Under the pieces are notes generated by a model. That model was not told where the DNA came from, did not search any database, and saw only the letters and a list, made by a program, of their open reading frames with translations. DNA of 64,000 bases from Brachybacterium vulturis (GTDB taxonomy: Bacteria; Actinomycetota; Actinomycetes; Actinomycetales; Dermabacteraceae): positions 186,001 through 250,000 of the forward strand of contig NZ_CP023563.1 in the NCBI RefSeq assembly GCF_002407185.1. Direction: 5' to 3'. A program made the translations under genes and the position numbers. This document shows positions 1-64,000 of this stretch, one piece after another (the stretch's first letter is position 1; each line of letters starts with the position of its first letter).

Positions 1-12
1 GGTGGGGTCCGG

Positions 13-1071
13 TCAGTTGACGAGGAAGCCCGCGAAGTACGCGATGATCACCGCGATCGGTGAGGTGATCAGGCGGGAGAAGAGCACGGCGGGCACACCC
101 ACCGAGACCGTCTCCGGCTTCGCTTCTCCGAGGGACAGGCCGACGGGGATGAAGTCACAGCCGACCTGGCCGTTGATCGCGAACAGGGTGGGCAGCGCGT
201 ACTGGACGGGCAGGTTGCCCGCCGCGATCTGGGTGCCCATGAGCACGCCGACGACCTGGGCGATCGCGGCGCCGGGGCCGAGGATCGGGGACAGGATCGG
301 GATCGCGGTGATCACGCCCAGCAGGATCAGACCCAGCGGGTTGCCGACCAGCGGGGTGACCAGCTGGGCGATGCCCTCGGAGATCCCGGTGTAGGTGACG
401 ATGCCGATCAGCAGCGACACGTAGGCCATGAACGGAATGATCGTCTGCAGGCACAGCTGCACGGCCTGGCGCCCGGAGGAGAGCAGGGTGTTGATCAGAT
501 AGCCGATGACCCCGCCGAACTTCACCACCACGCCGGTGAATCCGCCCATGCCGCCGGATGCCATCGCGGCTCCGGTCTGCTCGATCCGCTCCTGCTTGGA
601 CGGCAGGGTCTTGGGATCGGTGGCGGTCGCCCCGTCGGTGCCGGCACCTGCCGCTCCGGCGGCTCCGGCGGTGGTGGCCGCAGCCGTCGCCGCCTGGTCG
701 GAGTCCAGGAGCTCGACGTCCGCCGGCGCCACCGCGGAGACGAAGATGTCCGCCGTGATGAACTGGGCCAGCGGGCCCGAGGGCTCCCCGGCGTACACGT
801 CGACGGTGGGGATCCGCTTCTTGGGGTAGACGCCGATGCGGGCGGTGCCGCCGCAGTTGATCACGGCGACCATGACCTTGTCGTCCTCGACGTGGTTCGT
901 GAACCCGTCCACCGCGGTGGCGCCGGTCAGCTCCGCGATGCGGGCCGCGACCGGGTGGATTCCGCCGTTGGTGACGGAGAGGACGACGTCCTTGGTCTCA
1001 GTGGGGGTCAGGGTGAGTCCGTCGCCCCAGCCACCACGACCCCGACGGACGTGGACGCTGCGAGCGCTCAT
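13..1071 (-). CDS. gutE: PTS glucitol/sorbitol-specific EIIB-EIIC2 component
   Basis: This membrane component phosphorylates and imports hexitols such as glucitol. The N-terminal EIIB domain (about residues 1-140) has the GGWG motif near residue 14. Its likely phosphocysteine is Cys73 in an NCGGTARIGVYPKKRIPT context typical of SrlE/GutE. An Ala/Gly/Thr-rich linker follows (about 143-175), then a hydrophobic EIIC2 domain to residue 352. The frame stays open upstream to 1410, but the ATG at 1071 overlaps the gutA stop in an ATGA, so the two are translationally coupled. The stop is 12 bases from the window edge. The EIIA partner (gutB/srlB) and a polyol dehydrogenase would be expected just outside. 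The domain assignment is seen in the sequence; the exact substrate is inferred. Confidence 0.9.
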   Translation of the reverse strand: MSARSVHVRRGRGGWGDGLTLTPTETKDVVLSVTNGGIHPVAARIAELTGATAVDGFTNHVEDDKVMVAVINCGGTARIGVYPKKRIPTVDVYAGEPSGPLAQFITADIFVSAVAPADVELLDSDQAATAAATTAGAAGAAGAGTDGATATDPKTLPSKQERIEQTGAAMASGGMGGFTGVVVKFGGVIGYLINTLLSSGRQAVQLCLQTIIPFMAYVSLLIGIVTYTGISEGIAQLVTPLVGNPLGLILLGVITAIPILSPILGPGAAIAQVVGVLMGTQIAAGNLPVQYALPTLFAINGQVGCDFIPVGLSLGEAKPETVSVGVPAVLFSRLITSPIAVIIAYFAGFLVN

Positions 1072-1754
1072 CGCAGGCCTCCCTGGATGGTGCCGGCCGC
1101 GTAGTCCTCGTCGAACTGGTCGAACTTCTCGCGGTCGGGGCCGCGGCGGATCATCACCTCGGTGATCCACTGGGTGACGATGCCGCGGATCAGGATGACC
1201 ACGATGCCGACCAGGAAGTACATGACGGCGAGCTTCGCGTAGGCCTCGGGGTTGATCGCCAGCACACCGGCGCTGACGCCGGCCCACACGAAGATCTCCC
1301 CCGCATTGGCGTGCGGGAAGAAGCTGGTGACCGGGTGGACGAACGAGACGGCGGAGTCGTAGAACGCCGGCTTCTGTCGTTCGGGCAGGAATCGACCGAA
1401 CGTGTAGCACATCGGGTTGGTGAGCATGATGACGGCGAGGATCGGCATCACCGTGTACCGGGTGAGCGCGTACTTCCCGGACCAGCGCACGGCGCGGGTC
1501 ACCCGTTCCTCACCGATCCAGGTGGTGACCGCGTACATCGCGGTGAGCAGAACGATCAGCAGCGGCAAGATCCCGGTGAAGAGTCCGGTGAAGCTCTCCG
1601 CCGCGGCCTGGAAGAGGCCGATGAAGTGCTCGGCGGCCCAGGTGATCGCCTTCATCACCGGGTTGTCGGCACCGACTGCGGGAGCGGGATCGGCGAGGAT
1701 CACACCTCCCGCGAGCTGTTGGCTGTCGAGCCCTGCAAGGGCTGTGACGGTCAT
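1068..1754 (-). CDS. gutA: PTS glucitol/sorbitol-specific EIIC component
   Basis: This is the translocation subunit of a glucitol-type PTS, 228 residues with several hydrophobic segments. It carries a family-typical stretch around PMCYTFGRFLPERQKPA and ends in an acidic cytoplasmic tail (FDQFDEDYAAGTIQGG). The start at 1754 is chosen because AAGGAGA lies 6 nt upstream; a longer frame to 1835 lacks such a site. It is the first gene of the operon and overlaps gutE by 4 bp. Upstream lie two near-identical 12-bp elements that may be operators. Phosphate would come from HPr (a copy is at 28222) through EIIA and then GutE. Family is confident; sorbitol rather than another hexitol is inferred. Confidence 0.9.
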   Translation of the reverse strand: MTVTALAGLDSQQLAGGVILADPAPAVGADNPVMKAITWAAEHFIGLFQAAAESFTGLFTGILPLLIVLLTAMYAVTTWIGEERVTRAVRWSGKYALTRYTVMPILAVIMLTNPMCYTFGRFLPERQKPAFYDSAVSFVHPVTSFFPHANAGEIFVWAGVSAGVLAINPEAYAKLAVMYFLVGIVVILIRGIVTQWITEVMIRRGPDREKFDQFDEDYAAGTIQGGLR

Positions 1755-1848
1755 GGTGAATCTCCTTCGATCCACGCAGCACCCCTCGGAGACCGAGGGC
1801 CGCTGCTCGTTTCGGGGAAGGTGCCGACCGGCCACGGACCTCCGGTTG

Positions 1849-1860
1849 TCACCTTCGTGA
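1849..1860. promoter_or_regulatory. Candidate operator, copy 1 (gut operon)
   Basis: TCACCTTCGTGA, whose reverse complement TCACGAAGGTGA differs at one base from the element at 1940-1951. With flanks, both share AGTCACGAA[G/T]GTGA. It lies about 95 bp upstream of the gutA start. A SorC-family regulator is encoded at 3580-4536, and such proteins usually bind paired sites near PTS or polyol operons. Binding here is inference. Confidence 0.4.
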
Positions 1861-1939
1861 CTATCTTTCGCACATCAGTGTGCACACGCCCATCATGGTG
1901 CCCTGGCTCACAGGATGAAGCAAGTGTTACGACAAGAAG

Positions 1940-1951
1940 TCACGAATGTGA
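1940..1951. promoter_or_regulatory. Candidate operator, copy 2 (gut operon)
   Basis: TCACGAATGTGA with 4-bp inverted arms (TCAC/GTGA), in opposite orientation to the copy at 1849-1860 and about 80 bp from it. The spacing and near-identity suggest a looped or cooperative binding pair for a sugar-responsive regulator. This is inference from sequence only. Confidence 0.4.
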
Positions 1952-2059
1952 AGATAAGCCACGCGTCATGAGCCTCAGCAGTGGCCCGTGCAATGGGCTC
2001 AGCGAGTGAGTTCAGCAGGCGAGATGGTTCCGGTGGGGCACCGGGCGGGTGGTCCCGCC

Positions 2060-2287
2060 TCAGGCTCCCTGGTGACCGGCGAACTCGGCCGGGTGCTTGC
2101 CGCGGCGGCCGTCCTCACCCTTGTGCAGGGCGCTGATCTGCGCGACCTCATCCTCGGTGAGGCTCAGCTCGATGAGGGCCTTCCAGGTCCCCACGGACAT
2201 GCCCGCCGACGGGGCGGGCCAGCGGATCAGAGAGAGGTCGAGGTCCTCGAGGCCGAGGTCGGCCATGGTGGCGTCGAAGGAGGCGAG
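2060..2287 (-). pseudogene. Aldo/keto reductase remnant with internal deletion
   Basis: The open frame translates to two disconnected pieces of an aldo/keto reductase. The first is the mid-protein segment LGLEDLDLSLIRWPAP...TWKALIEL. It is followed at once by the C-terminal segment SLTEDEVAQISALHKGEDGR...HPAEFAG. In intact family members of about 280 residues, more than 100 residues separate these, including the SNF motif and the NADPH-binding loop. The N-terminal catalytic Asp/Tyr region is missing too. The junction is in frame, so this is a deleted relic and not a frameshift. It sits between the gut operon and a PTS EIIA/regulator group, suggesting a former polyol-reductase function. The upstream boundary is approximate. 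Confidence 0.7.
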
Positions 2288-2344
2288 GGGCGGTCCTGCC
2301 CATCTATCGGCTCGGCATCGGCTCGGCACCGACCCGCTGGCACC

Positions 2345-2812
2345 TCAGCCCCTGCTCACGCCCAGGGAGAGCGGCCGATCGCTGGGATCGGACTCGAGCC
2401 ACCGGGCGAGCGCCGGAGGCTGGACGTCGTAGTCGCCGAGGCTCTCCAGGGGCAGCCACGCGGTGCCGGCCTGCCTGCGGTCCGGATCGGTGCCCTCTCC
2501 CGGCTCCTCCCCCTCGGCCAGACCGCACCAGTAGGCCACGTTGACCTGGTGGAAGGGAGCGATCGCGGAGTCATCGCGGATGCTCCGCGCGGTCATGAAC
2601 TCGAACAGGCAGGCGACCTGGTGGACCTCGACCTGGGCGCCGGTCTCCTCCCGGCATTCCCGGATCAGGGCTGCCGGCTGGTCCTCGCCGTGCTCCTGGC
2701 CGCCGCCGGGCAGTTCGAACATCTCGTGGCCGGCGGGGTGCACGTAGCGGTTCATGAGCACCTGTCGGTCGCGGATGATGAGGGCCTTCACGGCCACGCG
2801 CGGGCCCCTCAC
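2345..2812 (-). CDS. Nudix hydrolase
   Basis: A 155-residue Nudix protein that probably hydrolyses a nucleoside diphosphate linked to another moiety. The Nudix box GX5EX7REUXEEXGU is complete at residues 37-59 (G37, E43, RECREETGA at 51-59), so metal-dependent activity is expected. The substrate cannot be predicted. The start is GTG at 2812, overlapping the TGA stop of the preceding EIIA gene (GTGA), which indicates translational coupling. The C-terminus contains WLPLESLGDYDVQPPALARWL, a common Nudix-tail pattern. Confidence 0.88.
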   Translation of the reverse strand: MRGPRVAVKALIIRDRQVLMNRYVHPAGHEMFELPGGGQEHGEDQPAALIRECREETGAQVEVHQVACLFEFMTARSIRDDSAIAPFHQVNVAYWCGLAEGEEPGEGTDPDRRQAGTAWLPLESLGDYDVQPPALARWLESDPSDRPLSLGVSRG

Positions 2813-3459
2813 GCCTCGGCCCCCGTGCTGTTGTCAGGACCCCCGCAGTCGATCGCCCCTCGGTCGGTGGCCTCGCCGTCGATGGCCTCGCCGTCGATGG
2901 CCTCGCCGTCGGTGCCGCTGCCAGTCGGATCACTCCCCACGGGCCCGCCTCCCGCGGAGCCGGGCAGCGTCGCGGCGAGGAGCGCCGCAGCGCGCTCCCG
3001 CAGCGCCTCGTCGTCCGTCATCTCGAGCAGCTCTGCGACGGCGGCCTCGTCCCGGAGCAGGCCCATCAGCCGCTGCAGGGCGGTGAGGTGCTCCCTGGCA
3101 TCGGTCAGCAGCGGCATCACCACCAGGCGCACGTCGACCGTGCTCCCGCTCGCACCCATCTCCCCGAAGGGGACGGGGCGGGCGAGGGTCGCGAGCGCCA
3201 GCCCCGGGACCACCACGTGCTCCGGATCCGCGTGCGGGATCGCGGTGGGGATCGGGGTGGGCAGACCGGTGGGGTAGGTCCGCTCCCGCTTCCGCAGCGC
3301 CTCGGGGAAGTCGACGGTCACGGCACCGGCGTCGAGCAGGCGTCCGGCGAGGGAGCGCAGCACGTCCTCGTCGTCGGCGACGTCCAGGTGCGCGAGGACC
3401 ACCGTGAGCCCGAGGGGCGGGCGGGGGTCCTCCGCCGAGGGTCGCGGGTCTGTGCTCAT
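2809..3459 (-). CDS. PTS EIIA component, fructose/mannitol family
   Basis: A 216-residue cytoplasmic EIIA domain of the fructose/mannitol/nitrogen type, which accepts phosphate from HPr. The phosphorylatable His is probably His76 in the IPTAIPHADPEHV motif. Three quarters of the protein is one EIIA domain. The last 40 residues form a Gly/Asp/Glu-rich tail built partly from a 15-bp tandem repeat (DGEAI units). The ATG at 3459 has GGGAGG 5 nt upstream; the longer frame to 4017 is antisense to the regulator. It is not of the glucitol EIIA family, so it may serve a different EIIBC or act as a regulatory EIIA for the divergent SorC regulator, which lies 120 bp away. Confidence 0.85.
   Translation of the reverse strand: MSTDPRPSAEDPRPPLGLTVVLAHLDVADDEDVLRSLAGRLLDAGAVTVDFPEALRKRERTYPTGLPTPIPTAIPHADPEHVVVPGLALATLARPVPFGEMGASGSTVDVRLVVMPLLTDAREHLTALQRLMGLLRDEAAVAELLEMTDDEALRERAAALLAATLPGSAGGGPVGSDPTGSGTDGEAIDGEAIDGEATDRGAIDCGGPDNSTGAEA
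2866..2910. repeat. 15-bp tandem repeat inside EIIA gene
   Basis: Three consecutive copies of G[A/G]TGGCCTCGCCGTC at 2866-2880, 2881-2895 and 2896-2910 (plus-strand reading). They encode DGEA(I/T) repeats in the acidic tail of EIIA. The length is a multiple of three, so copy-number change would keep the frame. Confidence 0.85.
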
Positions 3460-3579
3460 GGTTCCTCCCGGGTCGGTCACCCCTGATTCTGGCACTTCTC
3501 GGCGGCGGTCTGCGTACGCTGGGCGCATTAATCCGGCCCGCAGCCCCGCGACCGGCAGGAACCTGCCCCCAGGAGCACC

Positions 3580-4536
3580 ATGCCCGCCCCTCGTGACACC
3601 GCCGTCGTCGTGCGCGCGGCGCGGCTGTACTACGAACAGGGGCGCTCGCAGACGGAGGTGGCGCACGCGCTGGAGCTGTCCCGCTCGAACGTCTCGCGGA
3701 TCCTCGCCCAGGCCCGGGACCGGGGCATCGTGGAGATCACGATCCATGATCCCGACGGTCCTCCGCAACGCGATGAGGCGCTCGAGATCGCCCTGCGCAC
3801 CAGCTTCTCCCTGCGCGCGGCGCATGTGGTCTCCGCGCCGCGCACCTCGGCGATGGAGTCGGTGGCCCGCGAGGGGGCGGCGGTGCTCACCGAGCGGATC
3901 GGGAGCGTGCGCAGCATCGGGGTCTCCTGGGGCGAGACGGTCCAGAGCGTGGTCGCACAGCTGGAGACGCTGCGTCCCCGACCGGTTCCCGAGGTGCTGC
4001 CCCTGGTCGGCGGGCACAGCGCGCTGGACCAGTTCGACTCGGGCGAGTCCGTGCTGCGGGTCCTCGCCTCCCGGGTGGGGGCGACACCGCGCACGCTCTA
4101 CGCCCCGGCGGTGCTGGAATCCGCCACGGCGGTGACGACGCTGCGCGGGGAGTCGAGCATCGGGACGGTGCTGGCCGCGGCCGCCGGGGTGGAGCTGGCG
4201 CTGGTGGGCATCGGCTCACTGGGGGTGCACTCCTCGCCGCACGTGCTCGAGCTGATGCGCCTCAGCGACTCCGAGCGCGCCGCCTTCGACGCACAGCGCC
4301 CGGTGGGCGATGTGTGCGGGCGCTTCATCGACGCCCACGGGATACCACTGGGCGCACCGACGGATCAGCGGGTGCTGGCGGTGACCTTCTCGGAGCTGCT
4401 GCGGATCCCGGAGGTCGTGGGCGTCGCGGCAGGACCGGAGAAGGCGCCCGGTGTGCTCGGCGTGCTGCGCAGCGGGGCGATCGACACTGCGGTGCTCGAC
4501 GTCGATCTCGCCCGCGAGGTCCTCGCGCGCGCCTGA
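3580..4536 (+). CDS. SorC-family sugar-responsive transcriptional regulator
   Basis: A 318-residue DNA-binding regulator. An N-terminal helix-turn-helix (about residues 23-53, SQTEVAHALELSRSNVSRIL) is followed by a sugar-phosphate-binding domain of the SorC/DeoR-C type, with segments such as SIGVSWGETV and GVAAGPEKAPGVLGVLRSG. Family members respond to phosphorylated sugars and control PTS or polyol operons. It is divergent from the EIIA gene, so it most likely controls that unit and perhaps the gut operon, whose upstream region carries a repeated 12-bp element. The ATG at 3580 follows a CAGGAGCACC-type site. Family is confident; targets are inferred. Confidence 0.9.
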   Translation: MPAPRDTAVVVRAARLYYEQGRSQTEVAHALELSRSNVSRILAQARDRGIVEITIHDPDGPPQRDEALEIALRTSFSLRAAHVVSAPRTSAMESVAREGAAVLTERIGSVRSIGVSWGETVQSVVAQLETLRPRPVPEVLPLVGGHSALDQFDSGESVLRVLASRVGATPRTLYAPAVLESATAVTTLRGESSIGTVLAAAAGVELALVGIGSLGVHSSPHVLELMRLSDSERAAFDAQRPVGDVCGRFIDAHGIPLGAPTDQRVLAVTFSELLRIPEVVGVAAGPEKAPGVLGVLRSGAIDTAVLDVDLAREVLARA

Positions 4537-4577
4537 CCCCGCAGCTCACCCCCACAGCTCCTGCCGTCCGGCTCCGG

Positions 4578-4633
4578 CCGGGCAGCGCAGACCGGGCAGC
4601 GCAGACCGGGCAACTCCGGCCGGGCAGCTCAGG
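4578..4633. repeat. 14-bp tandem repeat between convergent genes
   Basis: Four tandem units of CCGGGCAGCGCAGA or variants (4578-4591, 4592-4605, 4606-4619, 4620-4633). The first two are identical. They fill the gap between the convergent regulator and PabC-like genes and run into the last codons of the latter. Confidence 0.8.
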
Positions 4634-5525
4634 CCTGGCCCTTGAGCACCGTCTGGAAGCGGGCGGTGAGCTCGTGGTCCACCGGCAGCTCGGCGTCGTC
4701 GAGATGGGTGATCGGTGCGGCCAGCCGGGTCGAGGAGAGCAGCCAGGCGCCGTCGGAGCCGGCCACGTCCGCCGGCGTCATCAGTTCGTCCCGCACCGCG
4801 ACGCCGTCCTGCTGCAGCCACGTGAACAGGCTCTTCACACTGGTCCCGGGCAGCACCCCGGCGCTCACGGGCGTGGTGAGGAACTCCTCGCCGCGGCGCA
4901 CCAGCAGGGTGGACGTCGGCCCTTCGAGCACGAAGCCGTCGCTCGACAGGAACAGCACGTCGGCCGCGCCGCGCCGCTTGGCCTCGCGGACGGCGGCCAT
5001 GTTCACCGCGTAGCTGAGGGTCTTCGCCCCGGACAGCAGCCAGGGACTGGTGCCGGTGACGGTGGTGGCCAGGCCGCGATCGAGCACCGCCACCCGCATG
5101 CCGGCCCGGTACGGGGTCCAGTCGTCCGAGACGCGGGCGTGGATCCAGCAGGTGGGGGTGCCCGCGCCTTCGATGCCGCGGGTGAGCATCACGCGCACGC
5201 TGAGCTCGGCGACCGGCTGGTGGGCGGCGATCGCGGCGTCGACCGCCTCGGCCAGGACCGCCTGATCCGGCTCGGGCAGCTCGATCAGGCCTGCGCTGCG
5301 GGCGAGCCGTGCCAGATGAGGGCCGACGTTGACGGGCACCCCGTCGAAGGCGCCGATGGTCTCGAAGATGCCGTCACCGCGGGTCGCGACGAGATCGGTG
5401 ACCGACAGCTGCGGGACGGTCGCGTCGGCCAGGTGGAACGGGGCGCCGCCATCGGCCGGGGCACCGGTGGCACCGGGGACGAGGACGAGGACCGGAGCGG
5501 GGGCTGCGGGGCTGGTCGTGGGCAT
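4629..5525 (-). CDS. pabC: Class IV PLP-dependent aminotransferase, aminodeoxychorismate lyase-like
   Basis: A 298-residue fold-type IV PLP enzyme. The Schiff-base lysine is probably Lys168 (SGAKTLSYAVNMAA), and Glu201 (GFVLEGPTSTLLV) would contact the PLP nitrogen. The SVTDLVATRGDGIFET segment is typical of 4-amino-4-deoxychorismate lyase, which makes p-aminobenzoate for folate. Branched-chain or D-amino-acid aminotransferases share the fold, so the reaction is inferred. The start at 5525 is backed by AGGAG 7 nt upstream; the frame itself is open to 5675. It is convergent with the SorC regulator and monocistronic as far as can be seen. Confidence 0.8.
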   Translation of the reverse strand: MPTTSPAAPAPVLVLVPGATGAPADGGAPFHLADATVPQLSVTDLVATRGDGIFETIGAFDGVPVNVGPHLARLARSAGLIELPEPDQAVLAEAVDAAIAAHQPVAELSVRVMLTRGIEGAGTPTCWIHARVSDDWTPYRAGMRVAVLDRGLATTVTGTSPWLLSGAKTLSYAVNMAAVREAKRRGAADVLFLSSDGFVLEGPTSTLLVRRGEEFLTTPVSAGVLPGTSVKSLFTWLQQDGVAVRDELMTPADVAGSDGAWLLSSTRLAAPITHLDDAELPVDHELTARFQTVLKGQA

Positions 5526-5686
5526 GTCACGGCTCCTGATCGGGGGTGCCTCGCGGGCTGCGAGGCGTTCCTCCCAGGGTAGTCCCGTCGCTGGGAGAGC
5601 TCGACGGTGCGAAGGGAGCAGCGCTGCGGGCCTCGTGACCGCGGCGGTGCATCCCGCTCGCGCGCAGACCCTCATGGACCCTGGTC

Positions 5687-5752
5687 GAGTACTGGCGTCG
5701 CAGCGACATCTGCGGCGATATCGGCATAGTCATCGCTCAGCCGCCAGTACTC
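5687..5752. terminator. Long inverted repeat in gene-free gap 5526-5797
   Basis: GAGTACTGGCG (5687-5697) pairs perfectly with CGCCAGTACTC (5742-5752). The 44-nt loop can form a further GCGAT/ATCGC hairpin. It lies downstream of the SUKH-like gene on the minus strand and upstream of pabC, so it could end transcription of the former. No T-tract follows on either strand, so the terminator role is tentative. The rest of the 272-bp gap holds nothing I recognise. Confidence 0.45.
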
Positions 5753-5797
5753 CACCGTCGCTCCCGCGGCCCCCGCCGAGCTGGTACCGCGCGGGGC

Positions 5798-6592
5798 TCA
5801 GCTGTCGCAGAGGACGATCACGCGGCCTCGCTCGCGCCAGAGGACATGCATCTCGAGCGGGTCGCCGGGCACGTCGACCTCCATCAGATCCACGCGGGCG
5901 CCGACGGGCGCGCTGCGCAGATCGGCGACGGCGAGCGTTCCTTCCGGCAGATCGGTCAGACCGGAGGTGGCCGGATCCTGCAGCGGGATCTCGGCGCTCT
6001 CATCGGGTTCGGCCATGCCCAGCAGTGCGGCGAAGAGGTGCTGATCCATCAGCTGCTCGGCCGCGTCGGCGCGCGAGCCCTCGGACTCGTCATCGGCCGG
6101 GCCGCGCTCGGCGAGCGCGTCCAGCGTCGTCTCCAGGGCGTCGGCGAAGCGCTCGAGGTAGGCGGCGAGGTCGTCGGCGGCGAGCTGCAGGGCGAGATCC
6201 TCACCGATGCCGTACACGGCTCCGGGGGTGCCGTCCTCGTCCAGCGCCAGGACCACGGCCGCCTCCGGGGTCTCGTACAGCGGGTAGTAGCTGGTCGCGG
6301 GGCCCAGCAGGGTGTACGGGCCCACGTCGGTGCGGTCCTCGATCTGGAGGGTCAGCATGGTCAGCCCGCGCACCTCGATGCCGCCGAGCTCATCGCCGAT
6401 CTGCTCCAGGGCGGGCGGTGGATCGGCCGCCACCTCCTCCTCGGTGACGGCGAGGCCCGGGATCAGTGTCGAGTCCTCCTCATGGGTGTTCACCAGCGAG
6501 GCGAGACGGTCCAGGACCGGTCGCACGGAGGCCAGCGGCAGCACCTCGGCCTCGGTGGGCCAGGGCAGGGAGTTGTTCATCGGCGTGCTCAC
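5798..6592 (-). CDS. Hypothetical protein, SUKH/SMI1-like
   Basis: A 264-residue acidic protein with no signal peptide or membrane segment. The central part (about residues 65-160) has PLYETPEAAVVLALDEDGTP, a hydrophobic segment and LAAYLERFADAL, loosely matching a SMI1/KNR4 (SUKH) fold. SUKH proteins are often immunity or scaffold proteins. The last 50 residues are a beta-rich tail. Start choice is weak: GTG at 6592 is used, with an in-frame ATG at 6580; neither has a clear ribosome binding site. The gene downstream of the FAD oxidoreductase shares its strand, with 28 bp between them. The function is not assigned. Confidence 0.6.
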   Translation of the reverse strand: MSTPMNNSLPWPTEAEVLPLASVRPVLDRLASLVNTHEEDSTLIPGLAVTEEEVAADPPPALEQIGDELGGIEVRGLTMLTLQIEDRTDVGPYTLLGPATSYYPLYETPEAAVVLALDEDGTPGAVYGIGEDLALQLAADDLAAYLERFADALETTLDALAERGPADDESEGSRADAAEQLMDQHLFAALLGMAEPDESAEIPLQDPATSGLTDLPEGTLAVADLRSAPVGARVDLMEVDVPGDPLEMHVLWRERGRVIVLCDS

Positions 6593-6620
6593 GCGCCCAG
6601 TCTGTCACGGGCCCGCGCGC

Positions 6621-7829
6621 TCAGCCCGGTGCGATCTGCCCGTCGAGCTCCTCGGGGGTGAGCTGCCCGTTCTGGGAGGCGGCGATGACCTCCCGCGCCC
6701 GGTCCACGGAGTCCCAGGTGTTCCACAGCAGCACGCCCTCGACCCTGCCGTCCTCGAGGTAGTGGACGACGGCGGCGATGCGGTCCTGGTTCCACACCTC
6801 GCGCATCTCCATGGAGGCATCCAGGCGGCCGACGGCCTCGTAGCCGTCATCGAAGAGGTCGGAGAAGAACAGCGGCGTGTACTCGTACGCCTCCTCGGCG
6901 CCGGCCATGTTCTTCCCGGCCGCGGCACCGGAGGCCTGGGCGTGGTCGACGTGCTCGACATGACGCAGGCCCAGCAGGGGGTCGTCGAACAGGGCCACGT
7001 CCCCGGCGGCGTAGACGTCCGGGGCACTGGTGCGCAGGTAGGGGTCCACGACCACGGCACCGAGGTCGAGGTCCAGGCCCCCGTGCTCGGCCAGGTTCGT
7101 GTTCAGCTCGGCGCCGAGGCCGAGCACGGCGGCGTCGGCGTGCAGCGACTCCGCCGCGCCGGAGTGCAGCACCAGCTCGTCCCCGGTGTCGATCCCCAGC
7201 AGCCGGAACCCGGGCACCACGGTGATGCCGTGCTCGGAGAAGGTCTGCTCGAGATGCCCGGTGATCGAGGCGGGGAACATGTGCTCGAGCAGATGCTGCC
7301 CGGCATGGGCCAGCGTCACCTGGGCGCCGGTGCGGGTCAGCGCCGCGGCGATCTCGGTGCCGATGTAGCCGCCGCCGACCACGACGATCCTGGCGCCGTC
7401 CTTCGCCAGCCCGCGCAGGTGGCGGTAGTCGCCGACGGTCCGCAGGCAGACGACCCGGTCGTCGTGGACGTCCGGGACGTGACGGGCGGAGGAGCCGGTG
7501 GCCAGCAGAGCCTTCTTGTAGTGGGTGAGCTGTCCGCGGGCGGTGACCACGCTGTGCGAATGGGGCAGCAGCTCGGTGACCAGGGTGGAGGTGAACAGCG
7601 TCGCGCCGGTCTCCTCCGCGGTGTGGAGTTCCTGGCTCTCGGGATCCGGGTCCTCGCCGGTCCAGAGGTCCTTGGACAGCGCAGGCCGGTAGACCGGGCT
7701 GTGCGGATCGGCCGAGAGGATCGCGATGGTGGCGTCCGGCTCCGCGGTGCGGATCGCCCGGGCAGCGGAATCGGCGGCGACACCGCCCCCGATGATCACG
7801 TGATCGTAACGGGCTTCGAGGTTCGTCAT
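6621..7829 (-). CDS. FAD/NAD(P)-dependent oxidoreductase, ferredoxin/rubredoxin reductase type
   Basis: A 402-residue flavoprotein. It has an N-terminal FAD Rossmann motif (HVIIGGGVAADSAARAI), a second NAD(P)-binding GGGYIGTEIAAAL near residue 170, and the FAD-contacting APDVYAAGDVA near 270. A C-terminal reductase-like domain of about 100 residues follows. Such enzymes pass electrons from NAD(P)H to ferredoxin, rubredoxin or a small-molecule acceptor; no partner gene is adjacent. The ATG at 7829 is preferred because AAGGAG sits 8 nt before it; that site is itself read as codons if the GTG at 7844 is used. Confidence 0.88.
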   Translation of the reverse strand: MTNLEARYDHVIIGGGVAADSAARAIRTAEPDATIAILSADPHSPVYRPALSKDLWTGEDPDPESQELHTAEETGATLFTSTLVTELLPHSHSVVTARGQLTHYKKALLATGSSARHVPDVHDDRVVCLRTVGDYRHLRGLAKDGARIVVVGGGYIGTEIAAALTRTGAQVTLAHAGQHLLEHMFPASITGHLEQTFSEHGITVVPGFRLLGIDTGDELVLHSGAAESLHADAAVLGLGAELNTNLAEHGGLDLDLGAVVVDPYLRTSAPDVYAAGDVALFDDPLLGLRHVEHVDHAQASGAAAGKNMAGAEEAYEYTPLFFSDLFDDGYEAVGRLDASMEMREVWNQDRIAAVVHYLEDGRVEGVLLWNTWDSVDRAREVIAASQNGQLTPEELDGQIAPG

Positions 7830-8036
7830 CGCAGGCTCCTTCACCGACCGGATGGTCCCTCCACACTATTCCCGGGCGCTCATCAGGGCAACGTCCCGGA
7901 ATCCGCAGGGGCCGGGACCGCTCCAGGAAGCGCACGGGGACCCGCCGCGGGGTCCGGTCAGCGGCTGTCGGTGCGCACGGGTGCCGCTGCCGTGCTTGGA
8001 TGAGCGTTCCCCGCCCCGTCAGCCCCGGAGGTCCTC

Positions 8037-9539
8037 ATGGGACGCGAGATCGGCAGCACCGAGTACACCCGCTCCCAGCGCACGCGCTACCGCCGGGAGC
8101 TGCGGCGCAACCTCGACCTCTTCGAGTCCTTCCTGGACACGGCCGAGTTCGTGAACGAGGGGACCGTGGGCGTCGAGCTCGAGATGAACCTCGCCCGGAC
8201 CGACACGATGGCGCCGGCGCTGATCTCCGACCTGGTGCTCGAGGACCTGGACGACGAGGACTACGTCCACGAGATCGGCCGCTTCAACATCGAGGCGAAC
8301 CTGCCGGTCACCCACCCCCAGGGCAGAGGTCTGCGGGAGCTCGAGCAGGAGCTGGCCGAGAAGATCGACCGCGCCGATGTCGCCGCTCGCGCCCGGGGCG
8401 CCCGGGTCATCCCCGTCGGCCATCTGCCCACGATCACCGAGGAGCTCTTCGCGGACGACGAGTGGCGCGCTCCCGGCGCCCGGTACGAGGCGCTCGAGCG
8501 GACCGTCCTGGAAGCACGCGGGGAGGAGATCGCCCTGCGGATCGAGGGCGAGGGGAAGGGCCGCGGCCTGGACGTCACCTTCGACTCCATCGCGCCGGAA
8601 TCCGCCTGCACCTCGATGCAGCTGCACCTGCAGGTCCCGCCCGAGCAGTTCGCCGACGCCTGGAACGCCGCCCAGGCGATCGCCGGCCCGCAGGTGGCGC
8701 TGGCCGCGAACTCTCCGTTCCTGCTGGGCAAGCGGCTGTGGCACGAGACCCGCATCCCCACCTTCGTGCAGGCGCTGGACACCCGGCCACCGGAGTACGA
8801 GGCCCAGGGCGTGCGCCCCCGGGTGTGGTTCGGCGAGCGCTGGATCACCTCGATGTTCGACCTCTTCGAGGAGAACGTGCGCCTGTTCCCGGCGCTGATC
8901 CCCGAGCTGCGGGAGATGGCCGAGGAGCCGCTGCTCACCGAGGGCTCCTCCCCCCGCCTGCACGAGCTGATGCTCCACAACGGCACCGTGTGGCGCTGGA
9001 ACCGGCCGATCTACGATCCCGGCGTGGACGTCCCGCACCTGCGGCTGGAGAACCGCCTGCTGCCGGCGGGGCCGACGCCCGCGGACATGGCCGCCAACGC
9101 CGCCTTCTTCTACGGGATCCTCCACTCGCTGGTCCACGAGCGACGCCCGCTGTGGTCGCGGATGAGCTTCGAGCAGGCCGCTGAGGCCTTCCAGCAGTGC
9201 GCCCGCTGGGGCCTGGAGGCCCGGGTGCGCTGGCCCAGGGTGGGCCGGGTGCGGGTCGCGGACCTGCTGCGGGAACAGCTGATCCCGCAGGCCATGGACG
9301 GGCTGCGGCACCTCGGGGCGCACCCCGATGTGGTCGAGCACTACAGCGGGATCCTCTCCGAGCGCGCCCGTACCGGCCGCAACGGCGCCCGCTGGCAGAT
9401 CGACACGGTCACCTCGCTCGAGGTGCGCGGCGCGAACCGTCCCGAGGCGCTGGCACAGATGACCCGGCTCTACCGCGCCGCGGTGGACACCGGGCATCCG
9501 GTCCATGCCTGGCCGGTCCCGGCGCGACAGCGGAACTGA
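8037..9539 (+). CDS. Glutamate-cysteine ligase family 2 (GCS2) protein
   Basis: A 500-residue ATP-grasp-like carboxylate-amine ligase of the GCS2 family. N-terminal VGVELEMNLARTD matches the metal/ATP-binding E-x-E segment, and GRFNIEANLPVTHP is the second acidic motif. The C-terminal half has LMLHNGTVWRWNRPIYDP and RLENRLLPAGPTPADM, typical of this actinobacterial subfamily. Actinobacteria mostly use mycothiol, so the product may be gamma-glutamylcysteine or another gamma-glutamyl compound; ergothioneine genes (egtB-D) are not nearby. The ATG at 8037 has GGAGG 6 nt upstream. It is divergent from the FAD oxidoreductase. Confidence 0.8.
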   Translation: MGREIGSTEYTRSQRTRYRRELRRNLDLFESFLDTAEFVNEGTVGVELEMNLARTDTMAPALISDLVLEDLDDEDYVHEIGRFNIEANLPVTHPQGRGLRELEQELAEKIDRADVAARARGARVIPVGHLPTITEELFADDEWRAPGARYEALERTVLEARGEEIALRIEGEGKGRGLDVTFDSIAPESACTSMQLHLQVPPEQFADAWNAAQAIAGPQVALAANSPFLLGKRLWHETRIPTFVQALDTRPPEYEAQGVRPRVWFGERWITSMFDLFEENVRLFPALIPELREMAEEPLLTEGSSPRLHELMLHNGTVWRWNRPIYDPGVDVPHLRLENRLLPAGPTPADMAANAAFFYGILHSLVHERRPLWSRMSFEQAAEAFQQCARWGLEARVRWPRVGRVRVADLLREQLIPQAMDGLRHLGAHPDVVEHYSGILSERARTGRNGARWQIDTVTSLEVRGANRPEALAQMTRLYRAAVDTGHPVHAWPVPARQRN

Positions 9540-9661
9540 GCGCCCCACGCCCCACCCCGCCCCCGCGCTCGGTGCCCCGTCGGCGCTCCGGCACCCCGAG
9601 TCACGGATCACAGCGCGACCAGCGGTCCACATCGTGGGATGTCGTCTCATGAGGCGGTACG

Positions 9662-10690
9662 ATGCGGCGCATGACCTCCTCATCGCCCGCTCCCACGACG
9701 GAGGACGCCGCTGCCTCCTCCGGCGCCCCGTCCCCGTCGCCCCTGTCCCCCGAGGACCGCTCCGCCCGCATCGCGGTGACCGTCTTCCCGGTGCTGATCC
9801 TCGCCGCCGCCGTCTTCGCCTTCTTCGTCCCCTCCGCGGGCCAGGCCCTCGCCCCGTTCACGGCGATCTTCCTCGGCATCATCATGTTCGCGATGGGTCT
9901 GACCCTCACCGTGCCGGACTTCGCCCTGGTGGCCCGGCGTCCGCTGCCGGTGCTGATCGGTGTGGTCGCCCAGTACCTGCTCATGCCGCTGATCGGCCTC
10001 GGCATCGCCCTGCTGCTGCAGCTGCCTGCGGAGCTCGCCGTCGGCGTCATCCTGGTGGGCAGCGCCCCGGGCGGCACCAGCTCGAACGTCATCGCCTACC
10101 TGGCCAAGGCGGATACCGCCCTGTCGGTGACGATGACCTCGATCTCCACCCTGCTCGCCCCGCTGCTCACCCCGCTGCTGACCCTGTGGCTGGCCGGCTC
10201 CTACCTGCCGGTGGATGCGGGCGCGATGGCGATGTCGATCGTGAAGATGGTGCTCATCCCGGTCATCGGCGGCCTCGTGGTGCGGCTGCTGCTGAGCAGG
10301 CTCGTGGACAGGGTGCTGCCGGCCCTGCCGTGGGTCAGCGTCGCCGGCATCTCGCTGGTGATCATCGCCGTGGTCAGCGGCTCCACCGAGGCGATCGTCT
10401 CCGCCGGCGCGATCGTGCTGCTCGCCGTGGTGCTCCACAACGGCGCGGGCTACCTGCTCGGCTACTGGGCCGCTCGCCTGCTCCGCCAGGGCGAGCGCGC
10501 CGCCCGCACCACCTCCATCGAGGTCGGCATGCAGAACTCGGGCCTGGCCGCGACCCTCGCCGCCGGCGCCTTCGCCCCGGCCGCCGCCCTGCCCGCCGCG
10601 GTCTTCTCGATCTGGCACAACCTCTCCGGGGCCATGCTGGCGACCTACTACCGCCGCAGCGCCGAGAAGCACCAGGACGACGCCTCCTGA
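9662..10690 (+). CDS. Bile acid:sodium symporter (BASS) family transporter
   Basis: A 342-residue membrane protein with about nine to ten hydrophobic segments after a Ser/Pro/Ala-rich cytoplasmic N-terminus of about 35 residues. Family signatures include FLGIIMFAMGLTLTVPDF, GSAPGGTSSNVIAYLAKADT and TTSIEVGMQNSGLA, the last being the second Na+-site segment. BASS proteins co-transport sodium with organic anions such as pantoate, pyruvate or sulfated compounds; the substrate cannot be told. The ATG at 9662 follows GAGGCGG; an in-frame ATG at 9671 is an alternative. A 16-bp terminator hairpin follows. Confidence 0.9.
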   Translation: MRRMTSSSPAPTTEDAAASSGAPSPSPLSPEDRSARIAVTVFPVLILAAAVFAFFVPSAGQALAPFTAIFLGIIMFAMGLTLTVPDFALVARRPLPVLIGVVAQYLLMPLIGLGIALLLQLPAELAVGVILVGSAPGGTSSNVIAYLAKADTALSVTMTSISTLLAPLLTPLLTLWLAGSYLPVDAGAMAMSIVKMVLIPVIGGLVVRLLLSRLVDRVLPALPWVSVAGISLVIIAVVSGSTEAIVSAGAIVLLAVVLHNGAGYLLGYWAARLLRQGERAARTTSIEVGMQNSGLAATLAAGAFAPAAALPAAVFSIWHNLSGAMLATYYRRSAEKHQDDAS

Positions 10691-10708
10691 GCCGACTCCG
10701 CGCGCTCA

Positions 10709-10749
10709 CGACGGGCCGATGCCCCGCATCCGCGGGCATCGGCCCGTCG
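10709..10749. terminator. Bidirectional terminator hairpin
   Basis: A perfect 16-bp stem (10709-10724 with 10734-10749, core ACGGGCCGATGCCC) and a 9-nt loop, placed between the convergent BASS and RraA-like genes. No U-tract follows, as is common in high-G+C actinobacteria. Confidence 0.8.
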
Positions 10750-10779
10750 CGCTCCCTGCGCAGAGGGGCCGCCCGGGGG

Positions 10780-11262
10780 TCAGCCGGCCGACGGGAGGAC
10801 GACGATGCCGTCCTCGTCGCTGACGAGGAGCGCCCCCGGGGTGAAGACGGCGCCGCCGAAGCCGACCGGGACGTCACGCTCGCCCAGACCGTGCTTGTGG
10901 GAGCGGCGCGGGTTCGTGCCGAGCGCCTTGATGCCGAGGTCGAGCTGGGCCAGGGCCGCGCTGTCACGGACCGCGCCATGGACCACCAGTCCTGCCCAGC
11001 CGCTCTCCAGCGCGGTCGCCGCCATGCGGTCGCCGAGCAGCGCGCAGTGCAGCGAGCCGTTCCCGTCCACCACGAGCACCCGATCGCGACCGGGCTCTCG
11101 GACGATCTCCTTGAGCAGGGAGTTGTCCTCGTGGCTGCGGACGGTGACGATCTCCCCGCGGAAGCGACGGCGCGCACCGAACTGGCGGAACTGGGTGTCG
11201 CAGGTCATCAGGGCCTCACCATGCTCGTCGTGCAGGTCGGTGGTGGCGGTGACGTCGGTCAT
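10780..11262 (-). CDS. rraA: RraA-like protein / 4-hydroxy-4-methyl-2-oxoglutarate aldolase family
   Basis: A 160-residue RraA-fold protein. It shows TVRSHEDNSLLKEIV near the N-terminus and the core LVVDGNGSLHCALLGDRMAATALESGWAGLVVHGAVRDSAAL. It ends with GGAVFTPGALLVSDEDGIVV. The GxxxD and RD residues used by the related HMG/CHA aldolases (GDRMA and AVRD) are present, so an aldolase or oxaloacetate decarboxylase activity is possible. The name RraA refers to the RNase E inhibitor paralogue of E. coli. The start at 11262 has AAGGAA 6 nt upstream. It lies 61 bp downstream of the BCCT transporter gene on the same strand. Confidence 0.88.
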   Translation of the reverse strand: MTDVTATTDLHDEHGEALMTCDTQFRQFGARRRFRGEIVTVRSHEDNSLLKEIVREPGRDRVLVVDGNGSLHCALLGDRMAATALESGWAGLVVHGAVRDSAALAQLDLGIKALGTNPRRSHKHGLGERDVPVGFGGAVFTPGALLVSDEDGIVVLPSAG

Positions 11263-11323
11263 CGGGTTCCTTTCGGGAGGAGGACGGCTCGTCGCATGAC
11301 CCGCACGGTCAGGCCGGTCGGGT

Positions 11324-13117
11324 CTACAGCGTCCGTCCGTCCTCCGGCAGCTCGGCCTTCCCGCTGCCCGTGCGCGAGGGCAGGGTGCCGTGCTCCGGCT
11401 GGAAGTCCAGGTCGATGTCCGCGATCTCCTCGTAGGGATCGGTGAGCACCGGCACCTCGGACGTGAAGGTCGGCTCGACGACATAGTCGTCGGTGTCGTA
11501 CTCCCCGTCCTCCTCGCGCCGCTCGTACTCCTCCGGCGGCAGCACCTGGGCCCATTCGCGGGTACGGATCGGAGGCAGCTCACCGGCGTCCTCCTTCAAC
11601 GCCCGCAGCAGGGCGTACATCTGGAACCAGCCCATGACGAAGAACGGCAGTCCCACCAGGATGATCGTGGATTGCAGCGCGGTCAGCCCGTCTGCGCCGG
11701 AGAAGACCAGCAGGGCCGCGGTGACCAGCGCGATCGCCACGCCCCAGAAGATGCGCTGCCCGAGCGGGTTGTAGTCCTCGTGCCCGTTGGCCATCGAGTC
11801 GGTGACCAGGGCGGCGGAGTCCACCGAGGTGACGAAGAAGATGATCACCAGGATGATCGCGACCACCGAGATGAAGAACGAGGCCGGATAGTGCTCGAGG
11901 AAGGCGAACAGGGCCCCGGGGATATCGCCCTCGCCCACCACCCGATCGACCAGTCCGCCCTCGCCGTTGAGCTCGATGTTGAAGCTCGAGTAGCCGAAGA
12001 TGCCGAACCAGATCACGGAGAAGCCCGAGGGGATGGCGAGCACGCCGGCGACGAACTGGCGGATGGTGCGGCCGCGCGAGATGCGGGCGATGAAGATGCC
12101 CACGAACGGCGACCAGGTGATCGTCCAGGCCCAGTAGAAGACGGTCCAGGTGTTCTGCCATCCGGTGTTCGCGAAGGTGTCGTTCCACAGGGCGAGCTCG
12201 GGCAGGTTCACCAGGTAGCTGCCGAAGGACTCGATGGTCCCCTTGAGCACGAACAGGGTGGCCCCGCCGGCGAACAGCACGAAGATCAGCATCAGCACGG
12301 CGACCACGATGTTGAAGTTCGAGAGCACCTTGATGCCCTTGTCCAGGCCCAGGGACACCGAGATCAGCGCCAGCCCGCAGACCACACCGATGATGATGAG
12401 GTTCCATCCGGCGTTCTCCGGGATGCCGAACAGCTGGTTGAGGCCGCCGTTGATCTGCAGGGTGCCCAGACCCACCGAGACGGCGATGCCGAAGACGGTG
12501 CCGATGATGGCGATGATGTCGATCGTCTTGCCGATCGGCCCGTGGATGCCCTCGCCCAGCAGCGGCTGGAAGATCGAGCTGACGCGCGGCGGCAGGTTCC
12601 GCTTGTGGATGAAGTAGGCGAAGCACAGCGCCGGCAGGGTGAAGATCGTCCAGGTGTGCAGTGTGAAGTGGTAGTACGTGAAGTTCATGGCGTCACGTGC
12701 GGCGTCCATGGTGCCGGCCTCGATGCCGAGCTCGGCGGCGCGCGGCGGATCACCGAAGTGGCTGACCGGCTCGGCGACGCCCCAGAACATCAGGATCGAA
12801 CCGATGCCGGCCGCGAAGAGCATCGCGAACCAGGCACCGCCGGAGTGCTCCGGCGGCTCGTCGTCCGGTCCCAGCTTCACGCGGCCGAAACGGCCGATCG
12901 CGATGAAGATCAGGAAGCCCAGGAAGACGGTGACGCCGAGGATGTAGAACCATCCCAGGTTCGTCAGCAACCAGTCCGAGGCGGCGGTGGTGGCCTTGTT
13001 CAGCGGATCGGTGAAGGCGATCGTCCCGACCACGAAGGCGATGATGATCGCCGCCGAGCCGAAGAAGATCACCGGTGAGGTGCGCAATCGCAATGCATCG
13101 TGCAGTCTGTTCAGCAA
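11324..13117 (-). CDS. BCCT family betaine/carnitine/choline transporter
   Basis: A secondary transporter of about 597 residues for quaternary ammonium osmolytes, probably Na+- or H+-coupled. Twelve hydrophobic segments are visible. The family core FYWAWTITWSPFVGIFIARI (Trp box) and GAWFAMLFAAGIGSILMFWGVAEP are intact. A strongly acidic cytoplasmic C-terminus of about 90 residues (EEYERREEDGEYDTDDY) resembles the osmosensing tails of BetP-type proteins. The start is uncertain. TTG at 13117 has GAGGAG 9 nt upstream and gives the usual family N-terminus (LNRLHDALRLR). An ATG at 13240 would add 41 residues with no family look and a poor ribosome site. An osmotic-stress role is inferred. Confidence 0.88.
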   Translation of the reverse strand: MLNRLHDALRLRTSPVIFFGSAAIIIAFVVGTIAFTDPLNKATTAASDWLLTNLGWFYILGVTVFLGFLIFIAIGRFGRVKLGPDDEPPEHSGGAWFAMLFAAGIGSILMFWGVAEPVSHFGDPPRAAELGIEAGTMDAARDAMNFTYYHFTLHTWTIFTLPALCFAYFIHKRNLPPRVSSIFQPLLGEGIHGPIGKTIDIIAIIGTVFGIAVSVGLGTLQINGGLNQLFGIPENAGWNLIIIGVVCGLALISVSLGLDKGIKVLSNFNIVVAVLMLIFVLFAGGATLFVLKGTIESFGSYLVNLPELALWNDTFANTGWQNTWTVFYWAWTITWSPFVGIFIARISRGRTIRQFVAGVLAIPSGFSVIWFGIFGYSSFNIELNGEGGLVDRVVGEGDIPGALFAFLEHYPASFFISVVAIILVIIFFVTSVDSAALVTDSMANGHEDYNPLGQRIFWGVAIALVTAALLVFSGADGLTALQSTIILVGLPFFVMGWFQMYALLRALKEDAGELPPIRTREWAQVLPPEEYERREEDGEYDTDDYVVEPTFTSEVPVLTDPYEEIADIDLDFQPEHGTLPSRTGSGKAELPEDGRTL

Positions 13118-13361
13118 GTTTCTCGACTCCTCGTGTGCTCGGAGTGCAAGCACGTCGTCGTCCGCAGGCGGGCCCGAACCGGTCCCCGTGACCGAGCATA
13201 ATTCCGACACCGGCAGGAATTCACAAGTTCTCCGCTTCATCGTCCGGGAATTCCCTTCCCCGGACGGCCGTTCCGCGCTGATGGGGAGTCCTCCCCATCG
13301 CGTCGTGGACAACTGACCGATAGCGTGATCCCGACAGATCGGCGTCGACGCGGAAGAGATC

Positions 13362-14051
13362 ATGAGCACCCCCTACGGAATGCCCCCCGAGGCCCCCCAG
13401 CCTCCTGCGACCCCTCGGAAGAGCCGCACGGGCCTGTACGTCGGGATCGCCTGCGGGTGCCTGCTGCTGATCGCCGTGGTGATCGCCGTGGCCGGGGCGG
13501 GACTGTGGATGTTCTCCCGCGACAGCGGCGAGGACGGCCCCACCACCGGCCCCTCCACCAGCGAGTCCTCGACCGAGGTCCCTTCCGACGAGCCGACGGA
13601 GGAGCCCACCGAGGAGCCGACGGATGAGGTGACGGAGGACCCCACCGACGAGCCGACGGACGAGCCCACAGAGGCCCCCTCGGACGACTCGACGAACATG
13701 GCCCATTTCGAGGCCGAGGCCTCCGCCCCCGAGGAGGGCACCACGCTCGACACCGGGAGCGAGACCATGACCTCGGCGAACGGCAAGTACATCGGGGTCA
13801 AAGTGCTCCTCACGAACACCGGGGACCGCGGGATCGCCCTGGACCTGGACCGCTTCACCTTCCTCGACGTCGACGGCACCGAGTACCAGCTCATGCACGG
13901 CGTCTTCTCCACCATCGGGCCGATCGAGCCGGGTGAGGAGGCGAGCGCAGAGCTGTACGCCGACGTCCCGGAGGATGCGGAGCTCGAAGCGGTCACCTAC
14001 AACCCCGCGTCCGGGCCCGGTGGGCAGTCGGTCTCGATCCCTGTGGGCTGA
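13362..14051 (+). CDS. Membrane-anchored protein with DUF4352-like extracellular domain
   Basis: A 229-residue single-pass membrane protein. There is a short Pro-rich cytoplasmic N-terminus, a transmembrane helix at about residues 25-47 (LYVGIACGCLLLIAVVIAV), and a Thr/Glu/Pro/Asp-rich spacer with repeated DEPTEEPT units. A C-terminal beta-rich domain (about 115-229) has GKYIGVKVLLTNTGDRGIAL and FTFLDVDGTEYQLMHG, matching the DUF4352/telokin-like pattern of secreted Gram-positive proteins. The function is unknown; such domains often bind ligands or partner proteins at the cell surface. It is divergent from the BCCT transporter gene. Confidence 0.8.
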   Translation: MSTPYGMPPEAPQPPATPRKSRTGLYVGIACGCLLLIAVVIAVAGAGLWMFSRDSGEDGPTTGPSTSESSTEVPSDEPTEEPTEEPTDEVTEDPTDEPTDEPTEAPSDDSTNMAHFEAEASAPEEGTTLDTGSETMTSANGKYIGVKVLLTNTGDRGIALDLDRFTFLDVDGTEYQLMHGVFSTIGPIEPGEEASAELYADVPEDAELEAVTYNPASGPGGQSVSIPVG

Positions 14052-14125
14052 TCCGACCAACCGGTCAGGCCTACCGGATCCGCTGGTCGTCGGCACGACC
14101 CACGCTCGAACGGCCGGGCGCTCAG

Positions 14126-14157
14126 GGAAAGACCAGCCTCACCACAGGGGTCTTTCC
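14126..14157. terminator. Hairpin downstream of the DUF4352-like gene
   Basis: GGAAAGACC (14126-14134) and GGTCTTTCC (14149-14157) form a perfect 9-bp stem with a 14-nt loop, 75 bp after the gene. It is a candidate first terminator of two in the 286-bp gap 14052-14337. Confidence 0.55.
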
Positions 14158-14254
14158 GGGAGCTGTCGTCTACTGGATCCAACGCGTCACCGGAGGACCC
14201 GCCGACTGAGGAGGAAGCGGGCTCCACATATCCGGGGCGCGGGGGAAAGGGATG

Positions 14255-14282
14255 GCCCCGGCTCGTGGGGACGAGCCGGGGC
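14255..14282. terminator. Strong bidirectional terminator hairpin
   Basis: GCCCCGGCTCGT (14255-14266), a GGGG loop and ACGAGCCGGGGC (14271-14282) form a perfect 12-bp stem followed by ACTTTCCT. It lies between the convergent DUF4352-like and HicA-like genes. Confidence 0.8.
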
Positions 14283-14337
14283 ACTTTCCTGTGCAGGGTC
14301 GGGCCCTGCCCGGTCGGGCTCGCGCCGCGGCCTTCGC

Positions 14338-15159
14338 TCAGCGCCGCAGGTCGATCCCGAACACCCGCCGGATCTGCGCCACCGCGTGCCGGGTGAAGCG
14401 CCGGTCCGAGGGGGTCGAGGCGAAGGGCAGCACCAGCCCCGGATGATCCGGATGACTGACCCGGCCGTGCGTGGCCCCAGGGGTGACGACGAATCCCTCC
14501 GCCTCCATGCGGCCCAGCAGCTCGCGGCGCGAGGTGGGATGCCGGGTCCCCCGCCCGCCGCGCGCGCTGGGCCCTGCGGCCTCCTCGGCGATGTCCAAGG
14601 CCGGCTCGTACTCCGCCGGCCGCACCGACAGCGCGTAGCGGGTGGAGAACAGGCCGATCACGGCGTTGTCCGACCGACGCACCTGCACCACCGCCTCCGC
14701 ACGCAGGAAGTGGTCGCTGGCGCCGGCATCCGCGGTCCAGGCATCCTCCGGATCGGCGACCGTCTGCACGATCTGCTCCGCGGACAGGCCGTGGACCCCG
14801 ACGGTGCGGATGTCCTCGTCCTCGATCCGCAGCGGCCGCGGCAGCGGGCGCGGATCCGCAGCGCTCAGCGAGTGCACCGCGCCGACCGGAGGGGCCGGCA
14901 CCGGGCGCGGCAGCTCGACGGTGCGGGCCCGGGTCCGGGGACGCTTGGCCGCCGGGGACCGGGCCGGCAGCGCGGCCGCTCCGTCACCACGTCCGGGCTC
15001 CGCCCCGGCCGGAGAGCCGGGTTCCGCAGCCGGCCGTCCTGCCCCCGCGCTCCAGTCGACGGGTCGCACCCGGCGGGCGGGATCGGTGCTCCCGCCCAGC
15101 GCCCGGGGAGTCGGCCGTGGCAGGCCCGGCCGGCCTGCGCCGTCGTCAGCACGCGCCAT
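14338..15159 (-). CDS. Hypothetical protein with DUF4258-like and HicA-like segments
   Basis: A 273-residue protein. About the first 120 residues are low-complexity, Arg/Pro/Ala-rich and probably disordered. The middle (about 145-205, HGLSAEQIVQTVADPED then HFLRAEAVVQVRRSDNAVIG) resembles a small DUF4258/RelE-like RNase fold. The end (about 220-273) has LLGRMEAEGFVVTPGATHG, VSHPDHPGLVLPFAS and TRHAVAQIRRVFGIDL. That order follows HicA mRNA interferases (helix, G-x-H strand, PxH strand, then helix RSILKQAGI). No antitoxin gene is adjacent. The ATG at 15159 has GGGAGG 6 nt upstream. The fold assignments come from pattern recognition and need a profile search. Confidence 0.6.
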   Translation of the reverse strand: MARADDGAGRPGLPRPTPRALGGSTDPARRVRPVDWSAGAGRPAAEPGSPAGAEPGRGDGAAALPARSPAAKRPRTRARTVELPRPVPAPPVGAVHSLSAADPRPLPRPLRIEDEDIRTVGVHGLSAEQIVQTVADPEDAWTADAGASDHFLRAEAVVQVRRSDNAVIGLFSTRYALSVRPAEYEPALDIAEEAAGPSARGGRGTRHPTSRRELLGRMEAEGFVVTPGATHGRVSHPDHPGLVLPFASTPSDRRFTRHAVAQIRRVFGIDLRR

Positions 15160-15274
15160 GGTCCGCCTCCCGTCGCGCTCCGCGGCATCTGAGATGCTCT
15201 GTCCCCCAGATGGTGGCATGCCGGAGCAGTCCGCTAGCGTGTCGCCGTCGACATCTCCTGCCGTGAGGATCCGC

Positions 15275-15796
15275 GTGTCTGCTCGCACCGCCCCCGTCCG
15301 CCCCTCCGTCGCCCGCCTCATCGCAGCCCTGTTCGCCCTGACCCTGCTCGCGGCCGGCTGCGGGGAGAGCACGCCGGGTCCCGAGCAGACGTCCGCGAGC
15401 TCTGCCGCGTCCGACGGCGGCGGTGCGGCCACGGACGGCGCCTCCGACGGGGGCGGGAAGACCGCCGCCGCGGTGCCCCAGGAGAAGTACGCCGTCACCC
15501 CGGCGCCCGAGGGCTTCACCCCGCCGGAGCCGTGCTCGGGCGAGGGCGCCTATCTCGCGGAGGTCGGCGGCACCGCCACCCCCGAGCTGCCCGAGCGTGC
15601 CGGCGAGACCCTCACGATCACGGCCGAGAGCATCGAGGGCGCGGACGCGCAGCTGACCGCCACCCTCGGCGACGCCAGCTCCCGCCCGCTCGAGGTCATC
15701 ACCCTCGGGGAGACCGTGACCATCGATCTGTGGACCCTCTCCGTCACCAGCGTCTGTGAGGAGACCCAGCAGGTCGAGTTCGACCTCATCGACTGA
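15275..15796 (+). CDS. Putative secreted lipoprotein
   Basis: A 173-residue protein with a lipoprotein signal: basic N-terminus, hydrophobic LIAALFALTLLAAGC and a lipobox Cys near residue 29. A Ser/Ala/Gly-rich linker follows, then a beta-rich domain with GETLTITAESIEGADAQLT and TIDLWTLSVTSVCEE; a second Cys pair (PEPCSGE, TSVCEE) may form a disulfide. No family was recognised. The GTG start at 15275 follows GAGGATCCGC. It is divergent from the HicA-like gene, with 115 bp of shared upstream DNA, and lies 70 bp before hrpB. Confidence 0.75.
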   Translation: MSARTAPVRPSVARLIAALFALTLLAAGCGESTPGPEQTSASSAASDGGGAATDGASDGGGKTAAAVPQEKYAVTPAPEGFTPPEPCSGEGAYLAEVGGTATPELPERAGETLTITAESIEGADAQLTATLGDASSRPLEVITLGETVTIDLWTLSVTSVCEETQQVEFDLID

Positions 15797-15866
15797 CGTC
15801 CGGACGGCAGGGCGTGCCCGAGGTCGATTCCCCGGGCCGCGCCGCGCGGCGCGGCATGATGGGTGG

Positions 15867-18488
15867 ATGCCCGCTCCGCAGTCCACTCCGCGCTCCGCCC
15901 CGCATCGCTTCGACCTCGACGTCATCGGTGCCGGGCTGCCCGTCGGGGCGGCCCGGACCGAGCTGGAGGCTGCCGCGCGCCGCGGCGCACTGGTGGTCAC
16001 GGCGCCGCCCGGCACCGGCAAGACCACCCTGGTGCCGCCGCTGGTGGCGAACCTCGCCGACGGCCTCACCCTGGTCACCCAGCCGCGCCGGGTCGCGGTC
16101 CGTGCCGCCGCCCGTCGCCTCGCCCAGCTGGATCGGACCCCGCTCGGCGGACCGGTCGGCTTCACCGTGCGCGGGCAGCGGGAGGTCGGCACCGCAACCC
16201 GGCTGGAGATGCTCACCCCGGGCGTCCTGCTGCGCCGCCTGCTCGCCGATCCGGAGCTGCCCGGGGTCGCCGCGGTGGTGCTGGACGAGGTCCACGAACG
16301 GTCCCTGGAGACGGACCTGCTGCTGGGGATGCTCGCCGAGGCCCGGCAGCTGCGCGAGGATCTGCTGGTCGGAGCGATGTCGGCGACGCTCGATGCGGCG
16401 GCCGTGGCGGCCGTGCTGGACGGCGCCGCGATCGTGGAGGTCCCCAGCGCCCTGCACCCGCTGAGCATCGACCACGCCCCCTCCACCGCCCCCCGCCTCG
16501 ACGTCCGCGGCATCACCCGCGAGTATCTCGACCACCTGGCCCGCACCGCCGCCCGGGCGCAGCGCGCGCAGGGCAGCGATGCCCTGGTCTTCCTGCCCGG
16601 CGCCCGTGAGGTCGACGCGGTGGTCTCGCGCCTGCAGGAGCTGGTCGGCGACGAGGTGGAGGTGCTCGCCCTGCACGGCAGGCTGCCCGCCGCGCAGCAG
16701 GACCGTGCCACCGGCGGCCGGCGCCCCGGCGAGAGACCCCGGATCGTGGTCTCCACCGCGCTCGCGGAGAGCTCCCTCACCGTGCCCGGGGTGCACCTGG
16801 TCGTCGACGCGGGGCTCTCCCGTCAGGTGCGCCGGGACCGGGCCCGGGACATGTCGGGCCTGGTCACCGTCAGCGCCTCCCGGGCCGCGGCCGAGCAGCG
16901 GGCCGGTCGCGCCGCCCGCCAGGGGCCCGGCCAGGCGGTGCGGGTGTTCTCGGAGGCGGAGCTGGCAGGGATGCCCGCGCAGTCCCCGCCGGAGATCACC
17001 GCCACCGACCTCACCGACGCCGCCCTGTGGCTGGCCTGCTGGGGCACCCCGCGCGGGGACGGGCTGCCGCTGCTCACCCCGCCGCCGCGCGCCGAGATCA
17101 TCGCCGCCGAGCAGACCCTGCAGGCCCTGGGTCTGGTGGACGAGGAGGGCCGGCCCACTCCGTCGGGCACCCGCGTGGCCCGCCTGCCGGTGGGGGTCCG
17201 GGAGGCTCGCGCCCTGCTCGACGGAGCACGACGGCTGCCGGGCCGGGAGGCGGCGCGCACGGCCGCCGAGGTGGTCGCGGCGGTCTCGGACGATCACCGG
17301 CCGGCCGGGGCGGATCTCCCCCGCCTGCTGCAGGACCTGCGCTCGGGCCGCGCCCCGGGGGCGGAGCGGTGGCGGCGCGAACGGGACCGGCTCACCCGCA
17401 TCGCCCGGAGCGCGCCCGTCACCTCCCAGGCGGGACCTGCCCGCCCGCGGCCGCCGGCAGCACCGGAGGCACCGGATGCCGCGCACGAGGCGGGCATCGT
17501 GCTCGCCCTCGCCCGCCCCGAGCGGATCGCCCGCCGCACCGAAGCCGGGTCCCGCTCCTACCTGCTCGCCTCCGGCACCCGCGCCGCGCTGCCCGAGGGC
17601 AGTGCGCTGGCGTCCGCCCCCTGGCTGGTGGTGTGGGAGGTGCAACGGGCCGCAGGGCGTGCGGCCGACGGCACCGGGGCGGTGATCCGCGCCGCCGCCC
17701 CGCTGACCGAGCAGGACGCCCTGCTCCTCGGTGCCGGGCTGCTGCTCGAGGAGCGCACCGCTCTCCTGGAGAACGGCACGGTGCGCGCCCGGCAGCGGCG
17801 TGCCCTCGGCGCGATCGAGCTGTCCTCGACGCCGGTGGCCGCGACCGCCCGCGACACCGTGCCGGCCGTGCTGGCCGCGGTGCGGGCCCGAGGGCTCGAC
17901 GCACTGCCCGACGATCCCGGGGCCGCGGCGCTGCGGGCCCGGCTCGCGCTGATCCACCGTGAGCTCGGCGACCCCTGGCCCGCCATGGACGAGGCCTCGC
18001 TGCTCGCGGACCTCGAGACCTGGCTGGCCCCGCAGCTGTCGGCCCGCACCACGAAGCTCTCCGCAATCGACCTGAAGGGCGGTCTGCGTCACCTGCTGCC
18101 CTGGCCGGAGGCGTCCGAGCTGGCGGGACTGGCCCCGGAGCGGCTCGCCGTGCCCTCGGGCGGCACCGCCCGCATCGACTACCCCGCACCCGACGCGGAG
18201 GACGGCCGTCCGGTGGTCTCGGTGAAGCTGCAGGAGGTGTTCGGCCTCGCCGAGACCCCCCGCCTGGTGCGCGGCCGGGTGCCGGTGCTGTTCCATCTGC
18301 TCTCGCCGGCCCGTCGGCCGCTCGCCGTCACCGATGACCTGCGCTCCTTCTGGGACGGCCCCTACCAGGAGGTGCGCAAGGAGATGCGCGGCCGGTACCC
18401 GAAGCATCCCTGGCCGGAGGATCCGTGGACCGCTCCGGCCACCGCCCGCACCACGCGGGGAGCTCGGCACAGCACGCGGCGCGGGTGA
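15867..18488 (+). CDS. hrpB: ATP-dependent RNA helicase HrpB
   Basis: An 873-residue DEAH-box helicase, the usual HrpB length. Walker A is APPGTGKTT (residues 46-54) and Walker B is LDEVHERSLETDLLLG (DEVH variant). The SAT motif is MSATLD and motif VI is EQRAGRAARQGPGQAVR. A C-terminal HrpB domain follows, with IDLKGGLRHLLPWPEA and PVVSVKLQEVFGL. It probably remodels RNA or ribonucleoprotein; the precise role in bacteria is poorly defined. The ATG at 15867 is the first plausible start after the lipoprotein gene; 52 bp later the DUF3817 gene begins. Confidence 0.93.
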   Translation: MPAPQSTPRSAPHRFDLDVIGAGLPVGAARTELEAAARRGALVVTAPPGTGKTTLVPPLVANLADGLTLVTQPRRVAVRAAARRLAQLDRTPLGGPVGFTVRGQREVGTATRLEMLTPGVLLRRLLADPELPGVAAVVLDEVHERSLETDLLLGMLAEARQLREDLLVGAMSATLDAAAVAAVLDGAAIVEVPSALHPLSIDHAPSTAPRLDVRGITREYLDHLARTAARAQRAQGSDALVFLPGAREVDAVVSRLQELVGDEVEVLALHGRLPAAQQDRATGGRRPGERPRIVVSTALAESSLTVPGVHLVVDAGLSRQVRRDRARDMSGLVTVSASRAAAEQRAGRAARQGPGQAVRVFSEAELAGMPAQSPPEITATDLTDAALWLACWGTPRGDGLPLLTPPPRAEIIAAEQTLQALGLVDEEGRPTPSGTRVARLPVGVREARALLDGARRLPGREAARTAAEVVAAVSDDHRPAGADLPRLLQDLRSGRAPGAERWRRERDRLTRIARSAPVTSQAGPARPRPPAAPEAPDAAHEAGIVLALARPERIARRTEAGSRSYLLASGTRAALPEGSALASAPWLVVWEVQRAAGRAADGTGAVIRAAAPLTEQDALLLGAGLLLEERTALLENGTVRARQRRALGAIELSSTPVAATARDTVPAVLAAVRARGLDALPDDPGAAALRARLALIHRELGDPWPAMDEASLLADLETWLAPQLSARTTKLSAIDLKGGLRHLLPWPEASELAGLAPERLAVPSGGTARIDYPAPDAEDGRPVVSVKLQEVFGLAETPRLVRGRVPVLFHLLSPARRPLAVTDDLRSFWDGPYQEVRKEMRGRYPKHPWPEDPWTAPATARTTRGARHSTRRG

Positions 18489-18540
18489 CCCTGCTCGCGG
18501 CACCCAGCGCACATCGAGCCGCACCTGGCACCATCAGGGC

Positions 18541-19008
18541 ATGCATCTGCTCTCCACCCCGTCCCGTCTGTACCGAGTGCTGGCCCTCGCCGAAGTGGTC
18601 ACCTGGACCCTCCTGCTGGGCGGCATGTTCGTGAAGTACGTGCTGCAGTCCACCGAGCTGCTGGTGCGGATCGGCGGTGGTCTGCACGGCTTCACCTTCC
18701 TCTCCTACGTGGTGGTGACGGTGCTGGTCGCGGTCGATCAGCGCTGGCGGCTGAAGGACCTGCTGCTGGGGATCGGCTCCGCGGTGATCCCGTACCTCAC
18801 AGTGCCCTTCGAACGTTCGGCGCACCGCCGCGGCCTGCTCGGTGAGACCTGGCGGCTGCGCGCGGAGCAGGGCCGCACGGCCCCGCAGCGCCTCGTGTCC
18901 CTCGCACTGCGCCATCCGCTCCCGGCGGCCCTGATCGCGATCGTCGGCGTCGCGATCGTGTTCTCGATCCTGCTCTCGCTGGGCCCGCCCACCGAGTGGT
19001 TCGACTGA
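18541..19008 (+). CDS. DUF3817 membrane protein
   Basis: A 155-residue protein with four hydrophobic segments. LYRVLALAEVVTWTLLLGGMFVKYV and GGLHGFTFLSYVVV are the hallmark of the actinobacterial DUF3817 family. The function is unknown; family members are small integral membrane proteins. The ATG at 18541 fits the family N-terminus. A separate promoter is possible in the 52 bp after hrpB. Confidence 0.88.
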   Translation: MHLLSTPSRLYRVLALAEVVTWTLLLGGMFVKYVLQSTELLVRIGGGLHGFTFLSYVVVTVLVAVDQRWRLKDLLLGIGSAVIPYLTVPFERSAHRRGLLGETWRLRAEQGRTAPQRLVSLALRHPLPAALIAIVGVAIVFSILLSLGPPTEWFD

Positions 19009-19137
19009 GGCGAGCACCCCTTCACGACCGGGTCGAGCCGCGGCCTCTGTCGAGGACGTCCGGCCACGTCTCCTGACCCGTCCGTGACGGCAGCCGAGGG
19101 GTCCGACAGCCGACCCCGCCGCCCGTAGACTCCTTCC

Positions 19138-20358
19138 GTGCGCTGCCCTCATTTCGACTCCGGCGCGTGCAGGTCCTGCACGCTGCTGGACCTCCCGCGC
19201 CCGCGGCAGCTCGCCGAGGGACGGGCCCGGGTCGAGCAGCTGGTGGCCCCCTTCCTCGCCCCCGGCACGCAGTGGGATCCGCCGATCGTCGGTCCCGAGG
19301 CGGGGTTCCGCGCCCGGGGGAAGATGGCGGTGGGCGGCACCGCTCAGGCACCGGTGCTGACCCTGCCGGGGCAGTCCGCGGGCACGGACCTGTGCGACTG
19401 CCCGCTGTACCCGCCGGGCGTCGAGGAGGTCCTGGGCGGTGCGAAGGAGCTGATCCGACGCGCGCAGGTGCCGCCCTACGACGTCGCGAGGCGTCGCGGG
19501 GAGATCAAGAACGTGCTGGTCACCGCCTCGCCCGACGGGGAGCATCTGCTGCGGCTGGTGCTGCGCAGCGAGCGCGCGCTGGAGCGGATCCGCGAGCACC
19601 TGCCCGCGCTGCTGGACGCCCACCCGTCCGTCGTCGCGGTCACCGCGAACATCCACCCCGACCACACCACCGCGGTCGAGGGCGAGCAGGAGATCCACCT
19701 CGCCGGCGCCGCCTCGATCGCGATCCGCACCGGGGACGTCACCCTGTTCTCCCGCCCGCAGTCCTTCCTGCAGACGAACACCGAGGTCGCCGGGCAGCTC
19801 TACCGCCAGGCCGCGAGCTGGGTGCGCGAGATCGCGGAGGAGCACGGCGACGCAGGGCCCGCCGGTGCCCCGCGGATCTGGGACCTGTACTGCGGGCTCG
19901 GCGGCTTCGCCCTCCACGTGGCGCGTGCCGTCCCCCGCGCCCGCGTCACCGGGGTCGAGGTCTCCGCGCAGGCGATCGACGGTGCCCGCGAGGCCGCTGC
20001 GGCGGCGGGGATCGGGTCGGCGACCTTCCTCGCGGACGACGCCACCCGCTGGGCGGTCGACGCGGCGGCCGGTGCGGACGGCCCGCCCGACCTGGTCGTG
20101 GTCAATCCGCCCCGGCGCGGTCTGGGCACTGAGCTCGCCGGCTGGCTGGAGCGCTCCGGGGTGGCCGATGTGATCTACTCCAGCTGCCACCCGACCACCC
20201 TCGCCGCCGATCTCGCGGCGATGCCCTCGCTGCGCGTGGTCGCCGGCCGCTACGTGGACATGTTCCCGCACACCGCGCACGCCGAGGTGATCGTGCGTCT
20301 GCGCCGCACCGACCTGGCACAGTGGGGCCCGACCCCCGTCTTCGAAGGAGCCCCATGA
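19138..20358 (+). CDS. rlmC: 23S rRNA (uracil-C5)-methyltransferase, RlmC/RumA family
   Basis: A 406-residue SAM-dependent RNA methyltransferase. Cys3, Cys11 and Cys14 (CPHFDSGACRSC) plus Cys86/Cys88 would hold a 4Fe-4S cluster. There is no N-terminal TRAM domain, which favours RlmC over RlmD. The SAM-binding segment is DLYCGLGGFALHVA; the NPPRRGLG motif and the nucleophile in SSCHPTT are present. Start is GTG at 19138, with no strong ribosome site. It overlaps the next gene by 4 bp (ATGA). It is first in a coupled run with the SRPBCC protein and asparaginase. Confidence 0.88.
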   Translation: MRCPHFDSGACRSCTLLDLPRPRQLAEGRARVEQLVAPFLAPGTQWDPPIVGPEAGFRARGKMAVGGTAQAPVLTLPGQSAGTDLCDCPLYPPGVEEVLGGAKELIRRAQVPPYDVARRRGEIKNVLVTASPDGEHLLRLVLRSERALERIREHLPALLDAHPSVVAVTANIHPDHTTAVEGEQEIHLAGAASIAIRTGDVTLFSRPQSFLQTNTEVAGQLYRQAASWVREIAEEHGDAGPAGAPRIWDLYCGLGGFALHVARAVPRARVTGVEVSAQAIDGAREAAAAAGIGSATFLADDATRWAVDAAAGADGPPDLVVVNPPRRGLGTELAGWLERSGVADVIYSSCHPTTLAADLAAMPSLRVVAGRYVDMFPHTAHAEVIVRLRRTDLAQWGPTPVFEGAP

Positions 20359-21068
20359 CCGCGAGCCCGACCAGCCAGCTCACCGACGTCACCCGCACCG
20401 TCACTCCCACGTCGGGGGGCCATGTCGTGGCCCTCTCCCAGCCCTTCGCGGTGCATCCCGAGGAGCTGTGGTCCGCGCTGACCATCGGCTCCCACCTGGA
20501 GCTGTGGTTCGGGCGGGCCAGCGGCGAGGTGGTCGAGGGCGGCCGCTACGAGCTGCCCGACATGGAGACCAGCGGTACCGTGCTCGCCGTCGAGGAGCCC
20601 CGCCGGCTGCTGCTGACCTGGGAGTTCGGCAAGAGCAGGAACCAGATGGAGCTGCTGGTCGAGTCCGTCGCGCCCGAGCAGCCGACGGTCCCGGCCTCGG
20701 AAGCCGCCGCCGGGTCCGACGCCGCCGCCCAGCCGGTCGCCACCACCTCGCAGGTCGCCACCCGCTTCACCCTGCGCCACACCGTCCCGGCCGACGCCCA
20801 CTGGCAGGCCTTCGGCCCGGCCGCGACCGGTTGCGGCTGGGATGCGGCGCTGTACGGGCTGGCCCTGCACCTCGCGGACCCGGCGGCCGATCAGCTGCCG
20901 CGGCTGAGCCGTTTCGCCGCCTCGCCCGAGGGCGCAGAGTTCACCCGCGCCACCGCGGACGCCTGGTTCCAGGCGCACGTCGCCTCCGGAGCGGACAAGA
21001 AGCCGGCCCGCAAGGCGTCGGTGCGCACCGCGGCGTTCTACCTCGGCGAGGAGCCGGAGCTGTCGTGA
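20355..21068 (+). CDS. SRPBCC/AHSA1-like domain protein
   Basis: A 237-residue soluble protein of the START/Bet v1-like (SRPBCC) superfamily. It has HPEELWSALTIGSHLELWFG near the N-terminus, GTVLAVEEPRRLLLTWEF in the middle and HWQAFGPAATGCGWDAALYG followed by a helix. An Ala/Pro linker (residues 108-134) interrupts the fold. Such proteins bind hydrophobic ligands or act as Hsp90 co-chaperone-like factors; no specific role can be given. AAGGAG precedes the ATG at 20355, which overlaps the methyltransferase stop. The downstream asparaginase overlaps in turn (GTGA). Confidence 0.82.
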   Translation: MTASPTSQLTDVTRTVTPTSGGHVVALSQPFAVHPEELWSALTIGSHLELWFGRASGEVVEGGRYELPDMETSGTVLAVEEPRRLLLTWEFGKSRNQMELLVESVAPEQPTVPASEAAAGSDAAAQPVATTSQVATRFTLRHTVPADAHWQAFGPAATGCGWDAALYGLALHLADPAADQLPRLSRFAASPEGAEFTRATADAWFQAHVASGADKKPARKASVRTAAFYLGEEPELS

Positions 21069-22051
21069 GCAGGAGGGTCGCGCTGCTGTCGCTCGGCGGC
21101 ACCATCAACATGACCCAGGACGCCTCCGGCGGCAACGCCCGTCCCGACGACGGCGTCGGCGAGCACCTGCTGGTCGCCGTCGACGGGGCCCGGATCGACG
21201 CGCACCCGCTGGCGAACGTCTCCTCCTCGGACGTGCGCCCCCACCACCTCTCCGCAGTGCTCGCCAGCGCCCGGGCCGCGGTCGACGAGGGCGCCGACGG
21301 GGTGGTGCTCACCCACGGCACGGACACCCTCGAGGAGACCGCGTTCCTGCTGGAGCGCTACTGGGACCGGGAGGCGCCGCTGGTGGTCACCGGCGCGATG
21401 CGACCGGCCAGCGACCTCGGGGCCGATGGGCCGGCGAACCTGCGCGACGCGGTGCGTGCGGCGACGGCGTCCTCTGCCCGGGGGCTCGGCGTGCTGGTGG
21501 TCCTGGACGGCCACGCCCACCTCGCCGACCAGGTCACCAAGGCCTCCTCCCGGTCGGTCTCCGCCTTCGCCTCGGCCCCCTCGGGACCGTTGGCGATCAT
21601 CGAGCAGGACGATCTGCGCCTGCTGCACCGCCCGCTGTCCCGCACCGCGCGGCTCCCGGGCTCCCCGCCGGACCACTTCCCGGCCGTGCCCGTGCTCGCC
21701 GCGGGGCTCGACGAGGACCTCGCGCTCCTGGACCACATCCCGCCGGAGCAGCTGGCAGGGCTCGTCATCGCGGGGGTCGGGATGGGGCACGTCTCCCCCG
21801 CCGCGATGCCCCGGCTGCGGCGTCTGCTGGAGGGCGGGATCCCCGTCGTCGTCGCCTCCCGCACCTGGTACGGCGGGACCTCCACCCACCATTACGCCTA
21901 TCCCGGCTCCGAGGTGGACCTGCTGGACGCCGGCGCCGTCATGGCCGGTCTCCTCCCGCCGGCGAAGGCGCGCCTGCTGCTGCAGACGCTGCTCGCCGAC
22001 GGTGCGGACCCGGACCGGATCCGCGAGGCCTTCGGGGCCTTCGCCTCGTAG
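21065..22051 (+). CDS. ansA: L-asparaginase, type I/II family
   Basis: A 328-residue enzyme that hydrolyses L-asparagine to aspartate and ammonia. Both catalytic threonine regions are present: LLSLGGTINM (Thr13) and VLTHGTDTLEETAF (Thr86-Asp87). VTGAMRPASDLGADGPANL is the third conserved block. No signal peptide is visible, so it is probably cytoplasmic. The GTG start at 21065 overlaps the preceding stop, indicating translational coupling. It may supply ammonia or aspartate; no amino-acid transporter is adjacent. Confidence 0.92.
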   Translation: MSRRVALLSLGGTINMTQDASGGNARPDDGVGEHLLVAVDGARIDAHPLANVSSSDVRPHHLSAVLASARAAVDEGADGVVLTHGTDTLEETAFLLERYWDREAPLVVTGAMRPASDLGADGPANLRDAVRAATASSARGLGVLVVLDGHAHLADQVTKASSRSVSAFASAPSGPLAIIEQDDLRLLHRPLSRTARLPGSPPDHFPAVPVLAAGLDEDLALLDHIPPEQLAGLVIAGVGMGHVSPAAMPRLRRLLEGGIPVVVASRTWYGGTSTHHYAYPGSEVDLLDAGAVMAGLLPPAKARLLLQTLLADGADPDRIREAFGAFAS

Positions 22052-22061
22052 CACGGGCCGT

Positions 22062-22484
22062 TCAGACGGAGCGGCAGAGGCAGAACGGGTGGCCGGCGGG
22101 GTCGAGATAGACGCGGAAGCTGCCCGAGCCCGAGGGCTGGTGCTCATGGACCACCGCCCCCAGGGCCAGTGCCCGCGGCTCGGCCGCCTCGATGTCGGAG
22201 ACGGCGAGGTCGAGATGGAACTGCTGGGGATGGGTGCCGCCCGGCCAGGTGGGGCGCTGGTAGTCGTCGATCCGCTGGAAGGCGAGGGAGGCCTGCCCGT
22301 CGGGCTCCTCAGCCGAGACCCTGCCGCGCGGCGGGAGCAGCTCGGCCCAGTCCGAGTCGCTGCCCTCCTGAACGCGCCAGCCCAGGAGCTTGGCGTAGAA
22401 GGTCGCGAGCTGCAGCGCGTCGGGGCAGTCCAGGACGATGACATCGAGGACGGGGAGGGCGGGTTCCTGCTCGAGGTTCTCCAT
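22062..22484 (-). CDS. VOC-family (glyoxalase-like) protein
   Basis: A 140-residue protein with the paired beta-alpha-beta-beta-beta pattern of vicinal-oxygen-chelate proteins. LDVIVLDCPDALQLATFYAKLLGW opens the first half and HPQQFHLDLAVSDIEAAEPRALALGA the second. It ends in FRVYLDPAGHPFCLC, the usual metal-site end. The substrate is unknown; many relatives are annotated as lactoylglutathione-lyase-like. It is convergent with asparaginase (10 bp gap). The ATG at 22484 follows GGTGGGG. Confidence 0.85.
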   Translation of the reverse strand: MENLEQEPALPVLDVIVLDCPDALQLATFYAKLLGWRVQEGSDSDWAELLPPRGRVSAEEPDGQASLAFQRIDDYQRPTWPGGTHPQQFHLDLAVSDIEAAEPRALALGAVVHEHQPSGSGSFRVYLDPAGHPFCLCRSV

Positions 22485-22692
22485 GACCCCACCGTAGGAG
22501 TCGACAGCCGTCCGGCGGAAGAGGCGCGACGGGCACGGCCCGGGCGGCGGGTCCCGGTGCGGCCGCCCCCGACGATCCCGGACCACCGAGGTGATGTCCG
22601 CCCTCGGCGGAGCCTCCGGGACGCCACGGCACCGCCCGCAGTGACAGACTGGAGGTACACCCGTGCGCCATCGACCGTCGAAAGGTGAACTG

Positions 22693-23607
22693 ATGACCGT
22701 TCCTGCTGATCCGACCCCCGCCCTGCAGGAGTACGCCCGGCCGGAGAAGCTGGTGAGCACGCAGTGGCTCGCCGATCAGCTCGCCGCCGGCCGCCCCGAG
22801 GGCCTGGTCGTCGTCGAGTCCGACGAGGACGTGCTGCTGTACGAGACCGGCCACATCCCCGGCGCGGTGAAGATCGACTGGCACCTGGACCTCAACGATC
22901 CGGTCACCCGCGACTACGTCGACGGCGCCGGCTTCGCCACGCTCATGGACGCCTCCGGCATTTCCCGCGAGACCACCGTGGTGATCTACGGCGACAAGTC
23001 GAACTGGTGGGCCGCCTACGCGCTGTGGGTCTTCGAGCTGTTCGGCCACCAGGACGTGCGCCTGCTCGACGGCGGCCGCGCCGCCTGGCAGGCCGAGGGC
23101 CGCGAGCTGACCACCTCCGAGCAGGGCAAGCCCGCCCCCACCACCGGCTACCCGGTCGTGGAGCGCCAGGACGCCCCGATCCGCGCCTACCGCGAGGACG
23201 TGCTGGACTTCCTCGGCGGGCCGCTGATCGACGTGCGCTCCCCGCAGGAGTACACCGGCGAGCGCACCCACATGCCGGACTACCCGCAGGAGGGCACCGT
23301 GCGCGGCGGGCACATCCCCACCGCCCGCTCCGTGCCGTGGGCCCGCGCCGCCGCCGAGGACGGCCGGTTCAGGACGCGCGCCGAGCTGGAGCAGATCTAC
23401 CAGTCCGAGCTCGGCTTCGACGCCGCCACGGCGACGGTCGTGTACTGCCGCATCGGCGAGCGCTCGGCCCACACCTGGTTCGTGCTCACCCACCTGCTGG
23501 GCTTCACGGACGTGCGCAACTACGACGGCTCCTGGACCGAATGGGGCAACGGCGTGCGCCTGCCGATCGCGCAGGGCACCGAGCCGGGTGAGGTCCCCGT
23601 CCGATGA
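22693..23607 (+). CDS. sseA: Thiosulfate/3-mercaptopyruvate sulfurtransferase (two rhodanese domains)
   Basis: A 304-residue tandem-rhodanese enzyme. The inactive first domain holds [20 protein letters not shown], and the active second domain has the catalytic loop [14 protein letters not shown] with its persulfide cysteine. CRIGERS is the SseA-type loop of mycobacterial relatives. It would move sulfane sulfur from thiosulfate or mercaptopyruvate to an acceptor. It overlaps the SufE-like gene by 4 bp, making SufE the likely acceptor. The ATG at 22693 is preceded by AAAGGTGA. Confidence 0.92.
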
Positions 23608-24086
23608 ACGACAGCGCGATGAACGAGCGCACGATGAGCGACAGCACCGCCCTGCCCGGGGCCTTCGCCGAGATCGCGGACGACTTCCACGCCCTGTCCG
23701 GTCGGGACCGGCTGCAGCTGCTGCTGGACTTCTCGAACGATCTGCCGGCCCTGCCCGAGCGCTATGCCGACCATCCCGAGCTGCTCGAGCCGGTGCCCGA
23801 GTGCCAGTCCCCGATCTTCCTGATCACGGAGGTCCAGGGCACGGGCCGGGAGGCGACGGCACGGCTGTTCTTCTCGGCCCCGCCGGAGGCGCCGACCACG
23901 CGCGGCTTCGCCTCGATCCTCGCCGAGGCGCTCGATGGCCGCACCGTCGGCGAGGTGCTGGACACCCCCGAGTCGGTCACCGGCGCGCTGGGATTGGCCG
24001 AGGTGGTCAGTCCGCTGCGGCTGAACGGCATGGCCGGGATGCTGGTCCGGATCAAGCGGCAGCTCGCGGAGAAGTCCGCGCCCTGA
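23604..24086 (+). CDS. sufE: SufE-like sulfur acceptor protein
   Basis: A 160-residue SufE-family protein that takes persulfide sulfur from a desulfurase or sulfurtransferase and passes it to iron-sulfur cluster assembly. The acceptor cysteine is Cys67 in [29 protein letters not shown] is also typical. The first 15 residues are an extra Met-rich leader ([14 protein letters not shown]), so initiation at a later ATG is possible. The overlap with sseA (ATGA) implies a shared job, as in the SseA-SufE gene pair known from mycobacteria. Confidence 0.9.
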
Positions 24087-24174
24087 CCTCACCCTGACGT
24101 CCGGGCGGCGACGGCGCTCCACCGCGAAGCGGTGAGCCGCCCCGCGTTCTCCCGGTGCCGCGCCCGCGCCCAGC

Positions 24175-25008
24175 TCAGGTCCGTGGCGGGGTGCGCGGCG
24201 GGGTGCGGGTGCTCCCGTACCGCTCGTACGCCCTCTCCGCCCCGCTGCGCAGCGCGCCGAAGGCGGCACGGCCGGCCTCGGACTGCGCGAACTCGAAGGC
24301 CGACCGGGCCCGTCGGCCGAGGTCAGCGCGCTCCTCGGCGGTGGCGTGCGCGTCCCCGGGGCCGCCGGCGGGCGAGGCGAAGCCCTCATCGGCCTCCCCC
24401 CGCACCACCCGCTCGTGGCGGTCCCGGGCCACCGTCAGCTCGAGCGGCACCCGCACCTGGCGCACCAGCGCCGCCCGCACCTCCTCCCGGATCCGTCGCG
24501 CCTGCGCCTCGAGATGCTCTTCGAGCCCCTCCGCACCGTCATCGAGCGCGTGCGCCCGGCACAGCAGATAGGACGCGAGGTCGGAGGCGACCTCGGGGGA
24601 GAGCCCGTAGGCGTCGGAGGAACCCCGCGCATCCCGCAGCTCCACCGCGTCATCGCGCTCGAGCGGACTGGGGGCGATGTCGACCGCGCTGAGCACGTCC
24701 TCGACGAAGGCCTGGAAGCTCGCCTCCCCGGGGACGTCGGCGCGGCGCAGCTCGGCCCGGCTGGCGTCCGCCGGCGGCAGCGGCACCCGGGTCACGCCCT
24801 CGCGCGCGAACTCGTCCTGCGCGGCGCGCCGCAGCAGGCGGCGGGCGGCGCGCTCCAGATGGCCGGCGTCCGCGTCGCGCGGGATCTCGGGGGCCACGGC
24901 CCGGGCATCGGCGATCACCGACGCGCGCAGCGTCGAGGTCTCGGCGCGCCGGCGCACCGTGGACGGGAGCGCGGCGAGCCGCTCTCGGAGCGTGAAGATC
25001 TGCACCAC
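24175..25008 (-). CDS. Hypothetical protein, helical
   Basis: A 277-residue soluble, Arg/Glu/Ala-rich protein with long predicted helices and no signal peptide or membrane segment. LRERLAALPSTVRRRAETST begins the protein. The centre has DVLSAVDIAPSPLERDDAVEL and SPEVASDLASYLLCRAHALDDG, and the tail ends in TPPRT repeats. I do not recognise the family. Adjacent GTG codons at 25008 and 25005 can both start; AGGAGG lies 7-10 nt upstream. It is divergent from the M20 hydrolase gene (112 bp). Confidence 0.7.
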   Translation of the reverse strand: MVQIFTLRERLAALPSTVRRRAETSTLRASVIADARAVAPEIPRDADAGHLERAARRLLRRAAQDEFAREGVTRVPLPPADASRAELRRADVPGEASFQAFVEDVLSAVDIAPSPLERDDAVELRDARGSSDAYGLSPEVASDLASYLLCRAHALDDGAEGLEEHLEAQARRIREEVRAALVRQVRVPLELTVARDRHERVVRGEADEGFASPAGGPGDAHATAEERADLGRRARSAFEFAQSEAGRAAFGALRSGAERAYERYGSTRTPPRTPPRT

Positions 25009-25120
25009 GGGTGCACCTCCTGCGGGAGCGGGCTGGTCCTCCCCATCGTACGGACGCCGACGGCGGGTGGCCACGGCGCCGAGTACGGTGAGACCCCCGA
25101 ACCACCAGGAGGACCCCGGC

Positions 25121-26479
25121 ATGCCGATCGCCGCCCCCACCGCCGATGAGCTCGCCGTGCTGCAGGACGAGGCCGTCCGCTTCACCCGCGAGCTGATCCG
25201 CATCGACACCACCAACTTCGGCGGGAACGATCCCGCCACCTGGGGCAGGGGCGAGGCGGAGGCGGCGGATCACGTGGTCGCCCTGCTGCGCGAGGTGGGG
25301 CTGGAGCCGACGGTGATCGAGTCCCATCCGGGCCGTCCCAGCGTGATGGTGCGGATCCCCGGTGAGGACCGCTCCCGCGGCGGCCTGATCCTCCACGGCC
25401 ACCTGGACGTGGTCCCCGCCCGGGCCGAGGACTGGTCCGTGGATCCCTTCGGCGCCGAGATCATCGACGGCATGATCCACGGCCGCGGCGCCGTGGACAT
25501 GAAGGACATGGTGGGCATGATCCTGGCGGTGGCCCGGCATCTCGCGCGCACCGGGCAGGCCCCGCCCCGCGACCTGATGTTCGCCTTCTTCGCCGACGAG
25601 GAGAACGGCAGCGTCTGGGGCGCCCAGTGGCTGGTCGAGAACCACCCCGAGGTGTTCGACGGCATGACCGAGGCGATCAGCGAGGTGGGCGGCTACTCGA
25701 TCACCCTGCCGGAGCAGGGCACCGGCCAGGACGTGCGCGCCTACCTGATCCAGACCGCCGAGAAGGGCCTGGCCTGGGGGAGGCTGCGCGCCCACGGCCG
25801 GGCCGGCCATGGCTCGGTCCCCAACGACGAGAACGCGATCGTGCGCCTGGCCCGGGCGATCGCCGCGATCGACGCCCACGACTTCCCGATCGAGTACATC
25901 GCCAGCGTGCGGGCGCTGTTCGACGGGATCACCGAGATCACCGGCACCGGCTGGGACGAGCAGGACATCGAGTCCTTCCTGCCGCTGACGGGCGGAGCCC
26001 GCCACTTCGTCTCCGGAACGCTGCGCGACTCGGCGAACCTCACCATGGTCTCCGGCGGCTACAAGGTGAACGTCATCCCACAGACCGCGGAGGCCGGCTT
26101 CGACTGCCGCTTCCTCCCCGGCCACCAGGAGGAGGTGCTCGCGCTGCTGGACGAGCTCAGCGGCGAGCACGTCGAGCTGATCATCGATCACGTGGGCGTC
26201 TCGGTCGACTCCCCGCGCGAGTCGCCGCTGGTCGAGGCGATGACTGCGGCGGTCCAGGCGGAGGACCCGGGCTCGAAGGTGCTGCCCTACTGCCTCAGCG
26301 CCGGGACCGACAACAAGCCGCTGAGCGCCCTGGGCATCACCGGCTACGGCTTCGCGCCGCTGCAGCTGCCGGCCGACCTCGACTTCGCGCCGCTGTTCCA
26401 CGGCGTCGACGAGCGGGTGCCGGTGGATGCCGTGCGCTTCGGCGCCCGGGTGCTGCTGCGCCTGGTGGGCGAGGCCTGA
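25121..26479 (+). CDS. M20/M25/M40 family metallohydrolase
   Basis: A 452-residue di-zinc aminoacylase/dipeptidase-like enzyme. Metal ligands are visible as LHGHLDVVPA (His and Asp), GRGAVDMKDMVGM (bridging Asp), FFADEENGSVWG (catalytic Glu-Glu) and LFHGVDERVPVD (C-terminal His). The dimerisation-domain motif GRAGHGSVPNDENAIVRLA is intact. It should cleave an amide or peptide bond in a small cytoplasmic substrate. The ATG at 25121 has AGGAGG 8 nt upstream. It is convergent with the TetR regulator. Confidence 0.92.
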   Translation: MPIAAPTADELAVLQDEAVRFTRELIRIDTTNFGGNDPATWGRGEAEAADHVVALLREVGLEPTVIESHPGRPSVMVRIPGEDRSRGGLILHGHLDVVPARAEDWSVDPFGAEIIDGMIHGRGAVDMKDMVGMILAVARHLARTGQAPPRDLMFAFFADEENGSVWGAQWLVENHPEVFDGMTEAISEVGGYSITLPEQGTGQDVRAYLIQTAEKGLAWGRLRAHGRAGHGSVPNDENAIVRLARAIAAIDAHDFPIEYIASVRALFDGITEITGTGWDEQDIESFLPLTGGARHFVSGTLRDSANLTMVSGGYKVNVIPQTAEAGFDCRFLPGHQEEVLALLDELSGEHVELIIDHVGVSVDSPRESPLVEAMTAAVQAEDPGSKVLPYCLSAGTDNKPLSALGITGYGFAPLQLPADLDFAPLFHGVDERVPVDAVRFGARVLLRLVGEA

Positions 26480-26505
26480 GCCGGCGGAGCGGCTGCTGGA
26501 CCGGG

Positions 26506-27183
26506 TCAGCTCTCCTCGTCGGCCGTGACCTGCCGGCAGATCTCCAGCAGCTCCGCGGCGCCGGTCGGCGCCCCCGGCTCCAGACCCGTGTACCAGCTCG
26601 GGGCGATGGCCAGGATCGAGTCGAGCAGGCCGGTGGCGTCCGGCACTCCGCCGTCCGCGGCCGCCTGCTCCGTGGTCACCAGCCAGTGCTCGCACAGAGC
26701 CAGGCTGCCGCCGACGATGGCGCGGCGGGCGTCCTCGGTCCGCAGATGCTCGGGCACCGCGTCCCCGAGGCGGTCGGTCGCCTCGGCGTGCAGCTCGGTC
26801 ATGGTGTCGACGAGGACCAGGTAGGTGCGGCGGGAGAACTTCCAGTCCAGCGCACCGCGCAGGAAGGTGTGGTGCCGTTCGACGTACGCCACCAGCATCC
26901 CGAAGCCGAACCGCACCCGCTCCTGGACGGTCCGGCCATCCCGGGCGCAGGCGGTGCTGCGTTCGTGGGCGTGGTCGAACATCTGCGTCAGCATCGCCCC
27001 CATCAGGTCGTCGAGGCCCGAGAAATGGCTGTAGAACGCGGCACGGCTGACGCCGGCGCGCTTGGCCAGGGCGTTGACGGTCACCTCGCCGTCGGAGACG
27101 GTGAGGGCGCGGGCGGCAGCGAAGATCGCCGCCCTGGTCCGTGCAGGTCGGGGATCCTCGGCGCGCTCACTCGTGCTGGGCAT
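26506..27183 (-). CDS. TetR-family transcriptional regulator
   Basis: A 225-residue regulator. The N-terminal HTH (about residues 15-60) has TRAAIFAAARALTVSDGEVTVN, then LAKRAGVSRAAFYSHFSGLDD. The remainder is a helical ligand-binding domain. The ligand and targets are unknown. The divergent neighbour at 27252 is the best candidate target, with 68 bp between starts. ATG at 27183 follows AGGATGAGGAG. Confidence 0.9.
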   Translation of the reverse strand: MPSTSERAEDPRPARTRAAIFAAARALTVSDGEVTVNALAKRAGVSRAAFYSHFSGLDDLMGAMLTQMFDHAHERSTACARDGRTVQERVRFGFGMLVAYVERHHTFLRGALDWKFSRRTYLVLVDTMTELHAEATDRLGDAVPEHLRTEDARRAIVGGSLALCEHWLVTTEQAAADGGVPDATGLLDSILAIAPSWYTGLEPGAPTGAAELLEICRQVTADEES

Positions 27184-27251
27184 CTCCTCATCCTAGCCTC
27201 GCCGCCGCCCGGGACCCCCTCGACCCTCGTGCGGTGCGGCACGATGGGGGC

Positions 27252-28103
27252 ATGGACTTCTTTCTGCCCGGGGTGTCCGGCCGTGGCCGTCCGCAGGACC
27301 ATCCGCTGCTCGATGCCCTGCGGGGGCAGACCGTCGTCCACACCCAGGTCGCCTCACGCGGCACCAGGACCGTGACGGCGCGCGGCTGGGTGCTGCGCTC
27401 CCGGATCCAGGAGCTCGAGGGGCCGTCGATCGCGGACGGCGGGGCCAGGGCCGTCGGCCTGCGCGATCCGCGCGTGGTCGGCGCCTCGGTCCAGCACGCC
27501 GAGATGCTCGAGGGGCTCCTCACCCTCAGCCTGCGCAGCGCGCAGGGGCCGTTACGGCTCACCACCGTCCCGCGCTGGCGGCTGGAGGGCCCACGCCGTG
27601 CCCTGCTGCAGGTCGAGGAGAAGGGGGAGCTCAGCGAGCGGCCTCCCGGGCCACCGCTGTACGCGACCCCCGAGGCGCTGGCCGAGCACGCCGCCTCCTC
27701 CCGCAGCGGCATCGAAGAGCGCCTGCTCGCGCTGGGGCGCCGGCAGTGGCTGCATCCGGGGGACGTCGTGAGGGTGCTGGAGAATGCGGGAGCGCTCGAC
27801 GCCGCGGAGTTCGAGCGGCGCGGACCGCTGCTGCTGGCGCGGCTGCTCGCCCGCGGCGAGATCCGCGCCGGGTTCGTCACCGCCGGGCGGTTCACGGCCT
27901 GGGACCTGCCACCGGCGGACGTCGTCGAGCACATCGGCGCCACCTGGGCCGCGATCGGCGGGCGCACACCGGGTCCCGACATGATCGCCTGGTTCGAGCT
28001 GACCGAGGCGGGCAGGGCGGCCGTCGGGTCCCGCGGTGTCCGGGCCGCCGCACCGGGGATGTCCGGGTACGACTCCCCCGGCGTGGTCGGCGGATCCCGA
28101 TGA
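27252..28103 (+). CDS. Hypothetical protein
   Basis: A 283-residue soluble protein, no family recognised. The N-terminal half is beta-rich (TVVHTQVASRGTRTVTARGW). The C-terminal half contains a helical region like a winged-helix pair (WLHPGDVVRVLENAGALDAAEF and LLLARLLARGEIRAGFVT). It is divergent from the TetR gene and may be its target. ATG at 27252 is used; no ribosome site stands out. Confidence 0.65.
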   Translation: MDFFLPGVSGRGRPQDHPLLDALRGQTVVHTQVASRGTRTVTARGWVLRSRIQELEGPSIADGGARAVGLRDPRVVGASVQHAEMLEGLLTLSLRSAQGPLRLTTVPRWRLEGPRRALLQVEEKGELSERPPGPPLYATPEALAEHAASSRSGIEERLLALGRRQWLHPGDVVRVLENAGALDAAEFERRGPLLLARLLARGEIRAGFVTAGRFTAWDLPPADVVEHIGATWAAIGGRTPGPDMIAWFELTEAGRAAVGSRGVRAAAPGMSGYDSPGVVGGSR

Positions 28104-28221
28104 GGACTCGCCGACGGGAGCGCCGGGCGGGCACCGGTGGCCTCGTCGCCGGTGGGCAGATGTCCGTCAGGGCGTGCGCGCGGATACCCTGGGAGGGACC
28201 ACGTCGAGAAAGGCGCTAGAG

Positions 28222-28503
28222 ATGCCAGCACGTACCGTGAAGGTCGCGAGCTCCAGCGGCCTCCATGCCCGCCCCGCCGCGATCTTCTCCCAGGCGGCCA
28301 GCGAGCAGCCCGTCGCCGTCACGATCGAGACCGCGGAGGCGGCACCGGTGAGGGCCTCCAGCATCCTCATGCTGCTGACCCTGGACGTCGGTCATGGTGA
28401 CGAGGTGACGCTGCGCGCCGAAGGAGAGGGTGCCGAGGCAGCCCTCGACCTGCTCGCCTCCCTGCTCCAGAGCAACCTCGATGAGGAGTTCCAGAACAGC
28501 TGA
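28222..28503 (+). CDS. ptsH: PTS phosphocarrier protein HPr
   Basis: A 93-residue HPr. It takes phosphate from Enzyme I on the His in SSSGLHARPAAIFSQAA and gives it to EIIA domains, such as the EIIA at 2809-3459. The RASSILMLLTLDVGHGDEV segment holds the serine that is regulatory in Firmicutes; in actinobacteria kinase control is doubtful. Enzyme I is not in this window. A perfect hairpin terminator follows 40 bp after the stop. The ATG at 28222 follows AAAGGCG. Confidence 0.95.
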   Translation: MPARTVKVASSSGLHARPAAIFSQAASEQPVAVTIETAEAAPVRASSILMLLTLDVGHGDEVTLRAEGEGAEAALDLLASLLQSNLDEEFQNS

Positions 28504-28543
28504 GCCCGGTGCCGGCTCTGCTCCACCCCTGCGCCCCGCACGC

Positions 28544-28579
28544 ATGAAGGCTCCCACCGGATCCGGTGGGAGCCTTCAT
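28544..28579. terminator. Perfect 36-bp palindrome, bidirectional terminator
   Basis: Left arm ATGAAGGCTCCCACCGGA (28544-28561) is exactly mirrored by 28562-28579, centred on GGATCC. It lies between the convergent ptsH and tRNA-Ser genes. As RNA it gives a stem of about 16 bp with a GAUC loop. There is no T-tract. Confidence 0.8.
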
Positions 28580-28606
28580 CGACCTGGCATCTCCCCAGGT
28601 CACGAG

Positions 28607-28692
28607 CGGTAGCGGCGGGATTTGAACCCGCGGTGGCTATGAACCACACATCATTTCGAGTGATGCACCTTCGGCCGCTCGGACACGCTACC
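28607..28692 (-). tRNA. tRNA-Ser(CGA)
   Basis: An 86-nt class II tRNA. The acceptor stem is GGTAGCG/CGCTACC with discriminator G. The anticodon stem is CATCA/TGATG with loop CTCGAAA, so the anticodon is CGA, reading UCG. The long variable arm is GTGG/CCAC, and the T arm is GCGGG-TTCAAAT-CCCGC. The long variable arm and G73 fit serine. CCA is not encoded. Confidence 0.95.
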
Positions 28693-28756
28693 GTCGCACA
28701 GCCTAACCGCCGCGACCTCACCCGTTCAAACTCTCCGACTGCGGACGCGAGTCACG

Positions 28757-29617
28757 TCACTCGCGCTTGGCCGGGCGGACCACCGCGACGTTCCCCGTGG
28801 CGTGCAGGACGACTGCGTGCGCGGTCGACCCGAAGGCGCCCCGGCTCAGCCCGCGATGCCCGATCACCAACATGCGCGCCCCGGTGGCCGCGCTCAGCAT
28901 CCCCTCGGCGACCGTGCGGTCCTCGATCATCCGCGCCTGGACCTCGAGCCCCTCGTGCCGGGCGGCCGCCCGGGCGGCCCCCTCCTCGAGCACCCCCCGC
29001 GAACGGCTCCCGGCGCGCCACACCTCGGCGCCGCCCGACGAGGGCGCATGCGACCCCGACCGCACATGGATCACGCGCAGCACGGCGGCCCAGGCCGCTG
29101 CGAGATCAGCCGCCTCGTCGACCGCCTCGCCGGCAGCCTCGGAGCCGTCGTACGCAGCGAGCACCGGGCCCGCCCGGTGCTGATCGGAGCGGATCACGGC
29201 CACCGGACAGCCCGCGTCGTGGAGGATCCCGCGGCTGACGGACCCCAGCAGCGTCCCCATCACGGCACCGAGGCCGCGCGTGCCGACGACCAGCAGGTCG
29301 GTGCGCTCGGAGATCTCCTCGAGCGCCTCCCGCGGCATCCCCTGGAGCAGCTCCGCCGTGACCGTCACCTCGGGGAACCGCAGGGCGATGCGCTCGGCGG
29401 CATCATCGAGGAGCCTCATGGCCTGATTGCGCGGCCCTGTCGGGTCGAGCACCGGGATCCCCGTCACGCCCTGTCCGAGCAGGGGCCAGGTCCAGGCGTG
29501 GACGAGGTGCAGCCCGGACTGCGTGCTCCGGGCGAGATCCGCGGCCCAGTGGACGGCCGCCATCGATGCGGTGGTGTCGTCGTAACCCACCACGATGTCC
29601 TGACCGGTGAATCCCAT
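28757..29617 (-). CDS. Universal stress protein, two tandem Usp domains
   Basis: A 286-residue protein of two UspA domains (about 1-145 and 150-286). ATP-binding motifs are DIVVGYDDTTAS and VVGTRGLGAVMGTLLGSVSRGI in the first domain, and VLAAYDGSEAAG and VIGHRGLSRGAFGSTAHAV in the second. Such proteins bind nucleotides and accumulate under stress or dormancy in actinobacteria. The ATG at 29617 has GGGAGG 8 nt upstream; a GTG three codons earlier is less likely. Nothing around it suggests a specific pathway. Confidence 0.92.
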   Translation of the reverse strand: MGFTGQDIVVGYDDTTASMAAVHWAADLARSTQSGLHLVHAWTWPLLGQGVTGIPVLDPTGPRNQAMRLLDDAAERIALRFPEVTVTAELLQGMPREALEEISERTDLLVVGTRGLGAVMGTLLGSVSRGILHDAGCPVAVIRSDQHRAGPVLAAYDGSEAAGEAVDEAADLAAAWAAVLRVIHVRSGSHAPSSGGAEVWRAGSRSRGVLEEGAARAAARHEGLEVQARMIEDRTVAEGMLSAATGARMLVIGHRGLSRGAFGSTAHAVVLHATGNVAVVRPAKRE

Positions 29618-29671
29618 GGTGCACACCTCCCCGTGAGGCCGGGAACGGATCCTCAGGATACGCCGCCGTGC

Positions 29672-30757
29672 TCACGGCCGGGGAGGACCTGTGCGGGGGC
29701 CCGTGCGCGCCATGGCGCGGTCGGAGCCGGGCTCGTCGTCCTCCCGCTCGGTCCCGTCGTCCTCGTCGTCCTCGTCGTCCTCGCACTCGTTCTCCCACTT
29801 CCACCGCAGCCCGAGCGTCCCGGGCCCGAAACGGGCCTCGCTGACCTGGAGCCGTTCGCGACGGTCCAGGCGCACGCTGGAGGTGGTCTCACCGGATTCC
29901 GTGCGCTGGTATCGCACGCAGTCCACCGGCCTCCGGTCGCCGCGGAACTCGACCTCGATCAGCGCGTCGTTGGCCCGCCGCGGGAGGCTGTACACGACCG
30001 CCGTCATGTCCGTGGCCCGGGCGCTCAGCTCGACCCGGTAGTCGAAGGCCGCGACCTGGCCGGCATCGAGGTGGCCGTCCACCAGCAGCTCGACGCCGTA
30101 GACCCGGTGCTCGGGCCAGCTCACTCGGCGCCCGATCGAGCACCCCTGGACCGGGATGAAGTGCGGCGCGATGTTCGGCTCCGCCGGCTCCAGGACGTAC
30201 ACCGCCGGCAGACGGCACACCCCGGACTCGAGGGCCCGCACGATCAGGCCGAAGTCGAAGCTCTGGACATCCTGCGACGAGTCGATGGTCGCGTGCTGAT
30301 GGAACACCCGTTCATGGGCGTACTGCTGCGCGGAGGTGAACCCCAGCTCCCGGAGCGCGTCGTTGAACACCTCCTTGCTGGAGCGGTGGCCGAGGAAGGA
30401 CGTGGTCCGCACGGACCGTCCCCGCAGTCGTGGCGCCCCCACCAGGTCCGCGAGCGACTCGGGAGCCCGCCCCAGCAGCTCCTCGAGCGCCGCCACCACA
30501 CCGAGTGACTGCTCCCCGCCGGGCAGGCTCCGGCCCGACTGCCAGTTGCTCAGCGTGGCGACGCTGACCGGTCGGTGGCGCGCCCGCAAACGGTGGGAGA
30601 TCGCGGTCAGGGTCAGGCCGCTCTGCTCGATGGCTCTGCGCAGCTCAACTGCGAATCTCTCGTCATCACCTGCTGCCATCGCCGCGGCGCTCCCCTTCCC
30701 GGTCACTGGCCGTCGCCCGGCCCGGCGGTGTCCGCCGCCGTTCACCATTTCTGACAT
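29672..30757 (-). CDS. Helix-turn-helix transcriptional regulator with acidic C-terminus
   Basis: A 361-residue protein. About residues 33-95 form an XRE-type HTH (FAVELRRAIEQSGLTLTAIS, then VSVATLSNWQSGRSLPGGEQ). About residues 115-320 are a beta-rich domain not recognised (FNDALRELGFTSAQQYAHER; GRRVSWPEHRVYGVELLVDG), perhaps a sensor. The tail contains an acidic run, ENECEDDEDDEDDGTERE. CATTTC-N12-GAAATG (30746-30751/30764-30769) spans the start codons and could mediate autorepression. An ATG three codons later, or the Met at residue 27, are alternative starts. The divergent oligopeptidase unit is the likely target. Confidence 0.78.
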   Translation of the reverse strand: MSEMVNGGGHRRAGRRPVTGKGSAAAMAAGDDERFAVELRRAIEQSGLTLTAISHRLRARHRPVSVATLSNWQSGRSLPGGEQSLGVVAALEELLGRAPESLADLVGAPRLRGRSVRTTSFLGHRSSKEVFNDALRELGFTSAQQYAHERVFHQHATIDSSQDVQSFDFGLIVRALESGVCRLPAVYVLEPAEPNIAPHFIPVQGCSIGRRVSWPEHRVYGVELLVDGHLDAGQVAAFDYRVELSARATDMTAVVYSLPRRANDALIEVEFRGDRRPVDCVRYQRTESGETTSSVRLDRRERLQVSEARFGPGTLGLRWKWENECEDDEDDEDDGTEREDDEPGSDRAMARTGPRTGPPRP

Positions 30758-30840
30758 ACCTCTGAAATGCCCACAGTAGCCTGTATGACAGACCTCACAT
30801 GGTGGTCCTGAGAAGTACGTGACAAGGAGGCTAGATCGAT

Positions 30841-30957
30841 GTGAACTCCGGAGGACAGTGCCCTCCGGCGCGACGTGCCGTACTGCCCCGCCCTGACCGC
30901 CAGGGCTCCTTCAGTCCCCAGGCACCATCCCTCAGTCCCCAGGCACCATCTCGATGA
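30841..30957 (+). CDS. Candidate 38-residue small ORF / leader peptide
   Basis: GTG at 30841 is preceded by AAGGAGG (30824-30830), the strongest Shine-Dalgarno in this region, with 10-nt spacing. The 38-codon frame (VNSGGQCPPARRAVLPRPDR at its start) ends at TGA 30955-30957. Its second half is a 7-codon tandem repeat, SPQAPSL then SPQAPSR. ATG at 30839 overlaps but is followed at once by TGA, a start-stop. It lies 128 bp upstream of the oligopeptidase operon and divergent from the HTH regulator. It could be a regulatory leader. It resembles no known protein. Confidence 0.4.
   Translation: MNSGGQCPPARRAVLPRPDRQGSFSPQAPSLSPQAPSR
30911..30952. repeat. 21-bp tandem repeat in small ORF
   Basis: Two adjacent 21-bp units beginning TCAGTCCCCAGGCACCATC (30911-30931 and 30932-30952) that differ at one base. 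The unit is seven codons, in frame with the small ORF at 30841. Confidence 0.85.
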
Positions 30958-31085
30958 GAACTGCTGCACCTCGGTCGGCAACGACGCCGGTCACGCCGGT
31001 GCCTCAGCTCACTGCGGACGTGCACCGGTCCCGATCGATGCTCGCCGTACCACGGATGGTTCTCCCCGACAGGAAAGCTGCACCC

Positions 31086-33221
31086 ATGTCTCAGCACACA
31101 GTCTCCTCGACGAGCTCGGCACGTCGTGGCAGCGAGATCTCGCGCGACCTCATCCCACGCCCTGCCCCGCGCCCCGTCGAGCGGGCTCTGTTCGGCGACG
31201 CCGTCCCGATCCCGTACCGCTGGCTGCGTGCCGCCGACTCCCCTGACGTCGCCCGGCACTTCGCCGCGGAGAACGCGCATACCGACGCGCGGACCGCGCA
31301 TCTCGCCTCCCTGCGCGAGGAGCTGTGCGCCCTGGTCGACGACCCCGTCTCGCCGCTCGAGCTGTCCGCCCCCGTCCTGCTCGACGGATGGTGGTACATC
31401 GACCGTTTCGCTCCCGACGGCACGGCCACGCTGTCCCGGGTCCGCGACCGGGAGGGGCTGCGGAGCCCCTCCGGGATCCCCCGGATCGAGCCCGAGCGGC
31501 TCCTCGACGGCGAGGAGATCCTGGTGGCCGACTGCCTGTCGATGATCGGCTTCGCCGTCTCCTCCGACCACAGACTGCTCGCCCGCGCCGAGGCGGCGTT
31601 CGGCGGATGCCGACTGATCATCACCGAGGCCGCCACCGGCCAGGTCGTCGACAGCGCCGTCGGCGGGGCCGGACCCGATATCGTCTTCTCCGCCGACTCG
31701 CGCTCCCTGCTGCACACCCGGGTGGACGATCTCGGCCGTCGGCACCAGGTCCGCAGCCACCGCCTGGGCACCTCGGCGGAGGAGGACATCCTCCTGCTCG
31801 AGGAGTCCGACCACTGGGCAGAGCTCGAGCTCTCCCGCTCCCGGGACGGCTCCGCACTGATGATCCGCTCCGTCTCTCCCCAGGGCAGCGAGGTGTGGCT
31901 CTGCGATCTCCGCGCCGCCGAAGCGCCTCCGCGGCCGGTGACCGGCCGGCTCACGGATGCGCGACCCGCGCGCCTGGAGCATGCCGGGGACCGGCTGCTG
32001 GTGATCCACGAGGACCGCGAGACCCAGCGGACCGTGCTCAGCGAGATCGGTCTGGACACGACCGGCGGCCTGCCGGGCATGTCCGCACTGCTGAGCGCCG
32101 AGGACGACGAGCACTTCGAGTCCGTGGAGGCCTTCGCCGATGTCATCGCCCTCCAGCTGCGCGGCGGCGGCGTCCCGCGGCTGCGGCTCATCCCGCGCCG
32201 GGCCGACGGCTCCCTCGACCTGCAGGCGGCGCACACCGTGGGTCGTGGCGGGACGCTGGACTCGGTGCGCCTCGAGCCCGTCCCGGCCTGGGGCACCCGA
32301 CGGATCCGCTACCGCCTGGACAGCTTCCTCACCTCCGGCATGCTCCTGGAGCACGACCTGGACACCGGGGAGAGCATCGAGCTCCTGCGAGAGGACGCCG
32401 CCGACTTCGATCCCGCGCAGTACGTGGAGCGTCGTCTGTGGGCGACCTCGGCCGACGGCACGCGGGTGCCGATCTCGCTGCTCGCCCGGCGGGACACGCC
32501 GCGCGACGGCACCGCACCCGCACTGCTCTACGGCCACGGCGCCTTCGGCATCTCCACCGAGCCGAAGCTGCGCCCCGAGGTCCGAGCGGTCGTGGACCGC
32601 GGGGTCGTGCTCGCCATCGCGCACGTGCGCGGCGGCGGCGAGATGGGCCCGCAGTGGCATCAGCAGGGCCGGGGTCCGCGCAAGCAGAACTCCTTCGCCG
32701 ATCTCCTGGCCTGCGCCGACCATCTCGTGGACACCGGTTGGGTCGCAGCGGACAGGATCGGCGCCGTCGGCGACGGCGCCGGAGCGCTGCTGGTCGCGGG
32801 AGCGGCCAACCTCGCCCCGGAGCGGTTCCGGGCGATCCTCGCCGGGGGTCCGCTGGTGGATCCCCTGGAGACCCTCCTGGACCCGAACGTGATGCTCACC
32901 CTCGAGGAATGGGCCGAGTGGGGCGATCCCGCGGCCGATGAGGCGACCTACCGCTCTCAGCGCGGGTACAGCCCGGCGGAGAACATCCGGGAGACCGAGT
33001 ACCCGGCAGTCTTCGCCTGGACGGCGCTCGACGGCATGGACGTGCCCCCGGCCTGCGCGGCGATCTGGGTCGCGCAGCTGCGGGCGCGGGTCACCTCGGA
33101 CCCGTCCGAGCGCCCGATCCTGCTGCGCGCGACCCCCACCCTGGGATCCGCCGGCGACCCCCGGGTCGAGGGAGTGGCCTGGCTCCTCGAGCAGCTGGGC
33201 GCGGTTACCCTCGGGGAATGA
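31086..33221 (+). CDS. S9A prolyl oligopeptidase-family protein lacking the catalytic triad
   Basis: A 711-residue two-domain protein: a beta-propeller (about 70-430) and an alpha/beta-hydrolase domain (about 440-711). It aligns end to end with the next gene. The conserved strand-turn DRGVVLAIAHVRGGGEMG and the following KQNSFADLL region are kept. The nucleophile motif GRSAGG has become GDGAGA (Gly564 in place of Ser). The LNDTRV aspartate is Gly in LDGMDV, and the AGHGG histidine is Ser in TLGSAGD. All three triad residues are absent, so hydrolysis is not expected. The frame is intact and overlaps the active paralogue by 4 bp. A role as a partner or ligand-binding pseudoenzyme is inferred. 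ATG at 31086 has AGGAAAG upstream. Confidence 0.88.
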   Translation: MSQHTVSSTSSARRGSEISRDLIPRPAPRPVERALFGDAVPIPYRWLRAADSPDVARHFAAENAHTDARTAHLASLREELCALVDDPVSPLELSAPVLLDGWWYIDRFAPDGTATLSRVRDREGLRSPSGIPRIEPERLLDGEEILVADCLSMIGFAVSSDHRLLARAEAAFGGCRLIITEAATGQVVDSAVGGAGPDIVFSADSRSLLHTRVDDLGRRHQVRSHRLGTSAEEDILLLEESDHWAELELSRSRDGSALMIRSVSPQGSEVWLCDLRAAEAPPRPVTGRLTDARPARLEHAGDRLLVIHEDRETQRTVLSEIGLDTTGGLPGMSALLSAEDDEHFESVEAFADVIALQLRGGGVPRLRLIPRRADGSLDLQAAHTVGRGGTLDSVRLEPVPAWGTRRIRYRLDSFLTSGMLLEHDLDTGESIELLREDAADFDPAQYVERRLWATSADGTRVPISLLARRDTPRDGTAPALLYGHGAFGISTEPKLRPEVRAVVDRGVVLAIAHVRGGGEMGPQWHQQGRGPRKQNSFADLLACADHLVDTGWVAADRIGAVGDGAGALLVAGAANLAPERFRAILAGGPLVDPLETLLDPNVMLTLEEWAEWGDPAADEATYRSQRGYSPAENIRETEYPAVFAWTALDGMDVPPACAAIWVAQLRARVTSDPSERPILLRATPTLGSAGDPRVEGVAWLLEQLGAVTLGE

Positions 33222-35329
33222 CCGCCGAGCTCCCTGCTGCCCCGACCCCTGCGCACCGCCCCACCGAGAGGACCTTCCACGGTGACACCGTGGTCGATCC
33301 GTTCGAGTGGATGCGGGACAAGACCGACCCCGAGGTGATCGCCCATCTCGAGGCGGAGAACGCCTACTCCGATGCCCGCACCGCACACCTCGAGCAGCTC
33401 CGGGCCACCCTGGTCCGGGAGTTCGTCGGGCACACCCAGGAGACCGACCTCAGCGTGCCGGTGCGCCGCGACCACTGGTGGTACATCACCCGCACCACCG
33501 CCGGGGACGACTACCCGAAGTTCACCCGCGTCGCCGACACCGGCACGATGCCGCAGGTCGAGCCGGGCGTGATGCTCGAGGGCGAGCAGGTGCTGCTGGA
33601 CGCCCAGGCCGAGGCCGCGGGCGCCGAGTTCTACTCCCTCGGCGGGCTCGCCCCCTCCCCCGACCACACCCTGTTCGCCTCCGCCGTGGACACCGCGGGC
33701 GATGAGCGCTTCACCCTCCGCATCATGGACATCGCCTCCGGGACGGTCCTCGACGAGGCGGTCACCGGCGCCGGCTACGGTCTCGCCTTCTCCACCGACC
33801 AGCAGTGGCTGTTCTACGCCCGGGTCGACGACGCCTGGCGCCAGCACCAGATCTGGCGGCACCGCATCGGGGGTCCGGCCGGCGAGGACGTGCTGGTCAT
33901 CGAGGAGCCCGACGAGCGGTTCATGATCGGCTTCGACCGCTCCCGCGATGGCTCGACCCTGATGATCCAGGCGGGCTCCACCTCCACCACCGAGGCCTGG
34001 CTGCTGGACCTGTCCGATCCCACATCGGCCCCGGTGCCCGCGGGCGGCCGCCGGGACGGTGTGGACTACGGCGTCGAGCACGGCGGGGACCGGCTGCTGA
34101 TCGTGCACAACGACGGCCATCGCGGCTTCGCGCTCGCGCAGGCGCCGCTGGAGGCACCGGAGCGCTGGGAGGAGCTGCTGGCCCCGGCCGAGGGCGAGCG
34201 GCTGCTCGCGGTCGAGGCGTTCGCGGGCTTCGTCGCGCTCGAGCTGCGCAGCGGCGGCCTGGCGAGCGTGCGGCTGATCCCGCGGGCGGCCGACGGCTCG
34301 CTGCGCATCGAGCAGGCCTGCGACATCAGCCACGGCGGCGAGCTGGACACCGTCGAGATCGACGCCAACCCGAACTGGGACCAGACCACGGTGCGCTACC
34401 AGCTCACCAGCATGCTCACCCCGTCCACCGTCGCCGAGCGGGAGGTCGCCTCCGGGGCCACCGAGATCCTGCGCGTCACGCCGGTGCCGAACTTCGACCC
34501 GGAGCTGTACGTGGAGCGGCGCGAATGGGCGAGGGCCGAGGACGGCACCGCGATCCCGCTGAGCGTGGTGGCGCGCCGCGACCTCACGGCCGACGGCACC
34601 GCACCGGGCTACCTGTACGGCTACGGCTCCTACGAGATGTCGATCGACCCCTCGTTCGTCCCCACCCGGCTGTCGCTGCTGGACCGCGGCGTGGTGATCG
34701 CGATCGCGCACGTGCGCGGCGGCGGGGAGATGGGCCGCGACTGGTACGAGCACGGCAAGCTGCTGGAGAAGAAGAACTCCTTCAGCGACTTCGTGGCCGC
34801 CGCCGCCCACCTGACGGACTCCGGCCTGGTGGCCGCGGAGCGGCTGGGCGCCGAGGGCCGCAGCGCGGGCGGGCTGCTGATGGGCGGCATCGCGAACCTC
34901 GCCCCCGAGCGGTTCCGGGCGATCATCGCCGGGGTGCCCTTCGTCGACGCGCTGACCACGATCCTGGACCCGAGCCTGCCGCTGACCGTGGGTGAGTGGG
35001 AGGAGTGGGGCGATCCGCTGCACGATCCGGCGGTGTACGAGTACATGCGCGGATACACGCCCTACGAGAGCATCACGGCGGTCCAGTACCCGGCGATCTT
35101 CGCCTCCACCTCGCTGAACGACACCCGCGTGTTCTTCAACGAGCCGGCCAAGTGGGTCGCCCGCCTGCGCGAGACCGTCACCTCCGATCAGGCGGAGCGG
35201 CCGATCCTGTTCCGCTGCGAGATGGTCGCCGGGCACGGCGGCCGCTCGGGCCGCTACCGCAAGTGGGAGCAGCGTGCGGACGAGCTCGCCTGGCTGCTGG
35301 ACCAGCTCGGGGCGACCGAGCTGCTCTGA
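33218..35329 (+). CDS. ptrB: Oligopeptidase B-like serine peptidase (S9A)
   Basis: A 703-residue prolyl-oligopeptidase-family enzyme of oligopeptidase B size that cleaves short peptides, probably after basic residues. The triad is complete: Ser549 (GRSAGGLLMGG), Asp635 (SLNDTRVFF) and His673 (VAGHGGRSGRY). The propeller occupies about residues 70-410. No signal peptide is present, so it should be cytoplasmic. Its start overlaps the stop of the triad-dead paralogue (ATGA), so the two are probably made together. A strong hairpin follows 48 bp downstream. Confidence 0.93.
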   Translation: MTAELPAAPTPAHRPTERTFHGDTVVDPFEWMRDKTDPEVIAHLEAENAYSDARTAHLEQLRATLVREFVGHTQETDLSVPVRRDHWWYITRTTAGDDYPKFTRVADTGTMPQVEPGVMLEGEQVLLDAQAEAAGAEFYSLGGLAPSPDHTLFASAVDTAGDERFTLRIMDIASGTVLDEAVTGAGYGLAFSTDQQWLFYARVDDAWRQHQIWRHRIGGPAGEDVLVIEEPDERFMIGFDRSRDGSTLMIQAGSTSTTEAWLLDLSDPTSAPVPAGGRRDGVDYGVEHGGDRLLIVHNDGHRGFALAQAPLEAPERWEELLAPAEGERLLAVEAFAGFVALELRSGGLASVRLIPRAADGSLRIEQACDISHGGELDTVEIDANPNWDQTTVRYQLTSMLTPSTVAEREVASGATEILRVTPVPNFDPELYVERREWARAEDGTAIPLSVVARRDLTADGTAPGYLYGYGSYEMSIDPSFVPTRLSLLDRGVVIAIAHVRGGGEMGRDWYEHGKLLEKKNSFSDFVAAAAHLTDSGLVAAERLGAEGRSAGGLLMGGIANLAPERFRAIIAGVPFVDALTTILDPSLPLTVGEWEEWGDPLHDPAVYEYMRGYTPYESITAVQYPAIFASTSLNDTRVFFNEPAKWVARLRETVTSDQAERPILFRCEMVAGHGGRSGRYRKWEQRADELAWLLDQLGATELL

Positions 35330-35376
35330 TCCGACCGGCCGCCGACCTGACTCGGACGACGGCCCCAGGTGTCACG

Positions 35377-35436
35377 GACGGGCCGCTGGTGATGTGAGAT
35401 GGCCATATCACCACCTCACATCACCAACGGCCCGTC
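35377..35436. terminator. Long imperfect palindrome after ptrB
   Basis: The left arm starts ACGGGCCG (35378-35385) and continues TGGTGATGTGAG (35387-35398). It pairs with CTCACATCACCA (35415-35426) and CGGCCCGT (35428-35435), with one mismatch. With the outer G-C pair this is 21 paired bases and a 16-nt loop. It probably ends transcription of the oligopeptidase unit. Confidence 0.75.
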
Positions 35437-35466
35437 GCCGACATGAGCCGCCGAGCAGAGGTCGCC

Positions 35467-35491
35467 GGGGGCCGGGGGCCGGGGGCCGGGG
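35467..35491 (+). other. G-quadruplex-forming sequence
   Basis: Four G-runs of 5, 5, 5 and 4 (35467-35471, 35474-35478, 35481-35485, 35488-35491) separated by CC, on the plus strand. This is an ideal short-loop G4 motif in the gap between the convergent ptrB and metQ genes. The 7-bp repetition could also simply reflect slippage. Confidence 0.7.
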
Positions 35492-35562
35492 TGAGCGTCA
35501 CCAGAGCCGCGCCGCCGGTGCCCGGGTCGCCTGAGCCGGTCCGGGGGCCGGAGGCAGGCTGC

Positions 35563-36402
35563 TCAGAAGGCGGGGATCACCGCACCGTCGTAGGTCTCCT
35601 CGATGAAGGTGCGGACGTCCTCCGAGCGCAGCAGCTCGTCGAGCGTCCGCAGCGCCGCGTTGTCCTTGTCCCCGGTGCGGACCACGAGCATGTTCGCATA
35701 GGGGTTGTCCTCGCCGGACTCGAGGGCGAGGGCGTCCTCGGCCGGGCTGAGATCCGCCTCCATGGCGTAGTTGCCATTGATCACGGCGATCGCGTAGTCG
35801 CCCAGGGTGCGGGGCAGCAGCGCCGCGTCGATCTCCTGGAACTCGAGGTGCTGGGGGTTCTCGGCGATGTCGTCGACCGTCGCCTCGGTGGGCTCGATCC
35901 CGTCCCGCAGCGCCAGCAGGCCCTCGGAGGCGAGCAGCGCGAGCGCACGGCCGCGGTTGGTGGGGTCGTTCGGGACGCCGACGGCGGATCCCTCCTCGAT
36001 CTCGTCGAGGCCGGTGAGCGACTCGGAGAAGATGCCCAGCGGCTCGATGTGCACGCCCTCGAAGGGGGTCAGCTCGTAGCCGTTCTCCGCCATCTCGGTC
36101 TCGAGGTAGGGCAGGTGCTGGAAGTAGTTCGCGTCCACCTCACCCTCGTCGAGCAGACGGTTCGGGATCGGGTACTCGGTCTGCTCCTGCAGGTCGAGCT
36201 CGAGCCCGGCGTCGGCGGCGAGGTTGTCCTTGACGAAGGTCAGGATCTCCATGTGGGGCAGCGGGGTCGCGGCGATGCGGATGGTGGTGACACCGCCCTC
36301 CTCGGTGAGCGGGGCCGCCGTCTCACCGCCGCAGGCGGCGAGGGCGAGGGCGGTGAGCCCGGCGCCGGAGGCGAACAGGGTGCGGCGGGAGACGGTGCGC
36401 AT
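35563..36402 (-). CDS. metQ: D-methionine-binding lipoprotein MetQ
   Basis: A 279-residue ABC substrate-binding lipoprotein. The signal is SRRTLFASGAGLTALALAAC: a twin-arginine pattern followed by a lipobox Cys near residue 24. The mature protein has VTTIRIAATPLPHMEILTFV and EVDANYFQHLPYLETE, with GIFSESLTGLDEI and VPNDPTNRGRALALL, all typical of NLPA/MetQ. It feeds methionine to MetNI. It is last in the metN-metI-metQ operon, 44 bp after metI. Confidence 0.95.
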   Translation of the reverse strand: MRTVSRRTLFASGAGLTALALAACGGETAAPLTEEGGVTTIRIAATPLPHMEILTFVKDNLAADAGLELDLQEQTEYPIPNRLLDEGEVDANYFQHLPYLETEMAENGYELTPFEGVHIEPLGIFSESLTGLDEIEEGSAVGVPNDPTNRGRALALLASEGLLALRDGIEPTEATVDDIAENPQHLEFQEIDAALLPRTLGDYAIAVINGNYAMEADLSPAEDALALESGEDNPYANMLVVRTGDKDNAALRTLDELLRSEDVRTFIEETYDGAVIPAF

Positions 36403-36446
36403 GGAGAGCTTCCTTACGAGGTGAGGGGACAGCAGGGGTGAGGGGA

Positions 36447-37148
36447 TCAGGCGGTGCGGGCGCGGTGATCGACGGCGCGGGAGAGTCGGTCCCCGAGCAG
36501 CTGCACGAGGATCACGATGGCGATCAGCAGGATGACGGTGACGACGATGATCTCGGTCTGGTAGCCGGTGTAGCCCCGGTTGTAGGCGAGCTGGCCGAGG
36601 CCCCCGGCGTTCACGGAGCCGGCCATCGCGGTGTAGCCGATGACCGCGATCGTGGTGGTGGTGATCGAGCCGATGATACCGGGCAGCGCCTCGGGGATCA
36701 GCACCTGGCGGATCACCTGCCAGCGGCTCGCGCCCATCATCCGCACCGCCTCGATCTTCCCGGCGGGGATCTCCCGCAGGTTCAGCTCGAACAGGCGGGC
36801 GGCGAAGGGCACCGCCGCGATGGTCAGCGCGATCATCGCCGCGTTCGGGCCGGTGGAGCGGCCGGTGATCAGCGAGGTGATCGGGATCAGCGCGATGATC
36901 AGGATGAAGAAAGGGAAGGAGCGCAGCACGTTGACCACGAAGCCGGTGACCTGGTTGAACCGGCGCACCAGCGAGGAGGCGGAGTCATCGGTCTCGAACA
37001 GCGCCACGCCCAGCGGCAGGCCCAGCAGCACGGTGAGCGCCATGGTCACAGCGGTCATGTAGAGGGTGACGAGGGTGGCCTCCCAGGGACCGCCCTCCCA
37101 GCGCACCAGCAGCGGGTTGGACAGCCATTCCTGCAGGATCGCGATCAT
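36447..37148 (-). CDS. metI: Methionine ABC transporter permease MetI
   Basis: A 233-residue permease with five hydrophobic segments. The cytoplasmic coupling loop EIPAGKIEAVRMMGASRWQVIRQVLIPEALPGI (EAA motif) contacts MetN. AMAGSVNAGGLGQLAYNRGYTGYQ is the usual MetI C-terminal region. ATG at 37148 overlaps the metN stop by 4 bp. Confidence 0.95.
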   Translation of the reverse strand: MIAILQEWLSNPLLVRWEGGPWEATLVTLYMTAVTMALTVLLGLPLGVALFETDDSASSLVRRFNQVTGFVVNVLRSFPFFILIIALIPITSLITGRSTGPNAAMIALTIAAVPFAARLFELNLREIPAGKIEAVRMMGASRWQVIRQVLIPEALPGIIGSITTTTIAVIGYTAMAGSVNAGGLGQLAYNRGYTGYQTEIIVVTVILLIAIVILVQLLGDRLSRAVDHRARTA

Positions 37149-38209
37149 GCGGTCACCTCCGTCGCGACCACGCCGGCCGCCTCGAGCTCGGTGAGGAAGG
37201 CGGTCAGGCCCTCCCGGGAGATGGGCCGACCGGAGCGGTTGCGCAGGGCGAGCTGCACGCGGCCCACCTGGCGCCCGCCGATGGTCTCGATGGTGCCGGC
37301 GACCAGCGTCGCCTCGGCCTGGTAGGTCTCGGCCAGACGGATCAGGTCATCGTTGGTGCGGAAGCGTGCGGAGTTGCCGTAGTCGCAGTTGACCACGAGG
37401 GCGTCGATGCCGGTGGGGGCCGGCGGCAGCGGGATCAGCTCGGCGCTCAGCGGGCCGTGCGGATCCGCGGCGACGTCCAGCAGATCACCGCTCTGGGTGA
37501 TCCGGCCGTCCTGCAGCAGGGTGACGGTGTCGCAGACCTCGCGCACCACGCCCATCTCGTGGGTGATGATCACGACCGTGATGCCGAGGCGCTCGCGCAG
37601 GTCGGCGATCAGTCGCAGGATCTGGCGGGTGGTGGAGCCGTCGAGCGCGCTGGTCGGCTCATCGCACAGCAGCACCTTCGGCTCGGCGGCGAGCCCGCGG
37701 GCGATGCCGACGCGCTGGATCTGCCCTCCGGAGAGCTGGGCGGGGTGGTTGTGCTCGCGCCCGGTGAGCCCCACCAGCTCCACCAGCTCGGCCACCCGCT
37801 GCTGCCGCTGCGCACGGGGCACGCCGGCGATCTCGAGCGGGTGGGCGATGTTCTGGGCGGCGGTGCGGGAGTCCAGCAGGTTCGCGTGCTGGAAGACCAT
37901 GCCGATGTTTCGGCGGGCGGCACGCAGGGCGGCACCGTCCAGGGCGGCGATATCGGTGCCATCCACCTCGACGCGCCCGGTGGTGGGCTTCTCCAGCCCG
38001 GTCAGGCAGCGGATGAGGGTCGATTTCCCGGCCCCGGAGCGGCCGACGATGCCGTGCACCCGGCCGGGCTCGAGGTGGAGGTCGATCCCGTCGAGCGCGA
38101 CGACGGGGTCTCCGCCGCCGGGGGCGGGGAAGACCTTCGTGAGGCGGTCCAGAGTGATCACCCGAGGATTCAAGCATCGCCGGGCACCCGGGCCGGACGA
38201 TTGGTTCAT
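37145..38209 (-). CDS. metN: Methionine ABC transporter ATP-binding protein MetN
   Basis: A 354-residue ATPase. Walker A is GRSGAGKST, the signature is LSGGQIQRVGIARGLA, and Walker B is VLLCDEPTSALDG. The C-terminal NIL domain (about 270-354) has DALVVNCDYGNSARFRT and ETIGGRQVGRVQLAL. In relatives it binds methionine and inhibits transport. The start is unsure: ATG at 38209 lacks a ribosome site, as do the alternatives at 38221 and a GTG near 38160. The conserved domain begins around VITLDRLTKVF. Confidence 0.94.
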   Translation of the reverse strand: MNQSSGPGARRCLNPRVITLDRLTKVFPAPGGGDPVVALDGIDLHLEPGRVHGIVGRSGAGKSTLIRCLTGLEKPTTGRVEVDGTDIAALDGAALRAARRNIGMVFQHANLLDSRTAAQNIAHPLEIAGVPRAQRQQRVAELVELVGLTGREHNHPAQLSGGQIQRVGIARGLAAEPKVLLCDEPTSALDGSTTRQILRLIADLRERLGITVVIITHEMGVVREVCDTVTLLQDGRITQSGDLLDVAADPHGPLSAELIPLPPAPTGIDALVVNCDYGNSARFRTNDDLIRLAETYQAEATLVAGTIETIGGRQVGRVQLALRNRSGRPISREGLTAFLTELEAAGVVATEVTA

Positions 38210-38252
38210 CTGCCGCAACAAACGTCACAGACCTGCGGTTCCGGGTGTGCAG

Positions 38253-38298
38253 GGGGTCACTCCGAGGGTTCGCGCAGAGGGATCCGAGCCCTCACCCC
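38253..38298 (-). promoter_or_regulatory. Possible structured leader upstream of metN
   Basis: In the metN direction an outer GGGGT/ACCCC helix (38294-38298 with 38253-38257) encloses a hairpin GAGGG/TCCCTC-type stem (38277-38281 with 3889-93 of the same kilobase, i.e. 38289-38293). It ends 44 nt before the metN start. It lacks the GGCAACC-type core of known SAM riboswitches. It may be an attenuator or chance pairing in G+C-rich DNA. Confidence 0.25.
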
Positions 38299-38390
38299 TG
38301 ACATTTCTCATGGGAGGGCGATGAGGTTCCCATCCCAGGCCGTGAGGCGGCGCCCTACTGACCGCAGACGCTTCTCGGAAGAGTGGGGGC

Positions 38391-38669
38391 ATGACATCGA
38401 CACCGCGCACCGCTCCCTCGCCCGCACAGTCCCCCGAACGATCCGTCCTGATGGACCTGATGGCCCTGACCCCCTCCGCGACCCTCGGCCGCGAGCTGCT
38501 CGCACTGGTGGTGGACCTGGCCCTGATCGGGGCTGTCGTCCTCGTGATCCAGCCGGAGATGCTGGCCATCGCGGTCATGTTCGGCGTCGTCGGCATGTTC
38601 ATGGCCGTCCGCCTGGTGGCCGGCTTCCGCACCCGGGGATACTCCCGCGAGCTGACGGGCGGGCGCTGA
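38391..38669 (+). CDS. Small two-helix membrane protein of ABC exporter operon
   Basis: A 92-residue protein with two hydrophobic segments (about 33-52 and 56-75, LALVVDLALIGAVVLVIQP and MLAIAVMFGVVGMFMAVRLV) and a basic C-terminus. No family was recognised. It begins a run with the ABC ATPase, permease and two-component genes; only 1 bp separates it from the ATPase start. It could be an accessory subunit or a sensor of membrane state. Confidence 0.7.
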   Translation: MTSTPRTAPSPAQSPERSVLMDLMALTPSATLGRELLALVVDLALIGAVVLVIQPEMLAIAVMFGVVGMFMAVRLVAGFRTRGYSRELTGGR

Positions 38670-38670
38670 G

Positions 38671-39666
38671 ATGTCGACCCTCGAGCAGCCGGACACCCGC
38701 GCCGTCACCGCCACCCCGCCCGCCGACCTGCCCACCGACCAGTGCACCGACGTCGTGCTGCAGGCGAGCGGACTCAGCCGCCGCTACGGCCGCGGCAGGG
38801 ACTCCTACCTCGCCGTGGACGGGCTGGACCTCACCCTCCGCCGCGGCGAGCTGTTCGCGCTGCTGGGCACCAACGGCGCCGGGAAGACCTCCACCCTCGA
38901 GATGCTCGAGGGCCTGGCCCGGCCCACCTCCGGGACGGTGAGCGTGTTCGGGCACGACCCCTTCCGGGAGCGGCGCGCCGTGCGCCCCCACCAGGGGCTC
39001 ATGCTGCAGACCGGCGGCTTCCCGGCGGACCTCACCGCGCTCGAGGCGCTGCGGATGTGGAGCCGGACGCTGAGCACCCCGCGCCCCGTGCTCGAGGTGC
39101 TGGCCGAGGTCGACCTCACCGACCGGGCCGGTACCCGCATCTCCTCCCTCTCCGGTGGGGAGGTGCGGCGCCTGGACCTGGCCTGTGCGATCGCCGGCGA
39201 CCCGGAGCTGCTGTTCCTCGACGAGCCGACCACCGGGCTGGACCCCGAGTCGCGGGCGCGGGCCTGGGAGCTGATCGCCTCCCTCACAGCGCGCGGCACC
39301 ACGATCGTGCTGACCACGCACTACCTGGACGAGGCCGAGGCCCTCGCCGACCGACTCGCGATCATGCACCGCGGGAGGATCGTGCGCGAGGGCACGGTGG
39401 CCGACGTCGTCGCCGGGCACGCCGCTCGGATCCGCGCCACGCTCCCGGCGAGCGCCCCCGCGCTCCCCGCCCTGCAGGGCAAGGCCGTCCGCAGCGCAGA
39501 GGGCCTCCTCGAGGTGGCCACCATCTCGTTGAACGCGGACCTCCACACCCTGCTCACCTGGGCCCGCACCGAAGACGTCGAGCTCACCGGCCTCGATGCC
39601 CGTGCCGCCAGCCTCGAATCGGTGTTCCTCGCGATCGCCGGCTCCACCCTCTCCCCCGAAGGATGA
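38671..39666 (+). CDS. ABC exporter ATP-binding protein
   Basis: A 331-residue DrrA/CcmA-like ATPase for an ABC-2 exporter. Walker A is LLGTNGAGKTSTLEMLEGL and the signature is LSGGEVRRLDLA. Walker B is ELLFLDEPTTGLDP and the switch His is TTHYLDEAE. A C-terminal regulatory tail of about 90 residues ends in ARAASLESVFLAIAG. Relatives export antibiotics, lipids or peptides. The ATPase, permease, kinase and regulator order is typical of drug- or membrane-stress-responsive exporters. Confidence 0.92.
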   Translation: MSTLEQPDTRAVTATPPADLPTDQCTDVVLQASGLSRRYGRGRDSYLAVDGLDLTLRRGELFALLGTNGAGKTSTLEMLEGLARPTSGTVSVFGHDPFRERRAVRPHQGLMLQTGGFPADLTALEALRMWSRTLSTPRPVLEVLAEVDLTDRAGTRISSLSGGEVRRLDLACAIAGDPELLFLDEPTTGLDPESRARAWELIASLTARGTTIVLTTHYLDEAEALADRLAIMHRGRIVREGTVADVVAGHAARIRATLPASAPALPALQGKAVRSAEGLLEVATISLNADLHTLLTWARTEDVELTGLDARAASLESVFLAIAGSTLSPEG

Positions 39667-39668
39667 TC

Positions 39669-40487
39669 ATGACTGCCACCGCGTTCCCTCGCACCGTCCC
39701 CACCCGCACGCGCCGCGCTCCCCGCCTGCTGGGGCTCGCCGCCGCGGAGCTGTCCCTCCTGCGCCGCAACCGCATGCAGCTCATCACCGCCATCGCACTG
39801 CCGCTCCTGCTGCCGTTCTGCTTCCTGCCCCTTGCGCAGAACGGCGCCTCCGGGCCCGCTCTGGCCGCCGTGCTGGGCACGATGCTCGTGACCGTGATGC
39901 TGTTCATCGTCTACTACAACCTCCTGTGCTCCTATGTCGCCCGCCGCCAGGACCTGGTCCTGAAGCGTCTGCGCACCGGTGAGGCCTCCGATGCGACCGT
40001 GCTCGCCGCGACGGCCACCCCGGCACTGCTGCTCACCGCGGTGATGCTCAGCCTCACGATGGCGCTCTCGATCCCGGTGCTGGAGCTCCCGCTGCCCCAG
40101 AACCCCCTCGTGCTGGCCCTCGGCCTGGGGCTCGGTGCGCTCATGCTCGTGCCGCTGGCGCTGGTCACCGCCAATATCACCCGCACCGTCGAGTCCGCTC
40201 AGATCACCTCGCTGCCCGCGATGGCCGTCCTGATGATCGGCGCCGGCGGCATCCTGCCCCTCGAGCTCCTGCCCGAGTGGGCGACACGGCTGATCGCGTT
40301 CCTCCCCTCCGCCCCGATCACGGCGCTGGTGCGGCTGGGCTGGCTGGGCATCGATGCCGACGGGGCGACCGTGACCGGTGCCGACGCCTGGCTGCTCCTG
40401 GCCGGACAGACCGGGATCCTGCTCGGCTGGGCCCTGCTCGGCGCCCTGTTCGTGCGCGAGCACTTCCGCTGGGAGCCGCGGCGCTGA
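39669..40487 (+). CDS. ABC-2 type exporter permease
   Basis: A 272-residue membrane protein with six hydrophobic segments: LITAIALPLLLPFCFLPLAQ, then VLGTMLVTVMLFIVYYNLLC, and a C-terminal pair. SYVARRQDLVLKRLRTGEAS is the cytoplasmic motif common to ABC-2 permeases. ATG at 39669 is preferred because GAAGGA lies 7 nt upstream; the ATG at 39663 is too close to it. It pairs with the preceding ATPase. Confidence 0.88.
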   Translation: MTATAFPRTVPTRTRRAPRLLGLAAAELSLLRRNRMQLITAIALPLLLPFCFLPLAQNGASGPALAAVLGTMLVTVMLFIVYYNLLCSYVARRQDLVLKRLRTGEASDATVLAATATPALLLTAVMLSLTMALSIPVLELPLPQNPLVLALGLGLGALMLVPLALVTANITRTVESAQITSLPAMAVLMIGAGGILPLELLPEWATRLIAFLPSAPITALVRLGWLGIDADGATVTGADAWLLLAGQTGILLGWALLGALFVREHFRWEPRR

Positions 40488-40537
40488 CCCGATAGGCTCC
40501 CCACCAGGTCGTCCGTCCTGTCGACGATCACGAGAGG

Positions 40538-41713
40538 ATGAACGTGCAGACCACGACCGGCCGCCAGTGGAGCGTGTTCTACGCCTACACGGCATGGACC
40601 GTCGTCGGCGTGGTGGCGGTGCTCCCGCTCGGCATCGCCCTGTTCCTCGGCCTGCACATCCCGACCGCCTTCGCCGCCGCCCCGCTGAGCACCACGGTGC
40701 TGGGCGGGCAGATCGTGCTCGGTGCCTGGTCGGCCTGGCGCGCCATGGAGGCGTGGGCCGCCACCGCTCCCTCCCCCGCACGGGACCGCTGGGGGATCCG
40801 CCGGGTGGGGCGGCTCCCCTCGGATCTCTCCCTGCTCACCGCCGCGGCACCGTCGGCGCTGATCGCCGGTACCACGCTGCTCGGCGGCGCGAATCTTCGC
40901 CTGCTGGTCATCTCCCTGTCGCTGCTGGTCACCACGGTGGCGATCCGATGGCGGTGGGAGCTGGGCCTGGTGCTCGTGATGGCGTTCACGGCGGTGGCGG
41001 CGCTGCTGCTGGGTCCCCTCCCGTGGGTCCTCTCCAGCGGCGTCCTCGTGGTGGTCACGGTGCCCACCACCCGGTTGTCCCTGTGGCTGGCGGCGCTGGT
41101 GCGCGAGCTCGATGACGCGCGCCAGGCGCAGGCCCAGCTCGCCGTCGCCGAGGAGCGCCTGCGCTTCGCCCGGGACCTGCACGACGTCTCCGGCCGGGAT
41201 CTCTCGGTGATCGCGGTGAAGGCGGAGCTGGTGGCCCAGCTCGTCGAGCGCGAGGATCCCCGCGCCGTGGAGCACAGCCGGGAGGTCGCCCAGATCGCCC
41301 GCACCTCGCTCGCGGAGATCCGCGGCCTGGTGCGCGGCTACCGCGAGGCGGACCTGGCCACCGAGCTGCGCGGCACCGCCTCCCTGCTGCGCTCCGTGCA
41401 CGCCGAGGTCACGATCCATGGCGACGCCGACGACGTCCCCGCCCGGCACGCCGGCACCGCCGCCTGGGTGCTGCGCGAGGGCGGCACCAACATCCTCCGC
41501 CATGCGGATCCCTCCCTCGTGACCATCACGCTGGGCCCGGAGGGGATCACCCTGGTCAATGACGGCGCCTCCGGCTCCGCGGAGCTCCACGAGGGCAGCG
41601 GGCTGACCGGGATGCGGGAGCGGCTCGGCGCAGACTCCGCGCTGAGCATCCGCCGCGACGGCGGCAGCTTCACCCTCGACATCCGCTTCGATGCCTCCGG
41701 AGGCACCCGATGA
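40538..41713 (+). CDS. Sensor histidine kinase (HisKA_3, DesK type)
   Basis: A 391-residue membrane kinase. Four to six hydrophobic segments fill residues 10-185. A dimerisation helix then has the phospho-acceptor His in RFARDLHDVSGRDLSVIAVK. The ATPase domain shows VLREGGTNILRHADPS (N box) and GSGLTGMRERLGADSAL (G box). Membrane-embedded sensing without an extracellular domain suggests it senses the bilayer or the exporter. It overlaps the response regulator by 4 bp. Confidence 0.92.
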   Translation: MNVQTTTGRQWSVFYAYTAWTVVGVVAVLPLGIALFLGLHIPTAFAAAPLSTTVLGGQIVLGAWSAWRAMEAWAATAPSPARDRWGIRRVGRLPSDLSLLTAAAPSALIAGTTLLGGANLRLLVISLSLLVTTVAIRWRWELGLVLVMAFTAVAALLLGPLPWVLSSGVLVVVTVPTTRLSLWLAALVRELDDARQAQAQLAVAEERLRFARDLHDVSGRDLSVIAVKAELVAQLVEREDPRAVEHSREVAQIARTSLAEIRGLVRGYREADLATELRGTASLLRSVHAEVTIHGDADDVPARHAGTAAWVLREGGTNILRHADPSLVTITLGPEGITLVNDGASGSAELHEGSGLTGMRERLGADSALSIRRDGGSFTLDIRFDASGGTR

Positions 41714-42354
41714 ACGCTGAGTCCCCCGACCCCGCCGATGCCCCCGCCCCGCTGCGTGTGGTCCTCGTCGATGACGAGCACCTGATCCGATCAGCGCTGG
41801 CCACGATGCTCTCCCTCGAGGCCGACCTCGAGGTGCGAGGAGAGGCCGCGACGGTCGCCGACGGCGTCCGTCTCGTCGGCGCCGAGCAGCCGGACGTGGC
41901 AGTGCTCGACCTGCAGCTGCCCGACGGTGACGGCCTCGAGCTCGCCGCGCGGATCGCCGAGGCCTCCCCCGCCACCCGCTGCCTGATCCTCACCTCGCAC
42001 GCCCGACCCGGATACCTCAAGCGAGCACTCGCCCAGGGGGTCCTCGGCTTCCTGCCCAAGACCACCTCGGCCGATCAGCTGGCCCGCGCCGTGCGCGCCG
42101 TCGCCGACGGACGCCGCGTCATCGACCCGGAGCTCGCGGCGGAGACCATCTCCTCCGGGGACTCGCCCCTGACCCCGCGGGAGGCGGACGTGCTGGAGTT
42201 CGCCGCGGATGGTGCCGCGATCGAGCAGATCGCCCGCCGCGCCCATCTCGCCGAGGGCACGGTGCGCAACTACCTCTCCAGCGCGCAGGCGAAGCTGCAG
42301 GCCGCCAACCGGCATGAAGCGGTCGCGCTCGCGCGGCGCCAGGGCTGGGTCTGA
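41710..42354 (+). CDS. NarL/LuxR-family response regulator
   Basis: A 214-residue regulator. The receiver domain carries acidic pocket residues in VVLVDDEHL and the phospho-Asp at Asp67 (VAVLDLQLPDGDG). The C-terminal LuxR HTH (about 150-212) has LTPREADVLEFAADGAAIEQ, then HLAEGTVRNYLSSAQAKL. It is the partner of the preceding kinase (ATGA overlap) and probably controls the upstream exporter genes. Confidence 0.94.
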   Translation: MNAESPDPADAPAPLRVVLVDDEHLIRSALATMLSLEADLEVRGEAATVADGVRLVGAEQPDVAVLDLQLPDGDGLELAARIAEASPATRCLILTSHARPGYLKRALAQGVLGFLPKTTSADQLARAVRAVADGRRVIDPELAAETISSGDSPLTPREADVLEFAADGAAIEQIARRAHLAEGTVRNYLSSAQAKLQAANRHEAVALARRQGWV

Positions 42355-42378
42355 GCGTGGAGCCGCTCCGCCCGCGCG

Positions 42379-42463
42379 CGGTGTGCATCCAGTGGCGCTG
42401 AGCCAGCACACACCCCGGATATACGGCGACGTCTGCTCACCTGACGCCGATGGATGCACACCG
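42379..42463. terminator. Long inverted repeat between convergent genes
   Basis: CGGTGTGCATCCA (42379-42391) pairs with TGGATGCACACCG (42451-42463). An inner GGCG/CGCC helix (42394-42397 with 42445-42448) follows across a 2x2 internal loop. GTGTGC (42381-42386) could alternatively pair with GCACAC about 20 nt downstream. It lies between the response regulator and the ABC binding-protein gene. Confidence 0.6.
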
Positions 42464-42524
42464 GCCGCGCCCGAACACCACCGACCGCACCCGCGCCCAC
42501 CGATCGGGGCCCCGGCGGCGGGCC

Positions 42525-43550
42525 TCAGGCGTCGGCGCCCTCGGCGAAGCTCGCATCCACGATCCCGGCCACGTCGATCGGCTCGGCGTACGTGATCTGC
42601 TCGGCCTCGATCCACACCGCCTGCATCGCCTCGAGCTGTTCGGGCTGCGGGGCGAGGTCGGGCAGGTAGGAGTACATCGGCGCGGACTTCAGCACCTCGA
42701 GCTCCTGGCCCAGGGTGTCGGTGAGGATCTGGTAGACCTCGTCGGTCTGCGTGCCGTCGCTCGAGAGCTCCTGGGAGCCCCGGGCGAGTGCCGAGAAGAA
42801 GCCCTGCGCGAGCTCACCGCCGACGAACGTCTCGGAGTAGAGCACTCCGGTGCCGGTGGTGCCCTGCTTCGGGACCGCCAGCGGTGAGGCGACCCCGGCC
42901 TCCTCCATCGCGGTGGAGAAGGGCGCCGAGGGGGTCGCCGCGGCGACGGAGCCGTTGGCGATGGCGGGCTCCTGGTCGGGGGTGGAGAGGTTGGAGACCT
43001 CGACGTCGTTCAGGGTCAGCCCGCCCTCCTCGAGCATGGCGGCCAGCAGGTAGCCGCCGGTCGCGCCGGGGCCGCCGGCCACGCCGATCTTGCGGCCCGC
43101 GAGATCGGCGACCGTGGTGACCGAGCCGTCGTCGATGAGCTCCTGACTGACCTCGAGCGCAGTGGGCGAGTTCTCCGGGTCGCCCGGGGAGATCCCCATC
43201 GAGCCGACGATCTTGAAGGCCAGTCCCTGGTCCAGGGCGTTGAACATGCCGGCGCTGAAGCCCGCGATCATCACGTCGAGCTGGTCGTTGGCGAGCATCG
43301 GGATGCCGTCCTGGCCGGACTTCAGCGGGGTCAGCTCGACGGTGATGCCGGCCTCTGCGAAGTACCCCATCGCGTCGGCGACGTAGAGCGGGGCGAACAG
43401 GGAGGACGGCACGTGGCCGACACGAACTGTGCCGGACTCGGCCCCGGAGCCCTCACCGGACTCCGTGCCGGTCACGGCCGGACCGCAGGCGGCGAGGGTG
43501 CCGCCGAGGGCGGCGGCGGAGGCGAGGGAGAGCAGGGCGCGACGTCGCAT
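42525..43550 (-). CDS. ABC importer substrate-binding lipoprotein (NMT1/SsuA/TauA-like)
   Basis: A 341-residue secreted lipoprotein. The signal LLSLASAAALGGTLAAC ends in a lipobox Cys. The mature domain has VRVGHVPSSLFAPLYVADAM and GYFAEAGITVELTPLKSGQD, with DVMIAGFSAGMFNALDQGL, as in nitrate/sulfonate/taurine binding proteins. Substrate is not clear; aliphatic sulfonates, nitrate or a thiamine precursor are all possible. It is third in an ATPase-permease-binding protein operon on the minus strand. Confidence 0.88.
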   Translation of the reverse strand: MRRRALLSLASAAALGGTLAACGPAVTGTESGEGSGAESGTVRVGHVPSSLFAPLYVADAMGYFAEAGITVELTPLKSGQDGIPMLANDQLDVMIAGFSAGMFNALDQGLAFKIVGSMGISPGDPENSPTALEVSQELIDDGSVTTVADLAGRKIGVAGGPGATGGYLLAAMLEEGGLTLNDVEVSNLSTPDQEPAIANGSVAAATPSAPFSTAMEEAGVASPLAVPKQGTTGTGVLYSETFVGGELAQGFFSALARGSQELSSDGTQTDEVYQILTDTLGQELEVLKSAPMYSYLPDLAPQPEQLEAMQAVWIEAEQITYAEPIDVAGIVDASFAEGADA

Positions 43551-43599
43551 CAGGGATTCCTTGGGGTGAGTGGGGCGAGAGGGGTGAGGGACGGGAGGA

Positions 43600-44471
43600 T
43601 CAGGCGCTGCGGCGCCAGGGCAGCAGCAGCTTCTCGCTGCGGCTGAGCAGCGTGGTCAGGGCGGCACCGATGATGCCGATGACCAGCAGGCCCACGTAGA
43701 GCTTCTCGGGGATGAACAGCTGCCAGGAGTTCCAGATCAGGTAGCCGAGACCGGTGGTGGAGGCGCCGGTGAACTCCACCGCGGTGACCACCACGACGGC
43801 GGTGCCGGTGGCGGTCTTCAGACCGGAGAACACGAAGGGCATCGCCCCGGGCAGGACCACGAAGCGGAAGCGGGCGAAGCCGGTGGCGCCGTACGCCGTG
43901 CCCGCCTCGAGCAGCTGGCGGTCGATCGCCCAGACCCCGGAGACGGTCGCGATCTGCATGACGAAGAAGGTCGTGATGAACACGGCGATGATCTTCGGCA
44001 GCTCGGTGGGTCCGAAGATCATCAGCAGGATCGGGAAGATCGCGATCTTGGGAAGCGGGTACAGCGCGCTGAACAGCGGCCCGAAGGCGGCGTTCAGGGC
44101 ACGCGAGGAGCCCATCAGCAGGCCCACCACGATGCCGGAGAGCGCGCCGAGACCGCCGCCGACGAGCAGTCGCAGCAGGGTGGGGCCGGTGTGCTGCCAC
44201 AGCTCGCCGTCCAGCGCCATCTCCCCCAGGGCCATGAGGATCGTGGTGGGCGGCGGGAAGAAGCGCGGGTCGATGATCAGCAGTCGCGCACACACCTCCC
44301 ACAGCAGCACCAGCACGATCGGGGCGGCGATGGAGAGCACCAGGTCGCGGGTGCGCAGTCGGCTCTCCCGGGAGCGGTGGGCCCGGGCCGCCACGAGGGT
44401 GCGCTCGGCGCGCTCGTCCGCGACGCCCTGACCCGCGGGGCTCTGCTCGGTTTCGCGGTTCTCGATGGTGC

Positions 44472-44475
<4 letters not shown>
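43600..44475 (-). CDS. ABC importer permease (SsuC/TauC-like)
   Basis: A 291-residue permease with about six hydrophobic segments. The EAA coupling loop is LLEAGTAYGATGFARFRFVVLPGAMPFVFSGL. VLLWEVCARLLIIDPRFFPPPTTI is a typical N-terminal region. The ATG at 44475 overlaps the ATPase stop (ATGA). Confidence 0.92.
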
Positions 44476-45257
<782 letters not shown>

Positions 45258-45398
45258 GGGATTCTCCCTCGGCCCCGTCGGCGGCAGACGGTGCGGGACG
45301 TGGCGGAGCGGACTCGGACCCGCTCACTGTAGGAGGTCACGGGGCTCCTCCGGCCCTCATCTCACTGCCCGGACAGAATGAGACAGACGGGTCCGCGG

Positions 45399-45791
45399 TC
45401 ACCAGAGACGATCGGCACCCGCCAGGCTGTCGAAGGCCTCGTCCGCGCTCACCAGGGGAAGGCCCCGACGGATCGCCTGCGCGACGATCATCCTGTCGAA
45501 GGGATCCCGGTGATCCCACACGAGCGAACCGGCGAGGATCGAATCGGCGGAGTCGATGGGAAGCGGCGTCGCGCACCACCTCTCGAGATGCTGTGCGTAG
45601 TCGAGGATGAGGGACTCTGCTCCCGGCAGCTTGCCGATGCGGACCTTGGTGGCGATCTCCCAGGCCGATGCTGCGGAGACCCAGACGATGGTGTCCGGAT
45701 CGGCGAGCGCGTCTTCGGCGGCGGGAGTGAGCTTCCCCGGTTCCGCCAACGCCCAGAGCAGCACATGGGTGTCCACGAGCAGCTCGGTCAC
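45399..45791 (-). CDS. vapC: PIN-domain ribonuclease toxin (VapC-like)
   Basis: A 130-residue PIN protein. Acidic metal ligands appear as Asp7 (LLVDTHVLLWAL), Glu in AASAWEIATKV, Asp in DPFDRMIVAQA and Asp in VSADEAFD. It probably cleaves RNA when free of antitoxin. GTG start at 45791 overlaps the antitoxin stop (GTGA). The gene pair is a type II toxin-antitoxin module. Confidence 0.9.
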   Translation of the reverse strand: MTELLVDTHVLLWALAEPGKLTPAAEDALADPDTIVWVSAASAWEIATKVRIGKLPGAESLILDYAQHLERWCATPLPIDSADSILAGSLVWDHRDPFDRMIVAQAIRRGLPLVSADEAFDSLAGADRLW

Positions 45792-46072
45792 GCGTCGCCC
45801 TCCCAGGCCCGCAGCTCCTCCTCGGGGAGCTCCTCGAAGAAGGTGTCGGGGACCTGGAACCGCAGGAACCCCATCGGGCGCCGGCGGTCCCCCTGGGGCG
45901 GTGCGTCGACGGGCACGAGCCGGGCGACCGCGGTGCTCCCCCGGGAGATGACGATCTCGCTCCCCGTCTCCACCTCGCGCAACAGCGAAGAGAGGCGTGT
46001 CTTCGCCTCCTGGACCTTCACCACCCGCTCAGGGTGCTCCGGCCTGCTTTCCGGGACCGTCTTCGCGCTCAT
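45788..46072 (-). CDS. Phd/YefM-type antitoxin
   Basis: A 94-residue antitoxin. The N-terminal DNA-binding part has VVKVQEAKTRLSSLLREVET, then GSEIVISRGSTAVARLVPVD, the classic Phd/YefM pattern. The C-terminus (FLRFQVPDTFFEELPEEELR) would wrap the VapC-like toxin and includes the PDTFFEELPEEEL motif common in PIN partners. It is upstream of and overlaps the toxin gene, so it is translated first and probably autoregulates the pair. Confidence 0.9.
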   Translation of the reverse strand: MSAKTVPESRPEHPERVVKVQEAKTRLSSLLREVETGSEIVISRGSTAVARLVPVDAPPQGDRRRPMGFLRFQVPDTFFEELPEEELRAWEGDA

Positions 46073-46138
46073 GTCACCACAGTACAGCGGATCCGACCAG
46101 CTGGACAGGCACCTGGTCGACCAGTTTCCGCACCCTGG

Positions 46139-46618
46139 TCAACCTCGGGGATCGGCGACCCGTTTCCGCCGCGATCGGAAGAACTCCCGCAGCAGCTCGC
46201 CGCACTCCTGGCCCCGCACCCCGGTGGTGAGCTCCGCGCGGTGGTTCAGCCGCGGTTCGCGCACCAGGTCATAGAGCGATCCGGCGGCCCCGGCCTTGGG
46301 GTCCATGGCGCCCACGACGAGGCGCCGGATGCGGGCCAGCACGATCGCGCCGGCGCACATGGTGCACGGCTCGAGGGTGACCACGAGCGTGCAGCCGGTG
46401 AGGTTCCAGCGACCGGTGGCCGCGGCCGCGCGGCGCAGCGCGAGGATCTCGGCATGCGCGGTGGGGTCCTCGTCGGCCTCGCGGCGGTTCCCGGCGGTGG
46501 CGAGGACCTCGCCGTCGGGGCCCACCACGACCGCGCCGATCGGGACGTCGGCCGGCTCGCGGTCGGCGGCGGCGCGGGCCTCCTCGATCGCCAGACCCAT
46601 CAGTTCGTCATCGGTCAT
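46139..46618 (-). CDS. tadA: tRNA-specific adenosine deaminase TadA
   Basis: A 159-residue deaminase that makes inosine at the wobble position of tRNA-Arg(ACG). The zinc site is complete: TAHAEILAL (His, catalytic Glu) and [11 protein letters not shown] (two Cys). The [20 protein letters not shown] and [18 protein letters not shown] regions fit TadA. The start at 46618 is chosen from the family N-terminus. It is divergent from upp, with only 28 bp between start codons, so promoters must overlap or lie inside the genes. Confidence 0.92.
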
Positions 46619-46646
46619 GGGGTCATTGTCCGGTAGATTCAGCCCC

Positions 46647-47285
46647 ATGCGCGTACTCGAGATCGACCACCCCCTCGTCGCCCACAAGCTGTCGGTGCTG
46701 CGCAATCGCGCCACCCACTCCTCGGTGTTCCGCCAGCTCGCCGATGAGCTGGTGACCCTGCTGGCCTACGAGGCGACCCGCAACGTCGCCGTGGCCCCGG
46801 CGGAGATCGAGACCCCGGTGACCACGATGACCGGCACCCGCCTGACCAACCCCAAGCCGATGGTGGTGCCGATCCTGCGCGCCGGCCTCGGCATGCTCGA
46901 CGGCCTCACCCGCCTGCTGCCCACCGCCGAGGTGGGCTTCCTGGGCATGGTGCGCAACGACGAGACCCTCGAGGTCACCACCTATGCGAACCGTCTGCCG
47001 GACGATCTCTCCGGCCGTCAGTGCTTCGTGCTGGACCCGATGCTGGCCAGCGGGAACACCCTCATCGCATCCTGCCAGTACCTGCACGAGCGCGGCGCCC
47101 GCGACATCACCTGCGTGACGCTGCTGTGCGCCCCGGAGGGCCTGCGGAACCTGGAGGCGGCCCTCGATCCGGCGATCGACCTCACCGTCGTCACCGCGGC
47201 GATCGACGAGAAGCTCGATGAGCGGGGCTACATCGTGCCCGGCCTCGGGGACGCGGGGGACCGCCTCTTCGGCGTCGTCGACTGA
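46647..47285 (+). CDS. upp: Uracil phosphoribosyltransferase
   Basis: A 212-residue enzyme that makes UMP from uracil and PRPP. PRPP-binding segment is [16 protein letters not shown], and the uracil-binding end is [39 protein letters not shown] is the other family signature. The length matches the family. The ATG at 46647 is used because the frame upstream is antisense to tadA. Confidence 0.96.
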
Positions 47286-47302
47286 GCCGACGAGGTCCGT
47301 CG

Positions 47303-47328
47303 ATTGACCCCACCCTGGCGAGGGGTCA
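47303..47328. promoter_or_regulatory. Inverted repeat between upp and ureA
   Basis: TTGACCCC (47303-47310) and GGGGTCAA (47321-47328) are perfect 8-bp arms with a 10-nt gap, 18 bp after the upp stop and 39 bp before ureA. It could be the upp terminator, or an operator overlapping a -35-like TTGACC of the urease promoter. The sequence alone does not decide. Confidence 0.5.
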
Positions 47329-47366
47329 AGATAAGGGCTCTGCCCCCGTCCGTCGAGGAGTGTGCG

Positions 47367-47669
47367 ATGTTCCTGAGTGTCCACGAGCAGGAACGGCTCA
47401 TGGTCCATCTGGCCGGGAAGCTCGCCCTGGAGCGCAAGGAGCGCGGACTCACGCTCAACCTCCCGGAGGCGACCGCCCTGATCACCTCGTACCTCCTCGA
47501 GGGCGCGCGGGACGGCCAGTCCGTCGCCGATCTCATGGAGGGCGGGCGCTATGTGCTGGGCCGTGACGACGTGATGGAGGGCGTGCCCGAGATGCTCGCC
47601 CAGGTGCAGGTCGAGGCGACCTTCCCCGATGGGACCAAGCTGGTCACCGTCACCCACCCGGTGCAGTGA
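47367..47669 (+). CDS. ureA: Urease gamma subunit
   Basis: A 100-residue UreA of normal length. It begins [20 protein letters not shown] and contains [20 protein letters not shown], both family signatures. Start at 47367 is backed by GAGGAG 7 nt upstream; the frame is open further back. It is first of the ureABCFDG operon. Confidence 0.96.
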
Positions 47670-47679
47670 AGGGCGCGCG

Positions 47680-48244
47680 ATGAGCAACGAGAAGCCTCCG
47701 CAGGATCCGGCCGCCGCGCCGGCGATGGAGGAGAACCCCTTCGACAACCCGGCGCTCGGTCCGGACGGCTCCCCCGAGCCGCCGTCCCACCCGTCGGACC
47801 ACCCCGGCCGCGAGTACGACCGCGACGAGGTGGTGCGCAGCTCCGGCGTGGGCGCTCCCAGCGAGCCGCGCCGTTCCGGCTCCGGCAGCCGCCAGGCACC
47901 GCGGCGCGCCACCGACGGCGCGGTGGACCAGCGCGCCCCTGTCATCCCCGGGGAGATCCTGCTCGCCGATGGGCCGGTGCTGCTGAACGCCGGCAGCGAG
48001 CCGATCACGCTGCGGGTGGTCAACACCGCCGACCGACCCATCCAGGTCGGCTCCCACTTCCACTTCGCGGAGACCAATCCGGCGCTGGACTTCGACCGCG
48101 CGGCAGCTCGCGGCAAGCGTCTGAACATCGTCTCCGGTGGCTCCGTGCGCTTCGAGCCCGGGGCCGAGGAGGATATCCAACTGATCGACTTCCGCGGCCG
48201 ACGCATCGCGCTGGGCTTCCGCGGGGAATGCGGAGGTCCGCTCG

Positions 48245-48252
<8 letters not shown>
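47680..48252 (+). CDS. ureB: Urease beta subunit with N-terminal extension
   Basis: A 190-residue UreB. The standard domain starts near residue 88 ([20 protein letters not shown]) and includes [22 protein letters not shown] and [16 protein letters not shown]. The first 87 residues are Pro/Glu/Asp/Ser-rich and probably disordered ([20 protein letters not shown]); most free-standing UreB proteins are about 100-130 residues. In some bacteria UreA and UreB are fused, but here UreA is separate, so the extension is not a fused gamma subunit. It overlaps ureC by 8 bp. Confidence 0.93.
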
Positions 48253-49954
<1,702 letters not shown>

Positions 49955-49956
49955 CG

Positions 49957-50688
49957 ATGCCGGGAACCTCCACCACCAGCGCTGCCGCCTCGCGCACCGC
50001 GGCGCTGTTGCTGCTCGGCGACGGGCGCCTGCCCGCCGGCGGCTATGCGCACTCGGCCGGTCTCGAGCAGGCGATCGCCCGCGGCTGGGTGCGCGACGCC
50101 GCCGACATCGCTGACCATCTGCGCGGCCGGATCCACACCACCGGGCTGGTCAGCGCCTCCTTCGCCGCGGCCGCGCAGCACCGGACCCGCCTCGCGCTCG
50201 GGGCCGGGGACCTCACCGGGCTGCGCGCACAGCTCACAGAGCTCGATCGGGAGCTGATCGCGCGCACCCCCTCCCCCGCTCTGCGGAAGATCGGGCAGGA
50301 CCTGGGCCGCATGCTGCTGCGGGCCATGCGCTCGATCGTCCCGGAGCAGGCCGCAGTGCTCGCTGCCGCCGGACCCGTGCTGCAGCAGCCGATCGCCTAC
50401 GGGGTGGTCGCCGCCGCGCTCGGGCTCGACGCCCGGGACGCGGCCGGGGTGGTGCTCTACGACTCCGCCGCGACCCCGGCGGTGGCCGCCGTCAAGCTGA
50501 TGAGCATCGACCCGTTCGCCACCCACCGCTGTCTCGCCGAGCTCGCCCCCGACCTGGACCGGCTGGCGGAGCGAGCCGCCGCGCACGCCGCCTCCGACCC
50601 CCGCGAACTGCCCTCCCACGCCGCCCCGCTCACCGACATCGCCGCGGAGCTGCATTCACATCATGACCAGCGCCTCTTCGCCTCCTGA
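49957..50688 (+). CDS. ureF: Urease accessory protein UreF
   Basis: A 243-residue helical chaperone that joins UreD and UreG in nickel insertion. LLLLGDGRLPAGGYAHSAGLEQA is the typical N-terminus, and SPALRKIGQDLGRMLLRAM and GVVAAALGLDARDAAGVVLYD follow. ATG at 49957 lies 2 nt after the ureC stop. The 3' end overlaps ureD by 26 bp. Confidence 0.92.
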   Translation: MPGTSTTSAAASRTAALLLLGDGRLPAGGYAHSAGLEQAIARGWVRDAADIADHLRGRIHTTGLVSASFAAAAQHRTRLALGAGDLTGLRAQLTELDRELIARTPSPALRKIGQDLGRMLLRAMRSIVPEQAAVLAAAGPVLQQPIAYGVVAAALGLDARDAAGVVLYDSAATPAVAAVKLMSIDPFATHRCLAELAPDLDRLAERAAAHAASDPRELPSHAAPLTDIAAELHSHHDQRLFAS

Positions 50689-51568
50689 GCTCGCCGCCCC
50701 GCTGCCCGCCTTCGCACAGGTCGAGACGGGCCGCGGGCGCCGACGCACCCGTCGCGGCTCCTTCCTGTGCCATGCGGTGATCGCCACCGAGCTGCGTGCC
50801 GGACGCACGGCGATCTCCCGCCTGCGGGCCGACACCCCGCTGTCGCCGCGTCCCACGATCGCCAGCGGCGAGGAGCCCTTCGTGCGCGGCGGGGACGCGG
50901 CCAGGATCCGGATGTCGGCGAGCGCGGCCGGGCCCGTCGGCGGCGACACCTATCTGCTGGATATCCACGTGGGCGCCGGCTCCACGCTGGTGCTGCGGGA
51001 CGTCGGCGCGACCCTGCTGCTGCCCGGTCCCCACGGCGAGCTCTCCCGCTGGGTGACGCGGCTGCGCATCGACGACGGCGCGACCTGCCTCTGGATCCCC
51101 GAGCCCGTGATCGCCGCCCGCGGCTGCCGTCACGAGCACGTCATCGAGGCCGAGCTGGCCGCCGGCGCCCGGCTGCTGTTCCGCGAGGAGCTCGTGCTGG
51201 GCCGCCACCGCGAGGAGCCGGGCTCGCTGTCCGCCCGCCTGAGCGTGCGCCGCGACGGTGCGCCCACGGTGAGCCAGCAGATCGACCTGGGCCCCGACGC
51301 CGCCGGATCGCGCTCCCCCAGCGTGCTCGGCGGCCATCGCGCCGTGGGCAATGTGGTCGTCGTCGATCCCGAGGGGGCACCCGGGCCGGCCGCCGCCACC
51401 CCCGACACCGGGAGCGCGGTGATGCGGCAGGATCCGTGCACCGTGCAGATCTCGGCGCTCGCCGCTGACGCCCCGGCTCTGCGCCACCGCCTCGACCTCG
51501 GCATGGACCTGCTCGGCCCGCCGTGGTCGGCCGCTGCTCCGCGCGGCTGGTCCGCCGTGCCCCGGTGA
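50663..51568 (+). CDS. ureD: Urease accessory protein UreD
   Basis: A 301-residue UreD/UreH that binds apo-urease and UreF. The beta-rich pattern is clear in ADTPLSPRPTIASGEEPFVR, DTYLLDIHVGAGSTLVLRDV and EELVLGRHREEPGSLSARLS. It sits between ureF and ureG, whereas many operons place it last. ATG at 50663 overlaps ureF. Confidence 0.92.
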   Translation: MTSASSPPELAAPLPAFAQVETGRGRRRTRRGSFLCHAVIATELRAGRTAISRLRADTPLSPRPTIASGEEPFVRGGDAARIRMSASAAGPVGGDTYLLDIHVGAGSTLVLRDVGATLLLPGPHGELSRWVTRLRIDDGATCLWIPEPVIAARGCRHEHVIEAELAAGARLLFREELVLGRHREEPGSLSARLSVRRDGAPTVSQQIDLGPDAAGSRSPSVLGGHRAVGNVVVVDPEGAPGPAAATPDTGSAVMRQDPCTVQISALAADAPALRHRLDLGMDLLGPPWSAAAPRGWSAVPR

Positions 51569-51607
51569 CCGCCGTCCCACCACCCACCACCACCCATCGG
51601 AGGAACC

Positions 51608-52354
51608 ATGAACACTGAGACCACCACCCCCCACCGGGCCCTGCGCCTGGGCGTCGCCGGCCCCGTCGGCACCGGCAAGAGCTCGACCATCGCGAACCTG
51701 TGCCGGGCCCTCGCCGAGGAGTTCCGGATCGGCGTGATCACCAACGACATCTACACCGACGAGGACGCGCAGTTCCTGCGCGCCGAGGGCGTGCTGCCGG
51801 GCGAGCGGATCCGCGCGGTGGAGACCGGGGCCTGCCCGCACACCGCCATCCGCGACGACGTCACCATGAACCTGCTGGCGGTCGAGGATCTCGAGCGCGA
51901 CTTCGACCCGCTGGACATCGTGCTGGTCGAATCCGGGGGCGACAACCTCACCGCGACCTTCTCCCCCTCCCTGGTCGACGCCCAGCTGTTCGTGCTCGAC
52001 GTCGCCGGCGGCGGGGACGTGGCGCGCAAGGGCGGTCCGGGGATCGGCCGGGCGGACCTGCTGGTGATCAACAAGGTCGATCTCGCGCCGTACGTCGACG
52101 TGGATGTCGCACAGATGCTGGCCGACGCCTCCGACGCCCGTGAGGGTCGCGCGGTGATCGGGGTGTCGCGGAAGCAGCCGGAGACGGTCCAGGCGCTCGC
52201 GGGATGGGTGCGGCAGATGCACAGCGCGTTCACCGCGGGTGGGCACATCCCGCAGGATCCGGGCCCGATGGCCCCGCACTTCCATGCCGATGAGGACGGA
52301 GAGGGCGGCTACATGCACTCGCACGAGGAGACGGCCGCCGGCCACTCGCACTGA
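51608..52354 (+). CDS. ureG: Urease accessory GTPase UreG with His-rich C-terminal tail
   Basis: A 248-residue SIMIBI-class GTPase that delivers nickel. P-loop is GPVGTGKSS (about 18-26), the nickel-site CPH is in [14 protein letters not shown], the conserved [13 protein letters not shown] is present, and NKVDLAPYV is the base-recognition motif. Unlike many UreG proteins, the last 25 residues are His/Asp/Glu-rich ([20 protein letters not shown], ending GHSH). No ureE is in the operon, so this tail may store or hand over nickel in its place. AGGAACC precedes ATG at 51608. Confidence 0.94.
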
Positions 52355-52370
52355 CCTCGAGGCCGCCTCG

Positions 52371-52429
52371 TGCCCCGTCTCCGTCCCGCCATGTGAACAG
52401 GGTCTTGCTCTCCGGGAGGGGACGGGGCA
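52371..52429 (+). terminator. Urease operon terminator
   Basis: TGCCCCGTCTCC (52371-52382) pairs with GGGGACGGGGCA (52418-52429), one G-U wobble, beginning 17 nt after the ureG stop, with a 35-nt loop. Confidence 0.65.
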
Positions 52430-52439
52430 TCCTCGTGCC

Positions 52440-52553
52440 ATGACCTCGAACGCCGCATTCCGCGAGACCACCCGCCGGGTGGTCCGCTCCGCGATGCGCT
52501 CGATGATGTCCATGATGATGATGCCGATGATGCATCGTCAGCCGAGCCTCTGA
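52440..52553 (+). CDS. Candidate Met-rich 37-residue peptide
   Basis: A short frame with 10 methionines in 37 residues, clustered as MRSMMSMMMMPMMH after a basic helix (FRETTRRVVRSAM). Met clusters can bind Cu(I) or pack in membranes. It starts 10 nt after the urease terminator. No good ribosome site is near the ATG (GGGAGGGG lies about 20 nt upstream), so translation is uncertain. Confidence 0.35.
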   Translation: MTSNAAFRETTRRVVRSAMRSMMSMMMMPMMHRQPSL

Positions 52554-52722
52554 GCGCTCACGACTCCTCCGAGGTCGGCTGACAGGAGCCGGCCGGAAGG
52601 CGCGGGCTCCAGGTGCTTCCGGGAGCACACCCCTGAATGATCCGCCTGCGGGCGTCGATCCCAGGGATCCCGGGTCCACCAGCCGCCGCGCTCACCGCGC
52701 CGCACCTCGGAGAACTCGCATC

Positions 52723-53478
52723 ATGACCATCACCCTGGACCGCCCCACCCACACCGATCGTCGTCCCGCCGCGCGCCCGCTGTACCGGGCAGGGGGCGCG
52801 GCGCCGCGTCCGCGCCCCGCGACCGATGCCGTGACCATCACCGTGACGGTCACGCTTCCCGCCGGCACCGGCGACGTCGAGACCGCCCTGATCGCCGATG
52901 AGCTGCGCACCGGTGCTCAGCGCCTGGTCGGCGCTCGCGACGGCCGCACCGCCGTCGCGGTGAACAGCCCGAACTCCTTCGCCACCGCCGGCCGTGCCGC
53001 CTCCCGCACCCTGCCGCCCCGCGGCCAGGATGTCGCCGCCGTGACCCCGCCGCGTTCTCGCCGCACCGGCGTGGTCTCCCCCAACTCGCCCGCTCGCCGG
53101 GATGCGGAGGCCGCTCGGCGTCGTGCACTGCAGGCCACCGCCGTCAGCCCCTCCAGCCCGTCTGCCGCCCCGGAGGACAGCCTGGTCATCGACCTGTTCG
53201 GTCGGCGGGTGCGGATCGACGGGAAGGACGTGGACTTCACCTTCAAGGAGTTCGAGCTGCTCTCGCAGCTGGCCGGCCATGCGCGTCGGACCGTCTCGCG
53301 CACCGAGCTCATGGAGACGGTCTGGGCCGAGGCGCCCGAGGACACCGGCGAGCGCACGGTCGATGTGCATGTGCGCCGGGTCCGCACGAAGCTGGGCCGC
53401 TACCGCCGCCTGATCTCGACGGTGCGCGGGGCCGGCTACCGCCTGGACCCCGGCAGCGACGTCGCGATCCTCGGCTGA
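52723..53478 (+). CDS. Winged-helix (OmpR/PhoB C-terminal type) regulator without receiver
   Basis: A 251-residue protein. The C-terminal 100 residues are a Trans_reg_C DNA-binding domain (FTFKEFELLSQLAGHARRTV, SRTELMETVWAEAPEDTGER, VDVHVRRVRTKLGRYR). No receiver domain is present. The N-terminal 145 residues are Pro/Ala/Arg-rich with a short beta segment (TDAVTITVTVTLPAGTGDVE) and two similar VVSPNSPA/VNSPNSFA pieces. Signal input is therefore unknown. Transcriptional targets are unknown; it is not paired with a kinase. Confidence 0.85.
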   Translation: MTITLDRPTHTDRRPAARPLYRAGGAAPRPRPATDAVTITVTVTLPAGTGDVETALIADELRTGAQRLVGARDGRTAVAVNSPNSFATAGRAASRTLPPRGQDVAAVTPPRSRRTGVVSPNSPARRDAEAARRRALQATAVSPSSPSAAPEDSLVIDLFGRRVRIDGKDVDFTFKEFELLSQLAGHARRTVSRTELMETVWAEAPEDTGERTVDVHVRRVRTKLGRYRRLISTVRGAGYRLDPGSDVAILG

Positions 53479-53563
53479 TCGACGCACTGCGAGGAACGAG
53501 CGGCAGAAGATCAGCCAGAAGGTACAGCTGATCGACGCACTGCGAGGAACGAGCGGGAGAAGA
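53474..53563. repeat. 37-bp direct repeat at the 3' end of the winged-helix gene
   Basis: GCTGATCGACGCACTGCGAG begins both copies at 53474-53510 and 53527-53563, which differ at one base; the period is 53 bp. The first copy contains the stop codon of the gene. It looks like a local tandem duplication. Confidence 0.85.
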
Positions 53564-53566
53564 AGC

Positions 53567-53622
53567 GACGAGCGGCCCGGAGCACTCAACCGACAGTGTC
53601 GGGGGCTCACGGACCGCTCGTC
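53567..53622. terminator. Nested inverted repeats, probable terminator
   Basis: GACGAGCGG (53567-53575) pairs with CCGCTCGTC (53614-53622). Inside are GAGC/GCTC (53580-53583 with 53605-53608) and a CCGAC-AGT-GTCGG hairpin (53590-53602). It lies 90 bp after the winged-helix gene. Confidence 0.6.
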
Positions 53623-54083
53623 ATGCCTGTCGTCCGTCAGGGGTGGGTGCGGGCGAACAGGCGGGACGGGCTGCCGAAGGTGGGGGAACCTGGCATGGTG
53701 CCCGTCTGGCCGCTCCCCAGGAGGGGGGTCTTGAGGAACGGCACATCTATAAAGTTTTCAACGTCTTCCGACTCTCGGAACACTACCAGGGGATCCGGAG
53801 GGTCGTCCCCCGATCGACTCCGAGGTCACACCCGTCGATGCTCCCCTCGCACCAGTGAGTCTAGGCCTTGCGGGGAGTGATGTAAACGCGCGGGGCATCC
53901 CATTTCCGCAGGTAGCAGGCATATTTTGGACGAGTGGAATTGAGCGTCGGTCACCCCAAGGCTTCGTCATGCGCACACCAAACCTCGAGGCGAGGCGGAC
54001 CTTCCGCCGGAATTTTATGACCGAGATGTCCGATTGTATCGCCGTTGAGGCCTCCGTGTCTCCCGGCGATCCCGACGACCTCC
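53623..54083. other. AT-richer gene-poor segment
   Basis: About 460 bp between convergent genes with patches far richer in A+T than the rest of the window (for example CTATAAAGTTTTCAA at 53747-53761 and CATATTTTGGA at 53921-53931). Open frames at 53623-53880 (plus, 85 codons) and 53855-54109 have no recognisable motif and poor codon character. It may be a degraded insertion or hold an untranslated RNA; nothing specific is seen. Confidence 0.5.
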
Positions 54084-54839
54084 TCAGGACGCCTCCGGCC
54101 GAAGTGTGAGCACTGTCGCATCGTCATGGAGCTTGCGGGGCCGCTGCCCGGCAGGGAGGTGCGCCTCGGCCCGGCGCAGTCCTCGCAGCAGGGCGCTCGG
54201 GTCCCCGCGCAGGGAGCGGGCGAGCGAGGAGTCGTCGTGCAGTCCCAGCAGGTCGACCGCGCGGGTGATGCCGTCGGAGACCAGGTGGACCGCCCGCAGA
54301 TCCGAGAGCGCAGTGCTGCCGACCAGTGCCTGCCCGGCCGATTCGGGCTCGTGCCGTGCCACCCAGAATCCGCCGGCCGCATTGCGGCGGGCCTCGATCG
54401 CCTCCGCCCCGGTCTCCTCTCGCATCACGTCCTCGATCCTCGGATCGGTCAGTCGCGTCGTCGTCCCGTCGGCCCTCTCCAGCAGCAGCGAGGAGTCGCA
54501 CAGCACCAGGTGCTCGAGGTGCTCGCCGCCCCATCGCACCGCGACCACCGTCGCGGACGGTCCGCCGAGGTCGAGATCGCACTCCCCCTCGTGGAGCGAG
54601 CGCACATCCGTGATCGCCTCGGCCAGCGCCTGCCGGAGCGGGACGGACGGGTCCTGGGCGCGGTCCAGCAGTCGCGCGGCGAGGGTGTGGGAGAACCACG
54701 CGACGCGGTGACGGCACCCGGCCCGGAAGCGGGAGGGCACTCCTGCGCCGTCGAGCACGACGGCGACGGGCCCGAGCACTCCCGCGGCGTCCTCGTTCGC
54801 GCCCTGGATCGCCGGGTCGGTGAGAAGTGTGGTGTGCAC
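54084..54839 (-). CDS. PP2C-like (PPM) protein phosphatase
   Basis: A 251-residue PPM-family phosphatase. Metal-binding Asp positions are kept in IQGANEDAAG, VVLDGAGVPS, LVSDGITRAVD and the C-terminal HDDATVLTLRPE. It is a stand-alone catalytic domain. A Ser/Thr kinase is encoded at 62220-63512, and the two may act on shared targets. The divergent ATPase gene starts 119 bp away. GTG at 54839 is the start; an ATG is lacking. Confidence 0.8.
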   Translation of the reverse strand: MHTTLLTDPAIQGANEDAAGVLGPVAVVLDGAGVPSRFRAGCRHRVAWFSHTLAARLLDRAQDPSVPLRQALAEAITDVRSLHEGECDLDLGGPSATVVAVRWGGEHLEHLVLCDSSLLLERADGTTTRLTDPRIEDVMREETGAEAIEARRNAAGGFWVARHEPESAGQALVGSTALSDLRAVHLVSDGITRAVDLLGLHDDSSLARSLRGDPSALLRGLRRAEAHLPAGQRPRKLHDDATVLTLRPEAS

Positions 54840-54958
54840 GCCGCCACTGTAGGCATTCCGCGGCGGGAGACGGAGCCGCTGCGCCCGTAGAGTGGTCCCG
54901 GACCATGCCGCCCGCCCCCTCCGGGCGCGGCGACGCTCAGGACGCGGAAGGAACCCAG

Positions 54959-56734
54959 ATGATCGCGCAGGCGCGGATCACCTCCGACACGACTGCCACC
55001 GTGCATCTCGCCGAGGAGACCGTCGAGGTCTCCGGTGCGGACCTGCCGGAGATCCGGGACCGTGTGAAGCAGGCCTTCATCGCCGCGGCCAAGTCCGCCG
55101 ACGAGGATCTCGACGTGGTCATCGTCGAGCCGGATGTGCGACACCACCTGCGGGTCGAGCCCTCGGGACGGATCACCGGCCGGGAGGCGGACGAGCGCCC
55201 GGTCCACGGCCCCGGGATCGACGACCCGCTGATCGCCCCGCCCACCGACGACATCGCCGAGCTCCGCGGGATCGCTCAGGCGCCGCTGCGCCCGCGGACC
55301 GGCCCGCGGACCGGCGAGCACGCCGCGATCGGTTCGCCCAGCACCGGGGAGCACGCCGCGATCGGCTCCCCCACCACCGGGGAGCTGCCCACCGTGCGCT
55401 CGCACGGCGGGAGGCGGCGTCGCGCTGCCGCGATGCCGCCCTCGGCCCGGCCCGCGTCGGCCGGGAGCCCGGCGTCCGGGTCGCACTCCGCCGGGTCGGG
55501 GCCCTCCGCCGCCTCACCCGCGACGGCGGCGTCCGCCCCGTCGGCGGCGTCGGCGGCGTCGGCGGCGTCGGCGGCGTCGGCCCCGTCCGCCACCTCCGCG
55601 CCCTCCGCGCCCTCCGCCACCTCCACGCCCTCGGCCGCCTCAGCACCGTCGGCACTGCCCGCGTCCTCGGCGCCGTCCGCCGCCTCCGCCGGATCAGCGC
55701 CCCCCGCCCCGTCGGAGTCCCCGTCATCGTTCGCTCCCGTCCAGCCTGCCGGGACGAAGCGACCGCTGCCCGCGCGCACGGCCCCGGCGACGGACAGCAC
55801 GCGTCCCACCCTCCAGGACCTGCAGACCTCGACCGCGAAGCGAGCGCGGGTCAAGGCCACCCGCGGCGTCCCCGGGGTCATCACCCGGCTCACCCGGGGA
55901 GCGATCTCGCCGCGGCCGAACAAGCGCGAGCGGCGCGAGACGGAGCGCCTGGAGCGGATCCGTCGGCCGCTGGACGGCCCCCGCAACATCGCGGTGGTCA
56001 ACCTCAAGGGCGGGGCCCACAAGACCACCGCCTCCCTGATGATCGCGGCGACCCTCGGCGTCACCCGCGGCGGCAACGTGCTGGCCTGGGACAACAACGA
56101 GACCCGGGGGACGCTCGGCTGGCGCGGCATCCCCACCGACCACCACCGCACCGCGGTGGACCTGCTGCACGACATCGACCAGCTGCGCTCCCCCGAGGCC
56201 AGCAATGCGGACCTCGATCCGTACGTGCGCCCGCAGGGCGGGATGCGCTTCGACATCCTCGCCTCCGACGAGGATCCCGGCTCGGCCGCCTCGATCGACG
56301 CCGCCGCCTTCGGCGAGCTCAACGATGCCCTCTCGCGCTTCTACCGGATCAAGGTCATCGACACCGGCAACAACGTGCGCGCCTCGAACTGGCTGGCGGC
56401 CGTCAGGAGCGCGGACCAGCTGATCATCGTCTCCACCGTGCGCGAGGACACCTTCAACGCCGCGGCCTGGATGATCGACGAGCTGCGGGCGACGGGGCTG
56501 GCCGAGCAGGTCGACAACGCGGTGACGATCCTGTCCCACTCCTCCAGGCGGAAGCTCGATGCGACGCTGCGCGACCGGCTGCGGGCGCATTTCGGTGCGC
56601 ACACCCGCGCGGTCACCGAGGTGCCCTACGAGCGGCAGTTCGTCGACGGCTCCCACCTGGACTGGGATCGGGTCTCCCCGCGGACCAAGGAGGCCTGGCT
56701 CGACGCGACGGCCCTGATCATCGACGGCCTGTGA
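54959..56734 (+). CDS. MinD/ParA-like ATPase with Ala/Ser/Pro-rich N-terminus (EspI-like)
   Basis: A 591-residue protein. About the first 80 residues form a small alpha/beta domain (TVHLAEETVEVSGADLPEIR). About 90-290 is low-complexity Ser/Ala/Pro with repeated SAA and TGEHAAIGSP units. The C-terminal ATPase (about 340-591) has a deviant Walker A, VVNLKGGAHKTTAS, where His replaces the usual Gly before Lys. It continues VLAWDNNETRGTLGW and VIDTGNNVRASNWL. This layout resembles EspI-type ATPases of type VII secretion loci, but no secretion genes are in view. ATG at 54959 has GGAAGGAA upstream. Confidence 0.82.
   Translation: MIAQARITSDTTATVHLAEETVEVSGADLPEIRDRVKQAFIAAAKSADEDLDVVIVEPDVRHHLRVEPSGRITGREADERPVHGPGIDDPLIAPPTDDIAELRGIAQAPLRPRTGPRTGEHAAIGSPSTGEHAAIGSPTTGELPTVRSHGGRRRRAAAMPPSARPASAGSPASGSHSAGSGPSAASPATAASAPSAASAASAASAASAPSATSAPSAPSATSTPSAASAPSALPASSAPSAASAGSAPPAPSESPSSFAPVQPAGTKRPLPARTAPATDSTRPTLQDLQTSTAKRARVKATRGVPGVITRLTRGAISPRPNKRERRETERLERIRRPLDGPRNIAVVNLKGGAHKTTASLMIAATLGVTRGGNVLAWDNNETRGTLGWRGIPTDHHRTAVDLLHDIDQLRSPEASNADLDPYVRPQGGMRFDILASDEDPGSAASIDAAAFGELNDALSRFYRIKVIDTGNNVRASNWLAAVRSADQLIIVSTVREDTFNAAAWMIDELRATGLAEQVDNAVTILSHSSRRKLDATLRDRLRAHFGAHTRAVTEVPYERQFVDGSHLDWDRVSPRTKEAWLDATALIIDGL
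55540..55575 (+). repeat. 9-bp tandem repeat in MinD-like gene
   Basis: Four perfect copies of GTCGGCGGC, encoding consecutive Ser-Ala-Ala triplets within the low-complexity region. Confidence 0.85.
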
Positions 56735-56812
56735 GCCCGCGGGAGCCGGCCCTGCGTCCACCGCCGGGCACCGGGGCCGACGGGTGTCGGGCGCGACGCC
56801 TAGTCTGAGCCC

Positions 56813-59800
56813 ATGCCCGTCCGCCGCCTCCACCTCGTCGTCGACGAGGATCTCGGCCCTGCCCTGTGGGTGCGCGAGCAGACCGGGCCCCGGCGCTCGC
56901 GTGCGCTCGAGGACCTCGCGTCCCTGCGGCGCGATGCCCCCGCACCGATCGCCGAGACCCTCGCCGAGGCTCCGGACCAGCTGCGGCACCGGGTGCGGGT
57001 CCCCGGGCGCGACGGCGATCGCCGGGTGCCCGCCCTGCCGCTGTCCGGCACCGCGCTGACCGGGCTCGTCGGAGCGGCGACCGGCCTGCTCGAGGAGCGC
57101 TTCGGCGAGGAGCTGGAGGAGCAGCTGGCCATGCTGGTCGGCGACGGCGCTGCGGCCCGGCTGGCGGACGAGCTGATCGCCATGCCGGACCTGGTGGCGG
57201 CGATCGTGCTGGACCTGCGCGCACGGTCGCTGGTCGAGCAGCGCCATCTGCGGGCCCGGGCGGGGGAACGGTTCGGGCGGCCGCTGATGCAGTGGCGCGC
57301 GCCCGAGCAGGACGCCCCACCGATGCTGCACGCCCTGGTGGACGGGCACGCCCGCGCCGCGTTCGCCGCGCACCTGCGCCGTGCCGAGGCACCGTCGGAG
57401 GACCGCCACGGCGTGCTGTGGGCCCTGGCCGACGAGGGCGAGCTGCGCGCGGACCTCCCCGCCCAGCGCCGCCTCACCGCCGCCTTCGACGCCTACGTGG
57501 ACTCCGGCCGGCCCGGGGTGACGCTCGGCTCGCGGGACAGCGAGGTGGTGGTGCGGCTGTTCCAGCCGCCGGTCGGGACCGCCTGGCCCCTGCAGACCTG
57601 CCTCCGGGAGGTCGACGGGACCGTGCATCCCGTGGCGGACCTGCGGGCCGTCGGCGACCTCACCACCGCCGGGGCCGCCGAGGCCTCCGCCGCGGTGATG
57701 CGGCTCGCGCCGACGGTGCGCGGCGCGGCCGTGGACGAGACGGGGGTGGACTGGCTGCTGACCACCGCCGAGGCCTCCGCCTTCCTGTCCCATGACACCC
57801 CCGCCCTCGAGGAGGCCGGGCTGACCGTGCTGCTGCCCCGTGACTGGACCCGGCAGAAGACCTCCGTCCGCCCGCAGGAGGTCGAGGAGGAGCCCGGCGA
57901 GCGCAAGGGCTCCGGAGTGGGGCTCGGGGCGATGGTCTCCTTCCGGTGGCGGGTCGCCGTGGGCGACACCGAGCTCACCGAGGAGGAGATGGAGGAGATC
58001 CGCGAGGCGCAGTCGGAGCTGGTGCGGCTGCGGGGGCAGTGGGTGCGGCTGGATTCCAGCACGCTGCGCGCCGCGGAGAAGTTCCTGGACGCCTTCGGCT
58101 CGCGGACGCGCGGAGAGAGGAAGGAGCAGCGGCGAACGGGCAGCTCGGCGCCCGGGCCGGCGACGCCCGGCCGCCTGCTCGAGGCGCGCCCCGCATCGGG
58201 AGCGCCCCCCGCCGCGGCGGGTCCGCCGGACCCCGCGCCGGTGCCGGCCGAGATCGCGGGCCGGGCGCCCTGGATGGAGATGTTCTCGCTGATCCTGTCC
58301 CCCGAGGCGGCGGACGTCGACTTCGGGGTCACGGCCCTGCTCGCCGGCGGCGAGACCGGCCTGGCCCGGCTGATGCCCGGCGCATCGGGCCCGTTCCCGC
58401 ACCCGCCGCCGCGCAGCCTGCGGGCCACGCTGCGGCCCTACCAGGTCGACGGCCTGAACTGGCTGTGGGCGCTGGACCGGCAGCGCCTGGGCGGGATCCT
58501 CGCCGATGACATGGGGCTGGGCAAGACGATGCAGGTGCTCGCCCTGCTGTGCCGGGAGCGCGAGGGCACCGTCGGCGGGGAGGAGGGGGAGCCGCCGACC
58601 GGCTCCGTCGGCCCCACCCTGCTGGTGTGCCCGATGTCCGTCGTCGGGGCCTGGCAGCGCGAGGCCGCGACCTTCGCCCCCCACCTGGACGTGCACGTCC
58701 ACCACGGCGGCGACCGGCGCCGGGACGCCTCCTTCGTCACCGGCGCCGCGGAGAAGGACCTGGTGATCACCACCTATTCACTGCTGGCCCGCGATCTGGC
58801 CCTGCTCTCGGCGGTCCCCTGGCACCGGCTGGTGTTCGATGAGGCCCAGCATGTGAAGACCCCCGCCACCCAGGTCACCCGCGCCGCGCGCACGCTGCAG
58901 GCCGCTCGCCGGCTGGCCCTGACCGGCACCCCCGTGGAGAACCGGCTCGCGGACCTCCACTCCCTGATGGAAGTGGTCAATCCCGGGCTGCTGGGCAGCG
59001 CGAAGAGCTTCCAGGAACGGGTGGCGACCCCCATCGAGGAGGAGGGCGACGGCGCCGCTCTCAGCCGCCTCAAGCTCGTCACCGGCCCGTTCATCCAGCG
59101 GCGGCTGAAGACGGACCGCTCGATCATCGCCGACCTGCCGGAGAAGATCGAGCTCAGCCGGGTGGTGAACCTGACCGCCGAGCAGGCGGGGCTGTACGAG
59201 GCGATCGTGAACGAGCTGATGGTGGCGATCGACGGCGCCGAGGAGAACCAGCGCCGCACCCTGGTGGTCTCCGCCATCACCCGGCTGAAGCAGGTGTGCA
59301 ACCATCCCGCCCACTACCTCGGTGACGGCTCGCCGCTGGTGCGGGACGGCGAGCACCGTTCGGGCAAGCTCGAGCTGGTCGACGACCTGCTGCAGACCGC
59401 CTTCGAGGAGGGCCAGAAGGCGCTGCTGTTCACGCAGTTCACCGCCTTCGGGCACCTGCTGGTCCCCTACTGGCAGGAGAGGTTCGCCGAGTTCGGGATC
59501 GACGTGCCCTTTCTGCATGGCGGCGTCTCCAAGCACGATCGCGACCAGATGGTCTCCGAGTTCCAGCAGCACCGCGACCGTCCCGGCCTGATGCTGCTGA
59601 GCCTGCGCGCCGGCGGCACCGGGCTCACCCTCACCGCCGCGAACCACGTGGTCCACCTGGACCGCTGGTGGAATCCGGCGGTGGAGAACCAGGCCACCGA
59701 CCGGGCGTTCCGCATCGGTCAGCGCCGCGACGTGATGGTGAACAAGCTGGTCAGTGCCGGCACCGTCGAGGAGAAGATCGACACCGTGCTCGAGGACAAG

Positions 59801-59908
59801 CAGGCGCTGGCGGAGCTGACGGTGGGACCCGGCGAGGACTGGATGGCCTCCCTCGACGATGACCGGCTCTTCGACCTGCTCTCCCTCGACGAGGAGGACG
59901 GACCATGA
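56813..59908 (+). CDS. SNF2-family (Swi2/Snf2) helicase
   Basis: A 1031-residue DNA translocase. About 1-520 is a variable N-terminal region found in bacterial SNF2 proteins. Motor motifs then follow: LRPYQVDGLNWLWALDRQ, ADDMGLGKTMQVLALL (Walker A), LVFDEAQHVKTP (DEAQ box), LALTGTPVENRLADLHSLME and MLLSLRAGGTGLTLTAANHV. The last is DRAFRIGQRRDVMVNKLVSA (motif VI). Its ATGA overlap with a SWIM-domain gene is a recurrent bacterial pairing. Likely roles are DNA repair or remodelling of nucleoprotein. Confidence 0.93.
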   Translation: MPVRRLHLVVDEDLGPALWVREQTGPRRSRALEDLASLRRDAPAPIAETLAEAPDQLRHRVRVPGRDGDRRVPALPLSGTALTGLVGAATGLLEERFGEELEEQLAMLVGDGAAARLADELIAMPDLVAAIVLDLRARSLVEQRHLRARAGERFGRPLMQWRAPEQDAPPMLHALVDGHARAAFAAHLRRAEAPSEDRHGVLWALADEGELRADLPAQRRLTAAFDAYVDSGRPGVTLGSRDSEVVVRLFQPPVGTAWPLQTCLREVDGTVHPVADLRAVGDLTTAGAAEASAAVMRLAPTVRGAAVDETGVDWLLTTAEASAFLSHDTPALEEAGLTVLLPRDWTRQKTSVRPQEVEEEPGERKGSGVGLGAMVSFRWRVAVGDTELTEEEMEEIREAQSELVRLRGQWVRLDSSTLRAAEKFLDAFGSRTRGERKEQRRTGSSAPGPATPGRLLEARPASGAPPAAAGPPDPAPVPAEIAGRAPWMEMFSLILSPEAADVDFGVTALLAGGETGLARLMPGASGPFPHPPPRSLRATLRPYQVDGLNWLWALDRQRLGGILADDMGLGKTMQVLALLCREREGTVGGEEGEPPTGSVGPTLLVCPMSVVGAWQREAATFAPHLDVHVHHGGDRRRDASFVTGAAEKDLVITTYSLLARDLALLSAVPWHRLVFDEAQHVKTPATQVTRAARTLQAARRLALTGTPVENRLADLHSLMEVVNPGLLGSAKSFQERVATPIEEEGDGAALSRLKLVTGPFIQRRLKTDRSIIADLPEKIELSRVVNLTAEQAGLYEAIVNELMVAIDGAEENQRRTLVVSAITRLKQVCNHPAHYLGDGSPLVRDGEHRSGKLELVDDLLQTAFEEGQKALLFTQFTAFGHLLVPYWQERFAEFGIDVPFLHGGVSKHDRDQMVSEFQQHRDRPGLMLLSLRAGGTGLTLTAANHVVHLDRWWNPAVENQATDRAFRIGQRRDVMVNKLVSAGTVEEKIDTVLEDKQALAELTVGPGEDWMASLDDDRLFDLLSLDEEDGP

Positions 59909-60612
59909 GCATCGCACTGCGCTCCCGCCGCGGAGCAGTGGGGACGAGCTGGCATGCGGTCGCGCTGCGCGAGGGCGCGGAGCATCTGCTGGGCCCGGCC
60001 CGGACGGGGCGCGGGAAGGCCGACGCCCGCGCCGGTCGGGTGCAGTGGCTGGACGTCGACGCCGGGGTCGCGCGCGGCGACGTGCGGGACGCCGACGGCG
60101 AGCTGTACCAGGCCCGGCTCGAGCTGCCGGCCTTCCGCCCGGACGACCGGCGGGTGTTCCTCCAGGTGGCCCGCGCGCATCCGGAGCTGCCGGCACGCCT
60201 GGCCGCCGGCGAGTATCCGCAGCAGATCGAGGCGGAGCTGGCCGCCTCGATGGTGTCCCTGCTGCCGCGGGACGCCACCGAGCTGTTCCATGACTGCTCC
60301 TGCCTGGACTGGCCCGGCCCCTGCCGGCACGTCTCCGCACTGCTGTACGTGCTGGTCGAGGCCGTGGACGAGGCGCCGCTGCTGCTGCTGACCCTGCGCG
60401 GTCTCACCCTCGAGGACCTGGTCGCGCCCGCGGGGCCCGGGGCACGGGCGCCGGGGCCGGAGCCCGCCGACGGCGCCGAGGGCACGGCCGCCCCGACCGC
60501 CGCGGCGCCCGCCGCCTTCGACCCCGCCCGCGCCGACCCGGCACGGCTCGCCGAGGTGGTCGGCGAGGAGGTCGCCGCGGTGATCCACCGCTTCTTCACC
60601 GGGCCCGCCTGA
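59905..60612 (+). CDS. SWIM zinc-finger protein
   Basis: A 235-residue protein with one SWIM domain. The zinc ligands CxC...CxH are in HDCSCLDWPGPCRHVSALLY. The N-terminal part has GPARTGRGKADARAGRVQWL and a beta-rich stretch. The C-terminal 80 residues are Ala/Pro-rich, with ADPARLAEVVGEEVAAVIHR. It is co-translated with the SNF2 helicase (4-bp overlap) and probably provides DNA or protein binding for it. Confidence 0.9.
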   Translation: MSIALRSRRGAVGTSWHAVALREGAEHLLGPARTGRGKADARAGRVQWLDVDAGVARGDVRDADGELYQARLELPAFRPDDRRVFLQVARAHPELPARLAAGEYPQQIEAELAASMVSLLPRDATELFHDCSCLDWPGPCRHVSALLYVLVEAVDEAPLLLLTLRGLTLEDLVAPAGPGARAPGPEPADGAEGTAAPTAAAPAAFDPARADPARLAEVVGEEVAAVIHRFFTGPA

Positions 60613-60640
60613 GGTCGCCGCAGGCTCTACAGTGACAGTC

Positions 60641-62212
60641 ATGCCTGAGACCAGCCTGCTCTCCCCCACCCTGCCCTCGTCCGTGCTCGACGCCGTCTCC
60701 GCACTGTTCGACACCGCCGTCGCCGAGCACAGGACTTCGGGTGTGACCTGGGCGATCATCGGCGGCCACGACCACCAGCAGGCGGTGCTGGCCCATGGCG
60801 CCGCCGGTCACCGCGAGCTGACCGGCGGCCTGCCCGCCGCGAGCACCGCACCGATGGACCGCGCGACCGTCTCCCGCATCGCCTCGATGACCAAGTCGTT
60901 CACCGCCGCGACGATCCTCGCGCTGCGGGACGAGGGCCGCCTGCGCCTGGACGACCCGGTCTCCGCCCACGTCCCCGAGGCCGCCGGAGCCTTCGACCTC
61001 GCCGCCGACGAGCACGAGCCCACCCTGCGCCAGCTGCTGACCATGAGCGGCGGCCTGGTGACCGACAACCCCTGGGGCGACCGTCAGCAGGCGATGACCC
61101 GCGAGGAGTTCACCGCGACGCTGCGCGGGGGCCTGGGACATGTCCACCGCGTCGGCACCGGCTTCGAGTACTCCAACACCGGCTACGCGCTGCTGGGACG
61201 CGTGATCGACGAGATCACCGGCGGCGACTATGCGAGCGAGATCCGGCGGCGCTTCCTCACCCCGCTGGGGATGACGGCCAGCGGCTGGTCCGGCCAGGAG
61301 ATCGACGCCGCGCAGCTCGCGACCGGCCACCGCCTCGCCGACCGCACCGACGCCACCCGCTTCGAGCCGGTGCCGCTGGACGGCCACGGCGTGTACGGCG
61401 CGATGGCCGGGCTGTTCTCCACCGTCGACGACATCGCGGCCTGGGTGCGCTTCCTCGCCGCGGCCGATGCCCCCGACGCCGCCGCCCGGGAGACCGGACC
61501 GCTGGCGACCGCCTCCCGCCGCGAGATGCAGCAGCTGCACCGCCACCATCCGCTGGGCTCCCTGCCCGCGGACCCCGAGGACCCCGCCCGCACCTCCCCG
61601 GGCTTCGACCGGGTGCGCGGCTACGGCTACGGACTGGTCGTGGAGCACTTCCCTGATCTCGGCGAGGTCATCTCCCACTCCGGCGGCTACCCCGGGTACG
61701 GCTCCTTCATGGTGTGGCACCGCGATTCCGGCGTGGGCGTGGTGGCGCTGGCGAACTCGAAGTACGCCCCGGCCACCCCGCTGTCCATGCAGACCCTGCG
61801 CCTGCTGCAGCGAGAGCTGCCCGCCCTGTTCGCCCGGCGCCCGCTGCAGGCCGCGCCCCGCACCGTCGAGGCCGCCGAGGCGGCGCTGGCCTGGCTGCGC
61901 GGGGTCGCCGGCGCGGATACCGATCCCGACCCCCTCGCTGATGCCTGGTTCGCGGACACCATGGATCTCGACGTCCCGCGCGCGGAGCGGCGGCGCCGGC
62001 TCACCGCGGCGCTGGCGAGGGCGGGGCTGGACGCACCGGTGCTCGAGGAGCTGCGGGCCGAGGGGGCCCAGGTGCTCAGCCGCGCCCAGCTCCGCTGGAC
62101 GGTGCCCGGCCGCGGACCGGGCGCCCCGTCGCTGCGGATCGAGCTGCTGATGGATCCGCGCCGGGACGGGCTGGTGCAGTCCCTGGACACCACGACGATC
62201 GGCGCCCGCTGA
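60641..62212 (+). CDS. Serine beta-lactamase-like hydrolase (class C/esterase EstB family)
   Basis: A 523-residue serine hydrolase. The SxxK motif is SMTKSFTAA, YxN is EYSNTGYALLG, and the HSGG motif (ISHSGGYPGYGS) matches the K[ST]G triad of penicillin-binding-like enzymes. No signal peptide, so it is probably cytoplasmic. An extra C-terminal domain of about 130 residues has LVLR-like repeats of unknown role. It may be an esterase or D-aminopeptidase. The ATG at 60641 is preferred; GTG at 60632 is an alternative. It is convergent with the kinase gene, 7 bp apart. Confidence 0.85.
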   Translation: MPETSLLSPTLPSSVLDAVSALFDTAVAEHRTSGVTWAIIGGHDHQQAVLAHGAAGHRELTGGLPAASTAPMDRATVSRIASMTKSFTAATILALRDEGRLRLDDPVSAHVPEAAGAFDLAADEHEPTLRQLLTMSGGLVTDNPWGDRQQAMTREEFTATLRGGLGHVHRVGTGFEYSNTGYALLGRVIDEITGGDYASEIRRRFLTPLGMTASGWSGQEIDAAQLATGHRLADRTDATRFEPVPLDGHGVYGAMAGLFSTVDDIAAWVRFLAAADAPDAAARETGPLATASRREMQQLHRHHPLGSLPADPEDPARTSPGFDRVRGYGYGLVVEHFPDLGEVISHSGGYPGYGSFMVWHRDSGVGVVALANSKYAPATPLSMQTLRLLQRELPALFARRPLQAAPRTVEAAEAALAWLRGVAGADTDPDPLADAWFADTMDLDVPRAERRRRLTAALARAGLDAPVLEELRAEGAQVLSRAQLRWTVPGRGPGAPSLRIELLMDPRRDGLVQSLDTTTIGAR

Positions 62213-62219
62213 GCCAGGG

Positions 62220-63512
62220 TCAGCAGGAGGCGAGCCCTGCGCCGTCCGAGGCCGCGGCGCAGGAGGCGTCGATGCTGCTCACCGCCGCGCCGTCGAACGG
62301 ACCGGCGGCCGACGGCTCGCCGAAGACCAGCAGCAGCGCGATCGCCACGATCGCCCCGAGCACCAGCGCCGAGACCGTCCCCAGCGCCACCGCGATCATC
62401 GTGCTGCGCCGGTTCGTGCCGCTCCCCCCGGTGGGGCCGGTGCTGGACTGCGTCGCGGGGTACGGATGCGGGCTGAACGGCACGCTCTGCGGCGAGGGGG
62501 CGCCCTGCGGGGAGGGCTGCTGCACCCACTGCGGTCCCGTCTGCGGGGAGAGGGACGGGGAGCCGGAGCTGAAGCCCTGCTGGACCCGCCCGGACCGGAT
62601 CGCCTCCATCGAGGGGCCGGCCGCCGGGGGCACCGGGTGCTCCGGGCGGACCGCCCCGGGAGCATCGGGCGGCAGCGGGTCGAGGGTGTCCCGCAGATCC
62701 AGCGGGGCCCCGTCGGCATGGGTCAGCGGGTAGCCCTGCGGCACCCGCGGCAGGTCGCGCCGCACGCTGTCGGCATCCTGGTAGCGGTCCTCGGGCTGCG
62801 GCGCCACCAGGCGGCGGATCACTGCCGAGAGCTTCGGGGTGACCCCCTTCAGGTACTGGTTCAGCTCATCGGGCCGGAAGGAGCCGTCGTGCAGCTTGAT
62901 CGGGCCGTGGAGCGCGACCATCGCCACCACCCCGGCCGCGTACAGGTCGTGGGAGGGCACCGGCTCGGCCATCGAGAACAGCTCCGGGGCCATGAAGCCG
63001 GGGGTGCCGTTGACCATGCCCACGTGGGTGAAGCGCACGTCGGTCTCGTGGACCGCGATCCCGAAATCCGCCAGCCGGGAGACCGGGAAGGCGGTGCCGC
63101 GCGGCTCGAACATGATGTTCGCGGGCTTCACGTCACGGTGGATCCAGCCCTCCGCGTGGACATGGGAGAGACCGTCCAGCAGCTGATCGAGGATCACCAC
63201 CACGGCGGGCTCGGCGAGCTTGCCCCGCGTCTTCACCACGGACTCGAGCGTGCCGCCGGAGGCCAGCGGCATCGCGATCACCACGTGCTCGTCCTCGGCA
63301 CCCCAGCCGTAGGGGGTGAGCAGGTGCGGGTGGTCGAAGCTGACGCCCTTCTCCCGGACGAAGCGCATCAGATCCGCGGAGTCGCGCTGACGCAGGACCT
63401 TGGCGGCGCAGAGCCGCTGGGACTTGGAGTCCCAGGCGCGCCAGACGGACCCGGAACCGCCCTTCGCGATCAGATCGATGAGCGCGAAGCGCCCGACAAT
63501 AACGTCAGCCAT
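62220..63512 (-). CDS. Membrane Ser/Thr protein kinase (Hanks type)
   Basis: A 430-residue kinase. The Gly-rich loop is IAKGGSGSVWRAW, the ATP Lys is CAAKVL, the catalytic loop is WIHRDVKPANIMF and the metal motif is LADFGIAVHE; GTPGFMAPELF is the activation-segment end. Subdomain IX reads HDLYAAGVVAMVAL. After about residue 285 a Pro/Ser/Gln-rich juxtamembrane linker leads to one transmembrane helix (TMIAVALGTVSALVLGAIVA). A short extracellular tail has two Cys. No PASTA domains. The PP2C-like gene at 54084 may be its counterpart. Confidence 0.92.
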   Translation of the reverse strand: MADVIVGRFALIDLIAKGGSGSVWRAWDSKSQRLCAAKVLRQRDSADLMRFVREKGVSFDHPHLLTPYGWGAEDEHVVIAMPLASGGTLESVVKTRGKLAEPAVVVILDQLLDGLSHVHAEGWIHRDVKPANIMFEPRGTAFPVSRLADFGIAVHETDVRFTHVGMVNGTPGFMAPELFSMAEPVPSHDLYAAGVVAMVALHGPIKLHDGSFRPDELNQYLKGVTPKLSAVIRRLVAPQPEDRYQDADSVRRDLPRVPQGYPLTHADGAPLDLRDTLDPLPPDAPGAVRPEHPVPPAAGPSMEAIRSGRVQQGFSSGSPSLSPQTGPQWVQQPSPQGAPSPQSVPFSPHPYPATQSSTGPTGGSGTNRRSTMIAVALGTVSALVLGAIVAIALLLVFGEPSAAGPFDGAAVSSIDASCAAASDGAGLASC

Positions 63513-63530
63513 AGTATTTCCAGCATAACC

Positions 63531-63556
63531 TCAGGGTGCACAGCGGCGTTATGCTG
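63531..63556. promoter_or_regulatory. 26-bp palindrome between divergent kinase and membrane-protein genes
   Basis: CAGCATAAC (63531-63539) and GTTATGCTG (63548-63556) are perfect 9-bp arms with an 8-nt gap. Each arm supplies a TATGCT, a fair -10 hexamer, on opposite strands. The kinase start is 18 nt from the first arm. It could be a shared operator/promoter. Confidence 0.55.
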
Positions 63557-63629
63557 ACGGTGATCTGTGCGCCCCGGGGAGCACCGCCATAAATCCCGGG
63601 CGTTCTCGTCGCGATCTCAGGGGGCAGCA

Positions 63630-63911
63630 GTGGGCATCGTCGCAGGAGCCGCGCCGTTCGCCGCGGGCGCCCCGTTCTGGGAGCCGGTCGCCTTCTCCTG
63701 GCCCGTGCTGCTGATCCTGTCCGGCATCTGCCTCCTGCTGACCATCGGCTTCGTGGTGTGGACGGTGCTGCAGCCGGACGAGCCCGAGCACGACACCGCC
63801 GCACTGGTCGACAAGGCCACCCGGCAGGACCGTGAGACCGCGGCGACGATCCGCCGTCGGCTCGACGCGGACACCGGGCGCGCGGACGCGGCCGAGCCCG
63901 AGCTGCGGTGA
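63630..63911 (+). CDS. Small membrane protein
   Basis: A 93-residue protein with one long hydrophobic segment (about 22-48, SWPVLLILSGICLLLTIGFVV) and a charged Asp/Glu/Arg-rich C-terminus. No family was recognised. GTG at 63630 is chosen because AGGGGGC is 4-10 nt upstream; a GTG at 63567 would add 21 residues. It is divergent from the kinase and could be a partner or substrate. Confidence 0.6.
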   Translation: MGIVAGAAPFAAGAPFWEPVAFSWPVLLILSGICLLLTIGFVVWTVLQPDEPEHDTAALVDKATRQDRETAATIRRRLDADTGRADAAEPELR

Positions 63912-63972
63912 CCGGGCGGTGCCGAGCGGGCGCCGATGAGCGGGTCGCTCTCCTGCGCAGGCGCGGCCGCGG

Positions 63973-64000
63973 TCAGTGCGCGGCGCCCGCGGTCTCTTCC
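63973..64000 (-). CDS. Possible 3' end of a gene entering from the right
   Basis: The frame ends EETAGAAH and a TGA stop (63973-63975). Only eight codons are inside the window, so nothing can be said of the product. Confidence 0.25.

Follow-up and report, generated by a model that had tools for sequence, protein, structure and literature searches.

The window, a 64,000-nucleotide stretch of Brachybacterium vulturis DNA, contains two oligopeptidase B (OpB) genes in tandem, the first of which has lost its catalytic residues. Judged by comparison with its orthologs, this gene 1 is a conserved pseudoenzyme, because the catalytic triad is lost in all 17 intact copies recovered, these copies form a single clade, and their dN/dS lies at 0.25-0.50. 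Gene 1 is most likely a separately expressed, non-catalytic paralog with a peptide-binding or regulatory role. Its triad was lost long ago, yet selection keeps its frame intact; thus, gene 1 probably has a job other than cutting.

By domains and alignment, gene 1 (31086..33221, plus strand) encodes a catalytically dead OpB paralog, or pseudo-OpB, of 711 amino acids, and gene 2 (33218..35329, plus strand) an OpB of 703 amino acids with an intact triad (S549, D635, H673). The original prediction that the two proteins align along their length proved correct: both are full-length S9A paralogs that share 315 of 705 residues (45%; 543 bits in BLASTP), both score above the cut-off for PF02897 and PF00326, and the best solved relatives of both in the PDB are OpB chains. 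Gene 2 has everything expected of an OpB, namely the propeller, the S9 hydrolase domain and the Ser/Asp/His triad. Gene 1 has the propeller and the hydrolase domain but lacks the triad, the oxyanion Tyr and the closed-state latch (SB1) of the enzyme. The first gene is intact and overlaps the second by 4 bp, as had also been predicted, the start of gene 2 and the stop of gene 1 sharing an ATGA at 33218..33221 (plus strand). The start of gene 1 was placed at 31086 because its closer relatives share an M(S/T)QHT amino terminus and a Shine-Dalgarno sequence, AGGAAAG, precedes it (31071..31077, plus strand); a longer in-frame start at 30954 was rejected as not conserved.

The architecture of the pair is that of known OpBs (MEROPS S9A), such as SpOpB of Serratia (7ywp) and TbOpB of T. 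brucei (4bp8). Gene 2 resembles them in its catalytic elements and in the E-R latch pair of the TbOpB-like group, whereas gene 1 has neither triad nor latch pair. In the alignment, the triad of gene 2 faces Gly564 (codon 32775..32777), Gly650 (33033..33035) and Ser688 (33147..33149) of gene 1 at the Ser, Asp and His positions, respectively, as originally read from the sequence (this and the following codons are on the plus strand). An eight-residue gap relative to gene 2 shortly after Ser688 shortens the H-loop, the oxyanion-hole Tyr (SpOpB Y452) is replaced by His484 (32535..32537), and of the interdomain latch the acid E163 is deleted and R637 is changed to Asp. The S1 Glu (SpOpB E576) is retained as Glu608 (32907..32909). 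The roles of the oxyanion, latch and S1 residues in OpB are those given in PMC9917282 and were transferred by hand through the SpOpB alignment.

These losses are general among the dead copies. Gly stands at the Ser position in every one of the 17 intact genomic copies and at the Asp position in 16 (His in one), and the His position varies (D in 6, G in 5, S in 3, T in 2, A in 1); the combination Gly/Gly/Ser is the form seen in B. vulturis and cannot be generalized. The latch acid is deleted in all 17 and the oxyanion Tyr is missing in 16, while the S1 Glu is present in every one. A larger site table was built from database proteins P0001-P0058 of more than 650 amino acids (P0002 and the fragments P0016, P0031 and P0058 being omitted) and the genomic copies, with identical rows merged. 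In its 65 rows, Ser is replaced by Gly in 63, the oxyanion Tyr is lost in 60, latch Arg637 is lost in 65 and the S1 Glu is retained in 63; the pocket has also changed, Phe575 to Leu in 58 rows and Glu595 to Ala in 48. Near-duplicates remain among these rows, so the 17-genome count is the cleaner one. No full triad occurs in the aligned 17 genomic copies, nor in the dead-clade proteins among the best 120 of 226 database matches. Within the dead clade, conservation over 12-residue segments is highest at AIAHVRGGGEMG and at LTLEEWAEWGDP, the segment of the S1 Glu; the active enzyme hardly varies in either, and thus their retention may be structural. A test of pocket against domain conservation gave p = 0.05, post hoc and with a self-chosen set, and is not relied on.

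The gene 1 lineage is, on these comparisons, one branch of Brachybacterium. Of 35 Brachybacterium loci read, 17 have an intact dead gene, one has a truncated copy (B. massiliense, G014), one has a frame-broken copy and 16, including that of B. aquaticum (G002), have none. The truncation in B. massiliense and the absence from B. aquaticum indicate that the gene is dispensable. In the frame-broken case (G028), gene 2 is broken as well and the HTH gene next to the pair is split in a noisy assembly; G028 was excluded from trees, dN/dS and promoter counts. Outside the count of 35 lie Brachybacterium G016 and G031 (no match at 1e-60) and G027 (partial match only), and likewise the unfetched G039, G040 and G044. 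Intact dead genes have 706-727 open codons by scripted start calls, and the copies other than that of the window's own genome are 50-86% identical to gene 1. Gene order, which the original prediction had proposed to compare among relatives, and strand are alike in all 17 intact pairs. The dead and active genes are adjacent and co-directional in 16 of them and 3.6 kb apart in G015. In a class-wide check for tandem pairs, OpB matches were found in 170 of 394 genomes; among the matches listed, with two candidates per genome scored, neighboring places occurred only in the window's genome (second matches of G280, G320, G327 and G410 fall outside this listing).

A tree built from dead rows (17 genomic, 15 chosen from the database), 40 active proteins and 8 outgroup proteins joins the dead copies in one clade (SH-aLRT 100) on a stem of 0.9. 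The dN/dS comparison of the two genes, made on 11 species pairs picked by hand from the 17 species, gave 0.25-0.50 for the dead gene, with upper 95% bounds of 0.33-0.63, and 0.16-0.31 for the active gene. Catalytic residues are thus lost in the orthologs of gene 1 while its frame is under purifying selection, as is the case for a pseudoenzyme, and the view that gene 1 is maintained by selection rather than freshly decayed is borne out. Relatives with a full triad, or a broken first gene, had been named as signs of recent decay. No dead-clade relative among those aligned has a full triad; the first gene is broken in 2 of the 35 loci and absent in 16. Recent decay was rejected in view of the triad-less relatives, the single long-stemmed clade and the purifying selection. 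Two placements of the duplication were considered. A tree that keeps all 34 Brachybacterium active proteins together, for a duplication before the genus, performs as well as the unconstrained tree (p-AU 0.51), and a tree uniting the dead genes with the 19 active genes of the bearer clade lies 15.7 log units above the unconstrained search (p-AU 0.73). Each placement was compared with the unconstrained search, and together these trees favor, without establishing, a duplication within the genus.

The two genes of the pair start differently. A leaderless-type -10 box of gene 2, TACCCT (33206..33211, plus strand), recognized by its conservation, lies within the last codons of gene 1. In 39 of 40 genomes, all 17 bearers among them, a TANNNT sequence stands 12-16 nt upstream of the start of the active gene; each of four control spans gave 0 of 40, and none of the 17 dead genes has it. 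The sole active gene without the box is that of G018; in G006 the active gene showed no in-frame start, and its box stands before an out-of-frame ATG 4 nt upstream, possibly owing to a frameshift. The box is also present in species, and in genera, that lack the dead gene. In the nine overlapping pairs, the codon holding the first T of the box always ends in T, a base found on average at 5% of the third codon positions of these genes. SD-like sequences precede 15 of 17 dead genes versus 1 of 40 active genes; the two dead genes seemingly without one, in G021 and G024, were given longer scripted starts than their relatives suggest, which may explain the lack. A candidate -10 box of gene 1, TAGCCT, is proposed at 30777..30782 (plus strand) from the upstream alignment, where TANNNT stands at this position in 10 of 10 aligned regions (of 17 bearers). 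Gene 1 is probably expressed separately from its active twin.

The original prediction had taken the overlap to favor equal production and a heteromeric complex. This argument fails because only 9 of the 17 intact pairs overlap, fewer than conserved translational coupling would lead one to expect, and because the active gene has a box of its own that is kept without the dead gene; gene 1 for its part has an SD-type start. The presence of the active gene's own TANNNT box in every bearer argues against a gene 2 start that needs translation of gene 1.

Taken together, the sequences suggest the following course. Gene 1 would have been born by duplication, most simply in tandem, at the root of a single Brachybacterium clade. 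Every dead lineage sampled lacks the Ser, the His, the latch and part of the His-loop, so that their loss probably dates to the stem; most dead lineages of the alignment also lack the Asp and the oxyanion Tyr. The timing of these losses is presumptive. The active gene would have kept its ancestral leaderless promoter, of which the box is observed and transcription is presumed, and gene 1 would start separately, with a leader, probably at a promoter that diverges from the neighboring one of the HTH gene. The gene 1 protein most likely works as a non-cutting binder of Lys/Arg-containing peptides because it retains both domains of the fold as well as the S1 Glu, which reads the basic P1 residue. 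When its own promoter is on, the protein would buffer or present peptides, or modulate its twin by competition. As a whole, the explanation of gene 1 as an old non-catalytic OpB paralog with its own promoter that binds Lys/Arg peptides uncut has, in our judgment, about an even chance of being correct. It is less likely that a bacterial S9 pseudopeptidase, induced from a regulated promoter of its own, tunes a constitutive OpB by receiving peptides or as an inhibitor subunit, with the housekeeping promoter of that OpB in the pseudoenzyme's last codons.

The heteromer that was originally proposed, with the gene 1 protein as a structural or regulatory subunit of active OpB, is also a less likely reading. 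The constancy of gene order and strand agrees with it, as does the active gene, which is present and open in all 17 bearer genomes, and T. cruzi OpB is described as a stable dimer in PMC3261901. However, the start types differ, a separate promoter box exists, and the overlap is inconstant, with the genes well apart in G015. Moreover, the active-gene branches of the two species that lost gene 1, G002 (0.14) and G014 (0.10), are within the range of the bearers, and co-divergence of the dead gene with the active gene does not exceed that with the HTH gene. A complex of the gene 1 protein with its active twin is possible but unsupported.

It is unlikely that the gene 1 protein, as a moonlighting scaffold or by partnering the HTH regulator, has moved to a role that has nothing to do with peptides or with its twin. 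The divergent gene (29672..30757, minus strand) encodes an amino-terminal HTH_31-like domain, below the Pfam cut-off, and is a candidate regulator; it lies beside the dead gene in 16 of 17 genomes. Dead-gene distances correlate with those of the HTH gene at r 0.78 (partial 0.74) versus r 0.66 with the active gene, in 15 of the 17 species (G003, with a split HTH frame, and G015, with the HTH gene on another contig, were left out). The fast change of gene 1, with a mean distance of 0.64 versus 0.17 for the active gene (15 species), also fits an unrelated job. Against it, the S1 Glu and RGGGE segments are kept, and of 47 genomes in which the dead gene is neither intact nor frame-broken, six have the HTH family but no dead OpB. 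In four of these six (G007, G033, G036 and G043), the HTH relative is on a different contig from OpB or about 29 kb away, its neighbors being judged from the first 60 residues of ORFs. Consequently, a peptidase-specific regulator was rejected, and only local synteny is claimed for the HTH gene. Shared k-mers upstream revealed no convincing operator.

Slow decay of a functionless duplicate is very improbable: the losses in G014 and G002 and the faster evolution of gene 1 would fit it, but the frame stays open in 17 genomes despite their divergence, dN/dS is well below 1, and the Ser-to-Gly change is nearly universal in the site table. Hydrolysis by some other mechanism is hardly credible, since the alpha/beta-hydrolase domain is kept but the triad Ser and His are missing, the oxyanion Tyr is mostly gone, and a GxSxG pattern occurs in the hydrolase part of 1 of 65 dead rows (P0013, GLSKG, unplaced in the alignment).

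Dead members accompany active ones in other peptidase families. PqqF/PqqG and other M16 heterodimers combine an active and a dead paralog made side by side and held in a complex. CspC and CspA are subtilisin-like, with a fold unrelated to S9, and the dead Csp proteins are linked to active CspB; DPP6 and DPP10 belong to the dipeptidyl peptidase group, S9B. A literature search for M16 active/inactive pairs found no paper. PqqF/PqqG differ from the present pair in being metallopeptidases and in forming a complex, which would be hypothetical here. Conserved gene linkage, typical of active/pseudo-protease pairs such as CspC:CspA and PqqF/PqqG, is also seen here. According to PMC4873792 and PMC4350108, DPP6 and DPP10 of animals are S9 members that lack activity, are maintained in a non-catalytic capacity and modulate Kv4 channels; like gene 1 they are dead S9 proteins, although of a different subfamily. 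In PMC12880746, the Csp proteins of Clostridioides difficile, bacterial pseudoproteases like gene 1, are described as dead members of a serine-protease family that sense signals, with a CspC:CspA heterodimer, and their role is in spore germination. The original impression that such a pairing was not a known system thus holds for paired S9A enzymes in the literature searched but not for serine-protease families at large, where the Csp proteins and DPP6/DPP10 provide active/dead examples.

To our knowledge, the cellular role of bacterial OpB is poorly defined. A dead copy under selection, together with two related species in which it was lost, provides a natural comparison for OpB roles beyond cutting. 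The pair also illustrates that the promoter box of a neighbor can become part of a coding end; thus, in high-GC actinobacteria, it is unsafe to conclude that overlap means coupling.

The window contains two full-length paralogues of oligopeptidase B (OpB, family S9A) arranged head-to-tail on the + strand, the catalytically dead gene 1 (31086-33221, 711 amino acids) and gene 2 (33218-35329, 703 amino acids), which have an ATGA in common. Aligned over 705 columns, the two proteins share 45% identity; in a domain search each has the N-terminal propeller as well as the S9 hydrolase domain, and the best solved relatives of the pair are OpB chains of Serratia and Trypanosoma. The closest protein with a species name, at 92%, belongs to B. 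vulturis, in line with a Brachybacterium genome. Alignment confirms the original prediction of a paralogous pair with Gly/Gly/Ser for the triad in the first member and an intact triad in the second: S549, D635 and H673 of gene 2 correspond to G564, G650 and S688 of gene 1.

The loss in the gene 1 family reaches beyond the triad. Active-site residues, whose roles are known for the Serratia (SpOpB) and Trypanosoma brucei (TbOpB) enzymes (PMC9917282), were transferred by hand to both families via the SpOpB alignment and tabulated for 65 dead sequences, near-duplicates included, with the 17 genomic copies counted apart. The twelve tabulated positions are kept in 40/40 active genes. Among the dead sequences, the Ser position is Gly in 63/65, the Asp position is Gly in 59/65, His is never found at its position (0/65), and the oxyanion Tyr is gone from 60/65, the five that still have it including the copy of genome G015. 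The latch that closes the two domains (E163/R637) is also lost, with Arg at position 637 in 0/65 sequences and E163 deleted in 17/17 genomic copies, and the loop following the His is shorter in the genomic copies shown in the alignment. Pocket changes comprise F575 to L (58/65) and E595 to A (48/65); the S1 Glu, which reads the basic P1 residue, is kept in 63/65 sequences and 17/17 genomes. At the acid position three sequences still have Asp and two have His. Because three of these five (database proteins P0047 and P0049, and the copy of G037) branch off first within the dead clade, and P0054, which is outside the tree, is similar to them, Asp may have been the last catalytic residue to go.

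In the tree all dead copies group together in a single clade (SH-aLRT 100), whose stem measures 0.9 changes per column. As to where the duplication falls, a tree with all Brachybacterium active genes as one clade is not rejected (p-AU 0.51), but one uniting the dead genes with the active genes of the bearer clade (bearers being Brachybacterium genomes with an intact dead gene) lies 15.7 log units above the free search. NG86 dN/dS values, approximate because third positions are very GC-rich, are 0.25-0.50 for the dead gene and 0.16-0.31 for the active gene in 11 species pairs of our choice, with all upper bootstrap bounds for the dead gene below 0.63. This comparison, proposed with the original prediction, indicates that the dead gene is under constraint and not neutral.

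OpB matches were found in 45/47 family genomes by whole-genome search. Thirty-five Brachybacterium loci, including the window, were examined from 38 genomes. A broken first gene in relatives had been named as a sign of recent decay, and such cases exist: G014 (putative B. massiliense) retains only the last ~200 codons, and in G028 both the dead and the active gene are frame-broken, but the dead gene is intact in 17/35 loci. The G028 breaks (locus L064, 6392-10714) are probably assembly errors, the one-contig, 85% complete assembly suggesting sequencing errors. The B. massiliense remnant (L052, 9452-11164) adjoins the antisense of a universal-stress gene. The dead gene is absent from 16/35 loci, among them that of G002 (putative B. 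aquaticum), whose active gene clusters with those of bearers in the tree. Nine genomes of other genera have a single OpB match apiece. Across the class, 394 genomes were sampled and 170 of them had OpB; no other tandem pair was found among the matches listed, the check covering two candidates per genome, or the first match alone for G280, G320, G327 and G410.

Translational coupling, which the 4-bp overlap had been taken to indicate, is not borne out: the overlap occurs in 9/17 pairs, the others having gaps of 74-129 bp (six), 16 bp (one) and 3.6 kb (one), whereas a TANNNT box of the active gene's own is found in 17/17 bearers. The 3.6 kb insert (G015, L053, 7868-11505) contains ORFs that resemble, from reading the ORFs alone, a TetR-type regulator, an ABC exporter and a MerR-type regulator. 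Overall, TANNNT lies directly 5' of the active start in 39/40 genes, beginning 12-13 nt ahead of the start codon in 36 of them and 16 nt ahead in 3; it is found in 16/17 Brachybacterium that lack an intact dead gene, as well as in 6/6 members of other genera, and occurs neither in four control spans farther upstream of active genes (0/40 each) nor before dead genes (0/17). A Shine-Dalgarno-like sequence precedes 1/40 active genes versus 15/17 dead genes. Mycobacterium tuberculosis, in which leaderless transcripts are common, has TANNNT as its main -10 box, with the centre 7-12 bp upstream of the start site (PMC3898074). With this precedent, the motif counts make an ancestral leaderless promoter of its own the most likely arrangement for the active gene. 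In genome G006 a script found no in-frame start for the active gene (L044, 6426 and upstream); a promoter box and an out-of-frame ATG lie just upstream, a possible frameshift near the N-terminus.

The -10-type box of gene 2, TACCCT (33206-33211, +), lies within the last codons of gene 1, as does the active gene's box in the overlapping lineages generally. The first T of the box comes from a GTT, GCT or ACT codon in 9/9 overlapping pairs; these species are related, so a product of base frequencies does not amount to a p-value. T at third positions averages 5% in the dead genes of these pairs, and two species with Ser replacing Thr at the next codon retain the box. Taken together, these results make coupling a less likely reason for the way the genes are arranged, though read-through out of gene 1 could still contribute to gene 2 expression.

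Immediately upstream of the dead gene, 16/17 bearers have a divergent HTH_31-like gene, a match below the Pfam cut-off (29672-30757, - strand, in the window). Matches to it occur in 24/47 genomes: all 17 bearers, G028, and six that lack a dead gene in either intact or frame-broken form; B. massiliense has none left. In G003 it is apparently split in two frames (L041, 11268-12181) beside an intact dead gene. A TANNNT box at 30777-30782, present in 10/10 aligned upstream regions (of 17 bearers), is a candidate gene 1 promoter with a leader of ~300 nt. The presumed leader contains a 21-nt tandem duplication (TCCTTCAGTCCCCAGGCACCA; 30907-30948) with copies 95% identical. Farther upstream is a universal stress protein gene with two Usp matches (28757-29626), which adjoins the HTH gene in eight further bearers among the loci examined (G003, G004, G008, G010, G025, G026, G030 and G032). 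Downstream of the pair is metQIN, common to most non-bearers.

Gene 1 is a selected OpB paralogue whose catalytic residues are gone and which has its own start signals. We infer that the protein would bind basic peptides and leave them uncut. Among 12-residue segments, the RGGGE loop and the one around the S1 Glu show the highest conservation across the dead clade; because the active enzyme is also near-invariant at both, this adds little to the case for peptide binding. Formation of a heteromer with the active twin is possible, but no result of this analysis singles it out, and dead-gene distances correlate at 0.78 with those of the HTH gene and at 0.66 with those of the active gene (15 species).

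Like gene 1, DPP6 and DPP10 are inactive S9 proteins, although of animals and not bacteria (PMC4873792, PMC4350108), and Csp of Clostridioides difficile is likewise a bacterial pseudoprotease within a serine-protease family (PMC12880746). A literature search for a bacterial OpB or prolyl-oligopeptidase pseudoenzyme returned none recognisable by title or abstract start among the matches listed.
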